Shown here in pieces: positions 1-64,000 of a stretch of DNA of 64,000 bases. The position numbers were made by a program, and so were the translations under genes. Source of the DNA: Rubrivivax sp. (GTDB lineage Bacteria; Pseudomonadota; Gammaproteobacteria; Burkholderiales; Burkholderiaceae_C). Below the pieces are notes generated by a model. It was not told where the DNA came from and did not search any database. It worked only from the letters and a program-made list of their open reading frames with translations. Each line of letters opens with the position of its first letter. The stretch's first letter is position 1. Where the stretch lies: assembly GCA_022842305.1 (NCBI GenBank), contig JALHPY010000003.1:1-64000 (forward strand), given 5' to 3'.

Positions 1-474
1 GAGCGCCAGCGCGCGCTGACGCTGCGCAACCGCTGGCCCGACGTGCAGGTGGGCGTGTCGCCCACGCAGATGGGCTCGAAGATCGTTTCGTGGGCGCTGA
101 TGGTCGAGATCAACATCCCCCTGCAACGGGACACGCGGCGCGCGCAGGAGCGCGAATCCGAGGCCATGGTTCAGGCGGCGCACGCCCGCACCCAGGCCCT
201 GGCCAGCCAGCTGCTGGGCGAGATGGGCGAGAACCTGGCGGGGCTGGATGCCTCGCGCCGCAGCCAGGCGTTGATCAGCACCCAGCTGCTGCCGCAGTCC
301 GAGCTGAGCCTGCGTTCGGCACAGGCCGCCTACGAGAACGGCAAGGCCGATTTCGCCACGCTGCTGGACGCCCAGCGGCAGATCCGCAAGGCCCGGCAAG
401 ACCTGCTCAAGGCCCAGGTCGACGCGCAACTGCGCCTGGCCGAGATCGAACGCATCCTGGGAGAAGTACTGTGA
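1..474 (+). CDS. Outer-membrane efflux protein, TolC/CusC family (3' part only)
   Basis: The frame is open from the first base, so only the last 157 residues are in the window. The sequence is an amphipathic alpha-helical outer-membrane efflux domain, with the typical AYENGKADFATLLDAQRQ helix about 45 residues from the end and long heptad-like stretches rich in Ala, Gln and Arg. TolC-family trimers form the outer-membrane duct of tripartite exporters. The stop codon overlaps the GTG start of the adaptor gene (GTGA), so translation is probably coupled. With the following cusB and cusA it should form a CusCBA-type copper/silver exporter. The substrate is inferred from those neighbours, because this domain itself is not diagnostic. 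A CzcC-like name would be equally valid from this fragment. Confidence 0.87.
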   Translation, partial: ERQRALTLRNRWPDVQVGVSPTQMGSKIVSWALMVEINIPLQRDTRRAQERESEAMVQAAHARTQALASQLLGEMGENLAGLDASRRSQALISTQLLPQSELSLRSAQAAYENGKADFATLLDAQRQIRKARQDLLKAQVDAQLRLAEIERILGEVL

Positions 475-2171
475 AGACCGCAAACATCATCGTGGGCGCG
501 CTGCTGCTGGGCGCCGTGGGCGCCGGCAGCTACTGGCTGGGCAGCCGCTCGGGTGCGCACTCCGAAGCCGCGGCAACGGCGGCCGCCGCCTCGGCACCCC
601 AGGCGCGCAAGCTGCTGTACTACCGCAACCCCATGGGGCTGCCCGACACCTCGCCCACGCCCAAGAAAGACCAGATGGGCATGGACTACATCGCCGTCTA
701 CGAGGGCGAGGACGAGCCCGCGGCCGACGGCGCCCAGGGCGGCGTCGGCACGCTGCGCATCAGCACCGACAAGGTGCAGAAGCTGGGCGTGCGCACCGAG
801 CCCGCGGCGCTGCGCGCGCTGGGCCGCACGGTGCGCGCCTCGGGCCGGGTCGAGCCCGACGAGCGCCGCATCTACGCCATAACGCCCAAGTTCGAGGGCT
901 ACGTCGAGCGCCTGCACGTCAACGCCACCGGCCAGCCGGTGAGCCGGGGCGAGCCGCTGTTCGAGGTCTACAGCCCCGAACTGGTGTCGGCGCAACGCGA
1001 ATACCTGATCGCCGCGCAAGGCCTGCTGGCGATGAAGAACGCCGGCGCCGAGGCCCAGGCCGGCATGCGCCAGCTGGCCGAATCCAGCCTGTCACGGCTG
1101 CGCAACTGGGACATGGCGCCCGAGCAGATCGAGGCGCTGGTGAAGACCGGCGAAGTGCGGCGCAGCATCAGCTTCCGCAGCCCGGTGTCGGGCATCGTCA
1201 CCGAGAAGAAGGCGCTGCAGGGCATGCGTTTCATGGCCGGCGAATCGCTGTACCAGGTGACCGACCTGTCCACGGTGTGGATCATGGCCGACGTGTTCGA
1301 GCAGGACCTGGGCCTGGTGAAGATGGGCGCCAAGGCCAGCGTGAAGATCAACGCCTACCCCGGCCAGACCTTCGTCGGCACCATCACCTACCTGTACCCC
1401 ACGCTGCGCGCCGAGACGCGCACGGTGCCGGTGCGTATCCAGCTGGACAACCCGCAGCGCCGGCTCAAGCCGGCCATGTTTGCCCAGGTCGAGCTGCAGG
1501 TGGGCGCCAAGCAGCCGGTGCTGACCATCCCCGAGTCGGCGGTCATCGACAGCGGCACGCGCCGCATCGTGCTGGTGGAACTGGGCGAAGGCCGCTTCGA
1601 GCCGCGCGAGGTGCAACTGGGCGAGCGCAGCGACCACTACGACGAGGTGTTGTCGGGCGTGCGCGAGGGCGAACGCGTGGTGGTGTCAGCAAACTTTCTG
1701 CTGGACGCCGAAAGCAACCTGAAGGCGGCCATCGGCGGCATGGGGGCGCCGCCCGCGGCGGCGGCAGCAGCGGCGCAGACAAAGACCGGCGGCAAGGTGG
1801 GCCATCGCGCCCTGGGTACGCTGGAGGGCGTGAACCTGCAGGCCGGCACGGTGCGCCTGCACCACGGCGCGGTGGAGTCGCTGCAGTGGCCGGCCATGAC
1901 CATGGACTTCAAGCTGGCCAACGCGGCCCTGGTGCGCGACCTGCGGCCGGGTGCGGCCGTGTCCTTCGACTTCGTCGAGCGCGCGTCGGGCGAGTGGGTG
2001 ATCACCGCCATCACGCCGGTCGGCGGCGCGCCGACGGCGGCACCGGCGGCGGCACCGGCGGCCCGCAGCGAGGCAGCGCCCGTGCACGACCACTCGCAGC
2101 ACGACCATTCACAGCACGCGCCGCCCAAGCCCGCGCCCGCGCCCGACCCCAAGGCCCACGCCGGCCACTGA
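471..2171 (+). CDS. cusB: Cu(I)/Ag(I) efflux adaptor CusB with N-terminal metal-binding and C-terminal CusF-like domains
   Basis: Periplasmic membrane-fusion subunit of 566 residues. I chose GTG at 471 because it overlaps the preceding stop and begins a signal/anchor sequence (VKTANIIVGALLLGAVGAG). A heavy-metal-binding domain lies at about residues 50-76 (YYRNPMG..., QMGMDY). The barrel-sandwich and hairpin core follows, with the conserved segments RISTDKVQKLGV and SPVSGIV. The C-terminus adds a CusF-like domain with the WPAMTM site (W473, M476, M478), which in CusF binds Cu(I)/Ag(I). It ends in a His-rich tail (HDHSQHDHSQH) that probably also binds metal. In E. coli CusF is a separate chaperone; here it is fused to the adaptor. 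The gene is followed 13 bases later by cusA. Confidence 0.93.
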   Translation: MKTANIIVGALLLGAVGAGSYWLGSRSGAHSEAAATAAAASAPQARKLLYYRNPMGLPDTSPTPKKDQMGMDYIAVYEGEDEPAADGAQGGVGTLRISTDKVQKLGVRTEPAALRALGRTVRASGRVEPDERRIYAITPKFEGYVERLHVNATGQPVSRGEPLFEVYSPELVSAQREYLIAAQGLLAMKNAGAEAQAGMRQLAESSLSRLRNWDMAPEQIEALVKTGEVRRSISFRSPVSGIVTEKKALQGMRFMAGESLYQVTDLSTVWIMADVFEQDLGLVKMGAKASVKINAYPGQTFVGTITYLYPTLRAETRTVPVRIQLDNPQRRLKPAMFAQVELQVGAKQPVLTIPESAVIDSGTRRIVLVELGEGRFEPREVQLGERSDHYDEVLSGVREGERVVVSANFLLDAESNLKAAIGGMGAPPAAAAAAAQTKTGGKVGHRALGTLEGVNLQAGTVRLHHGAVESLQWPAMTMDFKLANAALVRDLRPGAAVSFDFVERASGEWVITAITPVGGAPTAAPAAAPAARSEAAPVHDHSQHDHSQHAPPKPAPAPDPKAHAGH

Positions 2172-2184
2172 AGGGAGCGGCACC

Positions 2185-5100
2185 ATGCTCACCGGCATCA
2201 TTCAATGGTCAGGCAGGAACCCGTTCCTGGTTCTGCTGGCCACGCTGTTCATCGTCATCGCCGGCATCGTGGCGGTGATCAGGACCCCGCTGGACGCGCT
2301 GCCCGACCTGTCGGACGTGCAGGTCATCGTCTACACCGAATACCCGGGCCAGGCGCCGCAGGTGGTGGAAGACCAGGTCACCTACCCGCTGACCACGGCC
2401 ATGCTGAGCGTGCCGCGTTCGAAGGTGGTGCGCGGTTTCTCGTTCTTCGGGGCCTCTTTCGTCTACGTGATCTTCGACGACGGCACCGACATCTACTGGG
2501 CGCGCAGCCGCGTGCTCGAGTACCTGAACTTCGCCGCCAGCCGCCTGCCGCGCGGCGTGGTGCCGGCGCTGGGCCCCGATGCCACCGGCGTGGGCTGGGT
2601 CTACCAGTACGCGCTGCTGGCCAAGAACCGCACGCTGGCCGAACTGCGCACCATCCAGGACTGGTACCTGCGCTACCAGCTCACCAAGGCCCAGGGCGTG
2701 GCCGAGGTGGCGTCGATCGGCGGCTTCGTGCAGACCTACCAGGTGACGGTGGACCCGCTCAAGCTGCGCAGCTTCGGCATTCCGCTGGCGCGCGTGTCGC
2801 AGGTCATACGCGACTCCAACCGCGACGTCGGCGGGCGCGTGGTCGAGATGGCCGAGACCGAGTACATGGTGCGCGGCCGGGGCTACCTGCGCGGCAAGGG
2901 CGACATCGAGATGCTGGTGCTCAAGGCCGAGGGCGGCACGCCGGTGCTGATCCGCGACATCGCGCGGGTGGAGATGGCACCTGACGAGCGCCGCGGCGTG
3001 TCAGAGCTGAACGGCGAGGGCGAGGTCGTGTCCGGCATCGTGATGTCGCGCTTCGGCCAGAACGCGCTCGAGGTCATCCATAACATCAAGGCCAAGGTCG
3101 AGGAACTGTCGGTGGGCCTGCCCGAGGGCGTGACGGTGCAGGCGGTCTATGACCGATCCGAGCTCATCCACCGCGCGATCGCCACCATCAGCTTTACGCT
3201 GATCGAGCAGTTCGTGATCGTGGCGGCGGTGTGCGTGCTGTTCCTGCTGCACGTGCGCTCGGCGCTGGTGGCCATCGTGATGCTGCCGGTGGGCGTGCTG
3301 ATCGCCTTCATCGCGATGCGCATGCTGGACGTCAATTCCAACCTGATGAGCCTGGGCGGCATTGCCATCGCCATCGGCGAGATGGTCGACGCGGCGATCG
3401 TGATGACCGAGAACGCCCACAAGCACCTGGAACGCCTGCCACCCGATCACCGCGCCAGCGAGCGCGCCGAGGCGATCATCGAGGCCTGCAAGGAAGTGGG
3501 GCCGGCGCTGTTCTTCTCGCTGCTGATCATGACGGTGTCGTTCCTGCCGGTGTTCACGCTCGAATCGCAGGAAGGGCGGCTGTTCTCGCCGCTGGCCTAC
3601 ACCAAGACCTTTGCCATGGCGGGCGCGGCACTGCTGTCGATCACGCTGGTGCCGGTGCTGATGCTGATGTTCATCCGCGGCAAGATCCTGCCGGAGGCCA
3701 AGAACCCCATCAACCGCTTCATGATCTGGTCCTACCGGCCCATCATCGCCGGCGTCATGCGCTGGAAGAAGCTCACCGTGGCGCTGGCAGTCCTTGCGAT
3801 GGGCCTGTCCTACTACCCGCTGTCCAAGCTGGGCGGCGAGTTCATGCCCACGCTCAACGAAGGCTCGCTGCTGTTCATGCCCACATCCTTGCCGGGCATG
3901 TCCATGACCAAGGCCGCCGAGGTGCTGCAGACGCAGGACAAGATCATCAAGAGCTTCCCCGAGGTGGCTTCGGTCTACGGCAAGGCGGGCCGTGCCAACA
4001 CCGCCACCGACCCGGCGCCCACCGAGATGTTCGAGACCGTCATCAACCTCAAGCCGCAGGACGAATGGCGGCCCGGCATGACCACCGACAAGCTGATCGC
4101 CGAGATGGACAAGGCGCTGCAGTTCCCGGGCATCAGCAATGCCTGGACGATGCCGATCAAGGCGCGCATCGACATGCTGGCCACGGGCATACGCACGCCC
4201 GTGGGCATCAAGGTCTTCGGCCGCGACCTGGCCGAGATGGAGCGGCTGGCCAAGGAGATCGAGACCGTGGTCAAGACCGTGCCCGGCACGAGTTCGGCCT
4301 ACGCCGAGCGGCTGACCGGTGGCAGCTACCTCGACATCGTGCCCGACCGCGCCGCGCTGGCGCGCTACGGCCTGTCGGTGGGCGAACTGCTCGACGTCAT
4401 CGGCACGGCCCTGGGCGGCGAGATGGTGACGACCACGGTCGAAGGGCGCGAGCGTTTCGGCGTGGCCGTGCGCTACCCGCGTGAACTGCGCAGCAACCCC
4501 GAGCAGATCGAGCGCGAGGTGCTGGTGCCCACCATGGGCGGCGCCATGGTGCCGCTGGGCCAGGTGGCCAAGGTGCTGGTGACGCGCGGCGCAGCCAGCA
4601 TCCGCACCGAGAACGCGCTGCTGTCGGCCTACATCTTCATCGACATCCGCGAACGCGACATCGCGTCCTACGTGACCGAGGCGCGCCAGGCCGTGTCCGA
4701 GCGGGTCAGCTTCCCCGCCGGCTACTACGTCACCTGGAGCGGGCAGTACGAGTACATGGAGCGCGCGATCGAGAAGATGAAGGTGGTCGTGCCGATCACG
4801 CTGCTGACCATCTTCCTGCTGCTGTACCTGAACTTCCGGCGCCTGACCGAGACCTTCATCGTGATGCTGTCGGTGCCCTTCGCGCTGATCGGCGGCGTCT
4901 GGCTGATGTGGCTGCTGGACTACAACATGTCCATCGCGGTGGCGGTGGGCTTCATCGCCCTGGCCGGCGTGGCGGCAGAGACCGGCGTGGTGATCCTGGT
5001 CTACCTCGACAACGCCTGGGACGCCGTGCAGGCGCGTTGCCGTGCAGAAGGGCGCCTGCCCGGGCCTGCCGACCTGTATGAGGCGGTGATGGAAGGCGCC

Positions 5101-5331
5101 GTCGCGCGCGTGCGGCCCAAGATCATGACGGTGGTCACCACCATGGCCGGCCTGATGCCGATCATGTGGGACAGCGGCACCGGCAGCGAGGTGATGAGCC
5201 GCATCGCCGCGCCCATGATCGGCGGCATGATCTCTTCGACCGTGCTCACGCTGGCGGTGATTCCGGCGATCTATGCGCTGGTCAAGCAATGGCAGATGCG
5301 GGGCGTTCTGCAGGGCGCGGCGCGGGGGTAA
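2185..5331 (+). CDS. cusA: Cu(I)/Ag(I) RND efflux pump CusA
   Basis: Inner-membrane proton-driven pump of 1048 residues, the usual length for heavy-metal RND proteins. It is preceded by an AAGGGAG ribosome site. It has the N-terminal membrane helix, two large periplasmic loops and the duplicated six-helix bundles. The three methionines that line the CusA metal site have equivalents here: M572 (LPGM), M615 (PTEM) and M664 (RIDM). That supports a monovalent Cu/Ag substrate rather than Zn/Co/Cd. Membrane helix 4 contains the acidic proton-relay segment (AIAIGEMVDAAIV). The subunit assembles with CusB and the upstream outer-membrane protein. No CusRS-type regulator is visible in the window, so control is unknown. 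Confidence 0.95.
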   Translation: MLTGIIQWSGRNPFLVLLATLFIVIAGIVAVIRTPLDALPDLSDVQVIVYTEYPGQAPQVVEDQVTYPLTTAMLSVPRSKVVRGFSFFGASFVYVIFDDGTDIYWARSRVLEYLNFAASRLPRGVVPALGPDATGVGWVYQYALLAKNRTLAELRTIQDWYLRYQLTKAQGVAEVASIGGFVQTYQVTVDPLKLRSFGIPLARVSQVIRDSNRDVGGRVVEMAETEYMVRGRGYLRGKGDIEMLVLKAEGGTPVLIRDIARVEMAPDERRGVSELNGEGEVVSGIVMSRFGQNALEVIHNIKAKVEELSVGLPEGVTVQAVYDRSELIHRAIATISFTLIEQFVIVAAVCVLFLLHVRSALVAIVMLPVGVLIAFIAMRMLDVNSNLMSLGGIAIAIGEMVDAAIVMTENAHKHLERLPPDHRASERAEAIIEACKEVGPALFFSLLIMTVSFLPVFTLESQEGRLFSPLAYTKTFAMAGAALLSITLVPVLMLMFIRGKILPEAKNPINRFMIWSYRPIIAGVMRWKKLTVALAVLAMGLSYYPLSKLGGEFMPTLNEGSLLFMPTSLPGMSMTKAAEVLQTQDKIIKSFPEVASVYGKAGRANTATDPAPTEMFETVINLKPQDEWRPGMTTDKLIAEMDKALQFPGISNAWTMPIKARIDMLATGIRTPVGIKVFGRDLAEMERLAKEIETVVKTVPGTSSAYAERLTGGSYLDIVPDRAALARYGLSVGELLDVIGTALGGEMVTTTVEGRERFGVAVRYPRELRSNPEQIEREVLVPTMGGAMVPLGQVAKVLVTRGAASIRTENALLSAYIFIDIRERDIASYVTEARQAVSERVSFPAGYYVTWSGQYEYMERAIEKMKVVVPITLLTIFLLLYLNFRRLTETFIVMLSVPFALIGGVWLMWLLDYNMSIAVAVGFIALAGVAAETGVVILVYLDNAWDAVQARCRAEGRLPGPADLYEAVMEGAVARVRPKIMTVVTTMAGLMPIMWDSGTGSEVMSRIAAPMIGGMISSTVLTLAVIPAIYALVKQWQMRGVLQGAARG

Positions 5332-5414
5332 GCCCCCGGTGCGGTGGCTGCACGGTGCGGGGTATGGACTGCTAATATTCCGCGCTCTCTCAGCACCCGC
5401 CGGGGTACGACCCG

Positions 5415-6380
5415 ATGTCATCCACCCCTTCCAAGGCCTTCGCCTCCCAGGCCGACCTGGCAGAGAAGACGGTCAGCTTCAGCCGCCTCTCGGACAACGC
5501 CTGGGCCTACACCGCCGAAGGCGACCCCAACACCGGCGTGATCATCGGCGACGACGCGGTGCTGGTGCTGGACACCCAGGCCACGCCGGTGATGGCGCAA
5601 GACGTCATCCGCCGCATCCGCCAGGTCACCGACAAGCCCATCCGCTACGTGCTGCTCACGCACTACCACGCGGTGCGCGTGCTGGGTGCTTCGGCCTATG
5701 GCGCCCAGCACATCATCGCCAGCCACGACACGCGCGACTTGATCAAAGAGCGCGGCGAGCAGGACAAGGCCAGCGAGATCGGCCGCTTCCCGCGCTTGTT
5801 CCGCAATGTCGACAGCGTGCCCGCCGGGCTGACCTGGCCCACCATCACCTTCAGCGGCAAGATGACGCTGTGGCTGGGTGGGCTCGAGGTGCAGCTGCTG
5901 CAACTGGGCCGCGGCCACACCAAGGGTGACACGGTGGCCTGGTTGCCGCAGCAGAAGATCCTGTTCAGCGGTGACCTGGTCGAGTTCGACGCCACGCCCT
6001 ATGCCGGCGACGCCTACTTCCGCGACTGGCCGGCCACGCTGGACGCCATCGCCGCCTTGGGACCGCAGCAGCTGGTGCCGGGCCGCGGCGCGGCGCTCAC
6101 CACGCCCGAGCAGGTGGCCGCGGGCCTGAACAGCACGCGCGCCTTCATCCAAGACCTGCGCGACAGCGTCGAGGCCGGCGTGCGCGCCGGGCTGGATCTC
6201 AAGGCCGTCTACCAGCAGACCCTGGCGGCGCTGACGCCGCGCTACGGCCACTGGGTCATCTTCCAGCACTGCATGCCCTTCGACGTGACGCGCTGCTACG
6301 ACGAGATGACGCAGTACCCGCACCCGCGCATCTGGACGGCCGAGCGCGACATAGAGATGTGGAAGGCGCTCGCTGCCTGA
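5415..6380 (+). CDS. Metallo-beta-lactamase-fold hydrolase with an altered metal motif
   Basis: Protein of 321 residues with the MBL fold and no signal peptide. Visible motifs are THYHAVRVLG at residues 82-91, GRGHTKGD around H168, SGDLVE around D187 and a late H285. The canonical HxHxDH motif reads H83-Y-H85-A-V-R, so the usual Asp and third His are missing. H83, H85, H168, D187 and H285 remain, which suggests one metal site rather than two, or a changed chemistry. It is first of five same-strand genes with gaps of 24, 6 and 15 bases and one 4-base overlap. A role in hydrolysing or opening an aromatic-degradation intermediate is inferred from the neighbours only. Confidence 0.85.
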   Translation: MSSTPSKAFASQADLAEKTVSFSRLSDNAWAYTAEGDPNTGVIIGDDAVLVLDTQATPVMAQDVIRRIRQVTDKPIRYVLLTHYHAVRVLGASAYGAQHIIASHDTRDLIKERGEQDKASEIGRFPRLFRNVDSVPAGLTWPTITFSGKMTLWLGGLEVQLLQLGRGHTKGDTVAWLPQQKILFSGDLVEFDATPYAGDAYFRDWPATLDAIAALGPQQLVPGRGAALTTPEQVAAGLNSTRAFIQDLRDSVEAGVRAGLDLKAVYQQTLAALTPRYGHWVIFQHCMPFDVTRCYDEMTQYPHPRIWTAERDIEMWKALAA

Positions 6381-6404
6381 GCCCTGCTCGCCAAGGAGAT
6401 CCGC

Positions 6405-6944
6405 ATGCCCATCCAGCGCATCCACCACGTCGCCTACCGCTGCCACGACGCGCGCGCCACCGTGCAGTGGTACCAGCAGCACCTGGGCATGGACTTCGTG
6501 CTGGCCATCGCCGAAAACGAAGTGCCCTCCACGCGCGCGCCCGACCCCTACATGCACGTGTTCCTGGACGCCGGCGGCGGCAACGTGCTGGCCTTCTTCG
6601 AGCTGCCCAACTCGCCGCCCATGGCGCGCGACGCCAACACGCCCGACTGGGTGCAGCACATCGCCTTCAAGGTCGACAGCGTGGATGAGCTGCAGGCCAT
6701 CAAGGCGCGGCTGCAGGCCGCCGGCATTGCCGTGGTGGGCATCACCGACCACACCATCTTCAAGTCGATCTACTTCTTCGACCCCAACGGCCACCGCCTG
6801 GAACTGGCCGCCGACGTGGCCACGCCCGAGATGACCAGCAAGCTCGACGCCGTGAAGTGGGACATGCTCGAAGAATGGGCGCAGACCCGCCGCGCCCCGC
6901 GGCACGCGGCCTGGATGCACGAAAAGGCGCTGGGCGCCCCTTGA
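6405..6944 (+). CDS. VOC-family (vicinal oxygen chelate) protein
   Basis: Protein of 179 residues, a single glyoxalase/extradiol-dioxygenase-like VOC unit made of two beta-alpha-beta-beta-beta modules. Likely metal ligands are the His pair in IQRIHHVAYR near the start, the Glu in LAFFELPN, the His in VQHIAFKV and the Glu in HRLELAADV. AAGGAGAT lies 8 bases before the ATG and supports the start. Family members include extradiol ring-cleavage dioxygenases, glyoxalases and epimerases, so the exact reaction is open. Between a flavin hydroxylase and a fumarylacetoacetase, ring cleavage or intermediate isomerisation is plausible, but I see no feature that decides it. Confidence 0.85.
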   Translation: MPIQRIHHVAYRCHDARATVQWYQQHLGMDFVLAIAENEVPSTRAPDPYMHVFLDAGGGNVLAFFELPNSPPMARDANTPDWVQHIAFKVDSVDELQAIKARLQAAGIAVVGITDHTIFKSIYFFDPNGHRLELAADVATPEMTSKLDAVKWDMLEEWAQTRRAPRHAAWMHEKALGAP

Positions 6945-6950
6945 TCCCCG

Positions 6951-8678
6951 ATGCTGGCCACCTACACCTACCCCCGCTACCCCTACCGCCGCGCGCCTGA
7001 ACTCGACCGGCCCGGCAGCGTGCAGCGCCACCCCGTGGTGGTGGTGGGCGCCGGCCCCGTGGGCCTGACGGCCGCCATCGACCTGGCCCAGCAAGGCCTG
7101 CCGGTGCTGCTGCTGGACGACGACGACACCGTCAGCCTGGGTTCGCGCGGCCTGTGCTACGCCAAGCGCGCGCTGGAAATCCTTGACCGCCTGGGCTGCG
7201 GCGACGCCGTGGCCGGCAAGGGTGTCACCTGGAACATCGGCCGCACCTACTTCGGCAACGACGAGGTCTTCCGCTTCAACCTGCAGCCCGAGCCCGACCA
7301 CCACCGGCCGGGCATGGTCAACCTGCAGCAGTACTACCTCGAAGAGTTCCTGGTGCGCCGTGCGGCTGAGCTGCCGGGCATCGACCTGCGCTGGAAGAGC
7401 AAGGTGGTGTCGGTGGCGCCCCAGGCCGACGGCGTGTGCATCGAGGTGCAGACGCCCGACGGCCGCTACACGCTGCAGGCCGACTGGCTGGTGGTGGCCG
7501 ACGGTGCGCGCAGCCCGGTGCGCGGCATGCTGGGCCTGGACGTCGAGGGCAAGGTCTTCCAGGACCGCTTTCTCATCGTCGACGTGGTGCTCAAGCAGCC
7601 CATGTTCGCGGCCAATTCGGCCGAGCGCTGGTTCTGGTTCGACCCGCCGTTTCATCCGGGCGCGGGTGCGCGCGTCGGCCAAGGCAATACGCCGGCCGGC
7701 ACCAGCGTGCTGCTGCACCGCGAGGCCGACAACGTCTGGCGCATCGATTTCCAGCTGGGCTGGGACGCCGACCCCGAGCTGGAAAAGCAGCCCGAGCGCG
7801 TGATCCCGCGCCTGCGCGCCATGCTCGGCCCCGAGCCCGAGTTCGAGCTGGAATGGGTCAGCGTCTACACCTTCCAGTGCCGGCGCATGCAGCGCTTCCG
7901 CCACGGCCGCGTGCTGTTTGCCGGCGACGCGGCGCACCAGGTCTCGCCCTTCGGTGCGCGCGGCGCCAACTCCGGCATCCAGGACAGCGACAACCTGTGC
8001 TGGAAACTCAAGCTGGTGCACGACGGCCACGCGCCCGAGGCCCTGCTCGACAGCTACAGCGACGAACGCGTGGCCGCGGCCGACGAGAACATCCTCAACT
8101 CCACGCGCTCCACCGACTTCATCACGCCAAAGACCCAGGTGTCCAAGGACTTCCGCGACGCCGTGCTGACGCTGGCGCGCGAGCACCCGTTTGCGCGCAT
8201 GCTGGTCAATTCGGGGCGGCTGTCGGTGCCGGCGCACCTGGGCAGCTCCGCGCTCAACACGCCCGACCGCGCGGTGTTCGAGAGCCGCCTGACGCCCGGC
8301 TCGCCCATGGACGACGCGCCGGTGCGCCACCAGGGCCACGCCAGCTGGTTGCTGCAGCACGTGGGCGGGCACTTCACGCTGATGCTGTTCACGCCCGCCG
8401 CGGCGCTGGACGCCACCGCGCAAGACGTCGTCCGCAGCCTGGCCGAAGGCGCCATTCCGGTGCGCACGCTGCTGGTGGTGAGCCGCGAGCCGACGGGCGA
8501 TCCACCGCCGGGCTGCCAGGTGCTGGTGGACCAGCGGCAGCTGGTGGCCCGGCGCTATGGCGCGCGCCCCGGCACCGTCTACCTGCTGCGCCCCGACCAG
8601 CACGTGGCCGCGCGCTGGCACCACCTGAGCCTGGCCGAGCTGCGCGCGGCGCTGGCTCGCGCCACGGCCAATGCCTGA
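6951..8678 (+). CDS. FAD-dependent aromatic hydroxylase (MhpA/PHBH-like)
   Basis: Flavoprotein monooxygenase of 575 residues. The FAD-binding GxGxxG is VVVGAGPVGLTAA near residue 28, and the second FAD motif is VLFAGDAAHQVSPFGARG in the middle. The C-terminal thioredoxin-like extension that is typical of phenol and 3-hydroxyphenylpropionate hydroxylases is present. The family uses NAD(P)H and O2 to hydroxylate phenolic rings in the cytoplasm. The gene starts 6 bases after the VOC gene and is followed by a DUF2783-type gene, a pairing commonly seen for this hydroxylase type. The substrate cannot be read from sequence. The downstream fumarylacetoacetase favours a hydroquinone-type product such as homogentisate or gentisate. 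Confidence 0.9.
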   Translation: MLATYTYPRYPYRRAPELDRPGSVQRHPVVVVGAGPVGLTAAIDLAQQGLPVLLLDDDDTVSLGSRGLCYAKRALEILDRLGCGDAVAGKGVTWNIGRTYFGNDEVFRFNLQPEPDHHRPGMVNLQQYYLEEFLVRRAAELPGIDLRWKSKVVSVAPQADGVCIEVQTPDGRYTLQADWLVVADGARSPVRGMLGLDVEGKVFQDRFLIVDVVLKQPMFAANSAERWFWFDPPFHPGAGARVGQGNTPAGTSVLLHREADNVWRIDFQLGWDADPELEKQPERVIPRLRAMLGPEPEFELEWVSVYTFQCRRMQRFRHGRVLFAGDAAHQVSPFGARGANSGIQDSDNLCWKLKLVHDGHAPEALLDSYSDERVAAADENILNSTRSTDFITPKTQVSKDFRDAVLTLAREHPFARMLVNSGRLSVPAHLGSSALNTPDRAVFESRLTPGSPMDDAPVRHQGHASWLLQHVGGHFTLMLFTPAAALDATAQDVVRSLAEGAIPVRTLLVVSREPTGDPPPGCQVLVDQRQLVARRYGARPGTVYLLRPDQHVAARWHHLSLAELRAALARATANA

Positions 8679-8693
8679 GCCCGAGGGCCCGCC

Positions 8694-8930
8694 ATGAGCG
8701 AACTCATCACCCAAGCCCATTTCGGCACGCCCGGCGAGACGCCGCGCCACGCCTACTCTCCGGGCGACGACTTCTACGAGATGCTGATCAACACCCACGA
8801 AGGCCTGGACGACGCCCAGAGCCGCCTGGTCAACGCCCGGCTGATCCTGCTGCTGGCCAACCACATCGGCGACCTGGCGGTGCTGCGCCAGGCGCTGGCG
8901 GCGGCACGGGCGGGCGTCGCGCACACATGA
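8694..8930 (+). CDS. Small DUF2783-type protein
   Basis: Protein of 78 residues, mostly alpha-helical, with the phrase DDFYEMLINTHEGLDDAQS followed by NARLILLLANHIGD. It resembles the small DUF2783 proteins encoded beside flavin aromatic hydroxylases. It has no signal peptide, no cysteine and no catalytic motif. Its stop overlaps the start of the fumarylacetoacetase gene (ATGA), so the two are translationally coupled. A helper or subunit role for the hydroxylase is only an inference from the constant gene pairing. Confidence 0.8.
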   Translation: MSELITQAHFGTPGETPRHAYSPGDDFYEMLINTHEGLDDAQSRLVNARLILLLANHIGDLAVLRQALAAARAGVAHT

Positions 8931-10258
8931 CCCTGCTGGACTTCACGCACGACCCGGCGCTCACCAGCTGGGTCGAATCGGCCAACGAGCCCGACGGCGA
9001 CTTCCCCATCCAGAACCTGCCCTACGGCCGCTTCCGGCGCGCCGGCACCGAAGACCCGCTGCGCGTGGGCGTGGCCATCGGCGATCAGGTGCTGGACATG
9101 CGCCTGGCGGCCGAGCTGTGCCCCTGGGGTGATGGCATCGAAGACCTGCTGCAGCCGCTGGCCGCGGGTGATCTGGCCGGCTTCATGAACCTGGGCCCGC
9201 AGGCATGGCGGGCGGTGCGCGGCGCGCTTTCGCTGGCCCTGGCCGCCGGCAGCGACCAGGGGCCGTTTCTCGAGACCTGCCTGCTGCCGCGCACGCAGGC
9301 CCAGATGCAGCTGCCCTGCACGGTGGGCGACTACACCGATTTCTACACCAGCCTGCACCATGCCCTGGCCGTGGGCCGGCTGTTCCGGCCCGACAACCCG
9401 CTGCTGCCCAACTACAAGTGGGTGCCCATCGGTTACCACGGCCGCAGCTCGTCCATCGTGGCCAGCGGCAGCCCGGTGCAGCGGCCGCGCGGGCAGCTCA
9501 AGGCCTACGACGCGTCGCCGCCGGTGCTGGCGCCGTCGCGGCGGCTGGATTTCGAGCTGGAGTTGGGTGCGCTGATCGGCGGCAGCAACGCGCTGGGCGA
9601 GCCGGTGCCCATCGAAAGCGCCGAAGACCGCCTGTTCGGCCTGGTGCTGCTCAACGACTGGAGCGCGCGCGACATCCAGCCCTGGGAATACCAGCCGCTA
9701 GGCCCTTTCCTGTCCAAGAACTTCGCCACCAGCCTGTCACCCTGGGTGGTGACGCTGGACGCGCTGACGCCTTTCCGCCGGCCCTTCACCCGGCCCGCGG
9801 GCGACCCGCTGCCGCTGCCCTACCTCGATTCCCCCGCCAACCGCGCCCAGGGCGTGTTCGACATCGCGCTCGAGGTCTGGCTGCAGACCGCCGCCATGCG
9901 CCTGGCCAAGAAACCGCCGCAGCGCCTGATGCACAGCAGCAGCGCCGACGCCTACTGGACGCTGGCGCAGCTGGTGGCACACCACACGGTGGGCGGCTGC
10001 AACCTGCGCACCGGCGATCTGCTGGGCACGGGCACGCTGTCGGGCCCCGGGCCGGGGGAAGGCGGCTCGCTGCTCGAGCTGACCGAAGGCGGACGCAAGC
10101 CCATCGTGCTGGCCGACGGCGAACAGCGCCTGTTCCTGGAAGACGGCGACACCGTCATCCTGCGCGGCTTCTGCCAGCGCCCGGGCGCGCGCCGCATTGG
10201 CTTCGGCCCCTGCCACGGCACGGTGCTGCCGGCGCGCGAGACCGTGACGCCGGCGTGA
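8927..10258 (+). CDS. fahA: Fumarylacetoacetase
   Basis: Enzyme of 443 residues that hydrolyses 4-fumarylacetoacetate to fumarate and acetoacetate, the last step of tyrosine/homogentisate breakdown. The FAH N-terminal domain is followed by the catalytic domain. Conserved metal-site segments are DYTDFYTSLHHA, LDFELELGA and LLNDWSARDIQPWEYQ. The ATG at 8927 overlaps the previous stop; upstream sequence in the same frame belongs to a shadow of the hydroxylase gene. Length fits the family. No homogentisate 1,2-dioxygenase or maleylacetoacetate isomerase lies in the window, so the pathway must be completed elsewhere or by the VOC/MBL proteins here. Confidence 0.95.
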   Translation: MTLLDFTHDPALTSWVESANEPDGDFPIQNLPYGRFRRAGTEDPLRVGVAIGDQVLDMRLAAELCPWGDGIEDLLQPLAAGDLAGFMNLGPQAWRAVRGALSLALAAGSDQGPFLETCLLPRTQAQMQLPCTVGDYTDFYTSLHHALAVGRLFRPDNPLLPNYKWVPIGYHGRSSSIVASGSPVQRPRGQLKAYDASPPVLAPSRRLDFELELGALIGGSNALGEPVPIESAEDRLFGLVLLNDWSARDIQPWEYQPLGPFLSKNFATSLSPWVVTLDALTPFRRPFTRPAGDPLPLPYLDSPANRAQGVFDIALEVWLQTAAMRLAKKPPQRLMHSSSADAYWTLAQLVAHHTVGGCNLRTGDLLGTGTLSGPGPGEGGSLLELTEGGRKPIVLADGEQRLFLEDGDTVILRGFCQRPGARRIGFGPCHGTVLPARETVTPA

Positions 10259-10380
10259 AGTCCTGAGCGGGCGGCGCCGGCGCGGCCGCGGCGCCCACCC
10301 GGGCGCGTGCCAGAATTCGGCGCGCCTGCTTCCGACCCGCCCGTGGCGGGCCGCCAGGCACTTCTTGCCCCTGCCCACCC

Positions 10381-11388
10381 ATGAAAATCCTGCTCACCGG
10401 CGCCGCCGGCTTCATCGGCTCGACCATCACGCTGCGCCTGCTGGCGCGCGGCGATCAGGTGGTCGGACTGGACAACCTGAACGACTACTACGACGTGCGC
10501 CTGAAGCAGGACCGTCTGGCGCGCCTGACGCCGCAGCCGGGTTTTCGCTTCGTCAAGCTGGACGTGGCCGACCGTGCCGGCATGGAGCAGCTGTTCGCCG
10601 CCGAGCGCTTCGACCGCGTGATCCACCTGGCGGCGCAGGCCGGCGTGCGCTATTCGCTGCAGAACCCGCACGCCTACGTCGACAGCAACATCGTCGGCTT
10701 CATGAACATCCTCGAGGGCTGCCGCCACAGCGGCGTGCAGCACCTGGTGTACGCGTCCAGCTCCAGCGTCTACGGCGGCAACACGCGCATGCCGTTCTCC
10801 GAGCACGACAGCGTGGACCACCCGGTGAGCATGTACGCCGCCACCAAGAAGGCCAACGAGCTGATGGCCCACACCTACAGCCACCTGTTCGGCCTGCCCA
10901 CCACCGGGCTGCGCTTCTTCACGGTGTACGGGCCCTGGGGGCGGCCAGACATGGCGCTGTTCCTGTTCACCAAGGCGATCCTCGAGAACCGCGCCATCGA
11001 CGTCTTCAACCACGGCCAGATGCGGCGCGACTTCACCTACGTGGACGACATCGTCGAAGGCGTGATCCGCGTGCTCGACCGCGTGGCCACGCCCGACCCG
11101 GCCTACCGCGCCGAGACGCCCGACCCGAGCACCAGCAACGCACCTTTCCGCGTGTTCAACATCGGCAACAACAACCCGGTGCCGCTGCTGGATTTCATCG
11201 GCTGCATAGAGGACGCGCTGGGCCGCAAGGCGCAGATGAACCTGCTGCCGCTGCAGGACGGCGACGTGCCGGCCACCTATGCCGACGTCGACACGCTGCG
11301 CGACTGGGTGGGTTTCACCCCGGCCACCGACATCCGCACCGGCATCGGGCGCTTCGTCGAGTGGTACCGCAGTTACTACAAGGTTTGA
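10381..11388 (+). CDS. NAD-dependent nucleotide-sugar epimerase, UDP-glucuronate 4-epimerase type
   Basis: Short-chain dehydrogenase-like epimerase of 335 residues. It has the Rossmann motif [11 protein letters not shown] at the start, the SSSSVYGG serine segment, the YAATKKANE Tyr-Lys pair, and the [11 protein letters not shown] phrase typical of UDP-GlcA to UDP-GalA 4-epimerases (CapI/LspL type). It supplies an activated sugar acid for polysaccharide synthesis in the cytoplasm. It stands alone after a 122-base gap and converges on the serine protease gene, leaving only 21 bases between the stops. UDP-glucose 4-epimerase is less likely because of the NDYYD segment. Confidence 0.88.
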
Positions 11389-11409
11389 GCGACCGGCCTC
11401 GTCGCCACT

Positions 11410-12189
11410 TCAGCGCGGCGCGGCGGACTTCATCAGCTCGTGCAGGTGGCGCACCGGCACGGCGTAGGTGATGCCGGTGGGGCTGCTCAGCGCGCTTTCG
11501 CGCCCGGCCTTGACCAGCACCATGTTGACGATGCCCAGCACGCGGCCGCTGGCCGCGTCCAGCAGCGGGCCGCCGCTGTTGCCGGGGTAGGCGGTGGCGT
11601 CCAGTTGCAGCAGCTCGTAGTTGCCCTCGCGCAGCCGCGCCACGGCGCGCGGGTCCAGCTGCTGCGCCGTGGGCGCCGGCAGCGCCGCGGTGGTGATCGA
11701 CGCGACGATGCCGCGGTGCGTCACCGGCGCGAAGCCCAAGGCGCCGCCCAGCGGAAAGCCCATCAGCACCACCGCCTGGCCTTCGCGCGCCGTGCCGGGT
11801 TCTTCCAGCGCCAGCGTTGGCAGCGGCGGCCCGTCGATCTTGAGCAGCGCCAGGTCGTGCGGGCGGTCGGTGGCCAGCACGCGGGCGCGGCGCAGCTGGT
11901 CGGGGTTGCGCGTGGCCAGCACCATCAGCACCGGGCCGCTCTCGACCTCGGCGCCCGCGGGCAGCACGTGGAAGTTGGTGACGACCCAGGTGCCGTCGCC
12001 GACGACGAAGCCGCTGCCGCGAAAGCCGAAGCGCGGGCTGTCGGTGGGGCTGAAGGTGCCCACCGGCAGCACCGAGGGCCGGGCCGCTTTGATGAGAGCA
12101 GGCAGGTCGGACGCCGCGGCCGGCAGCGCCGACGCCAGCCCGACGGCTGCCGCCAGCGCGACGAAGCGGCGGCGGGGCAGCTTCGTCAT
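11410..12189 (-). CDS. Exported trypsin-like serine protease (HtrA protease domain, no PDZ)
   Basis: Protein of 259 residues with an N-terminal signal (RRRFVALAAAVGLASALPAAA). The catalytic triad is H74 (VVTNFHVL), D112 (PHDLALLKI) and S205 (YPGNSGGPLL). No PDZ domain follows, so it is shorter than DegP/DegQ. ATG at 12189 is 8 bases after the prsT stop on the same strand, so it is the last gene of the glycosyltransferase-prsK-prsR-prsT series. It is likely periplasmic. A role in processing or quality control of exported PEP-CTERM or polysaccharide-machinery proteins is an inference from position. Confidence 0.88.
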   Translation of the reverse strand: MTKLPRRRFVALAAAVGLASALPAAASDLPALIKAARPSVLPVGTFSPTDSPRFGFRGSGFVVGDGTWVVTNFHVLPAGAEVESGPVLMVLATRNPDQLRRARVLATDRPHDLALLKIDGPPLPTLALEEPGTAREGQAVVLMGFPLGGALGFAPVTHRGIVASITTAALPAPTAQQLDPRAVARLREGNYELLQLDATAYPGNSGGPLLDAASGRVLGIVNMVLVKAGRESALSSPTGITYAVPVRHLHELMKSAAPR

Positions 12190-12197
12190 GGGCCCGG

Positions 12198-14960
12198 CTA
12201 GAGCGACTGCAGCAGCTTGGCCACCTCGGCCTGCTCGGAGAACTTGTCGCCCAGCTTGGCCAGGCCCTCGAGTTCGGCGCGCGCCCTGGCCTTGTCGCCC
12301 GACTGCGTGTACAGGCGCGCCAGGTTGAGCTTGAGCCCCGGGTCGCCCGGGCTGGCGGCCACGGCGCGCGACTGCACCTCGATGGCCTTGGGCAGCTGCT
12401 TGTCGGCGGCCAGCGCCGCGGCCAGGGTGTCCAGCAGCGGCGCGCGCTCGGGCAGGATGCTGTTGGCCTTCTCGGCCAGCGCCACCGCCCCCGGCTTGCC
12501 CTGCTTGACCATCAGCCAGGCCACGTTGTTCAGCGCCAGCGGGTTGTTGGGCTGCAGTTCCAGCACCGCGCGGTAGCGCGCCTCGGCAGCGGCGGAATTG
12601 TTGGCCGCCATCTGCATGTCGCCCAGGTAGAAATGGAAGGCGGCGTCCTTGGCGTGGCCCTTGAGCCACTCGGTTGCGGTGCGATCGGCCTCGGCCGTCT
12701 TGCCCCCGCGCAGCAGCGTGCTGTGCAGCTTGACGGCGTGGTCGGTGGTGGCGGCGCGTTGCAGCGCGTTGCGGTAGGCGGCGGCGGCGCCGTCCCAGTT
12801 GCCGCGGCTGACCTCGACGTCGCCTTCCAGCGCATGGCCCAGGGCGTTCTTGGGGTCCTGCTTCTGCATCTCGCGCGCCAGGTTCAGGCCGTCCTGCGGG
12901 CGCTTGTCGTACAGCGCCAGGGCCACCAGGCCGCGCTGCGCCGGCACCAGGCCGGGCCTGATCTCCAGCGCGCGGCGCAGCGCCCGCGCGGCGTTCTCGC
13001 TGTCCTTGGACGCCATGTGGGCGTCGGCCAGCAGCACCTGGTGCATGGCGTTGGACGGTTGCGCCGCCGCCAGCTTCTTGACCGTGGAAACGGCCTGGTT
13101 GCCTTCGCCCGCGGCCACCTGGGCCCGGCCCAGGGCTTCCATGATGCTCAGGTCGTTGGGCAACGCGCCGGTGGCACCCTGCGCCGCGGCCAGGGCTTCC
13201 TTGGCCTGTCCGGCGGCCAGCAGCTGGTTGATCAGCACCAGGTTGGGCGCGGCGTCGCCAGGGCTGGACCTGACGGCGTCGCGCATCAGCTTGAGCACGT
13301 CGGCCGGCGTGCCGCCGGTGCGCGCGCTCAGTTCGGCCAGTGCCAGCAGGGCCTGGTAGTTCTTGGGCTGGGCCTTGATCAGGTCTTCGAAGCGCTTGCG
13401 CGCGGCGTCGGGCTTGCCCTGGCTCAGCTCGATGGCCGCCAGGCTGGCGATGGCCGGAAAGAAATTGGCGTCCTTGCTCAGCGCCACTTCGAAGGACTTG
13501 GTGGCCGCAGGGATGTCTTTCTTGAGCAGCAGCACGCGGCCGCGCAGGTTGTGCGCCAGCGGCTGCTCGGGCAGCTTGCGCTCGAGCCCGTCGATGGCCT
13601 TGAGCGCGCCCGCCACGTCCTTTTGCGACAGGCGCGCGCTGATCAGCGCCAGATCGGCGCGCACGCCTTTGTCCTGCGAGGCGATGTCTTCCAGCTCGGC
13701 GATGGCACCGGTGTTGCCGCGCGCCAGCGCCGACATGGCCGCGGTGGTGCGCACGCGCGGATCTTCGGGCGAGGCCTTGGTCGAGGCCTGGAAGGCGGCT
13801 TCGGCCTTCTGGGTGTCGCCCATCTGCAGCCAGGCCTCGCCGGCCATGGACAGCGTGGTGCCGTCGACCTGCTTGCCGGCCAGCACCGGCTGCAGCAGCT
13901 CGATCACCTTGTCGGGCTGGCTGGTGCGCAGGTAGGTCTGCGCCAGCAGGTGGCGCGCGCGTAGCAGCCCGGGCGCGCCCTTGAGCGCCTTGCCCAGGAA
14001 GAACTCGGCCTGCGGGTACTGGCGCTGGCTGAACTCGGCCGCGCCGGCAAGCTCGAGCACGCGCACGTTTTCGGGCATCTGCTTGAGCATGCGGTCGGTG
14101 ATCTCGCGGCTGCGCTTGTAGTCCTTGTCGCTGAAGGCCACCTGGGCCTCGAAGAACAGGGTTTCGGGGTGGTTGGGGGCGATCTTCTTCAGTTCTTCGA
14201 TCTGCGCGCGGGCCTCGGCATCCTTGCGCTGCTGGAACAGCAGCGTGATCACCGCGGCGTTGGCCGGCATCGAACGCGGGTGCGCGGCCAGCACCTTCTT
14301 GTAGGTGTCGAGCGCGGCCACGCCGTCCTTCTTTGCGCCGACCAGGATCTCGCCCTTCAGGACGCCGGCGCGTTCGTGGCCCGGCTCCTTGGCCAGGATT
14401 TCGTCCAGCAGGAACAAGGCACCGTCGAAATCCCCTTCTGCTGCCTTCAGTCGCACCTGGACGATGACCGCCGGCGCATACATGGGCGTGGCCTGCAAGG
14501 CGACCTGGGTTGCTTCGCGAGCCTTCTCGGTGTCTGACAGTGTGGCGTGTGCTACCGCCACCGAGGTCTGCAGATCGGCGGTGGCCGTGTTGTCCCTTAG
14601 AGCGACCCCCGAGAACTGGGCGATCACCTTGGCCTCTTCGCCAGTCAGCAACATGGCGCGTGCCAGCTCTGGCAGCAATGCCTCGTCGGGCGCCTTCAGA
14701 TCCTGGGCCTTGCGCAACTCGACCAGCGCTGCCACCGGGTCACCGCTGGCCAGCAGGGACTTTCCCAGCAGCAGACGCCCTTCTGCCGACTGCGGATTCT
14801 TCTGCAGAACATTCTTGGCCTGGATGATGGCGGCCTTGTGGTCCTGCTTCTCGATCGATGCGCGGGCGGCAGCGATCTGTTCCTGCTCGGTGTCGCCCCC
14901 ACAGCCGCCCAGGGACAGGGCAGCGATGGCAAGGCAGGTGGCAGCAAGGATGCGGGTCAT
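12198..14960 (-). CDS. prsT: PEP-CTERM system TPR-repeat lipoprotein PrsT (copy 1)
   Basis: Protein of 920 residues made almost entirely of tetratricopeptide repeats. ATG at 14960 begins a lipoprotein signal (MTRILAATCLAIAALSLGGC) with lipidated Cys20, and GAGGA lies 8 bases upstream. Length and repeat layout match the PrsT family of XrtA/PEP-CTERM loci, thought to be a periplasmic membrane-attached scaffold. It follows prsR by 87 bases and precedes the protease by 8. A paralog of nearly the same length (924 residues) lies at 25735-28509. The biochemical role of PrsT is not established. Confidence 0.92.
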   Translation of the reverse strand: MTRILAATCLAIAALSLGGCGGDTEQEQIAAARASIEKQDHKAAIIQAKNVLQKNPQSAEGRLLLGKSLLASGDPVAALVELRKAQDLKAPDEALLPELARAMLLTGEEAKVIAQFSGVALRDNTATADLQTSVAVAHATLSDTEKAREATQVALQATPMYAPAVIVQVRLKAAEGDFDGALFLLDEILAKEPGHERAGVLKGEILVGAKKDGVAALDTYKKVLAAHPRSMPANAAVITLLFQQRKDAEARAQIEELKKIAPNHPETLFFEAQVAFSDKDYKRSREITDRMLKQMPENVRVLELAGAAEFSQRQYPQAEFFLGKALKGAPGLLRARHLLAQTYLRTSQPDKVIELLQPVLAGKQVDGTTLSMAGEAWLQMGDTQKAEAAFQASTKASPEDPRVRTTAAMSALARGNTGAIAELEDIASQDKGVRADLALISARLSQKDVAGALKAIDGLERKLPEQPLAHNLRGRVLLLKKDIPAATKSFEVALSKDANFFPAIASLAAIELSQGKPDAARKRFEDLIKAQPKNYQALLALAELSARTGGTPADVLKLMRDAVRSSPGDAAPNLVLINQLLAAGQAKEALAAAQGATGALPNDLSIMEALGRAQVAAGEGNQAVSTVKKLAAAQPSNAMHQVLLADAHMASKDSENAARALRRALEIRPGLVPAQRGLVALALYDKRPQDGLNLAREMQKQDPKNALGHALEGDVEVSRGNWDGAAAAYRNALQRAATTDHAVKLHSTLLRGGKTAEADRTATEWLKGHAKDAAFHFYLGDMQMAANNSAAAEARYRAVLELQPNNPLALNNVAWLMVKQGKPGAVALAEKANSILPERAPLLDTLAAALAADKQLPKAIEVQSRAVAASPGDPGLKLNLARLYTQSGDKARARAELEGLAKLGDKFSEQAEVAKLLQSL

Positions 14961-15047
14961 CGAGAGTTTCCTCTGGGTAGGGCCGGCTCGATGCCGGTCG
15001 GGAGGGTGGCGCAAGCGAGGGTGGCGCGCACGGGCAGCGCGGAGCGC

Positions 15048-16424
15048 CTACTTGATGGCCAAGCGCTTCATCAGATCGTAGAGCGTGGGGCGGCTCACGC
15101 CCAGCATTTCGGAGGCGCGCACGATGTTGCCATTGGCGCGCGCCAGCGCAGTGATGATGGCCTGGCGTTCGGCCGCCTCGCGCACGCTGCGCAGGTCCAG
15201 GTCGTTCTGCTCGACGCCGCCGCCGCTGCTGCTGCCGTCGGGTGGCGGCGGCAGGCCCAGGTCGTCGCAGGTGAGGCGCTCGCCATCGGCCATGATGGTG
15301 GCGCGCTTCATGGCGTTGAGCAGTTCGCGCACGTTGCCCGGCCAGGGGTGCAACTCGATGGCGCGCAGGGCATCTTCGCTGAAGCTCAGGCCGTTGCGGC
15401 GCTGGTCCTGCGCGAAGCGGCGCAAGAAGGCGTGGGCCAGCAGCACCGCGTCGCCATTGCGCGTGCGCAGCGGCGGGATGTTGATCACGATCTCGGCCAG
15501 GCGGTAGTACAGGTCTTCGCGGAAGCGGGCTTCCTTGATCAGCGCTTTCAGATCCTGGTGCGTGGCGCAGACCACGCGCACGTCCACCGGGATCTCCTGG
15601 CGCCCGCCCAGGCGCTCGATGGTGCGCTCTTGCAGGAAGCGCAGCAGCTTGGCCTGCAGCGAATGCGGCAGGTCGCCGATCTCGTCGAGCATCAGCGTGC
15701 CGTTGTGCGCCGTCTCGATCTTGCCCGGCGTGGTCTTGGCAGCGCCGGTGAAGGCGCCCTTCTCGTAGCCGAAGAGCTCGCTTTCCAGCAGGTTTTCGGG
15801 GATGGCCGCGCAGTTGATGGCGACAAAGCGGCCGGTGCGCTTGGACGCGGCGTGCACGCCCTGCGCCAGCACTTCCTTGCCGGTGCCGCTTTCGCCCAGC
15901 AACAGCACGGTGGCGTCGCTGCTGGCGATGCGCTCGATGGTGCGCGAGATGCGCAGCATCTCGGGGTCGCGGGTGATCAGCCCGGCCATGGCGTCGGGTT
16001 GGCGCAGGGCCTGCAGGCGCCGGTTCTCGGCCTGCAGTTCGGCCAGGCGCCAGGCGCGGTCGATTGTCAGGCCCAGCACCTCGGGGTCGAAGGGCTTGGC
16101 CAGGAAGTCGTAGGCCCCCAGCGCCACCGCGCGCAAGGCATGGGCCTGGTCGTTCTGGCCGGTGAGCACGATGACCTTGGCGCCGGCGTCGATGTCGAGC
16201 ATCTGCTCGAGCAGCTTGAAGCCCTCGGACACCGAATCGGGGTCGGGCGGCAGGCCCAGGTCCATGGTCACCACGGCGGGCTGGTGGCGGCGGAACTGCA
16301 GCAGCGCGCTTTCGCGGTCGCTGGCCGTCACCGACTCGAAGCGGTCCAGCGACCACTTGATCTGCTTTTGCAGCGCGAGGTCGTCTTCGACGATCAGCAG
16401 GGGGGTCGAGCCGTGGTTGCTCAC
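15048..16424 (-). CDS. prsR: PEP-CTERM-box sigma-54 response regulator PrsR
   Basis: Response regulator and enhancer-binding protein of 458 residues. The receiver domain covers residues 8-120 with phospho-acceptor D55 (VVTMDLGLP). The AAA+ sigma-54 domain has the Walker A motif GESGTGKE, the sigma-54 contact loop GAFTGA and [13 protein letters not shown] Fis-type helix-turn-helix closes the protein ([19 protein letters not shown]). It should be phosphorylated by PrsK (10-base gap upstream) and activate sigma-54 promoters of PEP-CTERM genes. Candidate operators and -24/-12 promoters are seen upstream of the genes at 20911 and 24843. A broken copy of its last codons lies at 25609-25697. Confidence 0.95.
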
Positions 16425-16434
16425 TGGGGGATGC

Positions 16435-18555
16435 TCAGGTAGAGGGCGTTTCTTCGGGGCGCAGCAGGTCCGAGCCGCGCTGGGCCTCGAACAAGGGCAT
16501 CAGCACCGTGACCACCGTGCCCTGGCCTAGCTGGCTGGCCACGCTGATGCTGCCACCGAGTTCGCGGATGTACTGAAAGCTTTCGTAGCTGCCGATGCCC
16601 ATGCCATGGTGCTTGGTGGTGTTGAAGGGGCGGAACAGGCGCTCCTGGATGAACTCTTCCGTCATGCCGGCGCCGGTGTCGCCCACATCCACCCGCACCT
16701 GACCGCTCTGGCGCTGCACCGTCAGCCACACGCGCCCGTTGGCCGGAGTGGCGTCGAAGGCGTTCTGCACCAGGTGTCCCAGCACCCGCTCGAGCCGGTC
16801 GTCGTGGCCGCGCGTGGACAGCCGCTCGACCTGATCGGCCACCAGTTCGCGCCCCTGGGCCTGGGCCGTGAGCTGCAGCCGCCGCACGATGGGCGCCAAT
16901 TCGACGCCGCGGCTGCCCCCGGGCGGTGTGGCCCCCTCGCGCAACTGCAGCATCAGCCGACGCATCTTCTCCAGCGAGCTCTCCACCGTCAACAGCATGT
17001 CCTGCTGGAACTCGCGGTTGGCGTGCAGGCGTTCCGCATTCTTGAGCATCAGCGACAGCTGGGTGACGATGTTCTTGAGGTCGTGCACGACGAAGGCCGA
17101 CATGCGGTTGAAGGCCTCGAACTTGCGCGCCTCGAGCAAGGCCTCGGTGCTCTGCATCTGCGCCAGGAAGCCAGCCGCCTGGCGGCCCGCGGTCTTGAGC
17201 AGGTCGCGCATTTCCCAGTCCAGTTCCATCGGCGTGCGCGGGTGGGCCAGCAGCACGAAGCCCAGCAGATCGTCACCCACCTGCAGCGGCACCACCAGCC
17301 ACGCATTGGGCGTGCCCAGCAGCCAGGTGGGCAGGGCCAGGTCACCGTAGCGGCGCGGGGCGTTGCGGAACTCGTTGAGGTCGACCACCCAGCCCTTGCC
17401 CTGCAGGAACTGGATGAGGGCCGAATCGGCGGGCTCCTCGGCCTCGACCGGGGGCATGTTCCAGCGCGAGGCCTGGGTGTAGCGGTCTTCGCCGGGCGTG
17501 CGTGCCCACAGGCTGCCGGCCGGGCATTCGACCATGTTGGCAAGGCCGCGCACCACGTGCACGCCCACCTCTTGCGGCGCGCTCTTGGCCGAGAGCATGG
17601 CGGTGAAGCGCAGCCATTCCTCGCGGTAGTCGTAGCGGTAGCTGAAGAAGTGCTTGCCCACGAACACCCGCAGCCACGAGCGCAGCGAGCCCGAGACCAT
17701 CAGCACCGCCATCAGCGCGAAGCCGGCGAACAGCAGTGACAGTTGCAGCGCCCGGCCCCAGTCGCCGCCAAAGTAGCGCACGTAATAGCCGATGGCCGAC
17801 ATGAACAGCAGATACAGCCCGGCCAGCAGCAGCGTGGCCGAGTAGAAGGCCGCCGTGCGCGAGACCTGCATCTTGGCGATCCAGTCGGCGCGCCGCTTGG
17901 CCGCCACGAACAGGAAGGGCACCGACAGCAGGTGCACCGCGCCGCGCACGCTCAGCGCGTCTTCGTCTAAGCGGCCGAAGAGCAGGGCCTCGGAATACAG
18001 GTACACGTCGAAGGCAAAGATGCAGGCCAGCCCCAGGCACACCGGCTTGGCGTTCCAGCGCGAGTCGTCGCCCAGGTTGCGGAACAACTGCTCCAGCAGC
18101 ACCAGGCCCAGCACGGGCATGGCCAGGGCCAGGCTCAGCATCAGGCGCGAGGGTGGCGCATCGACCTGCTGCGCCAGCGCCCGCACCAGCAGAATGGCCG
18201 CGCTGCCCGCCACCAGGGCCGCCGCCACCCACACCAGCCAGGCGCCGCTGCCGCGCTTGCCGGCCGGGCGCGAAGGCCGTACCAGCATCAGCAGAAAGGC
18301 GTACCAGAAGCCGTAGCGTGCCAGATCCAGCACGCTGGCCGCGAACAGCCAGCCGGTGTTGCGCGAGAAGGCATCGGCCACCGTGGCCGCGGCCCAGAAG
18401 CCGCCGCACAGCAGCGCGGCCAGGAACAGGGTCGAGGTGCGGTTGCCTTCGTGGCGGAAGCGGCCCGACACGAGCACGTAGCCGGCAAAGGCCAGGTGCA
18501 CCAGCGCCGCCAGCGCGTAGCCGTAGATCGTCAGGTCGGCCGCACGTGCACCCAT
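16435..18555 (-). CDS. prsK: PEP-CTERM system membrane histidine kinase PrsK
   Basis: Protein of 706 residues. About the first 300 residues form a polytopic membrane region of roughly nine helices, followed by a GAF-like sensor and the kinase core. The phospho-acceptor His is in FVVHDLKNIVTQLSL. The ATP lid is GDTGAGM and HGMGIGSYES. Architecture and length match the PrsK family. It is the second gene of the minus-strand operon, 79 bases after the glycosyltransferase and 10 before prsR, its cognate regulator. The stimulus is unknown; the membrane region suggests sensing in or near the inner membrane. Confidence 0.94.
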   Translation of the reverse strand: MGARAADLTIYGYALAALVHLAFAGYVLVSGRFRHEGNRTSTLFLAALLCGGFWAAATVADAFSRNTGWLFAASVLDLARYGFWYAFLLMLVRPSRPAGKRGSGAWLVWVAAALVAGSAAILLVRALAQQVDAPPSRLMLSLALAMPVLGLVLLEQLFRNLGDDSRWNAKPVCLGLACIFAFDVYLYSEALLFGRLDEDALSVRGAVHLLSVPFLFVAAKRRADWIAKMQVSRTAAFYSATLLLAGLYLLFMSAIGYYVRYFGGDWGRALQLSLLFAGFALMAVLMVSGSLRSWLRVFVGKHFFSYRYDYREEWLRFTAMLSAKSAPQEVGVHVVRGLANMVECPAGSLWARTPGEDRYTQASRWNMPPVEAEEPADSALIQFLQGKGWVVDLNEFRNAPRRYGDLALPTWLLGTPNAWLVVPLQVGDDLLGFVLLAHPRTPMELDWEMRDLLKTAGRQAAGFLAQMQSTEALLEARKFEAFNRMSAFVVHDLKNIVTQLSLMLKNAERLHANREFQQDMLLTVESSLEKMRRLMLQLREGATPPGGSRGVELAPIVRRLQLTAQAQGRELVADQVERLSTRGHDDRLERVLGHLVQNAFDATPANGRVWLTVQRQSGQVRVDVGDTGAGMTEEFIQERLFRPFNTTKHHGMGIGSYESFQYIRELGGSISVASQLGQGTVVTVLMPLFEAQRGSDLLRPEETPST

Positions 18556-18586
18556 CGCTCACGAGCCCTTGCGGGGCATGAAAGAA

Positions 18587-18606
18587 GGCCCGCACGAAGG
18601 CGGGCC
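18587..18606 (-). terminator. Hairpin between glycosyltransferase and prsK (possible weak terminator)
   Basis: A perfect 7-bp stem GGCCCGC/GCGGGCC with a 6-base loop lies in the 79-base gap. Read on the minus strand it is followed by TTCTTTC rather than a clean T-run. It could partly uncouple glycosyltransferase expression from prsK-prsR or be an mRNA processing site. The call is by inspection only. Confidence 0.4.
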
Positions 18607-18634
18607 ATGACGGGTGCCGACCCAGTGCCTGGGC

Positions 18635-20020
18635 TCAGCGCGCGCCCTTGCCCGTGAGCACCACGCCGATGGTCTCGAACAGGACGACGAGATCCAGGAA
18701 CAGGGTGTGGTTCTTCACGTAGTACAGATCGTACTGCAGCTTCTCCTGCGAATCCTCGATCGTGGCGCCGTACTGGTAGCGCACCTGGGCCCAGCCAGTG
18801 ACACCGGGCTTCACACTGTGGCGCACGGCGAAGAAGGGGATCTCCTGCGTCAACTGGTCGACGAAGAAGGGGCGCTCGGGGCGCGGGCCGACCAGGCTCA
18901 TCTCTCCCTTGATCACGTTGAACAGTTGGGGCAGCTCGTCGATGCGCAGGCGGCGGATGATGTGGCCCACGCGCGTGACGCGGTCGTCGTTGGTGGTGGC
19001 CCAGCGCGGCTTGCCGTCCTTCTCGGCATCGGTGCGCATGCTGCGGAACTTGATCACCTTGAAGTTGCGGCCGTTCAGGCCCACGCGCTCTTGCCGGTAC
19101 AGCACGGGCCCGCGGCTTTCGAGCACGATCACCAGCGCCGTGATCAGCATCACCGGCGCTGCCAGCAGGAACAGCAAGCTGGAGCAGAAGATGTCGAACA
19201 CGCGCTTGACCAGGGTGCGCATCGTTCCCTGGTTGAAGCCGTCGCAGAAGATCAGCCAGCTGGCATTGACGTAGTCGATGCGGATCTGGCCCAGGGTCTT
19301 CTCGAAATGGGTGTTCAGGTCGTAGACCTTGATGCCGTGCAGCTTGCAGTCGAGCAGCTGGCGCAGCGGCATGCTGCCCGAGCGCCGCTCGGTCAGGGCC
19401 ACCACGATCTCATCCACGCCCAGGTGGCGTGCGGTCTCGGGCAGGGTGCCAGTCAGCGGCAGCAACTCGCCCGCGGGCACGGCGTTGTCCTTCTCGTTCG
19501 GGCCGGCGATGTAGCCCACCACATGGGCGTTGGGATCAGAGGCCTTGAGCGTGCTGCCCACCACCTGCGCCGCGCTGCCGGCGCCGAAAACCAGGATGCG
19601 CGTGCGCGCCTGCGGCACGGCGGCCCAGTGCGACAGGTAGGCGCGCCGCATCACCACGGCGGTGACGCCGGCCAGGGCCGACAACTGCACGGCGCCGCGG
19701 CTCGCCATGTCCAGCGGCAGCAGCGCAAAGATCAGATAGGTCAGCGGCAGAACGACCATCAGCGCGATGGCCGCGCGCGTGCACGACTGGCCGAAGGAGG
19801 TGGCCGATGACTTTTCGTACAGGCCCGACGCGCTGTTGATGACGAACAGGCAGGCCGCCAGCGACACCACGTGCGTGCCAGCCAGCGGCATGGCTTCGTT
19901 CAGGCTGCCGCCAGCCTGGAGCATGAGCGCGCACAGGATCAGGAAGAACACCAGCGCAGCGTCGAAGAAGATGCTGCCCAGCGTGGCTCGGTGTACGTAG
20001 TGGCTGAAGATTCTGATCAT
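18635..20020 (-). CDS. XrtA/PEP-CTERM system undecaprenyl-phosphate sugar transferase (EpsB-like)
   Basis: Polyisoprenyl-phosphate hexose-1-phosphate transferase of 461 residues. Four to five N-terminal helices are followed by a Rossmann-like CoA-binding segment (RILVFGAGSAAQVVG). The C-terminal sugar-transferase domain has KRVFDIFCSSLLFLLAAP, KFRSMRTDAE and LPQLFNVIKGEMSLVGPRP. It starts exopolysaccharide repeat-unit assembly on the lipid carrier at the inner membrane. It belongs to the family restricted to exosortase A loci. It is the first gene of the minus-strand module with prsK-prsR-prsT. A truncated relative occurs at 25354-25677 on the other strand. The 890-base upstream gap holds the conserved block at 20237-20283. 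Confidence 0.94.
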   Translation of the reverse strand: MIRIFSHYVHRATLGSIFFDAALVFFLILCALMLQAGGSLNEAMPLAGTHVVSLAACLFVINSASGLYEKSSATSFGQSCTRAAIALMVVLPLTYLIFALLPLDMASRGAVQLSALAGVTAVVMRRAYLSHWAAVPQARTRILVFGAGSAAQVVGSTLKASDPNAHVVGYIAGPNEKDNAVPAGELLPLTGTLPETARHLGVDEIVVALTERRSGSMPLRQLLDCKLHGIKVYDLNTHFEKTLGQIRIDYVNASWLIFCDGFNQGTMRTLVKRVFDIFCSSLLFLLAAPVMLITALVIVLESRGPVLYRQERVGLNGRNFKVIKFRSMRTDAEKDGKPRWATTNDDRVTRVGHIIRRLRIDELPQLFNVIKGEMSLVGPRPERPFFVDQLTQEIPFFAVRHSVKPGVTGWAQVRYQYGATIEDSQEKLQYDLYYVKNHTLFLDLVVLFETIGVVLTGKGAR

Positions 20021-20106
20021 GGCAACTTCCGGCTCAGGCCCGGCTTGTGGCCGGGCTGGTGCGGTTCGGTAAGACGTTGTGGAGCGGCTTCGCGACTGCT
20101 GGCAAG

Positions 20107-20122
20107 GCGGAAAATTCCGAAT
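20107..20122 (-). promoter_or_regulatory. Weak PrsR-box-like element upstream of the glycosyltransferase
   Basis: On the minus strand it reads ATTCGGAATTTTCCGC. It shares the 8-base core GAATTTTC with the operator-like site at 24955, but the outer half-sites are poorly conserved. It is 87 bases upstream of the ATG at 20020. Confidence 0.3.
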
Positions 20123-20236
20123 CCCTCTGGCGCAAATCTGCGAGTGCTGCCGGCTGCATGATTTCGGTACTGCAATACGGGAAAGGCCTTCAGCGGATGC
20201 CCTGGCTGCAGGTGCTGAAGCCCCGTACGATTAAGG

Positions 20237-20283
20237 AACTGTAAGCAGGTGCTACCGACGGCCACAACCCCCGCCTTGAGGGG
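20237..20283 (-). repeat. Upstream block shared with the inverted copy at 25127-25173
   Basis: Read toward the glycosyltransferase this 47-base block aligns without gaps to 25127-25173 at about 33 of 47 positions by eye, ending in the shared GCTTACAGT. It contains TGTAAGCAGGTGCTACC (on the plus strand at 20240-20256), a variant of the operator-like repeat. It lies 217 bases upstream of the glycosyltransferase start; its partner lies 181 bases upstream of the decayed copy. The conservation suggests either a shared regulatory site or residue of duplication. Confidence 0.6.
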
Positions 20284-20726
20284 GTGGCGTGACATCTGGC
20301 CGTCTTGAGAGAGGATGCGGAGCGGCGCGAAGCCCTGCTCCCTGGCGCAGCGCCAGGAAGGCAGGGCAGGGTTTGCGGCGGTCGGGCGCATGGAAAGTGC
20401 AAGGGGGCCTTGGGGTGAACGTGGCGAGCATAGGCAAGCCAGGGCGCCGCGACTGCTCGCCAGCGTACGCAGATGGCGTGAGCGCCGATTCCTGCACGCC
20501 GAATCCGGTGTCAGGGTTGTGGGCGCGCGCCTTCGGGCTCGGCTGCTGGCTGTGCGTCATTGGCCGGGCGCATCAAGGTCTTGGTGGCCAGGTGGCGGAC
20601 CAGCAGGCCCGGGGGCATGCGCAAGCGGTGCCCGCGCAGCCCGCACCTGCACCGCGCGGGCTTTCAGCCGTCTGCTGCGGGCCGCTCTTGCGGCAGCAAC
20701 AGCGGGTGCCGACCCCAGTTCATGGG

Positions 20727-20743
20727 TGTCGGATTTCCTTACA
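20727..20743 (+). promoter_or_regulatory. Candidate PrsR operator upstream of the PqqD/HprK operon
   Basis: TGTCGGATTTCCTTACA matches 13 of 17 bases of the site upstream of the PEP-CTERM gene (TGTCGAAAATTCTTACA read in the same sense). The half-sites TGTCG and TTACA are identical in both. It lies about 110 bases upstream of a -24/-12-like promoter, a normal distance for a sigma-54 activator. Confidence 0.6.
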
Positions 20744-20853
20744 AACCTGCAGAGACCGACCGGCGCAAGGGGCTTCCCCGAGCAAGGCCCCCAGGCCGAG
20801 AAATCAAGCACGGCGCCAGCTTGCACGTCTGAACGCGGGGTGGTTTGGCGGCT

Positions 20854-20870
20854 GGGCAAGGTATATGCTT
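20854..20870 (+). promoter_or_regulatory. Candidate sigma-54 promoter of the PqqD/HprK operon
   Basis: GGGCAAGGTATATGCTT has GG and GC dinucleotides exactly 10 bases apart, as needed at -24/-12, with GGCA and TGCT matching the consensus. The first T, the sixth base and the first T of TTGC differ. It predicts a start near 20880, 30 bases before the ATG at 20911. Confidence 0.5.
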
Positions 20871-20910
20871 GTTCTCTGCCATTGCCGCCGGCCCAGTCTT
20901 GAAGTCAGCC

Positions 20911-21564
20911 ATGTCACACGATTCCACCAGCAAACCCGTCCCGCCCGTCCCGCCCGTCGCGGGTCAGACCGACGGCCGTCGCCGCAGGTTTCTCGGCGCA
21001 GGTGTGGCCGCCACGCCCGCCGTGTTGAGCCTGGCCAGTCAGCCAGCGCTGGGGGTCACCTGCTTCACGCCCTCGCGTTCGCTGTCAAAGAACACCAGCA
21101 TTTCCCAGCAGGGCAAGTACGGCGAATGCACGAACGCTGAGTCCCCCGGCAACTACAAGGCGCAGCAGACCCCGGGGGTAGGCGCGTACCACTGGCCGGC
21201 TTCGGTGCCTCCCAGCACGCCCTTTCACCCGACGTTTGTGAGGGGCTCAAGCGCTGGTTCTACATTATTTATTATCAAGGAACCCGATCCCAGCCCAGAT
21301 TATCGATCGATGACGATGGGCGAGGTTCTCGACAGAACCGGAGATCAAGACCCCTACAAGGTCGCCTTTCACCTCATCGCCGCCTACCTCAACATCAAGG
21401 GCGGCAACGGCGCGGTCATTTCGCCTGCTGCAGCCACTGTACAAACCATCACGACCATCTGGTCCGAATGGGTCGCGAAGGGCTATTACGAGCCCTTCGC
21501 CGGTGCGCAGTGGGGTTCCGAGCAGATCAAGACCTATCTGATCTCCAACGGCATCGTGGCGTGA
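20911..21564 (+). CDS. Exported protein with Tat-like signal, first gene of the PqqD/HprK-like operon
   Basis: Protein of 217 residues of unknown function. The N-terminus has a Pro-rich leader and then a twin-arginine-like signal (GRRRRFLGAGVAATPAVLSL, cleavage near QPALG). The mature part begins with a Ser/Thr-rich segment (SRSLSKNTSISQQGKYGEC) and contains two Cys residues (VTCFTPS and YGEC). A helical C-terminal domain ends in LISNGIVA. There is no PEP-CTERM anchor. ATG at 20911 fits a start just after the Pro-rich region and lies 30 bases from the predicted sigma-54 start. Its stop overlaps the ATG of the PqqD-like gene, so it may be the substrate or partner of the next three proteins. 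That role is inference from order and overlap. Confidence 0.75.
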   Translation: MSHDSTSKPVPPVPPVAGQTDGRRRRFLGAGVAATPAVLSLASQPALGVTCFTPSRSLSKNTSISQQGKYGECTNAESPGNYKAQQTPGVGAYHWPASVPPSTPFHPTFVRGSSAGSTLFIIKEPDPSPDYRSMTMGEVLDRTGDQDPYKVAFHLIAAYLNIKGGNGAVISPAAATVQTITTIWSEWVAKGYYEPFAGAQWGSEQIKTYLISNGIVA

Positions 21565-21800
21565 TGCCAGGACGGCAGCACGAGCCCGTCGTCGAGCAGG
21601 TCTACCATCTTCTCTGGACGTCCTTCGAGGACGGCGCGGTCGTTTTCGATCAGCGCACCGGCGACACCCACGCGCTCGACTCTGTGCATGCCAGCGCCCT
21701 GCGAGACTTTCTCTCGGGTGCTCCGGATGGCGACGCCTCAACCGCGGCCTGCGCGGCCAGCCCCGCCCTGGCGCACCTGCGTAGGGTCGGCCTGGTGTAG
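21564..21800 (+). CDS. PqqD-like peptide chaperone of the HPr-rel-A type system
   Basis: Small protein of 78 residues with the fold signature of PqqD/RRE peptide-binding domains: WTSFEDGAVVFDQRTGDTHAL, a helix (SVHASALRDFL) and a C-terminal LAHLRRVGLV. Such domains bind leader peptides and present them to modifying enzymes. The ATG overlaps the preceding stop (TGATG). The next gene begins within two bases of its stop. PqqD-like proteins paired with an HprK-related kinase occur in exosortase A genomes, and this set matches that arrangement. The peptide it binds is not known. Confidence 0.82.
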   Translation: MPGRQHEPVVEQVYHLLWTSFEDGAVVFDQRTGDTHALDSVHASALRDFLSGAPDGDASTAACAASPALAHLRRVGLV

Positions 21801-21801
21801 C

Positions 21802-22752
21802 GTGCTGCAGGCGGCGGGTGGACGCTGGCAGCGCGTGGCAGACCTGGATCTCGGCACGCTCAGGCAAGGCCTTGCGTCGGGTGCCATCGGCCTGCAGACC
21901 GGGCCCTTGGTCATACGCGTTCTTTGCAGGCTCCCTTCGCTGGCCCCTTACTTGCACCACGCGTACGCGGAGCATCCCGTCACGTTCAACCCGGACTTCA
22001 CGGATTTCGACGTCGAGGTCAAACTCCCCGCCAACCTGCGCCGCTGGCTGCGCCCGCAGGCAGTGTTTGCGGTCGACGGGGTAGAACCGTTCGAGCCCTT
22101 GCCACTGGAACAGGCGCCGGCCTTCTTCGAGTGGGGCCTGAACTGGACCATCGCGGCCAGTTGCCATCAGTGGCTCATGCTGCACGCCGCCTGCCTGGAG
22201 CGCAACGGCCGCGCGCTGCTGCTGCCCGCGCCTTCGGGTTCCGGCAAGAGCACGCTGTGCGCAGCGCTGGCGATGCGAGGCTGGCGCCTGCTGTCCGACG
22301 AGATGTGCCTGATCGATCCGTACACGCTGCAGCTGAGCGCCCTGGCACGACCGATCAACCTGAAGAATACCTCGATCGACGTGATCCGCCGCTTCGCGCC
22401 TGGGGCCCGCTGGGGGCCGGCCACCTACGACACGGCCAAGGGGTTGGTCGCCCACCTGTGCCCACCGCCGGACAGCGTCAGCGCCATGCATCGCACGGCA
22501 CCGGCCACCTGGGTCGTCTTCCCGCGCTGGGCCCAGGGAGAAGACGCTTTGCTGACGCCACGCAGCCCGCGACAGACCTTCATCGAAGTGGCGAGCAACG
22601 CCTTCAACTACTCGAACTTGGGTTCGCTGGGGTTTTCGACAATGAGCCGGCTGGTCCGCGCATGCAGCACCTTCGACTTTCGCTACGGCAGTCTGGAAGA
22701 GGCCGTGGAGGTATTCGACTGGTTGTCCGAACAGGCGCCGGACGCGGTGTGA
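21802..22752 (+). CDS. HprK-related kinase A
   Basis: Protein of 316 residues related to HPr serine kinase/phosphorylase. The P-loop APSGSGKST lies at residues 143-151 and is followed by GWRLLSDEMCLID, the HprK-like acidic motif. GTG at 21802 directly follows the PqqD-like stop; an upstream start would add residues overlapping that gene. True HprK phosphorylates HPr, but no HPr gene is near and the N-terminal half differs. Related kinases phosphorylate ribosomal peptides in some lasso-peptide clusters. The acceptor here is therefore open, with the Tat-signal protein a candidate. Its stop overlaps the GTG of the nucleotidyltransferase. Confidence 0.87.
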   Translation: MLQAAGGRWQRVADLDLGTLRQGLASGAIGLQTGPLVIRVLCRLPSLAPYLHHAYAEHPVTFNPDFTDFDVEVKLPANLRRWLRPQAVFAVDGVEPFEPLPLEQAPAFFEWGLNWTIAASCHQWLMLHAACLERNGRALLLPAPSGSGKSTLCAALAMRGWRLLSDEMCLIDPYTLQLSALARPINLKNTSIDVIRRFAPGARWGPATYDTAKGLVAHLCPPPDSVSAMHRTAPATWVVFPRWAQGEDALLTPRSPRQTFIEVASNAFNYSNLGSLGFSTMSRLVRACSTFDFRYGSLEEAVEVFDWLSEQAPDAV

Positions 22753-23882
22753 GCCCTCTGAGCCATGCCGGGCCCGGGCTGGGGCCTTTGTCGGCCCGTC
22801 AGCAACTGGTGCAGGGCCTGAAACAACCCGAGGTGCTGGCCCGTGCGGGCCTGTCGACCTGGAACGCCGTGCTGCGCGAAGCCCGGGCTGCGAACCTGAT
22901 GGCCCGGTTGGCCCACGTGATCGAAGAGGCGGGGCTGCAGGACAGCGTGCCCAGCCCGGCGCGTCCGCATCTGTTGGCTGCGAGGCGCTTGAGCCAACAT
23001 CAACACGATGCGATTCGGTGGGAATGTCATCATCTGGAACACGCTCTGCGCGACCTGCAGATTCCTGTTGTCCTGCTGAAGGGCAGCGCCTATGTGATGG
23101 GCCACCTGGTGGCGTCGCGCGGCAGGCTCTTTGGCGATATAGACCTACTGGTGCCGAGACAGTGCCTGAACCAGGTCGAGGCGGCGCTGCGACTTCATGG
23201 CTGGTCCGCAGGCGCGGTCGACCCGTATGACGATCGCTACTACCGCCGCTGGATGCACGAATTGCCACCCTTCGTGCATCTGAAGCGCGGCACCACGCTC
23301 GACGTGCATCACAACATCCTGCCCCTGACGGCGGCAGACGTGCCCGAGGTCCAGGAACTATTGGACCGGAGTGCGGAGTTGCCCGATTCGCGGCTGCGCA
23401 TTCCGCTGCGCGAAGACATCGTCATCCACAGCGCGGTCCATCTGTTCCACGAAGGAGAGACCATCCACGCGCTCCGGGATCTGCTGGACCTTCAGGCCCT
23501 GTGCACGGAGTTCGCCGAAGCCGACCCCCGCTTCTGGGATCGCCTGATCGAACGGGCCCGCAGGCTCCACCTGGTTTGGCCCACCTACCTGGCGGTCAGG
23601 TACTTGGCTTGCATGCTCCAGATGCAGATCCCGAGCCCGGTGCAGACGCAGCTTCGCAAGGATTCAGGCATGGGAAGTTTGCGTCTGGCTGTACTCGACC
23701 GCCTGTACCGACATGCGTTCTTGGACAGCCGGACAGGCCAAACCGGGCGGGCTGACGTGCTGGCGCGCGCAGCCCTCTATCTGAGAGGGCATGCGCTGCG
23801 CATGCCGCCGCACCTGCTGGCGCTGCATCTCGCCCGCAAGGGGCTGTTCAGGGTGTTCAAGAGCAGCAGCCGCTCGGTCTGA
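22749..23882 (+). CDS. Nucleotidyltransferase-fold protein (HPr-rel-A operon)
   Basis: Protein of 377 residues of the family named after Pol-beta-like nucleotidyltransferases. The motif GDIDLLVP (residues 129-136) is the expected metal-binding GDxD, with the strand VVLLKGSAYVMG before it. GTG at 22749 overlaps the kinase stop (GTGA), and no in-frame ATG is near. Relatives are found beside HprK-like kinases and in ribosomal-peptide clusters, where they may transfer nucleotides or sugars to peptides. It is the last gene of the operon. The stop is followed by a hairpin at 23998-24017 that mainly serves the opposite gene. Confidence 0.85.
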   Translation: MSPLSHAGPGLGPLSARQQLVQGLKQPEVLARAGLSTWNAVLREARAANLMARLAHVIEEAGLQDSVPSPARPHLLAARRLSQHQHDAIRWECHHLEHALRDLQIPVVLLKGSAYVMGHLVASRGRLFGDIDLLVPRQCLNQVEAALRLHGWSAGAVDPYDDRYYRRWMHELPPFVHLKRGTTLDVHHNILPLTAADVPEVQELLDRSAELPDSRLRIPLREDIVIHSAVHLFHEGETIHALRDLLDLQALCTEFAEADPRFWDRLIERARRLHLVWPTYLAVRYLACMLQMQIPSPVQTQLRKDSGMGSLRLAVLDRLYRHAFLDSRTGQTGRADVLARAALYLRGHALRMPPHLLALHLARKGLFRVFKSSSRSV

Positions 23883-23992
23883 AGCGGCTGGTGCGGCCGG
23901 GGCGGGATGCAGGGAGCGACTCGTGCGCAAAAGGCGCCGCAGGGCTGCAGGCTGAACTCGGACAAGTCTCGGTGATCCAGCGCTGAAATGCG

Positions 23993-24017
23993 AAAAAGGG
24001 CGGCCCGAAGACCGCCC
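23993..24017 (-). terminator. Rho-independent terminator of the PEP-CTERM gene
   Basis: On the minus strand GGGCGG, an 8-base loop and CCGCCC are followed by TTTTT. It lies 26 bases after the stop of the PEP-CTERM gene (24043). It may also end transcription arriving from the nucleotidyltransferase gene on the plus strand, although that side has no T-run. Confidence 0.85.
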
Positions 24018-24042
24018 TCTTGGCGCAAGGATCCCTGGAAAA

Positions 24043-24843
24043 TCAGGCGTTGCGGCGGCGGCGCGCCAAGGCGCCAAGGCCGGCGAGGCTCAGACCGACC
24101 AAGGCCAAAGTGCCCGGCTCAGGAAGGGTCCTGACCGATTCCACCAAGACCACCAAGTCGGTGAAGTTCCTGTCGCTGGGGCCCTGAGGTCCTGCCAGAT
24201 CTTCAAACGCCAGGATGTACTCATTGGAGGCCCACTCGCCTTGGGCATAACCCGGGATCCTGATGGTGTCACCGTCCCCGCGGTAGGCAACCATGTGGTC
24301 TTGCCCGTCGGTGTTCAGTGAAGTCTGGGAGTACCAAGTTTCGCTGATATTGCTGACACCCAAGAAGTAACCGAAGGCGTTCGAGGCAAAGTTCTTGCCC
24401 GAGTCCGCGCCGTTGACAAGGACGCTTCCAGCGTCGAAGAAAGCATTGCCCAGCCCGACGATGCTCACTGTGACCTGCGCACCGGGAAGGTACTGGGTAG
24501 CACCGGAGAACAGGGAAACGAAGTTACCCGAATTGGCGGCGTCATAGACGCCGAAAGTGTGAAACGGAGCAAACCCGGCCAGCGAGATGATGAAGCTGGT
24601 AACAGAGCCGCCCGAAGCGTTCAACGCCCAAAGCTCATCGGGAGCGTGTTGGTCTGTATTCACATTCGGCGCATCGGTAACCGGACTACAGGCCGGGCCA
24701 AAGCTGTCTGCGGCGCAGCCGTAGAGATTGTTAATGACGCCCTGCAGGGCAGCGCCGCCCCCGCCAAGGGCGGTTGAGGCGCTAGCTGCGCCAAAACCGG
24801 CCACCAGGGCCGCAGCCAACGCCAGCTTCTTGAAGATGTTCAC
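24043..24843 (-). CDS. PEP-CTERM sorting-domain protein
   Basis: Exported protein of 266 residues. The signal peptide is VNIFKKLALAAALVAGFGAA and the C-terminus carries the exosortase sorting tail: LPEPGTLALVGLSLAGLGAL, then RRRRNA. XrtA should cleave at the PEP motif and hand the protein to the envelope or matrix. The mature part is rich in Gly, Ser and Asn with few charges and no catalytic motif, as in many PEP-CTERM proteins. I chose GTG at 24843 because AAGGAG sits 7 bases upstream and the signal peptide starts there; an ATG at 24891 would add 16 unrelated residues. A near-consensus sigma-54 promoter and operator-like repeat lie upstream. It is the only clear PEP-CTERM substrate in the window. 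Confidence 0.93.
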   Translation of the reverse strand: MNIFKKLALAAALVAGFGAASASTALGGGGAALQGVINNLYGCAADSFGPACSPVTDAPNVNTDQHAPDELWALNASGGSVTSFIISLAGFAPFHTFGVYDAANSGNFVSLFSGATQYLPGAQVTVSIVGLGNAFFDAGSVLVNGADSGKNFASNAFGYFLGVSNISETWYSQTSLNTDGQDHMVAYRGDGDTIRIPGYAQGEWASNEYILAFEDLAGPQGPSDRNFTDLVVLVESVRTLPEPGTLALVGLSLAGLGALARRRRNA

Positions 24844-24850
24844 TTTCCAA

Positions 24851-24856
24851 CTCCTT
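24851..24856 (-). promoter_or_regulatory. Ribosome-binding site fixing the GTG start at 24843
   Basis: AAGGAG on the minus strand ends 7 bases before GTG. No such site precedes the in-frame ATG at 24891, which also lies almost on the predicted transcription start. Confidence 0.8.
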
Positions 24857-24897
24857 GCGTGTTTCGGGATGACGGCAAGCCGCCGCACCATTCTCTA

Positions 24898-24914
24898 AGC
24901 AACCGGTGTGCCAA
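24898..24914 (-). promoter_or_regulatory. Sigma-54 (-24/-12) promoter of the PEP-CTERM gene
   Basis: On the minus strand it reads TTGGCACACCGGTTGCT, which fits TGGCAC-N5-TTGC with GG and GC 10 bases apart. The predicted start is near 24888, giving a leader of about 45 bases to the GTG at 24843. It is the best sigma-54 promoter found in the window and fits control by PrsR. Confidence 0.88.
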
Positions 24915-24954
24915 CTTTGTAAATCAACGACTTAGCAGAGACGGCGCCGCCGGC

Positions 24955-24971
24955 TGTAAGAATTTTCGACA
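24955..24971 (-). promoter_or_regulatory. Candidate PrsR operator of the PEP-CTERM gene
   Basis: TGTAAGAATTTTCGACA on the plus strand is an imperfect inverted repeat (TGTAAG and CGACA). It is located 40 bases upstream of the -24 element. A 13-of-17 match lies at 20727-20743 and shorter matches at 20240, 25154 and 28530. Confidence 0.65.
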
Positions 24972-25126
24972 TCCGGGCCAGCGCTTCCGCAGCGACCTTC
25001 ACGACTCCGAAGCGCCGCGCAGCCAAAGCACCGGCGCGGCGAGGCACCCGCAAGCGCAGTTCGGCCGCCCATGCCGTGGGCAAGCAGGTCTCCGCACTTG
25101 GCGCAATGTGGCGAAGGTCACGGCAG

Positions 25127-25173
25127 CCCTTCATGACGGGGATTGCGGCATGACGTAGCTATTGCTTACAGTC
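25127..25173 (+). repeat. Partner of the upstream block 20237-20283
   Basis: Gap-free 47-base match (about 70 percent by eye) to the region upstream of the intact glycosyltransferase, in the same orientation relative to the gene. It includes CGTAGCTATTGCTTACA at 25154-25170, a variant operator half-site. It lies 181 bases before the decayed glycosyltransferase start and marks the left edge of the inverted second module. Confidence 0.6.
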
Positions 25174-25353
25174 CGTCAGAGGTACTCGCCGCGCCCGACG
25201 GTTCCTCGCGGGAATAGCGCCGCTCCGGCGGCAGCGTCATCGTGCAAGTGGGTGTGCGTGGGGACGCTGCCCTCCCGTTGGGCCCCGTCGACAAGACAGG
25301 CGCCAGGAGCCAGCAGGCCTGCCTGCCAGGGCGAGATCGGTCCGCAAGCATCC

Positions 25354-25677
25354 ATGATTATGACCTTCAGCCACCACGTTGACTGCGCCACGCTGGGCAG
25401 CGTTGTCTTCCACGTGGGGTTGATGTTCTGCCTAGTGGTGTTCGCGCAGATGCTGCACGGCGGCGGCAACCTCAACCAGACCATAGCCCTGGCAGGTACA
25501 CACCGCATCTCGCTGGCGGCCTGCCTGCTAGTAGTGATCAACAGTTCCTCGGGCTTGCACGAGAAGTTCCTCGAAAACCACCTTTGGGTATCGTTGCGTC
25601 ACTCGCCCCGGGCCGATGGCGGTATCGTTCGCGCTCCCCAGATTCTGGGCGTCAGTCCGCCCACGCTTTACCGTTGA
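25354..25677 (+). pseudogene. Remnant: glycosyltransferase N-terminus fused to prsR C-terminus
   Basis: A 107-codon frame whose first 70 or so residues follow the start of the intact EpsB-like transferase: FSHHVDCATLGS versus FSHYVHRATLGS, and LAGTHRISLAACL versus LAGTHVVSLAACL, about 60 percent identical by eye. After SSGLHEK the similarity ends. About 15 residues later the frame continues as the end of PrsR: GIVRAPQILGVSPPTLY versus [18 protein letters not shown] 4-base deletion then gives an early stop, yet DNA matching the last prsR codons (AAGCG.CTGGCCATCAAGT) continues to about 25697. The transferase remainder, all of prsK and most of prsR are missing. It may still be translated but cannot be an active enzyme. 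Confidence 0.85.
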
Positions 25678-25734
25678 AGCGTCTGGCCATCAAGTGGTCG
25701 AGCAACGCGCTCCGATTTGACAGGGAATACAAGA

Positions 25735-28509
25735 ATGAACCGTCTCCTCTCCCTGGCCGCACTCGTGCTCGCCCTCGGCTCGGCAGCCTTCACGGGCTGC
25801 CGCGGCGATACGCCTGCCAGCCTGCTGGCCAGCGGCAAGCAGCACCTTGCCAAGAAGGACACCCGCGCGGCGGTGATCCAGTTCAAGGCGGCCCTGCAAA
25901 TCGCGCCCGACTCGGCCGAGGCGCGGTACCTGCTGGGTAGCGCGCTGCTGGAAGATGGCGACCCGGTTGCCGCAGCAACGGAACTGGCCAAGGCTGCCGA
26001 GCTGCGCTATGACAACGATGAGGTCGTGCCCGCGATTGCGCGCGCGCTGCTTTTCAGTGGGCAATACCGCAAGCTCACCTCGGGCTATGCCGACCACCCC
26101 GCGCTGGGCACGCCAGCAGCCAACGCGGACCTCAAGACCTCTCTGGCCAATGCCTGGGCCCAGCAGGGTGACCGCGTTGACGCCGAGAAGGCACTGGCCG
26201 ATGCGCTCAAGGCCAAGGCCGATTACGGCCCGGCACTCATTCTGCGTGCGCGCATCCTGGCCGGTGCCGGACAGTTCGACGAAGCCATACGCATGGTCGA
26301 CAGCGTACTCGCGAAGGAGCCGCAGCGGCATGACGCGTGGCACCTCAAGGGCGAACTGCTGCTCTTCGTGAAGCAGGATGCGCCTGGGGCACAAGAGGCC
26401 TTCCACAAGGCCTTGGCGTTACAGAAGGCCTATCTGCCCGCCCACCGCTCGCTCATTGGTATGGAACTGCGGAAGGGCGACGTTGCGGCCTTTGAAGCAC
26501 AGGTCGCGCAGCTCAAGACCGTGCTGCCCAACCACATCCAGACGCGCTTCGCCGAGGCCCAGGTGGCCTTCCTGAAGCGCGATTTCGCTCGCGCCCGTGA
26601 GCTCAATCAGGCGGTGCTGCGTGTGGCCCCGACGCACACGGGGACTCTCTATCTGGCGGGCGCCATCGAGGTCCAGAACGGCTCGCTGTTGATGGCCGAA
26701 AGCTACCTCAGCAAGGTACTGCAAAGCAGCCCGCGCATGATTCTGCCCAGGCGCATGCTCTCCACCGTGTACCTGCGCCTGGGTCAGCCGGCGAAGGCCA
26801 TCGTCACGCTTCAACCCCTGCTCGAAAGCACGGTGGATGACGCCGAGGCCGCAGCCCTGGCTGGTGACGCGGAACTGCAGCTCGGCAATCACGGCAAAGC
26901 CGAGGCGCAGTACCTGCGTGCTTCGACCCTGGCGCCGGACAACCCAAAGTTCCGTACCGCCGTGGCCTTGTCGCAACTGGCCCGCGGCAACACCGACACC
27001 GCTTTCGCCGAACTGCAAGCAGCCGCCACCCAGGACAAGGGCGGCTTTGCCGACCTGGCCCTTATCAGTGCGCGCATGAAGCGCGGCGAACTCGATGCGG
27101 CCTTGGCCGCTGCCGATGCGCTGGTGACCAAGCAGCCGGCCTCTGCAATGGCGCTGACCACACGCGGGCGTATCCAGGTCGCACGCAAGAACAATGCGCC
27201 GGCACGGGCTGACCTGGAGAAGGCGCTCACGATCGATGCCCGTTACTTTCCCGCGGCCACCACGCTGGCGGTGATGGACCTGGCCGACGGTCAGGCGCAA
27301 ACTGCCCGCAGTCGGTTCGAGAAGCAGCTGAAGGAAGACCCGCGAAACTACCAGGCCAGCCTCGCGCTGGCCGATTTGGCGTCACGTTCGGGTGGAAGCG
27401 ACACCGAGGTCGCCCAGATCCTTGCCGAGGCGATCAAGAACTCACCGAGCGAAACATCGCTGCGAGTGGCCCAAGTCAACTTTTACATCCGCGCCAAGGA
27501 CACGAAGCGCGCCCTGGAATCGGCTCAGCAAGCCCGAGCGGCACTGCCCAACAGCGTCGAAGTGCTGGACGCCTTGGGCGCTGCCCAGTTGGGCAGTGGT
27601 GACCTGCAGCAAGCTGTCAGCACCTTCCGCCAACTTGTGGGCTTGAACCCGCAGTCGGCTCAACCGCAGCTGCGCCTGGCCGACACCTATCTCGCGATGA
27701 AGGACCGCGCCTCAGCAGAACGCAGCCTGCGCAGCGCGCTCGAGTTGCAGCCCGACCTGGCGGTGGCACAGCGCCAACTGATGGCGATGGCGCTGGCAGA
27801 CAACCGGCCGCGCGACGCGCTGACGGTGGCGCGCGCGCTTCAGAAGCAGCAACCGAAAGACCCGGCCGGGTACATCTACGAGAGTGACATCCACCTCAAG
27901 CTCAAGGACACCCAGGCTGCCCAGAACGCATTGCGCAACGGCTTGCGTTCAACCGAGAGTTCGCTGATCGCGCAGCGGCTGCACATGCATTTGCGTGTCG
28001 GCAGTCCGGCAGCGGCGGCGGCGCGGTTCGCCGCCGATTGGGAGCGCGCCAATCCCAAGGATGCATCATTCGATTACTACATGGCGGAAGTCGCGCTGAG
28101 CACGGGCGACGAAGCCCAGGCCATGCTGCGCATCAAGCGCGTACTGGAGCAGCAGCCACGCCACGCTGCAGCACTCAACAACCTGGCTTGGTTGATGGTC
28201 AAGCGCGGCGAGAAGGGGGCCGTGGCCGTGGCCGAGCAGGCCAACCAACTGGTACGCGACCGGCCCGCCTTCATGGACACGCTGGCGATGTCGCTGGCAG
28301 CAGAGAACCAGGCCACGCGCGGCCTCGAACTTCAGAAGAAGACGGTGGAACGGGCGCCGGAAGCGTTTATCTTCAGATTCAATCTGGCCAAGATCGCCAT
28401 CAAGGCGGGAGACAAAACCCTGGCACGCACTGAACTCGAGAAGCTGGCCAAGTGGAGCAAGAAGCCCGAAGAGCAAGCCCAGGTGGCCCAACTGCTGCAA
28501 ACACTTTGA
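25735..28509 (+). CDS. prsT: PEP-CTERM system TPR-repeat lipoprotein PrsT (copy 2)
   Basis: Protein of 924 residues built from tetratricopeptide repeats and homologous along its length to the copy at 12198-14960. The lipoprotein signal is MNRLLSLAALVLALGSAAFTGC with lipidated Cys22. Shared landmarks include LLGSALLEDGDPVAAATEL (LLGKSLLASGDPVAALVEL in copy 1) and the C-terminal NNLAWLMVKRGEKGAVAVAE. ATG at 25735 starts 38 bases after the prsR remnant, the order expected for prsR-prsT. It is intact, unlike the genes before it, and the main export operon follows after 150 bases. Copies 1 and 2 are clearly diverged, so one may have a specialised partner. Confidence 0.9.
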   Translation: MNRLLSLAALVLALGSAAFTGCRGDTPASLLASGKQHLAKKDTRAAVIQFKAALQIAPDSAEARYLLGSALLEDGDPVAAATELAKAAELRYDNDEVVPAIARALLFSGQYRKLTSGYADHPALGTPAANADLKTSLANAWAQQGDRVDAEKALADALKAKADYGPALILRARILAGAGQFDEAIRMVDSVLAKEPQRHDAWHLKGELLLFVKQDAPGAQEAFHKALALQKAYLPAHRSLIGMELRKGDVAAFEAQVAQLKTVLPNHIQTRFAEAQVAFLKRDFARARELNQAVLRVAPTHTGTLYLAGAIEVQNGSLLMAESYLSKVLQSSPRMILPRRMLSTVYLRLGQPAKAIVTLQPLLESTVDDAEAAALAGDAELQLGNHGKAEAQYLRASTLAPDNPKFRTAVALSQLARGNTDTAFAELQAAATQDKGGFADLALISARMKRGELDAALAAADALVTKQPASAMALTTRGRIQVARKNNAPARADLEKALTIDARYFPAATTLAVMDLADGQAQTARSRFEKQLKEDPRNYQASLALADLASRSGGSDTEVAQILAEAIKNSPSETSLRVAQVNFYIRAKDTKRALESAQQARAALPNSVEVLDALGAAQLGSGDLQQAVSTFRQLVGLNPQSAQPQLRLADTYLAMKDRASAERSLRSALELQPDLAVAQRQLMAMALADNRPRDALTVARALQKQQPKDPAGYIYESDIHLKLKDTQAAQNALRNGLRSTESSLIAQRLHMHLRVGSPAAAAARFAADWERANPKDASFDYYMAEVALSTGDEAQAMLRIKRVLEQQPRHAAALNNLAWLMVKRGEKGAVAVAEQANQLVRDRPAFMDTLAMSLAAENQATRGLELQKKTVERAPEAFIFRFNLAKIAIKAGDKTLARTELEKLAKWSKKPEEQAQVAQLLQTL

Positions 28510-28529
28510 AACGCCTGCAGGGTGCAAGC

Positions 28530-28546
28530 GTGAAGAATATTCCACG
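28530..28546 (+). promoter_or_regulatory. Operator-like element before the exopolysaccharide operon
   Basis: GTGAAGAATATTCCACG shares AAGAATATTC-AC with the site at 24955 (AAGAATTTTC-AC) and contains the palindrome GAATATTC. It is 117 bases upstream of the export gene. I found no sigma-54 promoter with correct spacing after it. Confidence 0.4.
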
Positions 28547-28662
28547 GTGCGATGTCGAACCCGCTGCGCCGGATCAGTAGCGGTTGCCGGCTGTGACATG
28601 ATCCAAGACTGACCTGCAAACGCTCGGATGCTTGCCGGCGAGGTCGTTCTGGAGAGTCGCCC

Positions 28663-29301
28663 ATGATCGAACTGCACCTTCTGCCGCACCGTCGCGTCGG
28701 CTTGCTCGCATCACTCATTGTGCTGATTGGCACCCTCGCCGGTTGCGGTTCGATGCGCTCGAGCCTGCCACCCGCCCCCGCCACCGCCGCCGCCCCCGAC
28801 TACAGCTACGTCATAGGCGCCGGCGACAACCTCAACATCACCGTCTGGCGCAACCCCGACTTGTCGATGTCGGTTCCGGTGCGGCCCGACGGCAAGATTT
28901 CGGCGCCGCTGGTAGAGGAACTGGTGGTGCAGGGCAAGACCTCGGTCGAGGTGGCGCGAGATGTAGAAAAGAAACTGTCGACCTATGTGCGCGACCCGAT
29001 CGTCACGGTGATCGTCACGGGTTTCGTGGGACCGTTCAGCGAACAGATCCGCGTGATCGGCGAGGCCGCCAAGCCGCAGTTCCTGCCCTACAAGCAGAAG
29101 ATGACACTGCTCGACGTGATGATCGCTGTCGGCGGGCTGACCGACTTTGCCGATGGCAACGGCGCCAGCATCCTGCGCACGGCCGAGGGCAACAAGCAGT
29201 ACGCCGTGCGCCTGCGTGACCTGGTCCGCCGTGGGGATGTTTCGGCCAACGTCGAGATGCGTCCGGGTGACATTCTGATCATCCCGCAAAGCCTGTTCTG
29301 A
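28663..29301 (+). CDS. XrtA/PEP-CTERM system polysaccharide export lipoprotein (Wza-like)
   Basis: Outer-membrane export protein of 212 residues. The lipoprotein signal ends in GTLAGC (Cys28). The polysaccharide-export domain begins with YVIGAGDNLNITVWRNPDLS, followed by a SLBB-like segment (IRVIGEAAKPQFLPY). It forms or lines the channel for polysaccharide exit. It is the first gene of a long same-strand series and is followed 52 bases later by the chain-length protein. Its length is the short form normal for exosortase A loci. Confidence 0.93.
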   Translation: MIELHLLPHRRVGLLASLIVLIGTLAGCGSMRSSLPPAPATAAAPDYSYVIGAGDNLNITVWRNPDLSMSVPVRPDGKISAPLVEELVVQGKTSVEVARDVEKKLSTYVRDPIVTVIVTGFVGPFSEQIRVIGEAAKPQFLPYKQKMTLLDVMIAVGGLTDFADGNGASILRTAEGNKQYAVRLRDLVRRGDVSANVEMRPGDILIIPQSLF

Positions 29302-29353
29302 GCTGCAGCAAGAAGCCTCGCCCAGACGCCCCTAGACCGTCAGCTGATCGCCC

Positions 29354-30946
29354 ATGGAAGAGATCGTCAAGCAGGTTCTCGCCATCCTCAGCGGGATGTG
29401 GAAGTTCCGCTGGCACGGCCTGATCGCCGCCTGGGTGGTGGCTCTCGTTGGCGTCATCGTGGTCTTCCGCATCCCCGACCAGTACGAGGCCTCGGCCCGC
29501 ATCTTCGTCGACACCGATTCCATCCTCAAGCCGCTGATGGCGGGCTTGGCGGTGCAGCCCAATGTCGAGCAGCAGATCGGCATGCTCAGCCGTACCCTGA
29601 TCAGCCGCCCCAACATCGAGAAGCTGATCCGCATGGCTGACCTCGACCTCAAGAGCGAGGGCCGCAACGAGCAGGACTTGCTCATCGACAAGCTGATCAA
29701 GTCCATCGAGATCCGCACCACCAGCGGCATCAACCTGTATTCGTTGAACTATCGTGACCCTGACCAGGAAAAGGCCAAGCGCGTGATCCAGTCGCTGGTC
29801 TCCATCTTCGTCGAATCGGGCCTGGGCGCCAGCCGCAAGGACACCGATTCGGCCAAGACCTTCCTGAGCGAGCAGATCAAGACTTTCGAGACCAAGCTGC
29901 AAGAGGCCGAAGGCCGGCTGAAAGAATTCCGCCTGCGCAACGCCGAGATGCAGAGCGCCGACGGCAAGGACGCGGCGTCACGCCTGGCCGAAATCAACGG
30001 CCAGCTCGAAGCCGCCCGGCTGCAGCTGCGCGAGGCCGAGAACGCCCGCGACGCCGCCCGCCAGCAGCTGCAGGCCGAGCGTACGCAGTCGGGCAACCTG
30101 GCCACGCAAAGCCTGCTGCAGGAGTCTGCCATCTCGGTGTCCACGCCCGAGCTCGACGGCCGCATCGATGGCATCAAGCGCAATCTCGACGGCCTGCTGC
30201 AGCGCTACACCGAGCAGCACCCCGACGTGCAATCCGGCCGCAAGCTGCTCAAGGATCTCGAGGAGCAGAAGCGCAAGGAGATGATCGAGCTGCGCAAGGC
30301 CGCGATGGCAACGGCCGCTGCCGGGCCCGTAGGGGGTGGCAACGCCGGCAGCCTGGCTGCACAAGAGCTCAACCGCATGCTGGCCAATTCCGAGGTCACC
30401 GTGGCAGCGCTGCGCGCGCGCGTGTCCGAGTATTCCGGCCGCCTGGCCCAGGCGCGATCCTCGTTGAAGAACGCGCCGCAGATGGAAGCCGAGGCGGCCC
30501 AGCTCAACCGCGACTACGCCATCACCAAGAAGAACTACGAGGACCTGGTGGCACGACGGCAGTCTGCGGTGATGTCGGGTGAACTCGACGTGGCTTCGGG
30601 CATGGCCGAGTTTCGCCTCATCGACCCGCCGCGCGTCTCGCCGCGGCCGGTGTCGCCCAACCGGCTGCTGCTGGTGCCCGTGGCGCTGCTGGCGGCGCTG
30701 GCGGCGGGCGCGGCGCTGGCCTTCGCCGGCAGCCAGCTGCGGCCCACCTTCAGCGATGCGGGCGAACTGCGCACCAAGACCGGCCTGCCCCTGCTGGGCG
30801 TGGTGACGCTGGTGATGAGCGACGCCGACCGCCGTCTCGAGCGCATGCGGCTGATCCGCTTCGCCTCGGCCTCCGGCAGCCTGATCGGGCTGTTCGTAGC
30901 CGGCCTGATCGCCATGTCCCTCTTGGGGCGCTACGCACTGGTATGA
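29354..30946 (+). CDS. XrtA system polysaccharide chain-length determinant (Wzz/GNVR type)
   Basis: Inner-membrane co-polymerase of 530 residues. A Wzz domain with a first membrane helix (LIAAWVVALVGVIVVF) is followed by a long periplasmic coiled coil rich in Glu, Arg and Gln (about residues 170-340). The GNVR-like segment is MEAEAAQLNRDYAITKKNYE, with a Pro-rich DPPRVSPRPVSPNR before the second helix. It controls polymer length together with the tyrosine kinase encoded 4 bases downstream. Unlike fused Wzc proteins the kinase is separate. Confidence 0.93.
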   Translation: MEEIVKQVLAILSGMWKFRWHGLIAAWVVALVGVIVVFRIPDQYEASARIFVDTDSILKPLMAGLAVQPNVEQQIGMLSRTLISRPNIEKLIRMADLDLKSEGRNEQDLLIDKLIKSIEIRTTSGINLYSLNYRDPDQEKAKRVIQSLVSIFVESGLGASRKDTDSAKTFLSEQIKTFETKLQEAEGRLKEFRLRNAEMQSADGKDAASRLAEINGQLEAARLQLREAENARDAARQQLQAERTQSGNLATQSLLQESAISVSTPELDGRIDGIKRNLDGLLQRYTEQHPDVQSGRKLLKDLEEQKRKEMIELRKAAMATAAAGPVGGGNAGSLAAQELNRMLANSEVTVAALRARVSEYSGRLAQARSSLKNAPQMEAEAAQLNRDYAITKKNYEDLVARRQSAVMSGELDVASGMAEFRLIDPPRVSPRPVSPNRLLLVPVALLAALAAGAALAFAGSQLRPTFSDAGELRTKTGLPLLGVVTLVMSDADRRLERMRLIRFASASGSLIGLFVAGLIAMSLLGRYALV

Positions 30947-30950
30947 AGCC

Positions 30951-31976
30951 ATGACGAGCTTGATCGAACAGGCGGCGCGGCGGCTGGAACAGCTGCGCCA
31001 GGCCGGCGTGGACCTCTCGGAGTTCGAAGCCCCGGCCCCCGCGGCGGCGGCGCCTGTGCCCCGTGTGGCCGAGCCCTTGCCCCCGGAACTGGTTGCGCCC
31101 GCAGCCCTGGCCGTGCCCGATTACATGCCGGACGCGGCGGCCGCCTCGTCCCGTCGCATCGAGATCGACCTCGACACCATCGCCGCGGCCGGCATCGTCA
31201 CGCCCAACTCACCGCGCTCGCACCTGGCCGACCAGTACCGGGTCCTGAAGCGCCCGCTCATCGCCAACGCCATGGCCAAGGGCGCCGCGGCGGTGAAGCA
31301 CGGCAACCTGATCATGATCACCAGCGCCGTGGCGGGTGAAGGCAAGAGCTTCACCTCCATCAACCTGGCCATGAGCATCGCCGCCGAACTGGACCACACG
31401 GTGATGCTGGTCGACGCCGACGTGGCGCGGCCTTCGGTGCTGCGCGTGCTGGGCCTGCCGCCGGCGCCGGGTTTGCTGGACCTGCTGGAAGGCAAGGCCG
31501 AGATGGCCGACGTGCTGCTGCGCACCAACATTGACAAGCTCAGCATCCTGCCCAGCGGGTCGCCGCATCCCAAGGCCACCGAACTGCTGGCCAGCGCCGC
31601 CATGCAGGCGCTGCTGGACGACATGGCCACGCGCTACCAGGACCGCATCATCCTGTTCGATTCGCCGCCGCTGCTGCTGACCACCGAATCGCGCGTGCTG
31701 GCCAGCCACATGGGCCAGATCGTCGTGGTGGTGCATGCCGGCAGCACGCTGCAGGCCACGGTGCAGCAGGCTCTGGCCACCATCGAAAGCTGCCCGCTCA
31801 AGCTGATGGTGCTGAACAAGGCGCGCAGCGGGGCGCAGGGCGCTTACGGCAGCCACGGCTACGGGTATGGTTATGGCTACGGGTATGGCTACGGCTACGG
31901 CGCTGGCAGTGGGCCTGCGCAAGGGCAGGATGCGTCCGCGCCGACACCAGGCGCCGAGCCGGTACGCCAGCCCTGA
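30951..31976 (+). CDS. XrtA-associated bacterial tyrosine autokinase
   Basis: BY-kinase of 341 residues. The Walker A is SAVAGEGKSFTSINLA, the Walker A' is VMLVDADVARPSV and the Walker B is IILFDSPPLLL. The N-terminus (SLIEQAARRLEQLRQAG) is typical of the PEP-CTERM kinase family. The C-terminal tyrosine cluster, the autophosphorylation site, is an unusually regular run of seven Tyr-Gly pairs. The cytoplasmic kinase regulates polymerisation by binding the chain-length protein upstream, and cycles of phosphorylation are expected. Confidence 0.93.
   Translation: MTSLIEQAARRLEQLRQAGVDLSEFEAPAPAAAAPVPRVAEPLPPELVAPAALAVPDYMPDAAAASSRRIEIDLDTIAAAGIVTPNSPRSHLADQYRVLKRPLIANAMAKGAAAVKHGNLIMITSAVAGEGKSFTSINLAMSIAAELDHTVMLVDADVARPSVLRVLGLPPAPGLLDLLEGKAEMADVLLRTNIDKLSILPSGSPHPKATELLASAAMQALLDDMATRYQDRIILFDSPPLLLTTESRVLASHMGQIVVVVHAGSTLQATVQQALATIESCPLKLMVLNKARSGAQGAYGSHGYGYGYGYGYGYGYGAGSGPAQGQDASAPTPGAEPVRQP
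31860..31901 (+). repeat. In-frame (TAY GGN)7 repeat encoding Tyr-Gly pairs
   Basis: Seven tandem hexanucleotide units encode YGYGYG... in the tail of the tyrosine autokinase. Codons alternate TAC/TAT and GGC/GGG/GGT, so the repeat is not perfect at DNA level, but it can still change length by slippage in 6-base steps without breaking the frame. Confidence 0.85.
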
Positions 31977-31983
31977 GCGCGCC

Positions 31984-33498
31984 ATGCCCGACCGCCGTTT
32001 GTGCAGATCACTGTCCCTTTTGGCCTTCGGGGCGCTCTGCCAGGCCGGCGTGCCGGCATGGGCGCAGTCCGCCGGGCGATCCTTTTCCGTCACGCCAGCG
32101 TTTTCGGCTTCCGAGACCTACACCGAAACCCGAGCCAGCCCCACCATCCCCAGCGGCGGCGAGTTCGTGACGCGCCTGAGCCCGGGCATCACGGTGGCCA
32201 GCCGCAGCGGGCGGGTGCAGGGGTCGCTCAACTATGCGCTCAACGCGCTATTCCGATCCGGCAGTGCCGATGCGCGCGAAATCCAGAACAGCCTGAACGC
32301 CGCCTTCACCGCCGAGGCCGTGGAGCGCTGGCTGTTCGTCGACGCGCGGGCCACGATCTCGCAGCAGTCGCTGTCGGCGCAGGGCCTGCAGACGCTGGCT
32401 GACAGCACGCAGGCCAACGCCAACCGGGCTGAGGTGGGCACGGCCAGCCTGTCACCTTATGTGCGGGGCATGCTGGGCGGTGTGGCCAACTACGAGGCGC
32501 GGCTGGAACTCTCGGCCAACGAGGTCAAGGGCAGTTCGACCGCCGACTCCGTCACCACAGGGGGCTCGCTCTCGCTCAGTTCGGCCACGCAGGGCCGTCT
32601 GGGTTGGGGCCTGAGCCTCACGCAGCAGGACGTCGACTACAAGGTGGGCCGGCAGACGACCAGCGGGCGCGCCAATCTCTCGCTCAGCTACAGGGTGGAC
32701 CATGACCTGCAGCTCAGCGTCAACGGCGGCCGCGAATCCACCGATGTGGGTGCCGCCGACCGCCAGAACCAGACCAACTGGGGCGCCGGCCTGACCTGGA
32801 CGCCCACCCCGCGCACCAGCCTACGGCTGCAGTCCGACCGCCGCTACTTCGGCCGCTCGCATTCGTGGGCCCTTTCGCACCGCATGCAGCGATCGTCGTT
32901 CACCTACACCGACACGCGCGACGCCACCGGCGGCGGCGACCCGCAGGGTGTGGGTCAGTCGCGCACGCGCTACCAGGTGTTGCTCGAGCAATACCGGTTC
33001 ATAGAGCCCGATGAGGTGGCGCGCGACCTGCTGGTGCGCGAACTGCTGCGCCAGCAGCCAGAACTGGACCCGAACGAACAGGTGCCCGGCGGCGTGCTCA
33101 GCTCGGCCGTCAGCCTGCAGCGGCGCCAGGATCTGGCCTTCGCCTGGACCGGGCTGCGCGCCGCGCTCAACCTGCAGGGCTTTGCGTCCAACTCGCGCAT
33201 GCTGGACGTCACCGCGGCAAACCCCGACGACGGCGGCACCCGGCTGCGCGGCTACAACGGCTCGCTGTCCTACCGCCTGACGCCGCTGTCCACGATCAGC
33301 CTGACTGGCTCGCGCCAGGTCACCAGCGCCAATTTGCTGGGCACGGGCAACAAGCTGCGCGCGGCCACGCTGAGCTGGACCACCCAGCCCGCGCGGCGCA
33401 TCAGCACCTCGCTGTCGGCGCGCTACACCGTGTTCAACAGCGACACCAGCCCCTACCGCGAAACCAGCCTCACGGCCACGGCCAACCTGCGCTTCTGA
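31984..33498 (+). CDS. PEP-CTERM system-associated outer-membrane beta-barrel protein
   Basis: Protein of 504 residues with a signal peptide (LLAFGALCQAGVPAWAQ). The body has alternating hydrophobic and polar strands typical of a beta-barrel and ends in ETSLTATANLRF with a C-terminal Phe. It fits the conserved hypothetical outer-membrane family of exosortase A loci. ATG at 31984 is 7 bases after the kinase stop; upstream sequence in this frame overlaps the Tyr-Gly region. It probably assists passage or anchoring of polysaccharide at the outer membrane, but its function is not established. Confidence 0.88.
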   Translation: MPDRRLCRSLSLLAFGALCQAGVPAWAQSAGRSFSVTPAFSASETYTETRASPTIPSGGEFVTRLSPGITVASRSGRVQGSLNYALNALFRSGSADAREIQNSLNAAFTAEAVERWLFVDARATISQQSLSAQGLQTLADSTQANANRAEVGTASLSPYVRGMLGGVANYEARLELSANEVKGSSTADSVTTGGSLSLSSATQGRLGWGLSLTQQDVDYKVGRQTTSGRANLSLSYRVDHDLQLSVNGGRESTDVGAADRQNQTNWGAGLTWTPTPRTSLRLQSDRRYFGRSHSWALSHRMQRSSFTYTDTRDATGGGDPQGVGQSRTRYQVLLEQYRFIEPDEVARDLLVRELLRQQPELDPNEQVPGGVLSSAVSLQRRQDLAFAWTGLRAALNLQGFASNSRMLDVTAANPDDGGTRLRGYNGSLSYRLTPLSTISLTGSRQVTSANLLGTGNKLRAATLSWTTQPARRISTSLSARYTVFNSDTSPYRETSLTATANLRF

Positions 33499-33577
33499 CC
33501 CATGGCACGCGCATCCGCACCACCGGCTCTGGGCCGCAGCCTAGCAGCGCGCCTTCGGGTGCGCAGAAGGCACTGAA

Positions 33578-34687
33578 ATGTACGAATCCTTCTACGGCCT
33601 CAGCGCCAAGCCCTTCCAGCTCAACCCCGACCCGGCCTTCTACTTCGCCAGCAAGCAGCATCGGCGCGCCAAGGCCTACCTCGAGTACGGTGTGTCGCGC
33701 AACGAGGGCTTCATCGTCATCACCGGCGAGATCGGCGCCGGCAAGACCATGGTGTTGCGCTCGCTGATCGAAGGCCTGAACGGCAGCAACGTCATCACCG
33801 GCCACCTGGTCACCACCCAGCTGGGCGCCGAAGACACGCTGCGCATGGTGGGCGCGGCCTTCGGCTTTCGCGTCAAGGACGTGCCCAAGTCCGAGCTGCT
33901 GATCACGCTCGAGGCCTTTCTCATCAGCCAGACGAGCAAGGGCAAGCGCTGCCTGCTCATCGTGGACGAGGCGCAGAACCTGACGCCGCGCGCGGTGGAA
34001 GAGCTGCGCATGCTCAGCAACTTCCAGTTCGGCAACCAGGCCTTGCTGCAGAGCTTTCTGGTGGGCCAGCCCGAGTTTCGCGAGATATTGCAGCGGCCCG
34101 AGATGGAGCAGTTCCGCCAACGCGTGGCCGCCACCTGCCACATCGGCCCGCTCGATCTGGAAGAAACGCGCGGCTACATGGAGCACCGGCTCAAGTGTGC
34201 CGGCTCGCAGGGCAAGCCCAGCTTCGAGCCGGGCGTTTTCGAAATCGTCTACAAGGCCAGCGGCGGTATCCCGCGGCGCATCAACGCGGTGTGTGACCGG
34301 CTGCTGCTGGCCGGCTTCCTGGCCGGGCGCACCCTGCTCACCGTGGCCGACACCAACGAAGTGGTGCGTGAGTTCCAGGCCGAAAACGAAGTGCCTTCGC
34401 GCGCTGTGCAGGCGCCGCAACCGGCCATGGCCAGCGGTGAACCCATGATGCCCGGCGGCTTGGCCGGCGCCGTGCTGGACCTGGACCTGAGCAAGCTCAA
34501 GCTCGAGCCCGAGGTGGCCGATGGCATGAGCAAGCAGCTCGCCAGCCTTACTGCCGACCAGCGCACTGACCAGTTGCAGCGCCTTGAGCGCAGCCTGATG
34601 CGGCTGGAGCGCATCAACGTACAGACGCTCTCCCTGCTGCAGAAGCTGGTGAGTGCGGTGCGCAAGACCGAAGACAAGCCCAAATGA
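33578..34687 (+). CDS. XrtA/PEP-CTERM system-associated AAA ATPase (ExeA-like)
   Basis: Protein of 369 residues. It begins with MYESFYGLSAKPFQLNPD, characteristic of ExeA/GspA-type ATPases. The Walker A is GEIGAGKT, the Walker B is CLLIVDEAQNL and the sensor region is GGIPRRINAVCDRLLL. The C-terminal third is a helical, low-complexity tail. It has no membrane helix. It may energise assembly or export of envelope components. The stop overlaps the ATG of wecB (ATGA). Confidence 0.92.
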   Translation: MYESFYGLSAKPFQLNPDPAFYFASKQHRRAKAYLEYGVSRNEGFIVITGEIGAGKTMVLRSLIEGLNGSNVITGHLVTTQLGAEDTLRMVGAAFGFRVKDVPKSELLITLEAFLISQTSKGKRCLLIVDEAQNLTPRAVEELRMLSNFQFGNQALLQSFLVGQPEFREILQRPEMEQFRQRVAATCHIGPLDLEETRGYMEHRLKCAGSQGKPSFEPGVFEIVYKASGGIPRRINAVCDRLLLAGFLAGRTLLTVADTNEVVREFQAENEVPSRAVQAPQPAMASGEPMMPGGLAGAVLDLDLSKLKLEPEVADGMSKQLASLTADQRTDQLQRLERSLMRLERINVQTLSLLQKLVSAVRKTEDKPK

Positions 34688-35835
34688 CGAAGAGCAGCGG
34701 CCCGCAGGGCCCGGTGATGTGCATCGTGGGCGCCCGGCCCAACTTCATGAAGATGGCGCCCATCCTGCGCGCGCTGGCCGAGCACCAGCCGCCCCTGCCG
34801 GCGCTGCTGGTGCACACGGGGCAGCACTACGACGCGGCCATGAGCGACCAGCTCTTTGCCGACCTGCGCCTGCCCCGGCCCGACATCAACCTCGAGGTCG
34901 GCTCGGCCAGCCACGCCGTGCAGACCGCCGAGGTCATGAAGCGCTTCGAGCCGGCCATGGACGAGCACCAGCCCAGCTGCGTGCTGGTGGTGGGCGACGT
35001 CAATTCCTCGCTGGCCTGCACCCTGGTGGCGGTGAAGAAGGGCGTGCCGGTGGTGCATGTAGAGGCCGGGCTGCGCAGCTACGACCGCAAGATGCCGGAA
35101 GAGATCAACCGCGTGCTCACCGACCAGGTGGCCGACCGGCTGTACACCACCGAACGCAGCGCCACGGCCAACCTGGTGCGCGAAGGCATTGCCGAAGCGC
35201 GCGTGTGCTTTGCCGGCAACGTGATGATCGATTCGCTGCTGTCCAACCGGGCCCAGGCGCGCCCGGTGGCCGACACGCTGCGCGCCGCCGGCATGGATCC
35301 GGCGCTGGTGCAGGGCGCGCAGGGCTGGGGCGTGGTCACGCTGCACCGGCCTTCGAACGTGGACGCCGCCGACACCCTGGGCCCGCTGCTGGGCGTGCTG
35401 GGCGAAGTGGCTCGCCAGCTGCCGCTGGTCTTTGCGTTGCACCCGCGCACGCGCGCCAACATCGAGCGCTTTGGCCTGGGCGGGCTGGTCGACCCCGCGC
35501 GCATGCTCATGCTGCCGCCGCAGGGCTACCTCGAGATGCTGGGCCTGATGGCGGGCGCCCGGCTGGTGCTCACCGATTCCGGCGGCCTGCAGGAAGAAAC
35601 AACCGCCCTGGGTGTGCCGTGCCTCACGCTGCGCGACAACACCGAACGGCCGATCACGGTGGAACAGGGTACAAACACCATGGTCGGTCGCGACGTGCAG
35701 GCCATCCGCGCCGGTGTGGCCGAAATCCTGGCCGGCCACGGCAAGCAGGGGCGCGTGCCCGAGTTGTGGGATGGCCGCGCGGCCCAGCGCATCGCGGCCG
35801 ACCTGTACAGCTGGCTGCTGGCCGGCGCACGCTGA
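34684..35835 (+). CDS. wecB: UDP-N-acetylglucosamine 2-epimerase (non-hydrolysing)
   Basis: Enzyme of 383 residues converting UDP-GlcNAc to UDP-ManNAc in the cytoplasm. Visible conserved segments are VGARPNFMKMAPILRAL at the start, HTGQHYDAAMSD, VVGDVNSSLA, VHVEAGLRS and LTDSGGLQEE. Length fits WecB. It starts inside the ATPase stop. Together with the TviB-like dehydrogenase downstream, UDP-ManNAcA or similar uronic acids could be made, pointing to an acidic amino sugar in the polymer. Confidence 0.95.
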   Translation: MTKSSGPQGPVMCIVGARPNFMKMAPILRALAEHQPPLPALLVHTGQHYDAAMSDQLFADLRLPRPDINLEVGSASHAVQTAEVMKRFEPAMDEHQPSCVLVVGDVNSSLACTLVAVKKGVPVVHVEAGLRSYDRKMPEEINRVLTDQVADRLYTTERSATANLVREGIAEARVCFAGNVMIDSLLSNRAQARPVADTLRAAGMDPALVQGAQGWGVVTLHRPSNVDAADTLGPLLGVLGEVARQLPLVFALHPRTRANIERFGLGGLVDPARMLMLPPQGYLEMLGLMAGARLVLTDSGGLQEETTALGVPCLTLRDNTERPITVEQGTNTMVGRDVQAIRAGVAEILAGHGKQGRVPELWDGRAAQRIAADLYSWLLAGAR

Positions 35836-35857
35836 ACCTGTTCCCCCACCCTGACCG

Positions 35858-36712
35858 ATGCTGGCCCCCGCGATCACCAACGCACTCACCATCGACGTGG
35901 AAGATTATTTCCAGGTCTCGGCCTTCGCGCCGTATATCCGCCGCGACGAGTGGGACGCGCGCGAGTGCCGCATCGAGCGCAACGTCAACCGCATCCTGGA
36001 CATGCTGGCCACGCGTGACACCCGGGCCACCTTCTTCACCCTGGGCTGGGTGGCCGAGCGCTACCCGCAGCTGGTGCGCCGCATCGTCGCCGACGGCCAT
36101 GAACTGGCCAGCCACGGCTATGGCCATGAGCGCGTCAGCGACCTCACGCCCGAAGCCTTCAGTGCCGACGTGACGCGCGCCAAGAAGCTGCTCGAAGACA
36201 TCGCCGGCACCCAGGTGATCGGCTACCGCGCGCCCAGCTTTTCCATCGGCACCGGCAACCTCTGGGCCTTCGATGTACTGGCGCGCACCGGCCACGGCTA
36301 CAGCAGCAGCATCTACCCCATCAGGCATGACCACTACGGCATGCCCGATTCGCCGCGTTTTGCGTATCGCCTGGCCAACGGAATGCTGGAGATCCCCGTG
36401 ACCACGCTGCGCCTGGGCAAGCGCAACCTGCCTTCCAGCGGCGGCGGCTACTTCAGGCTGCTGCCCTATGCGCTGTCGCGCTGGATGCTGAGAAGAGTCA
36501 ACCGCCAGGACCGCGAGGCCGCGGTCTTCTACTTCCACCCCTGGGAGATTGACCCTGGGCAGCCGCGCGTGGCCGGCATCGACGTCAAGACGCGCTTTCG
36601 GCACTACGTCAACATAGCCCGCACCGAGTCGCGCCTGCAAAGCCTGCTGGGCGACTTCCGCTGGGGACGCATGGACCAGATCTTCCTGCCCCGCGCCGGC
36701 GCGGCGGGCTGA
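35858..36712 (+). CDS. XrtA system polysaccharide deacetylase
   Basis: NodB-fold protein of 284 residues. Motifs are the N-terminal LTIDVEDYFQV (catalytic Asp and metal Asp), HELASHGYGHERV (metal His pair), and the RAPSFS segment. The C-terminal HYVNIARTESRL region matches the extra domain seen in this exosortase A subfamily. It lacks a signal peptide, so deacetylation would be cytoplasmic or on lipid-linked intermediates. The gene is 22 bases after wecB. Confidence 0.92.
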   Translation: MLAPAITNALTIDVEDYFQVSAFAPYIRRDEWDARECRIERNVNRILDMLATRDTRATFFTLGWVAERYPQLVRRIVADGHELASHGYGHERVSDLTPEAFSADVTRAKKLLEDIAGTQVIGYRAPSFSIGTGNLWAFDVLARTGHGYSSSIYPIRHDHYGMPDSPRFAYRLANGMLEIPVTTLRLGKRNLPSSGGGYFRLLPYALSRWMLRRVNRQDREAAVFYFHPWEIDPGQPRVAGIDVKTRFRHYVNIARTESRLQSLLGDFRWGRMDQIFLPRAGAAG

Positions 36713-36718
36713 CGCACC

Positions 36719-37768
36719 GTGCCCACCGTTTCGCGCCTTGACCCCAAGGACGCCCGCGCACTGGCCGCGTGGGACGCCTTTGTCCTGGCCTGCCCGCAGG
36801 CCACGTTCTTTCACCGTGCTGGCTGGCAGCGCATCCTGCGCGATGTCTTCGGCCACGAGCCGCACTTCCTGCTGGCGCGCAGCGGCACCGGCGCCGATGC
36901 GCCCATCACCGGTGTGCTGCCGCTGGCGCACGTGAAGAGCTGGCTGTTCGGCAGTTCGCTCACCAGCCTGCCCTTTGCCGCCTACGGCGGCGTGGCCGCG
37001 GCGGATGAGGCCAGCGCCGCTGCATTGGAAGCTGAGGCCGAACGCCTGGCCCGATCATTGAACGTGCCGCACCTGGAACTGCGCCACATGGTGCAGCGCC
37101 ACGCCGACTGGCCGCAGCAAGACCTGTACGTCACCTTCCGCAAGGAAATCCTGCCCGAGGAAGAAGCCAACATGCTGGCCATCCCGCGCAAGCAGCGCGC
37201 GATGGTGCGCAAGGGCATCAAGAACGGCCTGAAGAGCGAGATCGACGCCAACGTCGACCGCTTCTTCGCACTGTTTGCCGACAACGTGCACCGCCACGGC
37301 ACGCCGGCCATGCCCAAGCGCTACTTCCAGGAACTGCAGCGCGAGTTCGGCGCCGACTGCGAGGTGCTCACCGTCACCGGGCCCGATGGCCGGCTGCTGT
37401 CATCGGTACTGAGCTTCTACTTTCGCGACGAGGTGCTGCCCTACTACGCCGGTGACGACGAAGCCGCGCGTGACCTGGCGGCCAATGATTTCAAGTACTG
37501 GGAGCTGATGCGCCGCGCCTGCGCGCGCGGGCTCAGGGTGTTCGACTACGGCCGCAGCAAGCAGGGCACGGGCCCCTACTCCTTCAAGAAGAACTGGGGC
37601 TTCGAGCCGCAGCCGCTGCACTACGAATACCGGCTGTACCAGCGCGACACGGTGCCGCAGAACAACCCCGCCAACGCCAAGTACCGGCTGCTCATCGCCA
37701 GCTGGAAGAAGTTGCCCATCGGCGTGGCCAACTGGCTCGGGCCCTTCATCGTCCGCAGCCTGGGCTAG
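36719..37768 (+). CDS. FemAB-like protein, XrtA/PEP-CTERM system-associated
   Basis: GNAT-superfamily protein of 349 residues with two GNAT halves. It has FHRAGWQRILRDVFGH early, the FRKEILPEEEANMLAIPRKQ phrase and FDYGRSKQGTGPYSFKKNWG in the second half. FemAB relatives transfer amino acids from tRNA to peptidoglycan; here acylation of a sugar or protein is more likely but unproven. Start is GTG at 36719, 6 bases after the deacetylase stop. The next ATG in frame is too far downstream. Confidence 0.9.
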   Translation: MPTVSRLDPKDARALAAWDAFVLACPQATFFHRAGWQRILRDVFGHEPHFLLARSGTGADAPITGVLPLAHVKSWLFGSSLTSLPFAAYGGVAAADEASAAALEAEAERLARSLNVPHLELRHMVQRHADWPQQDLYVTFRKEILPEEEANMLAIPRKQRAMVRKGIKNGLKSEIDANVDRFFALFADNVHRHGTPAMPKRYFQELQREFGADCEVLTVTGPDGRLLSSVLSFYFRDEVLPYYAGDDEAARDLAANDFKYWELMRRACARGLRVFDYGRSKQGTGPYSFKKNWGFEPQPLHYEYRLYQRDTVPQNNPANAKYRLLIASWKKLPIGVANWLGPFIVRSLG

Positions 37769-37777
37769 GGCCGCGCC

Positions 37778-38998
37778 ATGGCCGACCTGCTTTACCTGGT
37801 GCACCGCCTGCCCTATCCGCCCAACAAGGGCGACAAGGTACGCAGCTTCCACCTGCTGAAGCAGTTGCTGGCCGGCCACCGCGTGCACCTGGGCAGCTTT
37901 GTCGACGACCCGGCCGACGAGACGCATCTGCCCTACCTGCGCGGCCTGTGTGCCAGCCTGCACGTCGAGCGCCTGCATCCCATCCGCGCGCGCCTGGCCA
38001 GCCTGGCCGGGCTGCTGAGCGGCGATGCGCTCACGCTGCACTACTACCGCCACGCCGGGCTGGCACGCTGGGTCGACGAGACCGTGGCGCGCCAGAACAT
38101 CGCCGCCACGGTGGTGTTTTCTTCTTCGATGGCGCAGTACGCGCAGCGCCACCCGCGCATCCCCATGCTGGTGGACTTTGTCGATGTCGATTCGGCCAAG
38201 TGGACCGACTACGCGCCCAACCACCGCTGGCCCATGTCCTGGCTGTACCGGCGTGAGGGGCAGCGCCTGCTGGCCTGCGAAAGCGCCGTGGCACAGCAGG
38301 CCAAGGCCTCCTACTTTGCCACCGACAAAGAGGCCGAATTGTTCCGCCGCCTGGCGCCCGAGGCCGCTGCCGGCGTGCAGGCCATGAACAACGGCGTGGA
38401 CGCGCAGTACTTCGCGCCCGACCCGCAGCGCGCCACGCCTTTCGGCAAGGACGAGTTGCCGCTGGTCTTTACCGGCGCCATGGACTACTGGCCCAACGTC
38501 GACGCCGTGGGCTGGTTTGCCGCCGAGGTGCTGCCCCTGCTGCGCAAGCGCTGGCCGGCGCTGCGCCTGCACATCGTGGGCCGCAGCCCCACGCCGGCCG
38601 TGCGCGCGCTGGCCAATGAGGCCGTCACAGTGACCGGCACCGTGCCCGACGTGCGGCCCTACCTGCAGCACGCCGCGGTGGTGGTGGCGCCGCTGCGCCT
38701 GGCGCGTGGCATCCAGAACAAGATCCTCGAGGCCATGGCCATGGCGCGGCCGGTGGTGGCCGCTGGCGCCTGCGTGGACGCGCTGCAGGCCGAGCCCGGT
38801 GCCGAGGTGCTGGCCGCCGACGCCCCGGCCGACTACGCGCGCTGCATCGAAATGCTGCTGCAGGCGCCCGAACGCGCCGCGGCCATCGGCGGTGCGGGGC
38901 GCCGGCGCGTGCTGCAAACCTACGACTGGAGTACCCACATGGCGCTGATCGAAGGCCGGCTCTCAGCCCTGGGCGCTGCTGCGGCGGTGCCGGCGTGA
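37778..38998 (+). CDS. PEP-CTERM/XrtA glycosyltransferase (GT4-like, stp1 family)
   Basis: GT-B glycosyltransferase of 406 residues. The N-terminus LYLVHRLPYPPNKGDKVRSF is typical of the exosortase A family, with the acceptor-side segment VDFVDVDSAKWTDYA. The donor-site region is APLRLARGIQNKILEAMAMA. Cytoplasmic, it should add one sugar to the lipid-linked repeat unit. It overlaps xrtA by 4 bases (GTGA), so glycosyltransferase and exosortase are coupled. Confidence 0.92.
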   Translation: MADLLYLVHRLPYPPNKGDKVRSFHLLKQLLAGHRVHLGSFVDDPADETHLPYLRGLCASLHVERLHPIRARLASLAGLLSGDALTLHYYRHAGLARWVDETVARQNIAATVVFSSSMAQYAQRHPRIPMLVDFVDVDSAKWTDYAPNHRWPMSWLYRREGQRLLACESAVAQQAKASYFATDKEAELFRRLAPEAAAGVQAMNNGVDAQYFAPDPQRATPFGKDELPLVFTGAMDYWPNVDAVGWFAAEVLPLLRKRWPALRLHIVGRSPTPAVRALANEAVTVTGTVPDVRPYLQHAAVVVAPLRLARGIQNKILEAMAMARPVVAAGACVDALQAEPGAEVLAADAPADYARCIEMLLQAPERAAAIGGAGRRRVLQTYDWSTHMALIEGRLSALGAAAAVPA

Positions 38999-40554
38999 GT
39001 GCAGTGATGCCGCTGCCGCTGCTGCCTGAAGCCTGGCGCCGCACCCTGCCGCTGCTGCTGCTGCTGCTCCTGGCGCTGCTGGCTCTGTACTTCGGCACCC
39101 TGCAGGCCATGGTGGGCATCTGGGCGCGCTCGGAGACCTTTGCGCATGCCTACCTGGTGGCGCCGATCTCGCTGTGGCTGGTGTGGCGCAGGCGCCACCG
39201 GTTGGCGACGATGCAGCCCCGCCCGCAGCCGCTGTGGCTGCTGCCCATGGCCGTGGTGGCCCTGGGCTGGATGGTGGGTGAACTGGCCGGCGTGAACGCG
39301 CTCACCCAGGGCACCGCCACGGCGCTGCTGGTGCTGGCGGTGCCTGCCTTGCTGGGCACGGCCGTGGCGCGCGAGATCGCCTTCCCGCTGGGCTTTTTGT
39401 TCTTCATGGTGCCCTTCGGCGAATTCCTGACAGCGGCGATGATGGAATACACCGCCGACTTCACCGTGACCGCGTTGCAGTTCTCGGGCATACCGGTGTA
39501 CCGCGAGGGCTTGCAGTTCATCATCCCCTCGGGCGCCTGGTCGGTGGTCGAGGCTTGCAGTGGCATTCGCTATCTCATCGCCTCGTTCATGGTTGGCACG
39601 CTGTTCGCATACCTCAACTACCGCTCGCTGCGCTACCGTGCAGTCTTCTGGTTGGTGTCGCTGGCGGTGCCCATCGTCGCGAACTGGGTGCGCGCCTACA
39701 TGATCGTCATGCTGGGCCACTTGTCGAGCAACACCCTGGCAGTAGGCGTCGATCACTTGATCTACGGCTGGATCTTCTTCGGCGTGGTCATCGGCCTGAT
39801 GTTCTTCATTGGTTCCCGCTGGACCGAACCCGAAGAGGATCTGAGCGCGGCCGCAGTGGCTACAGCACCTGTGCTCGGCGCGCAGGCCAGCCGCGCCGGC
39901 GCGGGCTGGGGCCTGGCGCTGGCTGCCGTGCTGCTGGCGGCGGCGCCGCACGCGGCCGTGTGGCAGTTCGAACATGGCGCATCGGGCCCGGCACCCGTGC
40001 TGGGGCTGCCGGGGCTGCCCGGGCAGGGCAACACGGATGCGCTGCTGCCGTTGCAGCCAGTGTTCAAGGGCGCCACGGCCCAGGCCAGCCGCAGCTATGT
40101 CGACGGCGCCGACACCGTGGCGGTGCACGTCGCGTACTACCGTCGCCAGCACTATGGCCACAAACTCATCAGTTCCGATAACGTGCTTCTCAAGTCCGGA
40201 GACCGCGAATGGAACCGCACGGCCAGCGGCACCACCAGCGTCAGCGTGGCCGGCCGCGCGGTGCCCCTGCGCACCTACGAGGTGCGCTCGGTCAGCACGA
40301 CTGGCACGCAGCGGGCGCGCCGGCTCGAGGTACGCCAGGTCTACTGGGTGGGCGGGCGCCTGACCACCAGTGATCACCTGGCCGCCGCGCTGGCGGTGGC
40401 GCACCGCCTGACAGGCCAGGGCGACGACGCGGCAGCCATCAGCTTCATCATGCCGGGCCTGGCCGAAGACGGCGCGGCCGCCCGGCTGGACGCCTTCGTG
40501 GCGCGCCACCTGCCGGCGCTGGAAGCCAGCCTGGCCGCCATGCAGTCGCGCTAA
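38995..40554 (+). CDS. xrtA: Exosortase A fused to EpsI domain
   Basis: Membrane protease/transpeptidase of 519 residues that recognises PEP-CTERM tails. Residues 1-280 form about eight membrane helices. The catalytic set is C188 (VVEACSGIRYL), R233 (NWVRAYMI) and H254 (DHLIYGW). The C-terminal half from about residue 300 is an EpsI-type periplasmic domain (AVHVAYYRRQHYGHKLISSDN), the usual XrtA architecture. Start is GTG overlapping the glycosyltransferase stop. Its visible substrate is the protein at 24043-24843; more should exist outside the window. Confidence 0.96.
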   Translation: MSAVMPLPLLPEAWRRTLPLLLLLLLALLALYFGTLQAMVGIWARSETFAHAYLVAPISLWLVWRRRHRLATMQPRPQPLWLLPMAVVALGWMVGELAGVNALTQGTATALLVLAVPALLGTAVAREIAFPLGFLFFMVPFGEFLTAAMMEYTADFTVTALQFSGIPVYREGLQFIIPSGAWSVVEACSGIRYLIASFMVGTLFAYLNYRSLRYRAVFWLVSLAVPIVANWVRAYMIVMLGHLSSNTLAVGVDHLIYGWIFFGVVIGLMFFIGSRWTEPEEDLSAAAVATAPVLGAQASRAGAGWGLALAAVLLAAAPHAAVWQFEHGASGPAPVLGLPGLPGQGNTDALLPLQPVFKGATAQASRSYVDGADTVAVHVAYYRRQHYGHKLISSDNVLLKSGDREWNRTASGTTSVSVAGRAVPLRTYEVRSVSTTGTQRARRLEVRQVYWVGGRLTTSDHLAAALAVAHRLTGQGDDAAAISFIMPGLAEDGAAARLDAFVARHLPALEASLAAMQSR

Positions 40555-40591
40555 GCCTTTTCTTCAACCCTTCACTCCTGCCAGCAACACC

Positions 40592-41872
<1,281 letters not shown>

Positions 41873-41886
41873 CGCCTGGCCGCCCG

Positions 41887-43041
41887 GTGAACGACGCGCG
41901 CCCCCTGGTCTTGCACGTCGTCCACGGCTTCAGCGTCGGCGGCCTGGAAAATGGCGTCGTCAACCTCATCAACCGGCTGCCGGCCGAGCGCTGGCGCCAT
42001 GCGGTGCTGGCGCTGACCGAGGTCGACCCCAGCTTCGCGCGCCGCGTCGAGCGGGACGATGTGCGCTTCGTGTCGCTGCGCAAGCCCCCCGGCCAGGGCC
42101 TGCGCGAGCTGCCAAAGCTGTGGCGCATCTTCCGCGAGCTGTGCCCGTCGGTGGTACACACGCGCAACCTGGCGGCGCTGGAGGCGCAGCTGCCCGCCTG
42201 GCTGGCGGGCGTGCCGGCGCGCGTGCACGGCGAACACGGGCGCGACATGGCCGACCTGCACCTCACCAACCGCAACCACCGCTGGACGCGGCGTGCCTAC
42301 CGGCCCTTCGTGCAGCACTACGTGGCGCTGTCGCGCGACCTGGCCGAACACCTGGTGGCACCCATCGGCGTGCCGCCATCGCGCATCACCCAGCTCTACA
42401 ACGGTGTCGATACCGAACGCTTTGCCCCGGTCGCGCAGCGCGCCGTGCCCCAAGGCTGCCCGTTCGACGCCCCCGGGCTCTTCGTCTTCGGCACGGTGGG
42501 GCGCATGCAGACGGTGAAGGCACAGACCCTGCTGGCCCAGGCCTTCGTGCTGGCGCTGCGCCAGGCGCCGGCCTCAAGCGCCCGGCTGCGCCTGGTGCTG
42601 GCCGGCGACGGCCCGCTGCGTGCCGAGTGCGAAGCCATCCTGCGCGATGCCGGCTTATCGGGTTTCGCGTGGTTCGCGGGTGAACGCAGCGACGTGCCGG
42701 ATGTCATGCGCGGTCTGGATTGTTTCGTGCTTCCGTCCTTGGGCGAGGGCATCTCGAATACCATTCTCGAAGCCATGGCCAGCGGCCTGCCGGTGGTGGC
42801 TACCGATGTCGGTGGCAATGCCGACCTGGTGGCGCACGGCAGCACTGGCCAGATCGTGCCGCCGGCCGACGCGCAGGCGCTGGCCACGGCGATGTTGGCC
42901 ATGGCAGGCGATGTGGGGCAGGCGCGGGCCCGGGGCCTGGAAGGGCGGCGGCAGGTGCAGATGCGCTTCAGCCTGCTGGCCATGGTGGACGCCTACGAAG
43001 GCATTTATGACCGCCTTCTGGGGCGCGCGACGAAGGATTGA
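41887..43041 (+). CDS. PEP-CTERM/XrtA glycosyltransferase (GT4-like, stp2 family)
   Basis: GT-B enzyme of 384 residues. The N-terminus VLHVVHGFSVGGLENGVVNL is the hallmark of this exosortase A family. Later segments are HGEHGRDMADLHLTN, VARL-like TVGRMQTVKAQTLL and the donor-site FVLPSLGEGISNTILEAMA. Start is GTG at 41887, 14 bases after tviB. Cytoplasmic sugar addition to the growing repeat unit is expected; donor and linkage are unknown. Confidence 0.92.
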   Translation: MNDARPLVLHVVHGFSVGGLENGVVNLINRLPAERWRHAVLALTEVDPSFARRVERDDVRFVSLRKPPGQGLRELPKLWRIFRELCPSVVHTRNLAALEAQLPAWLAGVPARVHGEHGRDMADLHLTNRNHRWTRRAYRPFVQHYVALSRDLAEHLVAPIGVPPSRITQLYNGVDTERFAPVAQRAVPQGCPFDAPGLFVFGTVGRMQTVKAQTLLAQAFVLALRQAPASSARLRLVLAGDGPLRAECEAILRDAGLSGFAWFAGERSDVPDVMRGLDCFVLPSLGEGISNTILEAMASGLPVVATDVGGNADLVAHGSTGQIVPPADAQALATAMLAMAGDVGQARARGLEGRRQVQMRFSLLAMVDAYEGIYDRLLGRATKD

Positions 43042-43049
43042 CGAGACCC

Positions 43050-44969
43050 ATGTGCGGCATCACCGGCCAGTTCGACATCCGCGGCAAGGCAGACATCGAC
43101 CGCGCCGTGCTGCAACGCATGAACGATTCGCAGCTGCACCGCGGCCCGGATGAAGGCAGCCTGCACCTTGAGCCCGGCCTGGGCTTCGGCCACCGGCGCC
43201 TGTCCATCATCGACATCGCCACCGGCCAGCAGCCGCTGTTCAACGAAGACGGCTCGGTGGTGGTGGTCTTCAACGGCGAAATCTACAACTACCAGGAACT
43301 CATCCCCGAGCTGCAGGCCGCCGGGCATGTGTTTCACACCAAGAGCGACACCGAGGTCATCGTCCATGCCTGGGAGCAATGGGGCGAAGACTGCGTCAAG
43401 CGCTTCCGCGGCATGTTTGCCTTTGCGCTGTGGGACCGCAACCGCCAGACCCTGTTCATGGCGCGTGACCGGCTGGGCGTCAAGCCGATGTTCTATGCCG
43501 TGCTCGACGATGGCCTGCTGCTGTTTGGCTCCGAGCTCAAGAGCCTGATGGCCCACCCGGGCCTCAAGCGCGACATCGACCCGCTGGCCATCGAAGAGTA
43601 CTTTGCGCTGGGCTACGTGGCCGAGCCGCGCACCATCTTCCGCCAGGCGCTGAAGCTGGCCCCCGGGCACAGCCTGGTCATCCGCCGCGGTGAAACCGTG
43701 GGCCGGCCGCGCGAGTACTGGGACGTGCGCTTCACGCTGAACAACCCCATGCGCCTGGATGATGCGTGCGCCGAGCTGCAGCACCGGCTGCAGGAATCGG
43801 TGCGCCTGCGCATGATCGCCGAGGTGCCGCTGGGCGCGTTCTTGTCGGGCGGCGTCGACTCCAGCGCCGTGGTGCAGGCCATGGCCGGGCTGTCGGGCGA
43901 CGCGCCGGTCAACACCTGTTCCATCGCCTTCAAGGATCCGGCCTACAACGAAAGCCAGTTCGCGCAGATGGTGGCCGACCGCTACCGCACCAACCACCGC
44001 GTCGAAACGGTGGACAGCGACGACTTCGACCTCATCGACACCCTGGCCGACCTGTACGACGAGCCCTATGCCGACAGCTCGGCCATCCCCACCTATCGCG
44101 TGTGCCAGCTGGCGCGCAAGCATGTCACCGTGGCGCTGTCGGGCGATGGCGGCGACGAGAGCCTGGGCGGCTACCGCCGCTACCGCCTGCACCTGATGGA
44201 AGAGCGCATGCGCTCGGCACTGCCTGCGGGCGTGCGCCGGCCGCTGTTCGGCATGCTGGGCCGCGTCTACCCCAAGGCCGACTGGGCCCCGCGCATGTTC
44301 CGCGCCAAGACCACCTTCGAAGGTATGGCGCGCAGTTCGGTCGAAGGCTATTTTCATTCGGTGTCGCTGCTGCGTGGCCCTGCACGCGACGCGCTGTTCA
44401 GCAGCGCGCTGCGGCGTGAACTGGGTGGCTACAACGCACGCAGCATCTTTGAAGGCCACGCGGCGCGCGCCGGCACCGACGACCCGCTGGCGCTGATCCA
44501 GTACCTTGACCTGAAGACCTACCTGGTGGGCGACATCAACACCAAGGTCGACCGCGCGTCGATGGCGCACTCGCTTGAAGTGCGCGAACCGCTGATGGAC
44601 CACCCGCTGGTCGAGTGGCTGGCCACGCTGCCCTCGTCGCTCAAGATGCACGGCAACGAAGGCAAGTACCTGCTCAAGAAGGCGATGGAGCCGTATCTGC
44701 CCGACGACGTGCTGTACCGGCCCAAGATGGGTTTTGCCGTGCCGCTGGCGCGCTGGTTCCGCGGCCCGCTGCGTGAACGCGTGCGCGGTGCGCTGATGGG
44801 CGGCCCGATGCAAGAGACCGGTTGGTTCGACCCGGCCACGCTGCGGCGTCTGGTGGACCAGCACGAGTCGGGCGCACAAGACCACAGCGGGCCGCTGTGG
44901 TCGCTGCTGATGTTCGACGCCTTCCTGCGCCGCGTGGTCGGCGCGCAGGTGGTGCGCCACGCCGCCTGA
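43050..44969 (+). CDS. XrtA/PEP-CTERM system amidotransferase (asparagine-synthetase-like)
   Basis: Protein of 639 residues. ATG at 43050 exposes Cys2 (MCGITGQFD), the glutaminase nucleophile; an in-frame TTG at 43038 would bury it. The N-terminal glutamine amidotransferase domain has HRGPDEGS and FNGEIYNYQEL. The synthetase domain has the PP-loop SGGVDSSAVV and SGDGGDESLGGYRRY. Members of the exosortase A family probably amidate a uronic acid of the polysaccharide rather than make asparagine. A second related gene at 51169-52848 lacks the cysteine. Confidence 0.93.
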   Translation: MCGITGQFDIRGKADIDRAVLQRMNDSQLHRGPDEGSLHLEPGLGFGHRRLSIIDIATGQQPLFNEDGSVVVVFNGEIYNYQELIPELQAAGHVFHTKSDTEVIVHAWEQWGEDCVKRFRGMFAFALWDRNRQTLFMARDRLGVKPMFYAVLDDGLLLFGSELKSLMAHPGLKRDIDPLAIEEYFALGYVAEPRTIFRQALKLAPGHSLVIRRGETVGRPREYWDVRFTLNNPMRLDDACAELQHRLQESVRLRMIAEVPLGAFLSGGVDSSAVVQAMAGLSGDAPVNTCSIAFKDPAYNESQFAQMVADRYRTNHRVETVDSDDFDLIDTLADLYDEPYADSSAIPTYRVCQLARKHVTVALSGDGGDESLGGYRRYRLHLMEERMRSALPAGVRRPLFGMLGRVYPKADWAPRMFRAKTTFEGMARSSVEGYFHSVSLLRGPARDALFSSALRRELGGYNARSIFEGHAARAGTDDPLALIQYLDLKTYLVGDINTKVDRASMAHSLEVREPLMDHPLVEWLATLPSSLKMHGNEGKYLLKKAMEPYLPDDVLYRPKMGFAVPLARWFRGPLRERVRGALMGGPMQETGWFDPATLRRLVDQHESGAQDHSGPLWSLLMFDAFLRRVVGAQVVRHAA

Positions 44970-45016
44970 CGCCGGGAACCACGCGCTGATAAGCGCCTGC
45001 CCCGCACCAACCGCCC

Positions 45017-45022
45017 AAGGAG
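45017..45022 (+). promoter_or_regulatory. Ribosome-binding site supporting a TTG start
   Basis: AAGGAG ends 7 bases before TTG at 45030. No ATG or GTG starts the conserved Rossmann segment (KVSIFGLGYVG), so this site decides the rare TTG start. Confidence 0.85.
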
Positions 45023-45029
45023 TAAACGC

Positions 45030-46346
45030 TTGAAAGTCTCGATCTTCGGCCTCGGCTACGTCGGCGCCGTTTCCTGTGCCTGCCTGCCCGAACTCGGGCA
45101 CGAGGTGGTGGGTGTGGACATCAACCCCCTCAAGGTGCAGATGATCGGCGCCGGCCAGTCACCGGTGGTCGAGGAAGGCATAGACGAGCTCATCGCCGCT
45201 GCCGTGCGCGCCGGCCGCCTGCGCGCCACACTGGACCTGGCCGAAGCGGTGCACGCCACCGATGTCTCGCTGATCTCGGTGGCCACGCCGGCGTTGGCCA
45301 ACTTCATGCCCGACCTGCGCGCGCTCGACGCCGTGATGCGCGCCATCGGCGAGGCCCTGCGCAGCAAGGACAGCCACCATACCATCGTCATCCGCAGCAC
45401 CGTGGCCCCGGGCACCACCGAGGGCCGCATCCGCACGCTGCTGGAAGAGGCCGCCGGCCGCGCCGTGGGCGACCGCCTGTCGCTGGTCTTCAACCCCGAG
45501 TTCCTGCGCGAAGGCTCGTCGGTAGCCGACTTCCACCAGCCGCCGCAGACCATCATCGGCAGCATCGACGACGAGGGCTTCGAAGTCATGAAGCGCCTGT
45601 ACGAAGGCCTGCCCGGCGCATTCGTGCGCACTTCGGTGGGCGTGGCCGAATCGGTCAAGTACCTGTGCAACGTGTTCCATGCGCTGAAGATCGTGTTCGC
45701 CAACGAGGCCGGCTCGGTGCTCAAGGGCTGCGGCTTGGACGGGCGCGAGGTGCTGGACATTTTTTGCCGCGACACCCAGCTCAACATCTCGCGTGTCTAC
45801 CTGCGCCCCGGCTTCGCCTTCGGCGGCAGTTGCTTGCCCAAGGAAGTGAAGGGCTTCCTGACGCTGGCGCGCGAACGCCAGATCCAGATTCCCGTGCTGG
45901 GCGGCCTGCTCGACAGCAACCAGGCCCACATCGACCGCGCCTACGAGATGATCGCCAGCGCCGGCCGCAAGCCGGTGGCCTTGTTCGGCCTGGCCTTCAA
46001 GCCCGGCACTGACGACATGCGCGATTCGCCCCTGGTGGCGCTGGCCGAGCGCCTGATCGGCAAGGGTTTCGATCTGGCCATCTTCGACAGCTTCGTCAAG
46101 GTGAGCCGCCTGCTGGGCAAGAACAAGGAATTCATCGACCGCGAGATCCCGCACCTCGACCGTCTGCTGAAAGACTCACCCGAGGCAGCGCTGCACGGGG
46201 CCGAGGTGGTGGTGATCGGCCATGCCGACGCCGAAACCCGCGCCACCATCATTCGCCGCGCCGCTGGCTGCCGGGTGGTCGACCTTTCGGGCTATGCCGA
46301 CCTGCGCGCCGCCAGCTTTGCCGGCTATGAAGGCATCTGCTGGTGA
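45030..46346 (+). CDS. UDP-glucose/GDP-mannose 6-dehydrogenase family (AlgD-like)
   Basis: Protein of 438 residues. The start is TTG with a strong ribosome site. The NAD motif is VSIFGLGYVGAVSCACLPEL, with NPEFLREGSSVADF in the middle and the catalytic Cys in FAFGGSCLPKEVKGF. The FGGSCLPKEV form is shared by GDP-mannose 6-dehydrogenase AlgD and some UDP-glucose dehydrogenases, so the substrate is not settled. It gives a second uronic-acid precursor beside TviB. The stop overlaps the GTG of the next glycosyltransferase. Confidence 0.9.
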   Translation: MKVSIFGLGYVGAVSCACLPELGHEVVGVDINPLKVQMIGAGQSPVVEEGIDELIAAAVRAGRLRATLDLAEAVHATDVSLISVATPALANFMPDLRALDAVMRAIGEALRSKDSHHTIVIRSTVAPGTTEGRIRTLLEEAAGRAVGDRLSLVFNPEFLREGSSVADFHQPPQTIIGSIDDEGFEVMKRLYEGLPGAFVRTSVGVAESVKYLCNVFHALKIVFANEAGSVLKGCGLDGREVLDIFCRDTQLNISRVYLRPGFAFGGSCLPKEVKGFLTLARERQIQIPVLGGLLDSNQAHIDRAYEMIASAGRKPVALFGLAFKPGTDDMRDSPLVALAERLIGKGFDLAIFDSFVKVSRLLGKNKEFIDREIPHLDRLLKDSPEAALHGAEVVVIGHADAETRATIIRRAAGCRVVDLSGYADLRAASFAGYEGICW

Positions 46347-47581
46347 CCACCCGCAAGCCGCGCCTGCTGTTCGTCTCGCCGGTCTTTCTGTTTCCCAATG
46401 ATGCCGGTGGGAAGATCCGCACGACCAATGTGCTCAAGGGCCTGAAGGGTGGAGCCTTCGAACTCACGTTGCTGGCCCCCGCAGCGGGCGAACAGCCGCA
46501 GGTCTGGGCCGAGGCCCTGGGTACGGTGTGTGACGAGTTCCGTGCCTGGCCCGCGGGCAGCAGCCTGCCGCGCTGGCGCCGCGCCGCCGACCTGCTGGGC
46601 CGGCTGCCGGTGAACGTGGCCGCCGACCGCCGGCCGCCGGCCGTGGCCGCGGTGCAGGCGGCGCTGGCGCGCGGCGGCTTCGACCTGGTGGTGTTCGACT
46701 TCGTGCACGCCGCGGTGCTGAAGCCCGCGCGCGTGGACGCGGCCACCGTCTGCTTCACGCACAACGTCGAGGCCGAGATCTTTGCGCGTCACGCGCAGCA
46801 GGCGGCCAACCCCTTGCTTGCAGCCATGTGGCGCTCGCAGCACCGCAAGATGCAGCGCTTCGAGGGCGCGGTGCTGCGCGACTTCACCCAGGTGGTGGCG
46901 GTGTCCGAGCGCGACGCGCAACAGTTCCGGCAGGCCTACGGACTGCAGGCCGTGTCCACCATCCCCACCGGTGTGGACCTGGACCACTTTGCCTGGCAGG
47001 CGCCGCGCCAGGACGGGCTGCCCACCGTGGTCTTTACCGGCTCGATGGACTGGGAAGCCAACAAGGACGGCGTGCGCCATTTCCTGGACGACATCTGGCC
47101 GCGCGTGAAGGCCGGGCTGCCCGAGGCGCGCTTCGTCGTCGTCGGCCGCAACCCGCCGCCGGCGCTGGTGGAACGCGCTGCGGCCCTGCCGGGCGTGTCG
47201 TTCACCGGCTTCGTGGACGACGTGCGGCCCCACGTGCACGGCGCGCAGGTCTTCGTGATTCCGCTGCGCGTGGGTGGTGGCACACGCATCAAGGCCTTCG
47301 AGGCCATGGCCATGGGCTGCCCGGTGGTGTCCACCACACTGGGCATCGAAGGCCTGGACGTGGAAGAGGGCGCGCACTACCTGCGGGCAGATGACGCCGC
47401 CGCCTTTGCCGCCGCCGTGTTGCGCCTGCTGCAGCAGCCGCAACAATGCGCCCAGATCTCACGCGGCGCACGCGGTTTCGTCGAGGCCCGCTTCGGCCAC
47501 CAGGTGGCGGCGCAGGCCTTCGAGCGCATCTGCCTGGACGCGCTTCAGGTGTGGCGCGGCGCTGCACGCGCGGCGGCCTAG
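46343..47581 (+). CDS. Glycosyltransferase family 4 protein
   Basis: GT-B enzyme of 412 residues. The N-terminus LLFVSPVFLFPNDAGGKIRT resembles the stp1-type family. It has CFTHNVEAEIFARHA, VFTGSMDWEANKDGVRHFLD and the donor-site segment PLRVGGGTRIKAFEAMAMG. The GTG start overlaps the dehydrogenase stop (GTGA). The product is cytoplasmic and adds a sugar in the repeat unit. Donor is unknown. Confidence 0.88.
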   Translation: MTTRKPRLLFVSPVFLFPNDAGGKIRTTNVLKGLKGGAFELTLLAPAAGEQPQVWAEALGTVCDEFRAWPAGSSLPRWRRAADLLGRLPVNVAADRRPPAVAAVQAALARGGFDLVVFDFVHAAVLKPARVDAATVCFTHNVEAEIFARHAQQAANPLLAAMWRSQHRKMQRFEGAVLRDFTQVVAVSERDAQQFRQAYGLQAVSTIPTGVDLDHFAWQAPRQDGLPTVVFTGSMDWEANKDGVRHFLDDIWPRVKAGLPEARFVVVGRNPPPALVERAAALPGVSFTGFVDDVRPHVHGAQVFVIPLRVGGGTRIKAFEAMAMGCPVVSTTLGIEGLDVEEGAHYLRADDAAAFAAAVLRLLQQPQQCAQISRGARGFVEARFGHQVAAQAFERICLDALQVWRGAARAAA

Positions 47582-47603
47582 GGCCGCCCGACGCAGGGTA
47601 GGT

Positions 47604-48839
47604 ATGGGCCGCAAGTTCCGCACGCTGCTGTTTTCGACCCTGTATCCGAGCAGCGAGCGGCCGCTGCATGGCATCTTCGTCGAGACGCGGCTGCGTGAGC
47701 TGTTGAAGAGCGATGCAGTCGAAACCCGCGTCGTGGCGCCGGTGCCGTGGTTCTACTCCACAGATCCACGCCACGGCGACTATGCGGCGATGGCGCGGAC
47801 ACCGGCTCGGGAGCGGCGTGAGGGTATAGAGGTATGGCATCCTCGCTATGTCGCGATTCCCAGGGTCGGCATGTCGCCTGCGCCGCTGCTGCTGGCCATG
47901 GGTGCGCGGGCGACGCTGGCGCGCGCGATCCAGGAAGGATTCGACTTCGATCTCATCGACGCGCATTACTACTATCCCGACGGTGTCGCGGCGGCGCTGC
48001 TGGCGCGCTGGTTCCGCCGGCCCTTCATCGTCACGGCGCGCGGCAGCGACGTCAACCAGATCGGCGAATTCGCCGCGCCGCGGGCCATGATCCGCTGGGC
48101 GGCGCGGCGGGCTCACGCCTCGGTCGCCGTGAGCCGGGCGCTGGCGCAGCGGCTCGTCGATCTGGGCGCCCCGGCCGACTCGGTCCAGGTGCTGTCCAAC
48201 GGCGTCGATACCGACCGTTTCAGGCCCGAAGAACGCATGCAGGCGCGCGCCCGGCTCGGCCTGGGCATCGGCACCGATCCGCTGATCCTTTCCGTAGGCA
48301 ACCTGCTACCCGTGAAGCGGCACGATTTCGTCATCGAAGCGCTGGCGCAGATCCGACGGGTGCACCCTCGGGCGCAACTGGCGGTGGTCGGGGCCGGCCC
48401 CTTGCGTGAAGGGCTTGCGGCGCGGGCGCGCGAACTGGGCCTGGCGCAGGCCGTGCATCTGGTGGGCGCCGTCGAACAACCGCTGATGCGCTGGTGGTAC
48501 AGCGCGGCGGACGTGCTGGCCCTGGCCTCGACGCGCGAAGGGTGGCCCAACGTCTTGCTGGAGGCCCTGGCCTGCGGCACCGCCGTGGTGGCCTCGCGCG
48601 TGGGCGGGGTGGCCGAAATTCTCGACGGCTGCAGCGCAGCCTTGGCAATCGACCTGGCAGATCCGCAGGATCTTGCTGATGCCCTGCTCGCGCGGCTGGG
48701 GCTCGAGCCCGATCGCGACGCAGCATGGCGGCACGCGCAGCAGGCCAACTGGTCGCGCACCAGCGAGGGGCAATTGCGGCTCTTCGAGTCAGCCGTGGGC
48801 GCGGTGGCCGGCCGCACACGGCAGGGAGCCGGCGCGTGA
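47604..48839 (+). CDS. Glycosyltransferase family 4 protein
   Basis: GT-B enzyme of 411 residues. It begins with FRTLLFSTLYPSSERPLHG and has DLIDAHYYYPDGVAAALLA, RGSDVNQIGEFA, SVGNLLPVKRHDFVIEAL, and the donor site STREGWPNVLLEALACGT. ATG at 47604 lies 22 bases after the previous stop; the frame upstream is a shadow of the previous gene. The stop overlaps GTG of the O-ligase gene. It is likely to act in the same repeat-unit pathway. Confidence 0.88.
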   Translation: MGRKFRTLLFSTLYPSSERPLHGIFVETRLRELLKSDAVETRVVAPVPWFYSTDPRHGDYAAMARTPARERREGIEVWHPRYVAIPRVGMSPAPLLLAMGARATLARAIQEGFDFDLIDAHYYYPDGVAAALLARWFRRPFIVTARGSDVNQIGEFAAPRAMIRWAARRAHASVAVSRALAQRLVDLGAPADSVQVLSNGVDTDRFRPEERMQARARLGLGIGTDPLILSVGNLLPVKRHDFVIEALAQIRRVHPRAQLAVVGAGPLREGLAARARELGLAQAVHLVGAVEQPLMRWWYSAADVLALASTREGWPNVLLEALACGTAVVASRVGGVAEILDGCSAALAIDLADPQDLADALLARLGLEPDRDAAWRHAQQANWSRTSEGQLRLFESAVGAVAGRTRQGAGA

Positions 48840-50155
48840 GGGACCTCCTGATCCTAGTCCTGCTGGTCGTGCCGACCCTGTGGGCGCTGCGGCGGCCCTG
48901 GATCGGCGTGATCACCTGGACAGTGGTCAGCCTGATGAGCCCGCATACGCAGTTCGGTTATTCGGCCGCCGGCTGGCCGGTGGCCACCGGCGTCGCCGTT
49001 TGCACGCTGTTGGGGATTCTGGTCACCAAAGACAAGCAGAACCCGATGCTTGGGGCGGCTGCATGGTGGCTGCTGGTGTTCGTGGCCTGGATCACCATCA
49101 CCTTGCCCTTCTCGATCTACTTCGACGACAGCTACCCGCTGTGGGAGCGGTCGATGAAGATCTACCTCATGGTGTTCGTGACGATCGCGCTGCTGACCGA
49201 CTATCACAAGCTGATGGTCTTTATCTGGGCCAACGTCATCTCGATCGCCTTCTACGGCGTCAAGGGCGGCATCTTCACGATCCTGTCGGGTGGCGCCCAC
49301 CGGGTCTGGGGACCGGGCGGATTCATCGAAGGCAACAACGAGGTCGCGCTGGCCGTGATCACGGTGGTGCCATTGATGCGATTCCTGCTGTATCGCCTGG
49401 AGAAGCCGAGCGCCAGGTTGGCGATGATTGCCGCGATCGGTTTGTGCCTGATGATGACGCTGGGCACCCAGTCGCGCGGCGCGCTGGTCGGCATCGGCGC
49501 AATGGTGACCTACCTGTGGTTCCGCGGTGAGAACAAGTTGCAGTGGGGTGTCCTCATCGTGGTCGTCTCGATCGTCGGCCTGTCGCTCATGCCCGATGCC
49601 TGGTGGGAGCGGATGAGCACGATCAAGACCTACGAGGCCGATGCCTCGGCCATGGGCCGCATCAATGCCTGGTGGATGGCCTTCAACCTGGCCAAGGACC
49701 GGATCTTCGGCGGTGGCTTCATGGTCTGGACCGGCACGCTCTTTCAGCTGTACGCGCCTGTGCCTGAAGACCCCCATGCCGCGCACAGCATCTACTTCCA
49801 GGTGATGGGCGAACATGGCTTCATCGGCTTCGGCATCTTCGTCGCCATCGGCGCGGCCACCTGGTTCGTGTCGCGGGACCTGAGAAAGATCGCGCGCCAT
49901 CACCCGGAACTGCGCTGGGCCGGCGAACTGGGTGCCATGGTTCAGGTCAGCATGATCGGCTACGCGATCACCGGCGCCTTTCTCAGCCTGGCCTACTATG
50001 ACCTGCCCTACAACGTGATGGCCATCGCCCTGGTTGCGCGCAAGCTGGCCAACGAGGAAGTCCGCAAGCTGGCGCTGCCGCGCCGCCCGGCCCCGGCAGG
50101 GGCAGGGCCCAGGGCGGAGGCTGGGCTTGGAGCGAGAGCGGGGCCCGGGCCATGA
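48836..50155 (+). CDS. O-antigen/O-glycosylation ligase-like membrane protein, exosortase A system-associated
   Basis: Polytopic membrane protein of 439 residues with about ten helices. Conserved parts are FSIYFDDSYPLWERSMKIY, HRVWGPGGFIEGNNEVALA, LGTQSRGALVG and PHAAHSIYFQVMGEHGFIG. The last lies in the large periplasmic loop that holds the ligase site in the WaaL/Wzy superfamily. The family has been proposed to attach glycan to PEP-CTERM proteins, which are Ser/Thr-rich, but proof is lacking. GTG start overlaps the preceding stop. The C-terminal tail is Ala/Gly/Pro-rich and poorly conserved. Confidence 0.9.
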   Translation: MRDLLILVLLVVPTLWALRRPWIGVITWTVVSLMSPHTQFGYSAAGWPVATGVAVCTLLGILVTKDKQNPMLGAAAWWLLVFVAWITITLPFSIYFDDSYPLWERSMKIYLMVFVTIALLTDYHKLMVFIWANVISIAFYGVKGGIFTILSGGAHRVWGPGGFIEGNNEVALAVITVVPLMRFLLYRLEKPSARLAMIAAIGLCLMMTLGTQSRGALVGIGAMVTYLWFRGENKLQWGVLIVVVSIVGLSLMPDAWWERMSTIKTYEADASAMGRINAWWMAFNLAKDRIFGGGFMVWTGTLFQLYAPVPEDPHAAHSIYFQVMGEHGFIGFGIFVAIGAATWFVSRDLRKIARHHPELRWAGELGAMVQVSMIGYAITGAFLSLAYYDLPYNVMAIALVARKLANEEVRKLALPRRPAPAGAGPRAEAGLGARAGPGP

Positions 50156-51165
50156 GCATCGGCAACCACGGCCCCGGTACACATGCACTGGGCGACGTCG
50201 CACTACGCTCGGCGTTGCATGCGCTGTCATCCTCTGGCCCCCACGGTCGGCTCTCGATCGCCATTTTCCACCGCGTGCTGGCCGAACCAGACCCGATCTT
50301 CCCCGACGAACTCGACCGCGCCGGCTTCGATCGGGTGTGCGCCTGGCTCGCCGCCTGGTTCGAGGTGCTGCCGCTGGACGAGGCGGTTAGGCGGTTGGTG
50401 CGCGGCGAACTCCCGCCCAGAGCGCTGGCGATCACCTTCGACGACGGCTACGCCGACAACCACGATGTCGCGCTGCCGGTGCTGCGCGCGCATGGTCTGC
50501 CGGCCACCTTCTTCATCGCCACCGGGTACCTGGACGGCGGCCGCATGTGGAACGACACGGTGGTGGAGTCGGTGCGCCGTTGCGCCGCTGGCGAACTGGA
50601 CCTGCGGGGCCTTGAACTCCCCCTGCCCGACGCGTTCCGGCTCGACAGCGCAGCCGCCCGCCGCGCCGCCATCGACGCACTGCTACTGGCCACCAAATAC
50701 CTGCCCCCAGCCGAGCGCCTGGCTGCGGTGGGACGCATCGCCGAACGTGCCGGCGCCGCGTTGCCGAGCACGCTGATGATGAGCTCTGCGCAGGTGCGGG
50801 CCATGGCTGATGCCGGCATGCAGATCGGCGCCCACACCGTGTCTCACCCCATCCTGGCCCGGCTGGACGACGGCCAGGCGCTGGACGAGATGGTGCGCAG
50901 CAAGGCGCGGCTGGAGGAACTGCTGGCGCGCCCGGTGACCTTGTTCGCCTATCCCAACGGGCGCCCCGGCCGTGACTACCTGCCCCGTGACGTGGCGCTG
51001 GCGCAGCAGGCGGGCTTCGTGGCCGCGGTCAGCACCTCGCCTGGCGCAGCACGCAGGGGGGACGACCCTTTCCAGCTGCCGCGCTTCACGCCATGGGATC
51101 GCACGCGCCTGGCTTTCGGCGCGCGCATGGCGCGCAATCTGCTGTCGGCCCGCATCGGCCGCTGA
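50152..51165 (+). CDS. Polysaccharide deacetylase family protein
   Basis: NodB-fold protein of 337 residues, different from the one at 35858. It has SIAIFHRVLAEPDPIFPDEL, the catalytic AITFDDGYADNHDVALP, TFFIATGYLDGGRMWND and the metal His motif IGAHTVSHPILA. The ATG overlaps the ligase stop (ATGA), placing it as last gene of the series that began at 28663. No signal peptide is seen. The convergent asparagine-synthetase-like gene ends 3 bases away. Confidence 0.9.
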   Translation: MSIGNHGPGTHALGDVALRSALHALSSSGPHGRLSIAIFHRVLAEPDPIFPDELDRAGFDRVCAWLAAWFEVLPLDEAVRRLVRGELPPRALAITFDDGYADNHDVALPVLRAHGLPATFFIATGYLDGGRMWNDTVVESVRRCAAGELDLRGLELPLPDAFRLDSAAARRAAIDALLLATKYLPPAERLAAVGRIAERAGAALPSTLMMSSAQVRAMADAGMQIGAHTVSHPILARLDDGQALDEMVRSKARLEELLARPVTLFAYPNGRPGRDYLPRDVALAQQAGFVAAVSTSPGAARRGDDPFQLPRFTPWDRTRLAFGARMARNLLSARIGR

Positions 51166-51168
51166 GGG

Positions 51169-52848
51169 TCAGCGCTCCAGGCGCCAGTCGGGCCGGTGGT
51201 GGCGGAACCACTGTTCCAGCATCATCAGGATCCACACCATTTCGCCGAAGAACCCGGGGTGCTCGGGCAGATGGCGTTCGAAGAGCGCGTCGATGAACTC
51301 GGGCTGGATCACGCCGCGCGTGGCGAAGCCGCGCAGTGAATCGCGCGCCAGCGCGTGCAGGCCCGCGTGGCGCATGGCCCACACGCCGAAGGGCAGGCCG
51401 AAGCCATGCTTTTGCTTGGAGATGATCGCGTCGGGCAGGAAGCCGCGCAGTGCCTCCTTGAAAAACCAGCGCAGCTTCAGTCCGCGCAACTTGTAGCTCG
51501 ACGGCAGGCGCGCCGAGAAGTCGACCACCGCCTGCTCGAGGAAGGGGTATCCCACCGAGACGCCGGCGAGATCGGTGCTGCCGCGCACCTTGGGCAGGTC
51601 GTTCTCTGCCAGCGTGTAGCGCCAGTCGTAGGCCAGCATCTGGTTGATGTCGCTCGCGCCGGCGGCCTCGGCCCAGACCCGGCGCTCCTGCTCTTGTGGA
51701 TCGGCGGTGTCGATCTGGCTGGCGAAGGCGGCGGTCAGCATCGACGGCAGGCCCAGGCGATGCAGCAGGTTGTAGGTCTGCAGCCGATCTGGCATGGGCA
51801 CGCGCGCCTGGCGCACGTAGCTCGCGCCCTTGCGCAACAGCGGGATGCGATCGAGCAAGCCGCGGTCGGTGAGCGGCTCGATCAGGCCGTTGCGCAGCGC
51901 CGCCGGCACCTGGCCGTACCAGCCGAACACGCGCTGCTTGGCGTAACGCGTGTTGCCGCCGAACAGTTCGTCGCCGCCGTCGCCTGCCAGCATTCGCGTC
52001 ACGCCGTCCTGGCGGGCGCGCAGGGCGCAGTAGTAGGCCGGCAGCGCCGACGAGTTGCCGAAGGGCTGGTCGTGGTGGGCGGCCACTGCGGGGATGCTGC
52101 GTACCAGGTCGTCGGGGGTGACGTAGTACTCGTGGTGATCGGTGGCGAAGTGGCGCGCGGCGATGCGCGCGAACTCCATCTCGTCGTAGCCCTCGGCCTC
52201 GAAACCGATGGAATAGGTGGCTGGCGCGCGCCCCGAGACCTGCGCGATGAGGCCGGCGACCGTGGAACTGTCGGTGCCGCCACTGAGAAAGGCCGCCGGG
52301 CGCGTGTCGTCCAGCTGCGCTGCCACGGCATCGGCCAGCACACGCCTGAACTCGTCGCGCGCGGCCGCGAAGGACGCGAACGGCCGCTCGTCGAATGCCG
52401 GCTTCCAGTAAGGGGCTTCCTCGAGGCGCCCGTCGGCGAAAGTGGCATAGTGCCCTGGCGGCAACCGATGCACGCCGCGGAACACCGTGCGGGGCGAGGG
52501 AATCGCGTGGTGGTAGAGGTAGTCGAACAGCGCCTGCGGGTCGATCTCGGCATCCCGGCCCCCCAGCTCGGCGGCGCTTTCGGCCCAGCGGAACTCGTTG
52601 CCGTCGACCCGGTAGCACATCGAACGCGTCGCAAAGCGGTCCACGGCCAGGAAGGCGCGGCCCGATTCGTCGGTGAACCCGACACAGAAGTGGCCCTGCG
52701 CGGCTGCCGCTGCTGCGGCAGCGGGGGCCGATCCCGCCAGGGCCGCACGCCAGGCGGCCGCTGCGCCGTCGCGCGACTCGACGGCAGAGCCTTCGGGGCT
52801 GCAGAAGCGGGGCTGGCCTTTGAACAACGGGGCTGAGGGTTCTTGCAT
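51169..52848 (-). CDS. Asparagine-synthetase-like protein lacking the glutaminase cysteine
   Basis: Protein of 559 residues. The synthetase domain is intact: PP-loop LSGGTDSSTVAGL, AGDGGDELFGGNTRYAKQ, and KHGFGLPFGVW near the end. The N-terminal domain keeps the fold (GHFCVGFTDESGRAFLAVDR) but the protein starts MQEPSAPLFKGQP, so Cys2 of class II amidotransferases is missing. It may use free ammonia, another donor, or adenylate a carboxylate as lasso-peptide cyclases do. ATG at 52848 is preferred; an upstream start would add a segment with no similarity. The gene is divergent to the Tat lipoprotein gene. Confidence 0.85.
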   Translation of the reverse strand: MQEPSAPLFKGQPRFCSPEGSAVESRDGAAAAWRAALAGSAPAAAAAAAAQGHFCVGFTDESGRAFLAVDRFATRSMCYRVDGNEFRWAESAAELGGRDAEIDPQALFDYLYHHAIPSPRTVFRGVHRLPPGHYATFADGRLEEAPYWKPAFDERPFASFAAARDEFRRVLADAVAAQLDDTRPAAFLSGGTDSSTVAGLIAQVSGRAPATYSIGFEAEGYDEMEFARIAARHFATDHHEYYVTPDDLVRSIPAVAAHHDQPFGNSSALPAYYCALRARQDGVTRMLAGDGGDELFGGNTRYAKQRVFGWYGQVPAALRNGLIEPLTDRGLLDRIPLLRKGASYVRQARVPMPDRLQTYNLLHRLGLPSMLTAAFASQIDTADPQEQERRVWAEAAGASDINQMLAYDWRYTLAENDLPKVRGSTDLAGVSVGYPFLEQAVVDFSARLPSSYKLRGLKLRWFFKEALRGFLPDAIISKQKHGFGLPFGVWAMRHAGLHALARDSLRGFATRGVIQPEFIDALFERHLPEHPGFFGEMVWILMMLEQWFRHHRPDWRLER

Positions 52849-52967
52849 GGGCAGGCGCACTGGGCTAAACCTCGCATTGTCGGCGTTCGGCGGTCCTTGC
52901 CCGGCGCAGCAATTCACGCCGCCGCCGACCGCGCCTGCCAAGCAAGTCCCGTGAACGCGGGGCAAAA

Positions 52968-52984
52968 TGTCACCATTTCGTACC
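52968..52984. promoter_or_regulatory. Weak operator-like repeat between divergent genes
   Basis: TGTCACCATTTCGTACC matches 11 of 17 positions of the 24955 site read in the same sense. It lies between the asparagine-synthetase-like gene and the Tat lipoprotein gene. A sequence TTGGCAGGAAAATGGGC at 53011-53027 has GG and GC 11 rather than 10 bases apart, so it is not a good sigma-54 promoter. Confidence 0.25.
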
Positions 52985-53111
52985 TCAATTGGGGGGTTGA
53001 CGGCGCGGACTTGGCAGGAAAATGGGCCATGTCCCTTTTCAGGGATGGCCGAAGACTGACAAGGTTTCGATGGCGCCTGCGGGTGCCTGGCAATTGAGCA
53101 TGGTGGTAAAG

Positions 53112-56100
53112 ATGACTGACCAAGAACGTCGCGATTTCCTCCGCCTCTGGGCTTTCGCCGCAGGCGTGATCACGCTTCCGGCCTGTGGCGGCGGTGACGG
53201 AACGCCCGAAAAGACGATTCTGGCGGGCGACACGGGGAACTCACCAACCCCGCCCCCGACGGAGACACCCCCGCCGGTCGAAACGCCAACGCCCACGCCA
53301 GAACCCATTCCAGAGCCAACGCCAACGCCAGAGCCGCCGCCTCCGCCGCCCGCACCAACGCCCGCACCAACGCCCGCACCCGCGGTGCGCGCGGTGCACT
53401 CCACCGGCGCCATGCGCTTCACGCTGTTCAGCAGCGCAGGCGGCAGTGCAGTGCCGTATTGCCTGGGGTTCGCGTTCCGCCGCGGTGACATACCCAGCGG
53501 CAGCACGGTCGAGTCGACGGTCGGCAACCTGCAGGTCACGGTGCGCAACACCTGGACGGACGGCTCGCTGAAGTTCGCCCAACTCGCCGGCACGGTGGAC
53601 ATGTCGGCCGGCGGGTCGCAGGTGGTGACGCTGCGCAAGGCGGCACCGCGCGCGTCGGGCACGGCCCTGACGCCCGCGGATCTGCGCCGCACGGCCGTGG
53701 CCGCCCAGGTGGGGTGCGGAGCGTTCGGCACGGCTTCCTGGTCCGCTGCCGACTGGGAATCGCCGTTCATGTCTTGGGTGTCCGGCCCAACCATGTCGTC
53801 GTGGATCTACCGCAAGCCGGTGGGCGCCGACGCGCATCTCGTAGCCTGGCTCGAGGTCCGCCTTTACGTCGGCGGCCAGGTCGAAGTGCTGCCGTGGGTG
53901 GAGAACGGTTACGTCGCCGTCGCCGGCCCGTCCAACAAGTCGACCACCTACACCTTCAGCCTGGGCGGCACGCAGCGCTTCAGCGCGGCCATCGATCTCA
54001 AGCACCACCAGCGCACGCCGCTGGTCTCGGGCGCAGCCCTGTCGTACTGGCAGGGGGTCGACCCGGGCGTGACGGCGCAGCACGATGCGTGGTACCTGAT
54101 GTCGACCGAGCTCGTGCCCACGTACTTCGCTGCGCCGGGCGCGGCCACGGTTCACATCGACGCACTTCCCGCCACCTACGCGCCGCTGCAGGCCGGTAGC
54201 TTCAACTACTACCAAGACAGCATGGCAGCGCCGGGCTACCAAGAGCCGATTGGCCTGCTGCCGCAGCACGATGTCTTGTACCTGGTGGGTGACCGCTCCA
54301 GCGTCTACGCTAGCGTGGTGCGCAACGGCTACAGCTCAGGGCGTTGGGGCATCCATTACCGCGACGAGGCAACCAACCGGCCGCTGCGATTCTCTCAGCA
54401 CCCGACACGCGTCATCAGCGACGCGCACGGGTTCAAGGACAACGGCGGCTCCACCACTAGCACGCGCACGCCAATCGCCACCGGAGGAAACCCTCCGCAG
54501 TGGGACGTCGCCCACAGCCCCTCGGTTGGCTACTTGGCCTACCTCGTCACCGGGCGTTTCTACTTCATGGAAGAAGTGCAGTTCGCGGCCACCGCCAACT
54601 ACCTGGGCAACGGCGACCCGCCCATTCTGCGCGACGGTGCCAAGGGGCTGGTGCAGACCGCCATCGACGCTTGGCAGACGCGCTCTTGCGCGTGGGACTG
54701 GCGCTCCAAGATCCAGGCGCTGACCGTCACGCCCGACGACGACGCCGCGCTGCGCGGCGAACTTATCAGCTGCGCCGAGAGCAACATCGATTTCTTCCAC
54801 GGCCGTTACGTCGCCCAGCCCAACAACCCCTTCGGGTTGATCCTGCCCGGTGAGACCTACAACGGTACTTGGAGCGAGGTCGCCATCTGGCAGCAAGACT
54901 TCGTCACTGCCGTCTTCGGCTGGGCGGTTTCGCTCGATCTGCCGATCGCCAGCGCGGCCAAGGCCAAACTTGACGCCTTCTTCCGCTGGAAGGCCAAGAG
55001 CATCGTGATGCGCCTGGGCAAGCGACCTGACTGGTGGTATCTGAACGCGGCACCGTACACCATCAAGGTGTCCTCCGTCGTCGGGCCGAACTACGCGACC
55101 GGCGCCGGGCCCTGGTTTCCCGACGCAGGGGCCGCCTACGCGGCGTCGTACACACCGCAGCCGACTTGGTTCAGCACAACGGAAGGTGTACTCGCGGCGG
55201 AATTCGACATCGGATCCTGGGCCCTGTCGATGTGGGGCAATCTCCAGCCCGCGATTGCGTATGCCGTGCGCCACGGCGTACCGGGGGCCTTGGAGGGCTA
55301 CGCCCGCATGGTTGGCGCCAAGAACTGGCCCGAACTCAGGACCGCGTTCGACGCCCGGCCGGTCTGGAGCGTCGCGCCCATGGTGCGCCCTGCCTGGATG
55401 AGCAACCAGCCGCTCAACGAATGGTTCGAGATCCCCGGCACCAGCGGCGCCGCTGGCGCGCCGATCGAACCTTGGGCAGGCTTCACGCTGCGCGAGGAAA
55501 CCGGCGAAGTCTTCATCCTTTGCTCGGGCGGCCACGGCGACAGCAACGACAACCGGGTGGTGAGCCTGCCTCTGTTCTCTGATGCCCCGGCTTGGCAGCT
55601 GCGTTCCGCATCGTCACCCGTGGCCATCGCGAATGCGAGCTACTACTCCGATGGCAAGCCGGGCTCACGGCACATCTACCACCACAACATCTGGGTGCCG
55701 CAGGTCGGGCGGCTGATGATGTTTGGCCTGCGCTCCACATGGCCGGACTCAGGTGCCTTTCCCACCGTGGACGGCTTCGACCCGGACACCAACACATGGG
55801 ACCCCGCAGGTAGGTGGCCTGACCTGCCGCCGGGCTACTTCGGCGCGGTCAAGGACCCCCGCAACGGCAACGTCTGGCTGACCACGCCCCGCAAGTGGCG
55901 GGCGGCTGACGGCCTGTGCGATCCGGCAATATCGGCAAGGGTCCCGACGCGCTGGCCGCAAGTATGGGACTCGTCGCGCTCGCAGATCTTCACGCTGTGC
56001 TGGGGCGACGGCCAGGGATTCGACACCGGGGTCAATGCATCCAGGATCAATCCGGACACTGGGGTACAGACGGCGATCACGTTCAGTCCCTCCAGTGCCC

Positions 56101-56420
56101 TGACGCAGTTCATTGCCGACCAGCCGCAGTACGCCGGCATGGACTACGATCCTCTCAATGACCGCTTCCTGTTTTTCGCAGGTGTTGCGATCAATGGCGC
56201 CGCCAGGGTGGCTGACGTTATGACGCGCATCTACGTGATCACGCCGAACTCAGGTACGACTTGGGACATGTCGCTGTTGACATTGGGAAGCGGCACAGTT
56301 ACGCCCGCGCCGGTGCCAGCGTCCGGTATCAACAGCCGTTTCAAGTACGTTCCCGCCTTGAAGGGCTTCGTCATGCTGCCCAACGGAACCAGCAATGTCT
56401 ACTTTATGAGGACTGCCTAG
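53112..56420 (+). CDS. Large Tat-exported lipoprotein, possible carbohydrate-active enzyme
   Basis: Protein of 1102 residues without a firm family assignment. The start MTDQERRDFLRLWAFAAG has a twin-arginine motif and ends in a lipobox (ITLPAC), so it is probably a Tat-exported lipoprotein. A Pro/Thr/Glu-rich linker covers about residues 40-95. The next domain (VPYCLGFAFRRGDIPSGS, then DGSLKFAQL) resembles the beta-sandwich at the start of exo-rhamnogalacturonan-lyase-like proteins. The middle is helical with many Trp, like an alpha/alpha toroid. The C-terminal 350 residues have kelch-like blades (GGHGDSNDNRVVSLPLFSD, FDPDTNTWDPAG). I infer a polysaccharide-binding or cleaving protein. ATG at 53100 is an alternative start. 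Confidence 0.75.
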   Translation: MTDQERRDFLRLWAFAAGVITLPACGGGDGTPEKTILAGDTGNSPTPPPTETPPPVETPTPTPEPIPEPTPTPEPPPPPPAPTPAPTPAPAVRAVHSTGAMRFTLFSSAGGSAVPYCLGFAFRRGDIPSGSTVESTVGNLQVTVRNTWTDGSLKFAQLAGTVDMSAGGSQVVTLRKAAPRASGTALTPADLRRTAVAAQVGCGAFGTASWSAADWESPFMSWVSGPTMSSWIYRKPVGADAHLVAWLEVRLYVGGQVEVLPWVENGYVAVAGPSNKSTTYTFSLGGTQRFSAAIDLKHHQRTPLVSGAALSYWQGVDPGVTAQHDAWYLMSTELVPTYFAAPGAATVHIDALPATYAPLQAGSFNYYQDSMAAPGYQEPIGLLPQHDVLYLVGDRSSVYASVVRNGYSSGRWGIHYRDEATNRPLRFSQHPTRVISDAHGFKDNGGSTTSTRTPIATGGNPPQWDVAHSPSVGYLAYLVTGRFYFMEEVQFAATANYLGNGDPPILRDGAKGLVQTAIDAWQTRSCAWDWRSKIQALTVTPDDDAALRGELISCAESNIDFFHGRYVAQPNNPFGLILPGETYNGTWSEVAIWQQDFVTAVFGWAVSLDLPIASAAKAKLDAFFRWKAKSIVMRLGKRPDWWYLNAAPYTIKVSSVVGPNYATGAGPWFPDAGAAYAASYTPQPTWFSTTEGVLAAEFDIGSWALSMWGNLQPAIAYAVRHGVPGALEGYARMVGAKNWPELRTAFDARPVWSVAPMVRPAWMSNQPLNEWFEIPGTSGAAGAPIEPWAGFTLREETGEVFILCSGGHGDSNDNRVVSLPLFSDAPAWQLRSASSPVAIANASYYSDGKPGSRHIYHHNIWVPQVGRLMMFGLRSTWPDSGAFPTVDGFDPDTNTWDPAGRWPDLPPGYFGAVKDPRNGNVWLTTPRKWRAADGLCDPAISARVPTRWPQVWDSSRSQIFTLCWGDGQGFDTGVNASRINPDTGVQTAITFSPSSALTQFIADQPQYAGMDYDPLNDRFLFFAGVAINGAARVADVMTRIYVITPNSGTTWDMSLLTLGSGTVTPAPVPASGINSRFKYVPALKGFVMLPNGTSNVYFMRTA

Positions 56421-56729
56421 CCGAGCCTGGTTGACTCCTCATTGACCGGCGGCGAGATACCCAGCGCCGGAGGCTGCAGCCTACGCCTTCTTGCGCACCA
56501 TTCGGCTTCTAACGCGAAAGGCATTTGCGTTGCGCTTCAGTAGGTTGGCTTGCCTTGCGTCGAGATGTGTACCCTTGTATCCGTACAAGACAACCCCACG
56601 ATTGCGATGGGCCATTGCTCTGCAAGAATCGCTTCCGACTGACTGCGAGCGCAGGCCGACTTGTGTCCATGTCGGTACTTACAGACAATCTTGTCGGGCT
56701 CAAGATGGCAAGAACTCCAAGCTCGCTGT
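56421..56729. other. Intergenic region, no gene recognised
   Basis: About 309 bases with several short frames without homology. TGTCGGTACTTACA at 56670-56683 has the two operator half-sites TGTCG and TTACA but a spacer 3 bases shorter than in the other sites. From here to the end of the window the bias to G and C at third positions is visibly weaker. Confidence 0.4.
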
Positions 56730-57659
56730 ATGCCTGATCTCACGAGCGTCAGCGTAGTCATTCCCTGCTTCAATGCAGAGCGTTACATTGCCTCGACTCT
56801 GCGTTCTGTGCTCTGTCAGACCGGCGCCGACCTCGAGGTCATCGTTGTCGATGACGGCTCTGTAGACGATTCAGCCGCGATCGTAGAGCGCGATTTCCCG
56901 CAAGTTCGGATCCTTCGACGCGCCAATGCCGGAGTTGCTTCAGCGCGCAACGCCGGCATAGAGGCTTCCCGCGGCGACTGGATCGCATTCTGCGATGCCG
57001 ACGACGTTTGGCTAGAAGGAAAACTCGCGACTCAATTCGCAGCCCTGTCGCAGATTCCGACATGCCGCATGAATTACGCGGCTTGGCATGTTTGGCCGAG
57101 CGCGATTCCTGAGCCCGATCCTGCTCTCCTCAATGACCTGCAGGCTCGATCCAGCGATATGTGCTGGCGTGGGCCGCGCGGCTGGATCTACACCGATCTG
57201 TTGCTGGACTGTGTAGTCTGGACCAGCACCGTCCTGATCCACCGCAGTGTTCTCAGTGAGGTGGGGGTGTTCGACACTGAGCTGCGCATCGGTGAGGACT
57301 ACGATCTATGGTTGCGCGCGTCGCGCGTAACTCCCATCGAACGAGTTGCGCAGCCGCTGGCGCTGTATCGCCAGCACCCCGAAAACATCACCCGCCGGGC
57401 GCCTGCAGAGAACTACCGGCAACGCGTCGTACAGCGTGCAATCGACCGCTGGGGCTACGTTGGCCCGGACGGACGCGAGGTGGATCGCAACGCGGTGAAG
57501 CGAATGTTTGCCAAGAGCTGCAGCGACTTCGCCGCCACCCAACTCGTCACAGGACAACGAACCGCAGGACGCGCCAGCGCACTTCAGGCCCTGAAGCTAG
57601 ATGCAATGCATCTAGCCGCGTGGAAATTGCTGGTGCGCTCATTTCTACCGCTTGTTTGA
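56730..57659 (+). CDS. Glycosyltransferase family 2 protein
   Basis: GT-A enzyme of 309 residues. Motifs are SVVIPCFNAERYIASTLRSV, VIVVDDGSVDDS, NAGVASARNAGIEASRGDW and the DxD in FCDADDVW, then RIGEDYDLWLRAS. The nucleotide-sugar-dependent enzyme acts at the cytoplasmic face. ATG at 56730 begins just before the conserved core; earlier in-frame starts add unrelated residues. It is the only plus-strand gene in the last 8 kb and converges on the GT4 gene. Confidence 0.9.
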   Translation: MPDLTSVSVVIPCFNAERYIASTLRSVLCQTGADLEVIVVDDGSVDDSAAIVERDFPQVRILRRANAGVASARNAGIEASRGDWIAFCDADDVWLEGKLATQFAALSQIPTCRMNYAAWHVWPSAIPEPDPALLNDLQARSSDMCWRGPRGWIYTDLLLDCVVWTSTVLIHRSVLSEVGVFDTELRIGEDYDLWLRASRVTPIERVAQPLALYRQHPENITRRAPAENYRQRVVQRAIDRWGYVGPDGREVDRNAVKRMFAKSCSDFAATQLVTGQRTAGRASALQALKLDAMHLAAWKLLVRSFLPLV

Positions 57660-57687
57660 GTTTGCCGTGCCCGGCGGGGCAGCGGAC

Positions 57688-58806
57688 TCAGCGGCGGGAT
57701 GCTCGTGCAAGCACGTCGCGAAAGACCGCGAAGTGTCCCTCCACACTCCTGCGCCATGAGTACTGGCGTGCCCACTCGACGCCCCGTGCAGCGCGCTCTG
57801 CACGCGCGAACGTGGATAGGGTTGAGACTTCCTGCAGCGCAGCGAGCCATGCCGACATGTCCCCGACTTCGACGGGCCATGCTAACGGTCCGACCAAGTC
57901 CACCAAGCTGCTTACGGGGCTGAACAAGACCGGAGTGCCCGCCGCCTGTGCTTCAACTGCCGGAAATCCAAAGCCTTCATAGAGCGTCGGATAGACGGCC
58001 GCAAGTGCTCCTCGGTACAGTTTCACAAGTATGTCGTCTTGGACGAATGGTGCGAAGTGAACGCGGCCTCGCAGCGCAGCAGGCACTTGCTCTGCCGCGG
58101 TGGTGCCAGCCCCAAAGCCGCAGGCCACAAGGTGCAGGTCGTCCCGTCCGCACCGCCCGAGCAGTTCTAGTGCCCATGCAAACCGCTTGCGCGGCTGTGC
58201 GCCCCCGAGATACACGAGATAGGGTGAGGCGCCCAGCGCGTGCTGCAGTTGGTCCGGCAAAGGCACGTCTGTTGATTGAAAGAACTCGTCTGCAATCCCA
58301 TGCGGCACCACCGATATCCGATCGGCGAGCACGGGCCAGCGTGCGGCAATGTCCCGACGTGAGGATTCGCTGATCGTGATCACTGCGGCACAGCGGGCGT
58401 AGGCAAAGCCCTGGACATCGTGCAGGTAGTGCTGCTCCAGCTTCGTTGGGCGGTCTTCGTCCCATAGGACGGTGTCGTGAATCGTCACGACCGTTGGAAC
58501 CGGCTGCCAGATCGGTACCGTGTTCTCGGCGCAATGCAGCAACTGCACACCGGACCGGCGGACACGCCATGGCAGGCCCAGTTGCTCCCAGAGCTGAAAC
58601 CTGTCTCCGCGGAAGTCGAACACATCCGTGGTTCCCTGCAGAGGCGAAGGCACGAGAAAAGGCGTGGACGGGTCGTGACCGTAGGCCGTCCAACGCACAT
58701 CATCGGTTTCGACGGTATTCCTCAACAACTCCTGGACATAGCGCCCCGTGCCGCGGAGGTGCTTTACGTTAAGTGTCCGTGCGACGATGCCGACGCGCAA
58801 TGTCAT
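57688..58806 (-). CDS. Glycosyltransferase family 4 protein
   Basis: GT-B enzyme of 372 residues. It has VGIVARTLNVKHLRGTGRY at the start, VPTVVTIHDTVLWDED, ITISESSRRDIAARW, YLVYLGGAQPRKRFAWALEL and the donor site VYPTLYEGFGFPAVEAQAAG. ATG at 58806 is chosen because the conserved core starts there. The preceding GMC-type oxidoreductase gene ends 49 bases upstream on the same strand, so the two may be cotranscribed. The sugar donor is unknown. Confidence 0.9.
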   Translation of the reverse strand: MTLRVGIVARTLNVKHLRGTGRYVQELLRNTVETDDVRWTAYGHDPSTPFLVPSPLQGTTDVFDFRGDRFQLWEQLGLPWRVRRSGVQLLHCAENTVPIWQPVPTVVTIHDTVLWDEDRPTKLEQHYLHDVQGFAYARCAAVITISESSRRDIAARWPVLADRISVVPHGIADEFFQSTDVPLPDQLQHALGASPYLVYLGGAQPRKRFAWALELLGRCGRDDLHLVACGFGAGTTAAEQVPAALRGRVHFAPFVQDDILVKLYRGALAAVYPTLYEGFGFPAVEAQAAGTPVLFSPVSSLVDLVGPLAWPVEVGDMSAWLAALQEVSTLSTFARAERAARGVEWARQYSWRRSVEGHFAVFRDVLARASRR

Positions 58807-58855
58807 CGCGGTAGCGCTCCGGAAGCGCACGCTTTGAACGCTTGCCCTTGTGAGA

Positions 58856-60292
58856 TCATTCGACACACTCGCGTGACTGACTGTTTGCAAGTTGGCGCAA
58901 GTGGCCTGCCAGACGAAGCGCCAGTGCACCAATCGTGAGCCCGGTGTTGGCGATGCCACTTGCCGGGATGAGCGAACCATCGCAGACAAACAGGTTCGAC
59001 ACGCCGTGAACTCGGCAATCGGCGTTGCAGACACCAGAGTCCGCGGATGCTGACAGCCTGGCCGTACCCGAGTGATGAGCGCCAGTATGGATCGCCGTGA
59101 TCCAGTCGGGAAACACCCGGGATCGCGTGATTACGGGGCCAAGCCGCTCCAGCACCTCGCATATCGCAGCGCTCAGGTCGCGCTGGTACTCATCGGTTAA
59201 TTGCCAGTGGCGAATCGCGACCTCGCGGCCGTTTGCTTGGTCAAGTTCGCTCCAGACAGACATCTCATCGGACGCAGGCATCTGCGCCGTCATCAGCAGC
59301 GTGTAATGCTTTGTGGGCAGACGAATACCGAACTTGAACGACAGGATGTCCAGTACATCGTCCCAATGCGCGAAAAGCTTCGCATAGTTGACGGGGTTCC
59401 AAGGATTCTGTCGCAACTCATTGAGAACGCTACCCACCCGCTGCCGGCGACTATCCCGGTAGTAGGTCGCTGCGGGCCTGAGCTGAAATGAGACGTGCAT
59501 TCCGCCTTGAGTCACGACAAGTGGCATGCGCAAGTTCCCACCTGTGCCCTTCACAAAGTAGTTCCAGAGGCGATACAGAGGCACCTTAACCTCGACCTCG
59601 CCCACGAACCCCATAGGATGATCTTCGTAGTGACGCCCGGCGTGATGCAACGCGGGCAGAGGTAAATCGCTCGACAATTTCTGCAGTAGGATGGGAGAGC
59701 CTAGTCCGCCAGCCGAAAGAATGAACAAATCGCCCGGGACATCCTGGCTTTGACCTTCAGCGTTCACTGTGAGGCCCAAGATTGAGCCGGCTTGGCTCAC
59801 CCGAAACCCCGCGACATTGCCGCGGACCAAGTTGACCCGAGGTTCCAGGCCGAACTCCTCCCATACATTCATGGGCCAGCGCGGATAAAACAGTCCTGGT
59901 AGCATTGCGCTGGGCAGGCCCAGTTCTTGATACTTCCGTCGAAGTGTGATGATGGCCGCCCGAACTCGCTCTACAGGTACGTGCGAAAGCAGCAGAAACG
60001 CCTGCTCGTAATGGCGATGGAGTTCGGCCTTCTGGATCGGCCAGTGTGTCGAGAAAATCTCATCCTCGATTTCGATCAGGCCATTGTGCCAAAGTTGGGT
60101 AGATCCACCCAAGCCCGAGCCGATATGTGGATCGGTGATCGCAGGTTGACCGACATCAATGATCGGGAACTGCGCGCCAGAACTGGCCGCGCCGCGCTCG
60201 ATGATCGTGACGTCGTGCGACTCCAGCAGCGCCTGGGCGAGCACGCAGCCGCCAAGACCTGCACCTACGATGATGGCGCGGGGCCGGGTCAT
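58856..60292 (-). CDS. GMC-type FAD-dependent oxidoreductase
   Basis: Flavoprotein of 478 residues. The FAD motif is AIIVGAGLGGCVLAQALLE at the N-terminus, with HIGSGLGGSTQLWHNGLIEI next. The C-terminal GMC segment is HHSGTARLSASADSG and ASGIANTGLTIGALALRL, containing the His/Asn pair expected of the active site. Such enzymes oxidise alcohols, including sugars and sterols. The setting among glycosyltransferases suggests oxidation of a sugar or glycolipid, which is inference. ATG at 60292 is nearest to the conserved start; a start 27 bases upstream is also possible. Confidence 0.85.
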   Translation of the reverse strand: MTRPRAIIVGAGLGGCVLAQALLESHDVTIIERGAASSGAQFPIIDVGQPAITDPHIGSGLGGSTQLWHNGLIEIEDEIFSTHWPIQKAELHRHYEQAFLLLSHVPVERVRAAIITLRRKYQELGLPSAMLPGLFYPRWPMNVWEEFGLEPRVNLVRGNVAGFRVSQAGSILGLTVNAEGQSQDVPGDLFILSAGGLGSPILLQKLSSDLPLPALHHAGRHYEDHPMGFVGEVEVKVPLYRLWNYFVKGTGGNLRMPLVVTQGGMHVSFQLRPAATYYRDSRRQRVGSVLNELRQNPWNPVNYAKLFAHWDDVLDILSFKFGIRLPTKHYTLLMTAQMPASDEMSVWSELDQANGREVAIRHWQLTDEYQRDLSAAICEVLERLGPVITRSRVFPDWITAIHTGAHHSGTARLSASADSGVCNADCRVHGVSNLFVCDGSLIPASGIANTGLTIGALALRLAGHLRQLANSQSRECVE

Positions 60293-60878
60293 TTCAGGCC
60301 ACCATCGGCGCGTAACCAAGGACCCGTCAACTCAAGGCTGACACAGCACCGCGCGCGCTCAGGCAACGAGCGAAGAAAGGGCTTGATAACCTTCCCCGGG
60401 AAAATCGACGGTTTCTTCTTGATGATCATAGCCTGTCATCTACTTCAGCGTTAAACGCTGCGAAGCCAAAGCATCGCACAAATCGTCCATGGAAACGTAC
60501 TGCAGGTCAACGCGCCCTCGCCATGAAAGTGACGAACCCGTAGTGCGCCTGCTGCACGACGCGGAGAAGGTAGACGCCAGTTTCGGGCTCGGGACTGCGG
60601 GCCGCATCATAGCCGGCCGGAAGGCATCCAGATCGTTCGCCAGTTGCGGACGCCAAGCCGTTCGTGTGGAATGTGCGGCAGCCTCAACTGGTGGGTTGCA
60701 GCGACTTGGGTTGGCTGAGCCAGATGGCGAGAGCACGAGCCAAGCTTCGATGACTAACAACAGAAACTCTCGCCCAGATGCGAATGGATTGACTACTGGA
60801 CGCTGGAAGCAGTAACCCCGAGGAATTCACGTACAGTTTTGAGGCAAGGACGTGGTGGGTGAAATTCCGCCGGACCGC
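60293..60878. other. Intergenic region, no gene recognised
   Basis: Frames of about 100 codons exist on both strands (60440-60760 minus, 60489-60815 plus), but neither has a ribosome site, family motif or believable composition. It could hold the promoter of the oxidoreductase-glycosyltransferase pair. Confidence 0.5.
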
Positions 60879-61682
60879 TCACTTTAACCGCGCCAACAGG
60901 CCCATCTGATGACCCCGATCGTGGTACATCAATGCGGACTGCCGAACGAATCCAGTCAGGGCTAGTGACGCGGAGAGAAGTGTCCTCAGAATCTCGGCGC
61001 GAGGTCCTCTGAAATCGCTTGAGTATGGATTCCAGGTCGCGAAGCCAACAATCTCAAAGCCATCGGTGCGCAGGAGTTCCTTGAGTTCCCAGGGTGTGTA
61101 TTCATACACATGACACATCGTATGACGAGGGCCGAAATTCTGTGAGTACGGCTTCGCATCGTATGTCGGGGCGTGCGAAAGGGAGCGCATGATCTTCGTC
61201 CAGGACGCGGCATTTGGCGTAGCCACGTAGAGGTAGCCCCTCGGTACGAGCACCCGCTTGATTTCCGCCAGGAACTCGCGCGGGCTGATGGATACGTGCT
61301 CGATGACTTCCATGGTTGTGACCAGATCGAAAGCTGCGTCCTCGTATGGAAAGTGCTTCTCAAAGTCGAACTCGTCAATGTTCCATTGCCGTACAGTGCC
61401 ATCTGGCGAAGTAAAATCGCATGTGTCTCTGGCGCTTTCATGGCCCTGCATTTCTGAAGGTGCGACGTTGCCTCTCAATTTGCAGCCGAGGTGCGCTAAC
61501 AATGCGCCCACGTGCACATCGTGCCCAAGATCGAGGGTGCGCGTGCCCTGAAGCTCCAAGTTGTCGTTCAAGAACTGGACGCAGGTTGAAATCCGCTCAC
61601 GATGCCATTTGACATAGTCTGGCGGATTGGTGCTGTCCAGCAACGCTGCAATCTTCCCTGCTGTGAGTTTTGTGCGTGGCAT
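60879..61682 (-). CDS. Class I SAM-dependent methyltransferase
   Basis: Protein of 267 residues. Motif I is TRTLDLGHDVHVGALLAHLG, which deviates from the usual DxGxGxG. It is followed by the acidic segment FPYEDAAFDLVTTMEVIEHV and the RVLVPRGYLYVATPN strand, typical of UbiE/Coq5-like and sugar methyltransferases. ATG at 61682 precedes the conserved part (MPRTKLTAGKIAALLDS). Methylation of a sugar in the polymer is a reasonable inference because the surrounding genes are glycosyltransferases and an acyltransferase. Confidence 0.85.
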   Translation of the reverse strand: MPRTKLTAGKIAALLDSTNPPDYVKWHRERISTCVQFLNDNLELQGTRTLDLGHDVHVGALLAHLGCKLRGNVAPSEMQGHESARDTCDFTSPDGTVRQWNIDEFDFEKHFPYEDAAFDLVTTMEVIEHVSISPREFLAEIKRVLVPRGYLYVATPNAASWTKIMRSLSHAPTYDAKPYSQNFGPRHTMCHVYEYTPWELKELLRTDGFEIVGFATWNPYSSDFRGPRAEILRTLLSASLALTGFVRQSALMYHDRGHQMGLLARLK

Positions 61683-62105
61683 AAGTCGAACCTTGGTTGT
61701 GCCGCGAAGAAGCGCGGGTACTATTAGTGGCGTATTGTGACGCCTAACGATGAAGCGGACTCCACTGTACTGAGCTAGCCGATGTGCGCGGCTGGATCGT
61801 ACCGCGCGGCTGGATTCGAATGCATTGCGCCATTTCCCGCAGGTTACCGGCCTGTCCCCGCGACTTTCATGTGGGCGCCTGCCCGCAGTCGTCCGGCGCG
61901 ATTGGCTGTACGGCCCTCCAGCCGGCTTAGCCATTGTTCGAAGTCTTGCATGCGGGGCAACCCACCATGGCACTCAATTCTGAACCGCCAACTACAGCTC
62001 GAACGCCTCGGTGATGCTTTGCAATCCATGAACACGACGACGTAATCCTTCTCGGACATCCATAGCCGCCCCCAAACGTCGCGGACCGGATTATCGGCGT
62101 CCAGC
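61683..62105. other. Intergenic region, no gene recognised
   Basis: About 420 bases with only short frames on each strand and no recognisable motif. The composition is less GC-rich than the main operon. A decayed coding remnant cannot be excluded, but I can name none. Confidence 0.4.
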
Positions 62106-63992
62106 TCATTTGATCAATTCGAGTGCGGCAGTGGCCAGTCGTCGAGCGCCGGTCATGCTGAGGTGGTTGTCGTCGAAATACAGTGGTCGTTCACCATCGA
62201 CAACCTCGCATCGACCTGTTGCGCACAGCATTTGTGAGGTCCCGAGCGTGAGCACCCCGGCCTGCGCGGACAGACGGCCCAGCACTTGCAGTGCGGCCTG
62301 TTGGGCGGCGCGGTACTCCGTCAGTGGCTGGCCGAAGTCTGCCGCGGGTCGACCGCGCCCTGAAAGTGCGGCCAGCGCGGCGGGAACCGGATAGGGGTAG
62401 ATCGGAAAGGGCTCCACCAAGATGACCTGCTTGCCTGCAGACTTGAGAGCCTTGATGGAATGCGCCAGCGACGCCTCAAATGCCTGCGCGTCCAGGCGCA
62501 AGTAATGCTCGTAGCGCGCGACCAAGAGTACCTGGACCACGCTCTCGTCTGCCACCAAGCCCCGAAGGGTTTCATCGTTGTGGGAGGCGCACAATGGGCG
62601 GCCGGGCACCACGAATCCGATCGAAGGTGGGCAGGTCGAGGAAGTTATCTGGATCACGGAACGACGCTGGCCCCTGGCCAGTTCGCCCAAGGCCGCCGCA
62701 AGTTCAACACCGTGACTGTCCGCCCAGACCGCAATGTGCTGCACGGAACTTGGATGACCAAAGCGGCAACGATCCTTGTACGCCACGATGTCCTCCGGTC
62801 CATCGTGGCAGCGGCGGCGCTGCGGACTGAAATCCTGCGAGCCCGCTTGCAGGCGAACCTGCTGCGCCGACATCGGCTGCACCGACGACGTGTGCTGGAC
62901 CAAGAGCCACGATACGCTCAGGGTCAGGGCAATGGCCGCGGCGCCAAACGCCAGCAGGCGCAAGTCATGGTGCGATGCTCGACGTACCGGCGCCTCCACC
63001 CATCGCAGCGATGCTTGTGCTAAGCCAATAGCCACCACAACAGCCAACGCGGCCTGCATTGCCGAAGGTTCTCCCAGGATCATGTGACGCGCGAAGACCA
63101 GCACGGGCCAATGCCAAAGGTAGAGCGAAAACGACAACGCGCCCAGCCAGCGCAGGGGTCGTGTGGAGAGCACGCGTCCGACCAAGGTCGGGCCTTGGCC
63201 ACCGGTCCAGATGATCAGGGCTGCACCCAGGCAGGGCAGCAGCGCGGCCATGCCGGGAAAGGGCGTCCGTGAACTCAGCGCAATGCAGGCGATCACGATC
63301 ATGGCAAGACCAGCGGCAGCCGCGACCTCGCGCATGACCCACAAGCCAACCGCGCCGCGGAATGAGACGGCCAACAGCGAGCCAATCATCAGTTCGAACG
63401 TTCGCGAAAGCGCCGAGTAGAAGGCCAATGACGGATCGGTGGGCACCAGCCAAATGCTGAGAGCCAATGACACGATGCCGATCAACCCTAGCACCACTGG
63501 AATCCATCGTCGGCAGCGCCTTGCCAGCCACGCCAGCAGGAGGGGAAAGACGATGTAGTACTGCTCCTCAACCGCAAGCGACCAGGTGTGTACCAGCGGC
63601 TTCAACTCCGTGGCAGCTTCGAAGTAGCCGGTGCTCCGGTAGAGTTCCATGTTGGAGAGAAACACTGCCGTGGCGCCGAGCGTGCGGCCGAATCCCTGCA
63701 GAGCAGACGGTGACAGCAAAACGATCGCGGCCGGCACTACCACCGCTAGCATCGCAAACAGAGCTGGAAAGATGCGGCGTACCCGCGCTCCGTAAAAGGA
63801 CGCGATCGAGTACTGCCCTGCCTCAAGCCGCTGCATAAGCAATTGTGTGATCAAGAAGCCCGAGATCACGAAGAAGACATCGACGCCGACGAATCCGCCG
63901 GGTAAGGCGGTGGGGAAGGCGTGGAAAGCAACTACCGGCGCGATGGCCAGCGCGCGCAGCCCTTCGATATCCGGACGAAAGCGCAGGGTCAC
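62106..63992 (-). CDS. Membrane O-acyltransferase with C-terminal SGNH domain (OafA/YrhL type)
   Basis: Protein of 628 residues. The acyltransferase-3 domain starts RFRPDIEGLRALAIAPVVAFH and includes GGFVGVDVFFVISGFLITQL and SFYGARVRRIFPALF, with about ten membrane helices to residue 370. The SGNH domain follows: IAVWADSHGVELAAALG (block I Ser) and YFDDNHLSMTGARRL (block V Asp-His). It transfers acetyl groups across the membrane to extracellular glycans. The likely start is GTG at 63992, but the frame stays open to the window edge, so an upstream start is possible. Confidence 0.9.
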   Translation of the reverse strand: MTLRFRPDIEGLRALAIAPVVAFHAFPTALPGGFVGVDVFFVISGFLITQLLMQRLEAGQYSIASFYGARVRRIFPALFAMLAVVVPAAIVLLSPSALQGFGRTLGATAVFLSNMELYRSTGYFEAATELKPLVHTWSLAVEEQYYIVFPLLLAWLARRCRRWIPVVLGLIGIVSLALSIWLVPTDPSLAFYSALSRTFELMIGSLLAVSFRGAVGLWVMREVAAAAGLAMIVIACIALSSRTPFPGMAALLPCLGAALIIWTGGQGPTLVGRVLSTRPLRWLGALSFSLYLWHWPVLVFARHMILGEPSAMQAALAVVVAIGLAQASLRWVEAPVRRASHHDLRLLAFGAAAIALTLSVSWLLVQHTSSVQPMSAQQVRLQAGSQDFSPQRRRCHDGPEDIVAYKDRCRFGHPSSVQHIAVWADSHGVELAAALGELARGQRRSVIQITSSTCPPSIGFVVPGRPLCASHNDETLRGLVADESVVQVLLVARYEHYLRLDAQAFEASLAHSIKALKSAGKQVILVEPFPIYPYPVPAALAALSGRGRPAADFGQPLTEYRAAQQAALQVLGRLSAQAGVLTLGTSQMLCATGRCEVVDGERPLYFDDNHLSMTGARRLATAALELIK

Positions 63993-64000
63993 GGCGTCTT

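Follow-up and report, generated by a model that had tools for sequence, protein, structure and literature searches.

A Tat-signal protein family linked to an HprK-related kinase cassette: a proposed dedicated substrate of serine tailoring

The four-gene cassette and its surroundings

The window analysed here is a 64,000-nt stretch of DNA from Rubrivivax sp. It displays four open reading frames on the plus strand at positions 20911–23882, and the open reading frame coordinates confirm the tight packing that the original prediction had stated. Gene 1 (20911..21564, plus strand) encodes a Tat-signal protein of 217 aa, which matches the class A profile described below and is the proposed dedicated substrate. 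It is followed on the same strand by gene 2 (21564..21800), encoding a PqqD-like, putative RRE protein of 78 aa; gene 3 (21802..22752), encoding an HprK-related kinase A of 316 aa; and gene 4 (22749..23882), encoding a PF14907 nucleotidyltransferase of 377 aa. The ATG of gene 2 overlaps the TGA of gene 1 (TGATG), gene 3 has a GTG start one base after the end of gene 2, and the junction of genes 3 and 4 is a GTGA overlap.

Gene 1 shows a predicted Tat signal, RRRFLGAGVAATPAVLSLASQPALG, at positions 20980..21054 of the plus strand. This rule-based assignment comprises a twin arginine, a hydrophobic stretch and an A-L-G end. With respect to the criteria for Tat signals, the RR-x-F-L motif and the hydrophobic region are present, and A-L-G stands where an A-x-A-like end is expected. 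The mature protein is taken from residue 49, following the predicted cleavage site. Gene 1 gave no Pfam or NCBIfam match at E 0.1, and its AlphaFold2 model, built with 8 sequences, was poor (pLDDT 50).

Gene 2 scores 29 bits against TIGR04353 (PqqD_rel_X), which is below the cut-off of 35. Its AlphaFold2 model (pLDDT 69.6) displays strands followed by three helices. The best fold match in the PDB is TbiB1, a lasso leader-binding protein in a structure bound to its leader, and other RREs come next; the TbiB1 match is weak (E 0.02, TM about 0.5), as are the E-values of the others. The predicted structure of gene 2 thus weakly resembles lasso leader-binding proteins.

Gene 3 has a score of 362.2 bits against TIGR04352 (HprK_rel_A; cut-off 200), and its likeness by sequence to solved HprK is weak (E 0.07). 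Residues H128, G146-x-G148-K149-x-T151, R162, D166 and E167 are kept in 135–137 of the 137 kinases surveyed below; for His128, the P-loop Lys149, Asp166 and Glu167 the count is 136 or 137. Gene 4 matches PF14907 with 163.5 bits (cut-off 31.2) and showed no match to solved structures at E 1.

The window also holds exosortase A (TIGR03109; 38995..40554, plus strand; 344 bits, cut-off 208), an XrtA-type EPS glycosyltransferase (TIGR03013; 18635..20020, minus strand; 508.6 bits), PrsK, PrsT and an XrtA amidotransferase. Thus the cassette lies within an XrtA/PEP-CTERM locus. An exosortase match was found in 32 of 61 kinase genomes as against 50 of the other 337, an odds ratio of 6.3 (Fisher p 1e-9, uncorrected for relatedness). 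The tie to exosortase that had been put forward is therefore real in statistical terms, but it is not obligate; 29 of the 61 kinase genomes are without an exosortase match, and exosortase as an obligate partner was rejected on this ground. In this respect the cassette differs from the XrtA/PEP-CTERM system, as it does in gene 1, which gave no match to the PEP-CTERM models of NCBIfam and Pfam.

By score, the window kinase is a member of the HPr-rel-A system of NCBIfam (TIGR04352 kinase, TIGR04353 PqqD chaperone). The names of these models already pair a PqqD-family chaperone with the kinase, and none names a substrate. A comparison of 42 gene 1 proteins with NCBIfam and Pfam yielded just three weak matches, each of a single member; thus no model in either collection names the substrate. 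A literature search that covered few subscription papers gave nothing on an HprK-related kinase with PqqD, on exosortase with PqqD, on the TIGR04352/TIGR04353 family names or on PF14907. What it gave for an RRE together with an HPr kinase concerned lasso peptides.

Linkage of the Tat-signal gene with the kinase

Kinases above the cut-off were found among relatives (32 of 61), in the order (50 of 300 genomes) and in the phylum (61 of 398 genomes), these samples overlapping. The survey was restricted to kinase matches over the curated cut-off, and two partial ones (G518, G502) were left out. It comprises 137 loci, i.e. the window, 7 loci reached via gene 1 relatives and 129 chosen by kinase score alone. 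Since the 7 loci were picked through gene 1, their linkage is not independent evidence. Tat signals were assigned by an automatic rule-based detector, and 19 loci were read by eye (16 missed by the detector, three misassigned).

An open reading frame with a Tat signal is found upstream of the kinase in 124 of the 137 loci; for the loci picked on kinase score alone the figure is 116 of 129. One small gene usually lies between the two, and one of the loci, L026, is truncated by the end of its contig. The order is permuted in five loci of family f44, whose Tat gene lies on the same strand but downstream of the nucleotidyltransferase, and in two more loci it is close by (G468, divergent; G041, about 1.7 kb away). 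This brings the loci with a linked Tat gene to 131 of 137, and to 123 of the 129. Each of the six remaining genomes also carries a Tat gene of this kind, away from the kinase: in five it is on a different contig, and in G540 it is about 164 kb off, the PqqD gene there staying beside the kinase. It should be noted that the five are draft genomes, and that for two of their kinases the contig ends no more than 1.5 kb away. With 131 loci linked and a Tat gene in each of the remaining genomes, gene 1 is no accidental neighbour of the kinase cassette; lack of its conservation beside the other three genes, which had been named as grounds for abandoning the prediction, was not found.

By a count made by eye, linked gene 1 sequences come from 28 or more family codes, all within a single phylum. 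The arrangement with gene 1 upstream and the other three genes detected by profile is present in 100 of the 137 kinase loci, and with this spread over family codes it recurs beyond chance. PqqD escaped detection by profile in 14 of the 137 loci; five of these (L122, L124, L126–L128) display a small open reading frame of 62 to 92 codons in its place.

Conserved serines in two classes of gene 1 proteins

In the window's own genome, gene 1 is the sole match to the class A profile (E 4.8e-53). The class A alignment consists of 59 proteins, L097, L139 and L127 having been left out by hand and L026 because of the contig-end cut. Past the signal, gene 1 proteins of class A share a median pairwise identity of 0.23 and those of class C one of 0.24; that of the kinases is 0.47 at class A loci and 0.40 at class C loci.

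Ser fills the top two columns of the class A alignment (59/59 and 58/59), which stand four positions apart just past the signal (S-x-x-x-S), and a third Ser column is kept in 53/59. Kinship among the sequences means that these counts overstate the evidence, and Ser makes up 10% of these sequences. In the window the three columns correspond to S55, S59 and S63, respectively, and the alignment columns define a candidate acceptor segment, S55-R-S-L-S59-K-N-T-S63 (21073..21099, plus strand). The window motif S-R-S-L-S is without an aromatic residue; F is found there in only 20 of the 59 class A proteins. As judged from the alignments, the rest of the mature protein appears mostly to vary freely between species, with the Ser invariant. 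An invariant Ser can also be structural.

The gene 1 proteins without a class A profile match number 64, and a division on this basis gives the same 59 class A proteins. A motif [ST][CAS][WFYLI]xS[FLIVMW] is present within the last 32 residues of 60 of the 64 (shuffled expectation 0.275), usually as [S/T]-C-[aromatic]-x-S. Of the four others, L035 and L103 show A-A-Y-T-S, and L097 and L127 show neither class motif. Among 61 class C proteins, a set selected with the motif, the Ser is kept in 61/61, and a pair of cysteines is present in 55, absent in 5 and represented by one Cys in 1. The co-occurrence of the two cysteines suggests a disulfide.

Substrates found later keep the motif of their own class, i.e. 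5/5 in class A and 8/8 in class C (13/13), though the profiles that found them include the motif columns. In three of the eight class C cases (L152, L162, L163) the profile match is on the signal part only.

Kinase clades, substrate classes and control genomes

A tree of the kinases displays one clade of 67 (local support 98) that contains all 65 class A loci, together with the motif-less outliers L097 and L127. Outside this clade are the class C loci and eight loci without a gene 1 linked by annotation. The kinase clade predicts the substrate class. Both substrate types occur among species of the genus to which the window belongs.

The class A and class C profiles were also run on 42 control genomes, all of the window's order and kinase-negative by the cut-off (G016 has a kinase match far below it). 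Class A gave 0/42 (10 + 32 genomes, both positive controls run beside the 32 being matched) and class C likewise 0/42; the same class C profile does match in kinase genomes in other runs.

The above results bear on whether gene 1 encodes a substrate at all. It may itself be the effector, exported to serve a structural or adhesive role and only co-regulated with the cassette, while the kinase and PqqD act on another target that is not linked to it. Most gene 1 products are proteins of some size and not short peptides, and HprK acts on HPr, a protein in trans, both of which would be in accordance with such a role. It is nevertheless unlikely, as the substrate class goes with the kinase clade, Ser occupies the best conserved columns of gene 1, and the gene 1 profiles find nothing in the 42 kinase-negative genomes. 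In addition, seven Tat genes were found for kinases without PqqD at their locus, and a PqqD gene adjoins six of the seven.

A second possibility, rather unlikely to be correct, is that gene 1 encodes a RiPP-like precursor from which a short segment with the Ser motif is excised after modification as the active product. Both classes have the motif close to one terminus of the mature protein, and the RRE-like model of gene 2 is closest to a lasso B1 protein. Locus L093 (in a genome 76% complete) has a gene 1 of 82 aa with only ~20 residues past the signal and an SCLDSF motif close to the end. In all other gene 1 proteins, however, the signal is followed by some 85 to 246 residues, and conserved Cys and Trp residues are found outside the Ser motif; both argue against excision of a short product.

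The fourth enzyme and its replacements

A relative of the nucleotidyltransferase was detected in 118 of the 137 loci. In three of the 19 others the contigs end too soon (L005, L077, L088). Of the other 16, a domain scan covered seven, among which a TPR-sulfotransferase (PF13469, E 1e-33 to 1e-49) is encoded by six, and the seventh shows only TPRs in the available stretch. L083, L086, L091 and L121, viewed without a scan, have no evident sulfotransferase; the sulfotransferase count thus covers these eleven loci, the rest of the 16 being L081, L090, L094, L115 and L118. The fourth enzyme appears from these sequences to be exchangeable, a sulfotransferase being present instead of the nucleotidyltransferase in some lineages.

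The name of PF14907 and the fusion of kinase and nucleotidyltransferase in one protein in L089 would agree with nucleotidylation of a Ser in gene 1 by the nucleotidyltransferase, itself regulated by the kinase, but this is very unlikely, given that kinase, gene 1 and Ser motif stay at some loci where the nucleotidyltransferase is absent, a sulfotransferase being in its place in six of the seven scanned.

Comparison with lasso-peptide tailoring

The original prediction had drawn a link to lasso cyclases from an asparagine-synthetase-like open reading frame at 51169–52848 that seemed to lack the glutaminase Cys. The gene is real, and is on the minus strand. It matches TIGR03108 from position 119 onwards; the first 118 positions, which include the glutaminase start, are unmatched, and the true start of the gene is uncertain. 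The link to lasso cyclases is not supported by the scores, 78.6 bits against a cut-off of 525 and 79.7 against 300. A second candidate, at 43038–44969, was also rejected as a lasso cyclase (256.8 against 525 bits); it is the XrtA amidotransferase (1078 bits). Thus neither of the two synthetase-like genes tested in the window gives a match to lasso macrolactam cyclases over the cut-off.

A likeness is found at the level of tailoring. Two reviews describe HPr-kinase homologues (PadeK/ThcoK/SyanK, PsmK) that phosphorylate the C-terminal Ser of lasso precursors; for pseudomycoidin, a gene annotated as a nucleotidyltransferase (PsmN) is reported to be responsible for the attachment of a hexose, or two, to the phospho-Ser, either itself or perhaps by way of a host enzyme, and some lasso kinase clusters have a sulfotransferase gene (PMC9266682, PMC8498205). 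Both systems have an HPr-kinase homologue, an invariant Ser near an end of the precursor, a neighbouring nucleotidyltransferase and sometimes a sulfotransferase. An RRE-type leader-binding protein (lasso B1), which the model of gene 2 weakly resembles, may be a further common feature. The motif of the lasso kinases is reported as His-Lys-Asp-Asp (PMC9266682), whereas the last residue in the window kinase is Glu (E167). Furthermore, the Ser is not the last residue here, and the putative substrate carries a Tat signal and has a hypervariable body, in contrast to the short threaded peptide of lasso systems. By analogy, the likeness would be one of action.

Proposed process and its significance

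The conserved partnership, the intact kinase residues, the RRE-like model, the invariant serines and the match between kinase clade and substrate class are probably best explained by an RRE-guided Ser kinase that modifies the dedicated, Tat-exported gene 1 protein, with gene 4 providing a cap as in pseudomycoidin tailoring. The sulfotransferases in the place of gene 4, the kinase–nucleotidyltransferase fusion of L089 and the lack of gene 1 profile matches in the kinase-negative genomes also speak for this reading; the motif-less proteins of L097 and L127, the distant gene 1 of G540 and the missing aromatic residue of the window motif speak against it. Gene 1 would be made in the cytoplasm with its Tat signal, and the PqqD-like, putative RRE protein would recognise it, most simply through the signal/leader, and deliver it to the HprK-type kinase. 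The kinase would then phosphorylate an invariant mature Ser. The acceptors in the window protein would be S55, S59 or both, and possibly S63; that of the sister class would be the Ser of the motif [S/T]-C-[W/F/Y]-x-S at the C-terminus. A further group may next be attached by the fourth enzyme, be it nucleotidyltransferase or TPR-sulfotransferase, the simplest sites being the phosphate and a hydroxyl nearby, and the folded, decorated protein would exit by the Tat pathway.

The earlier proposal of a tailoring system with gene 1 as substrate is likely in view of the linkage in 131 of 137 loci, the phosphotransfer itself being inferred. Its suggestion that the Ser/Thr-rich start is the modified part is not sustained. 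This segment was rejected as an acceptor because it is the n-region before the twin arginine, expected to be removed with the signal; the invariant serines fall in the mature protein instead.

The kinase and the PqqD chaperone have been named in NCBIfam; a name for the substrate was found in none of the models and papers searched. The present analysis adds a family of putative substrates, with between one and three serines in each class as candidate acceptors, an apparently exchangeable fourth enzyme and a fused variant. A more far-reaching reading, improbable as a whole, is that the cassette stands for a widespread and so far undescribed kind of tailoring coupled to secretion, in which Tat-exported proteins would bear a Ser-phosphate capped by a sugar- or nucleotide-derived group or a sulfate, and in exosortase genomes would thereby be linked or docked to the exopolysaccharide of the locus. 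If the proposed process is correct, RRE-guided Ser phosphorylation would reach from short peptides to exported proteins.

Variant forms of the cassette genes

The first gene of the cassette, encoding the Tat-signal protein proposed as substrate, is found at its smallest at kinase locus L093 (positions 905–1153, in coordinates oriented with the kinase on the + strand). This minimal form has 82 aa and consists of a Tat signal followed by about 20 residues that contain an SCLDSF motif. At L089, positions 1444–3564 are a single 706-aa open reading frame in which the kinase and the nucleotidyltransferase are fused. A TPR-sulfotransferase replaces the nucleotidyltransferase 3′ of the kinase at L080, L082, L095, L114, L117 and L119, and L072 displays TPR only at this position.

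Neighboring sequences and distribution of the cassette

The window has two asparagine-synthase-like genes, the full XrtA amidotransferase gene (43038–44969) and a second at 51169–52848 (− strand), where the first 118 model positions are unmatched.

A fragment of an XrtA glycosyltransferase gene is present at 25360–25570 (+ strand), with 60% identity across 67 aa to the N-terminus of the 18635–20020 product. It is inverted relative to that gene and the cassette lies between the two, an arrangement that suggests a rearrangement around the cassette.

Contig L005, labelled Desulfobulbus, has a cassette nearly identical to the one on L006, an Azonexus contig, and the end branches of the two kinases measure 0.048 and 0.076. 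L005 is possibly a misassigned contig. In the kinase tree, both cassette types, class A and class C, are present in different species of the window's genus (loci marked as same genus between L012 and L040, plus L112 and L113). The cassette genes may thus be exchanged together, as one block.
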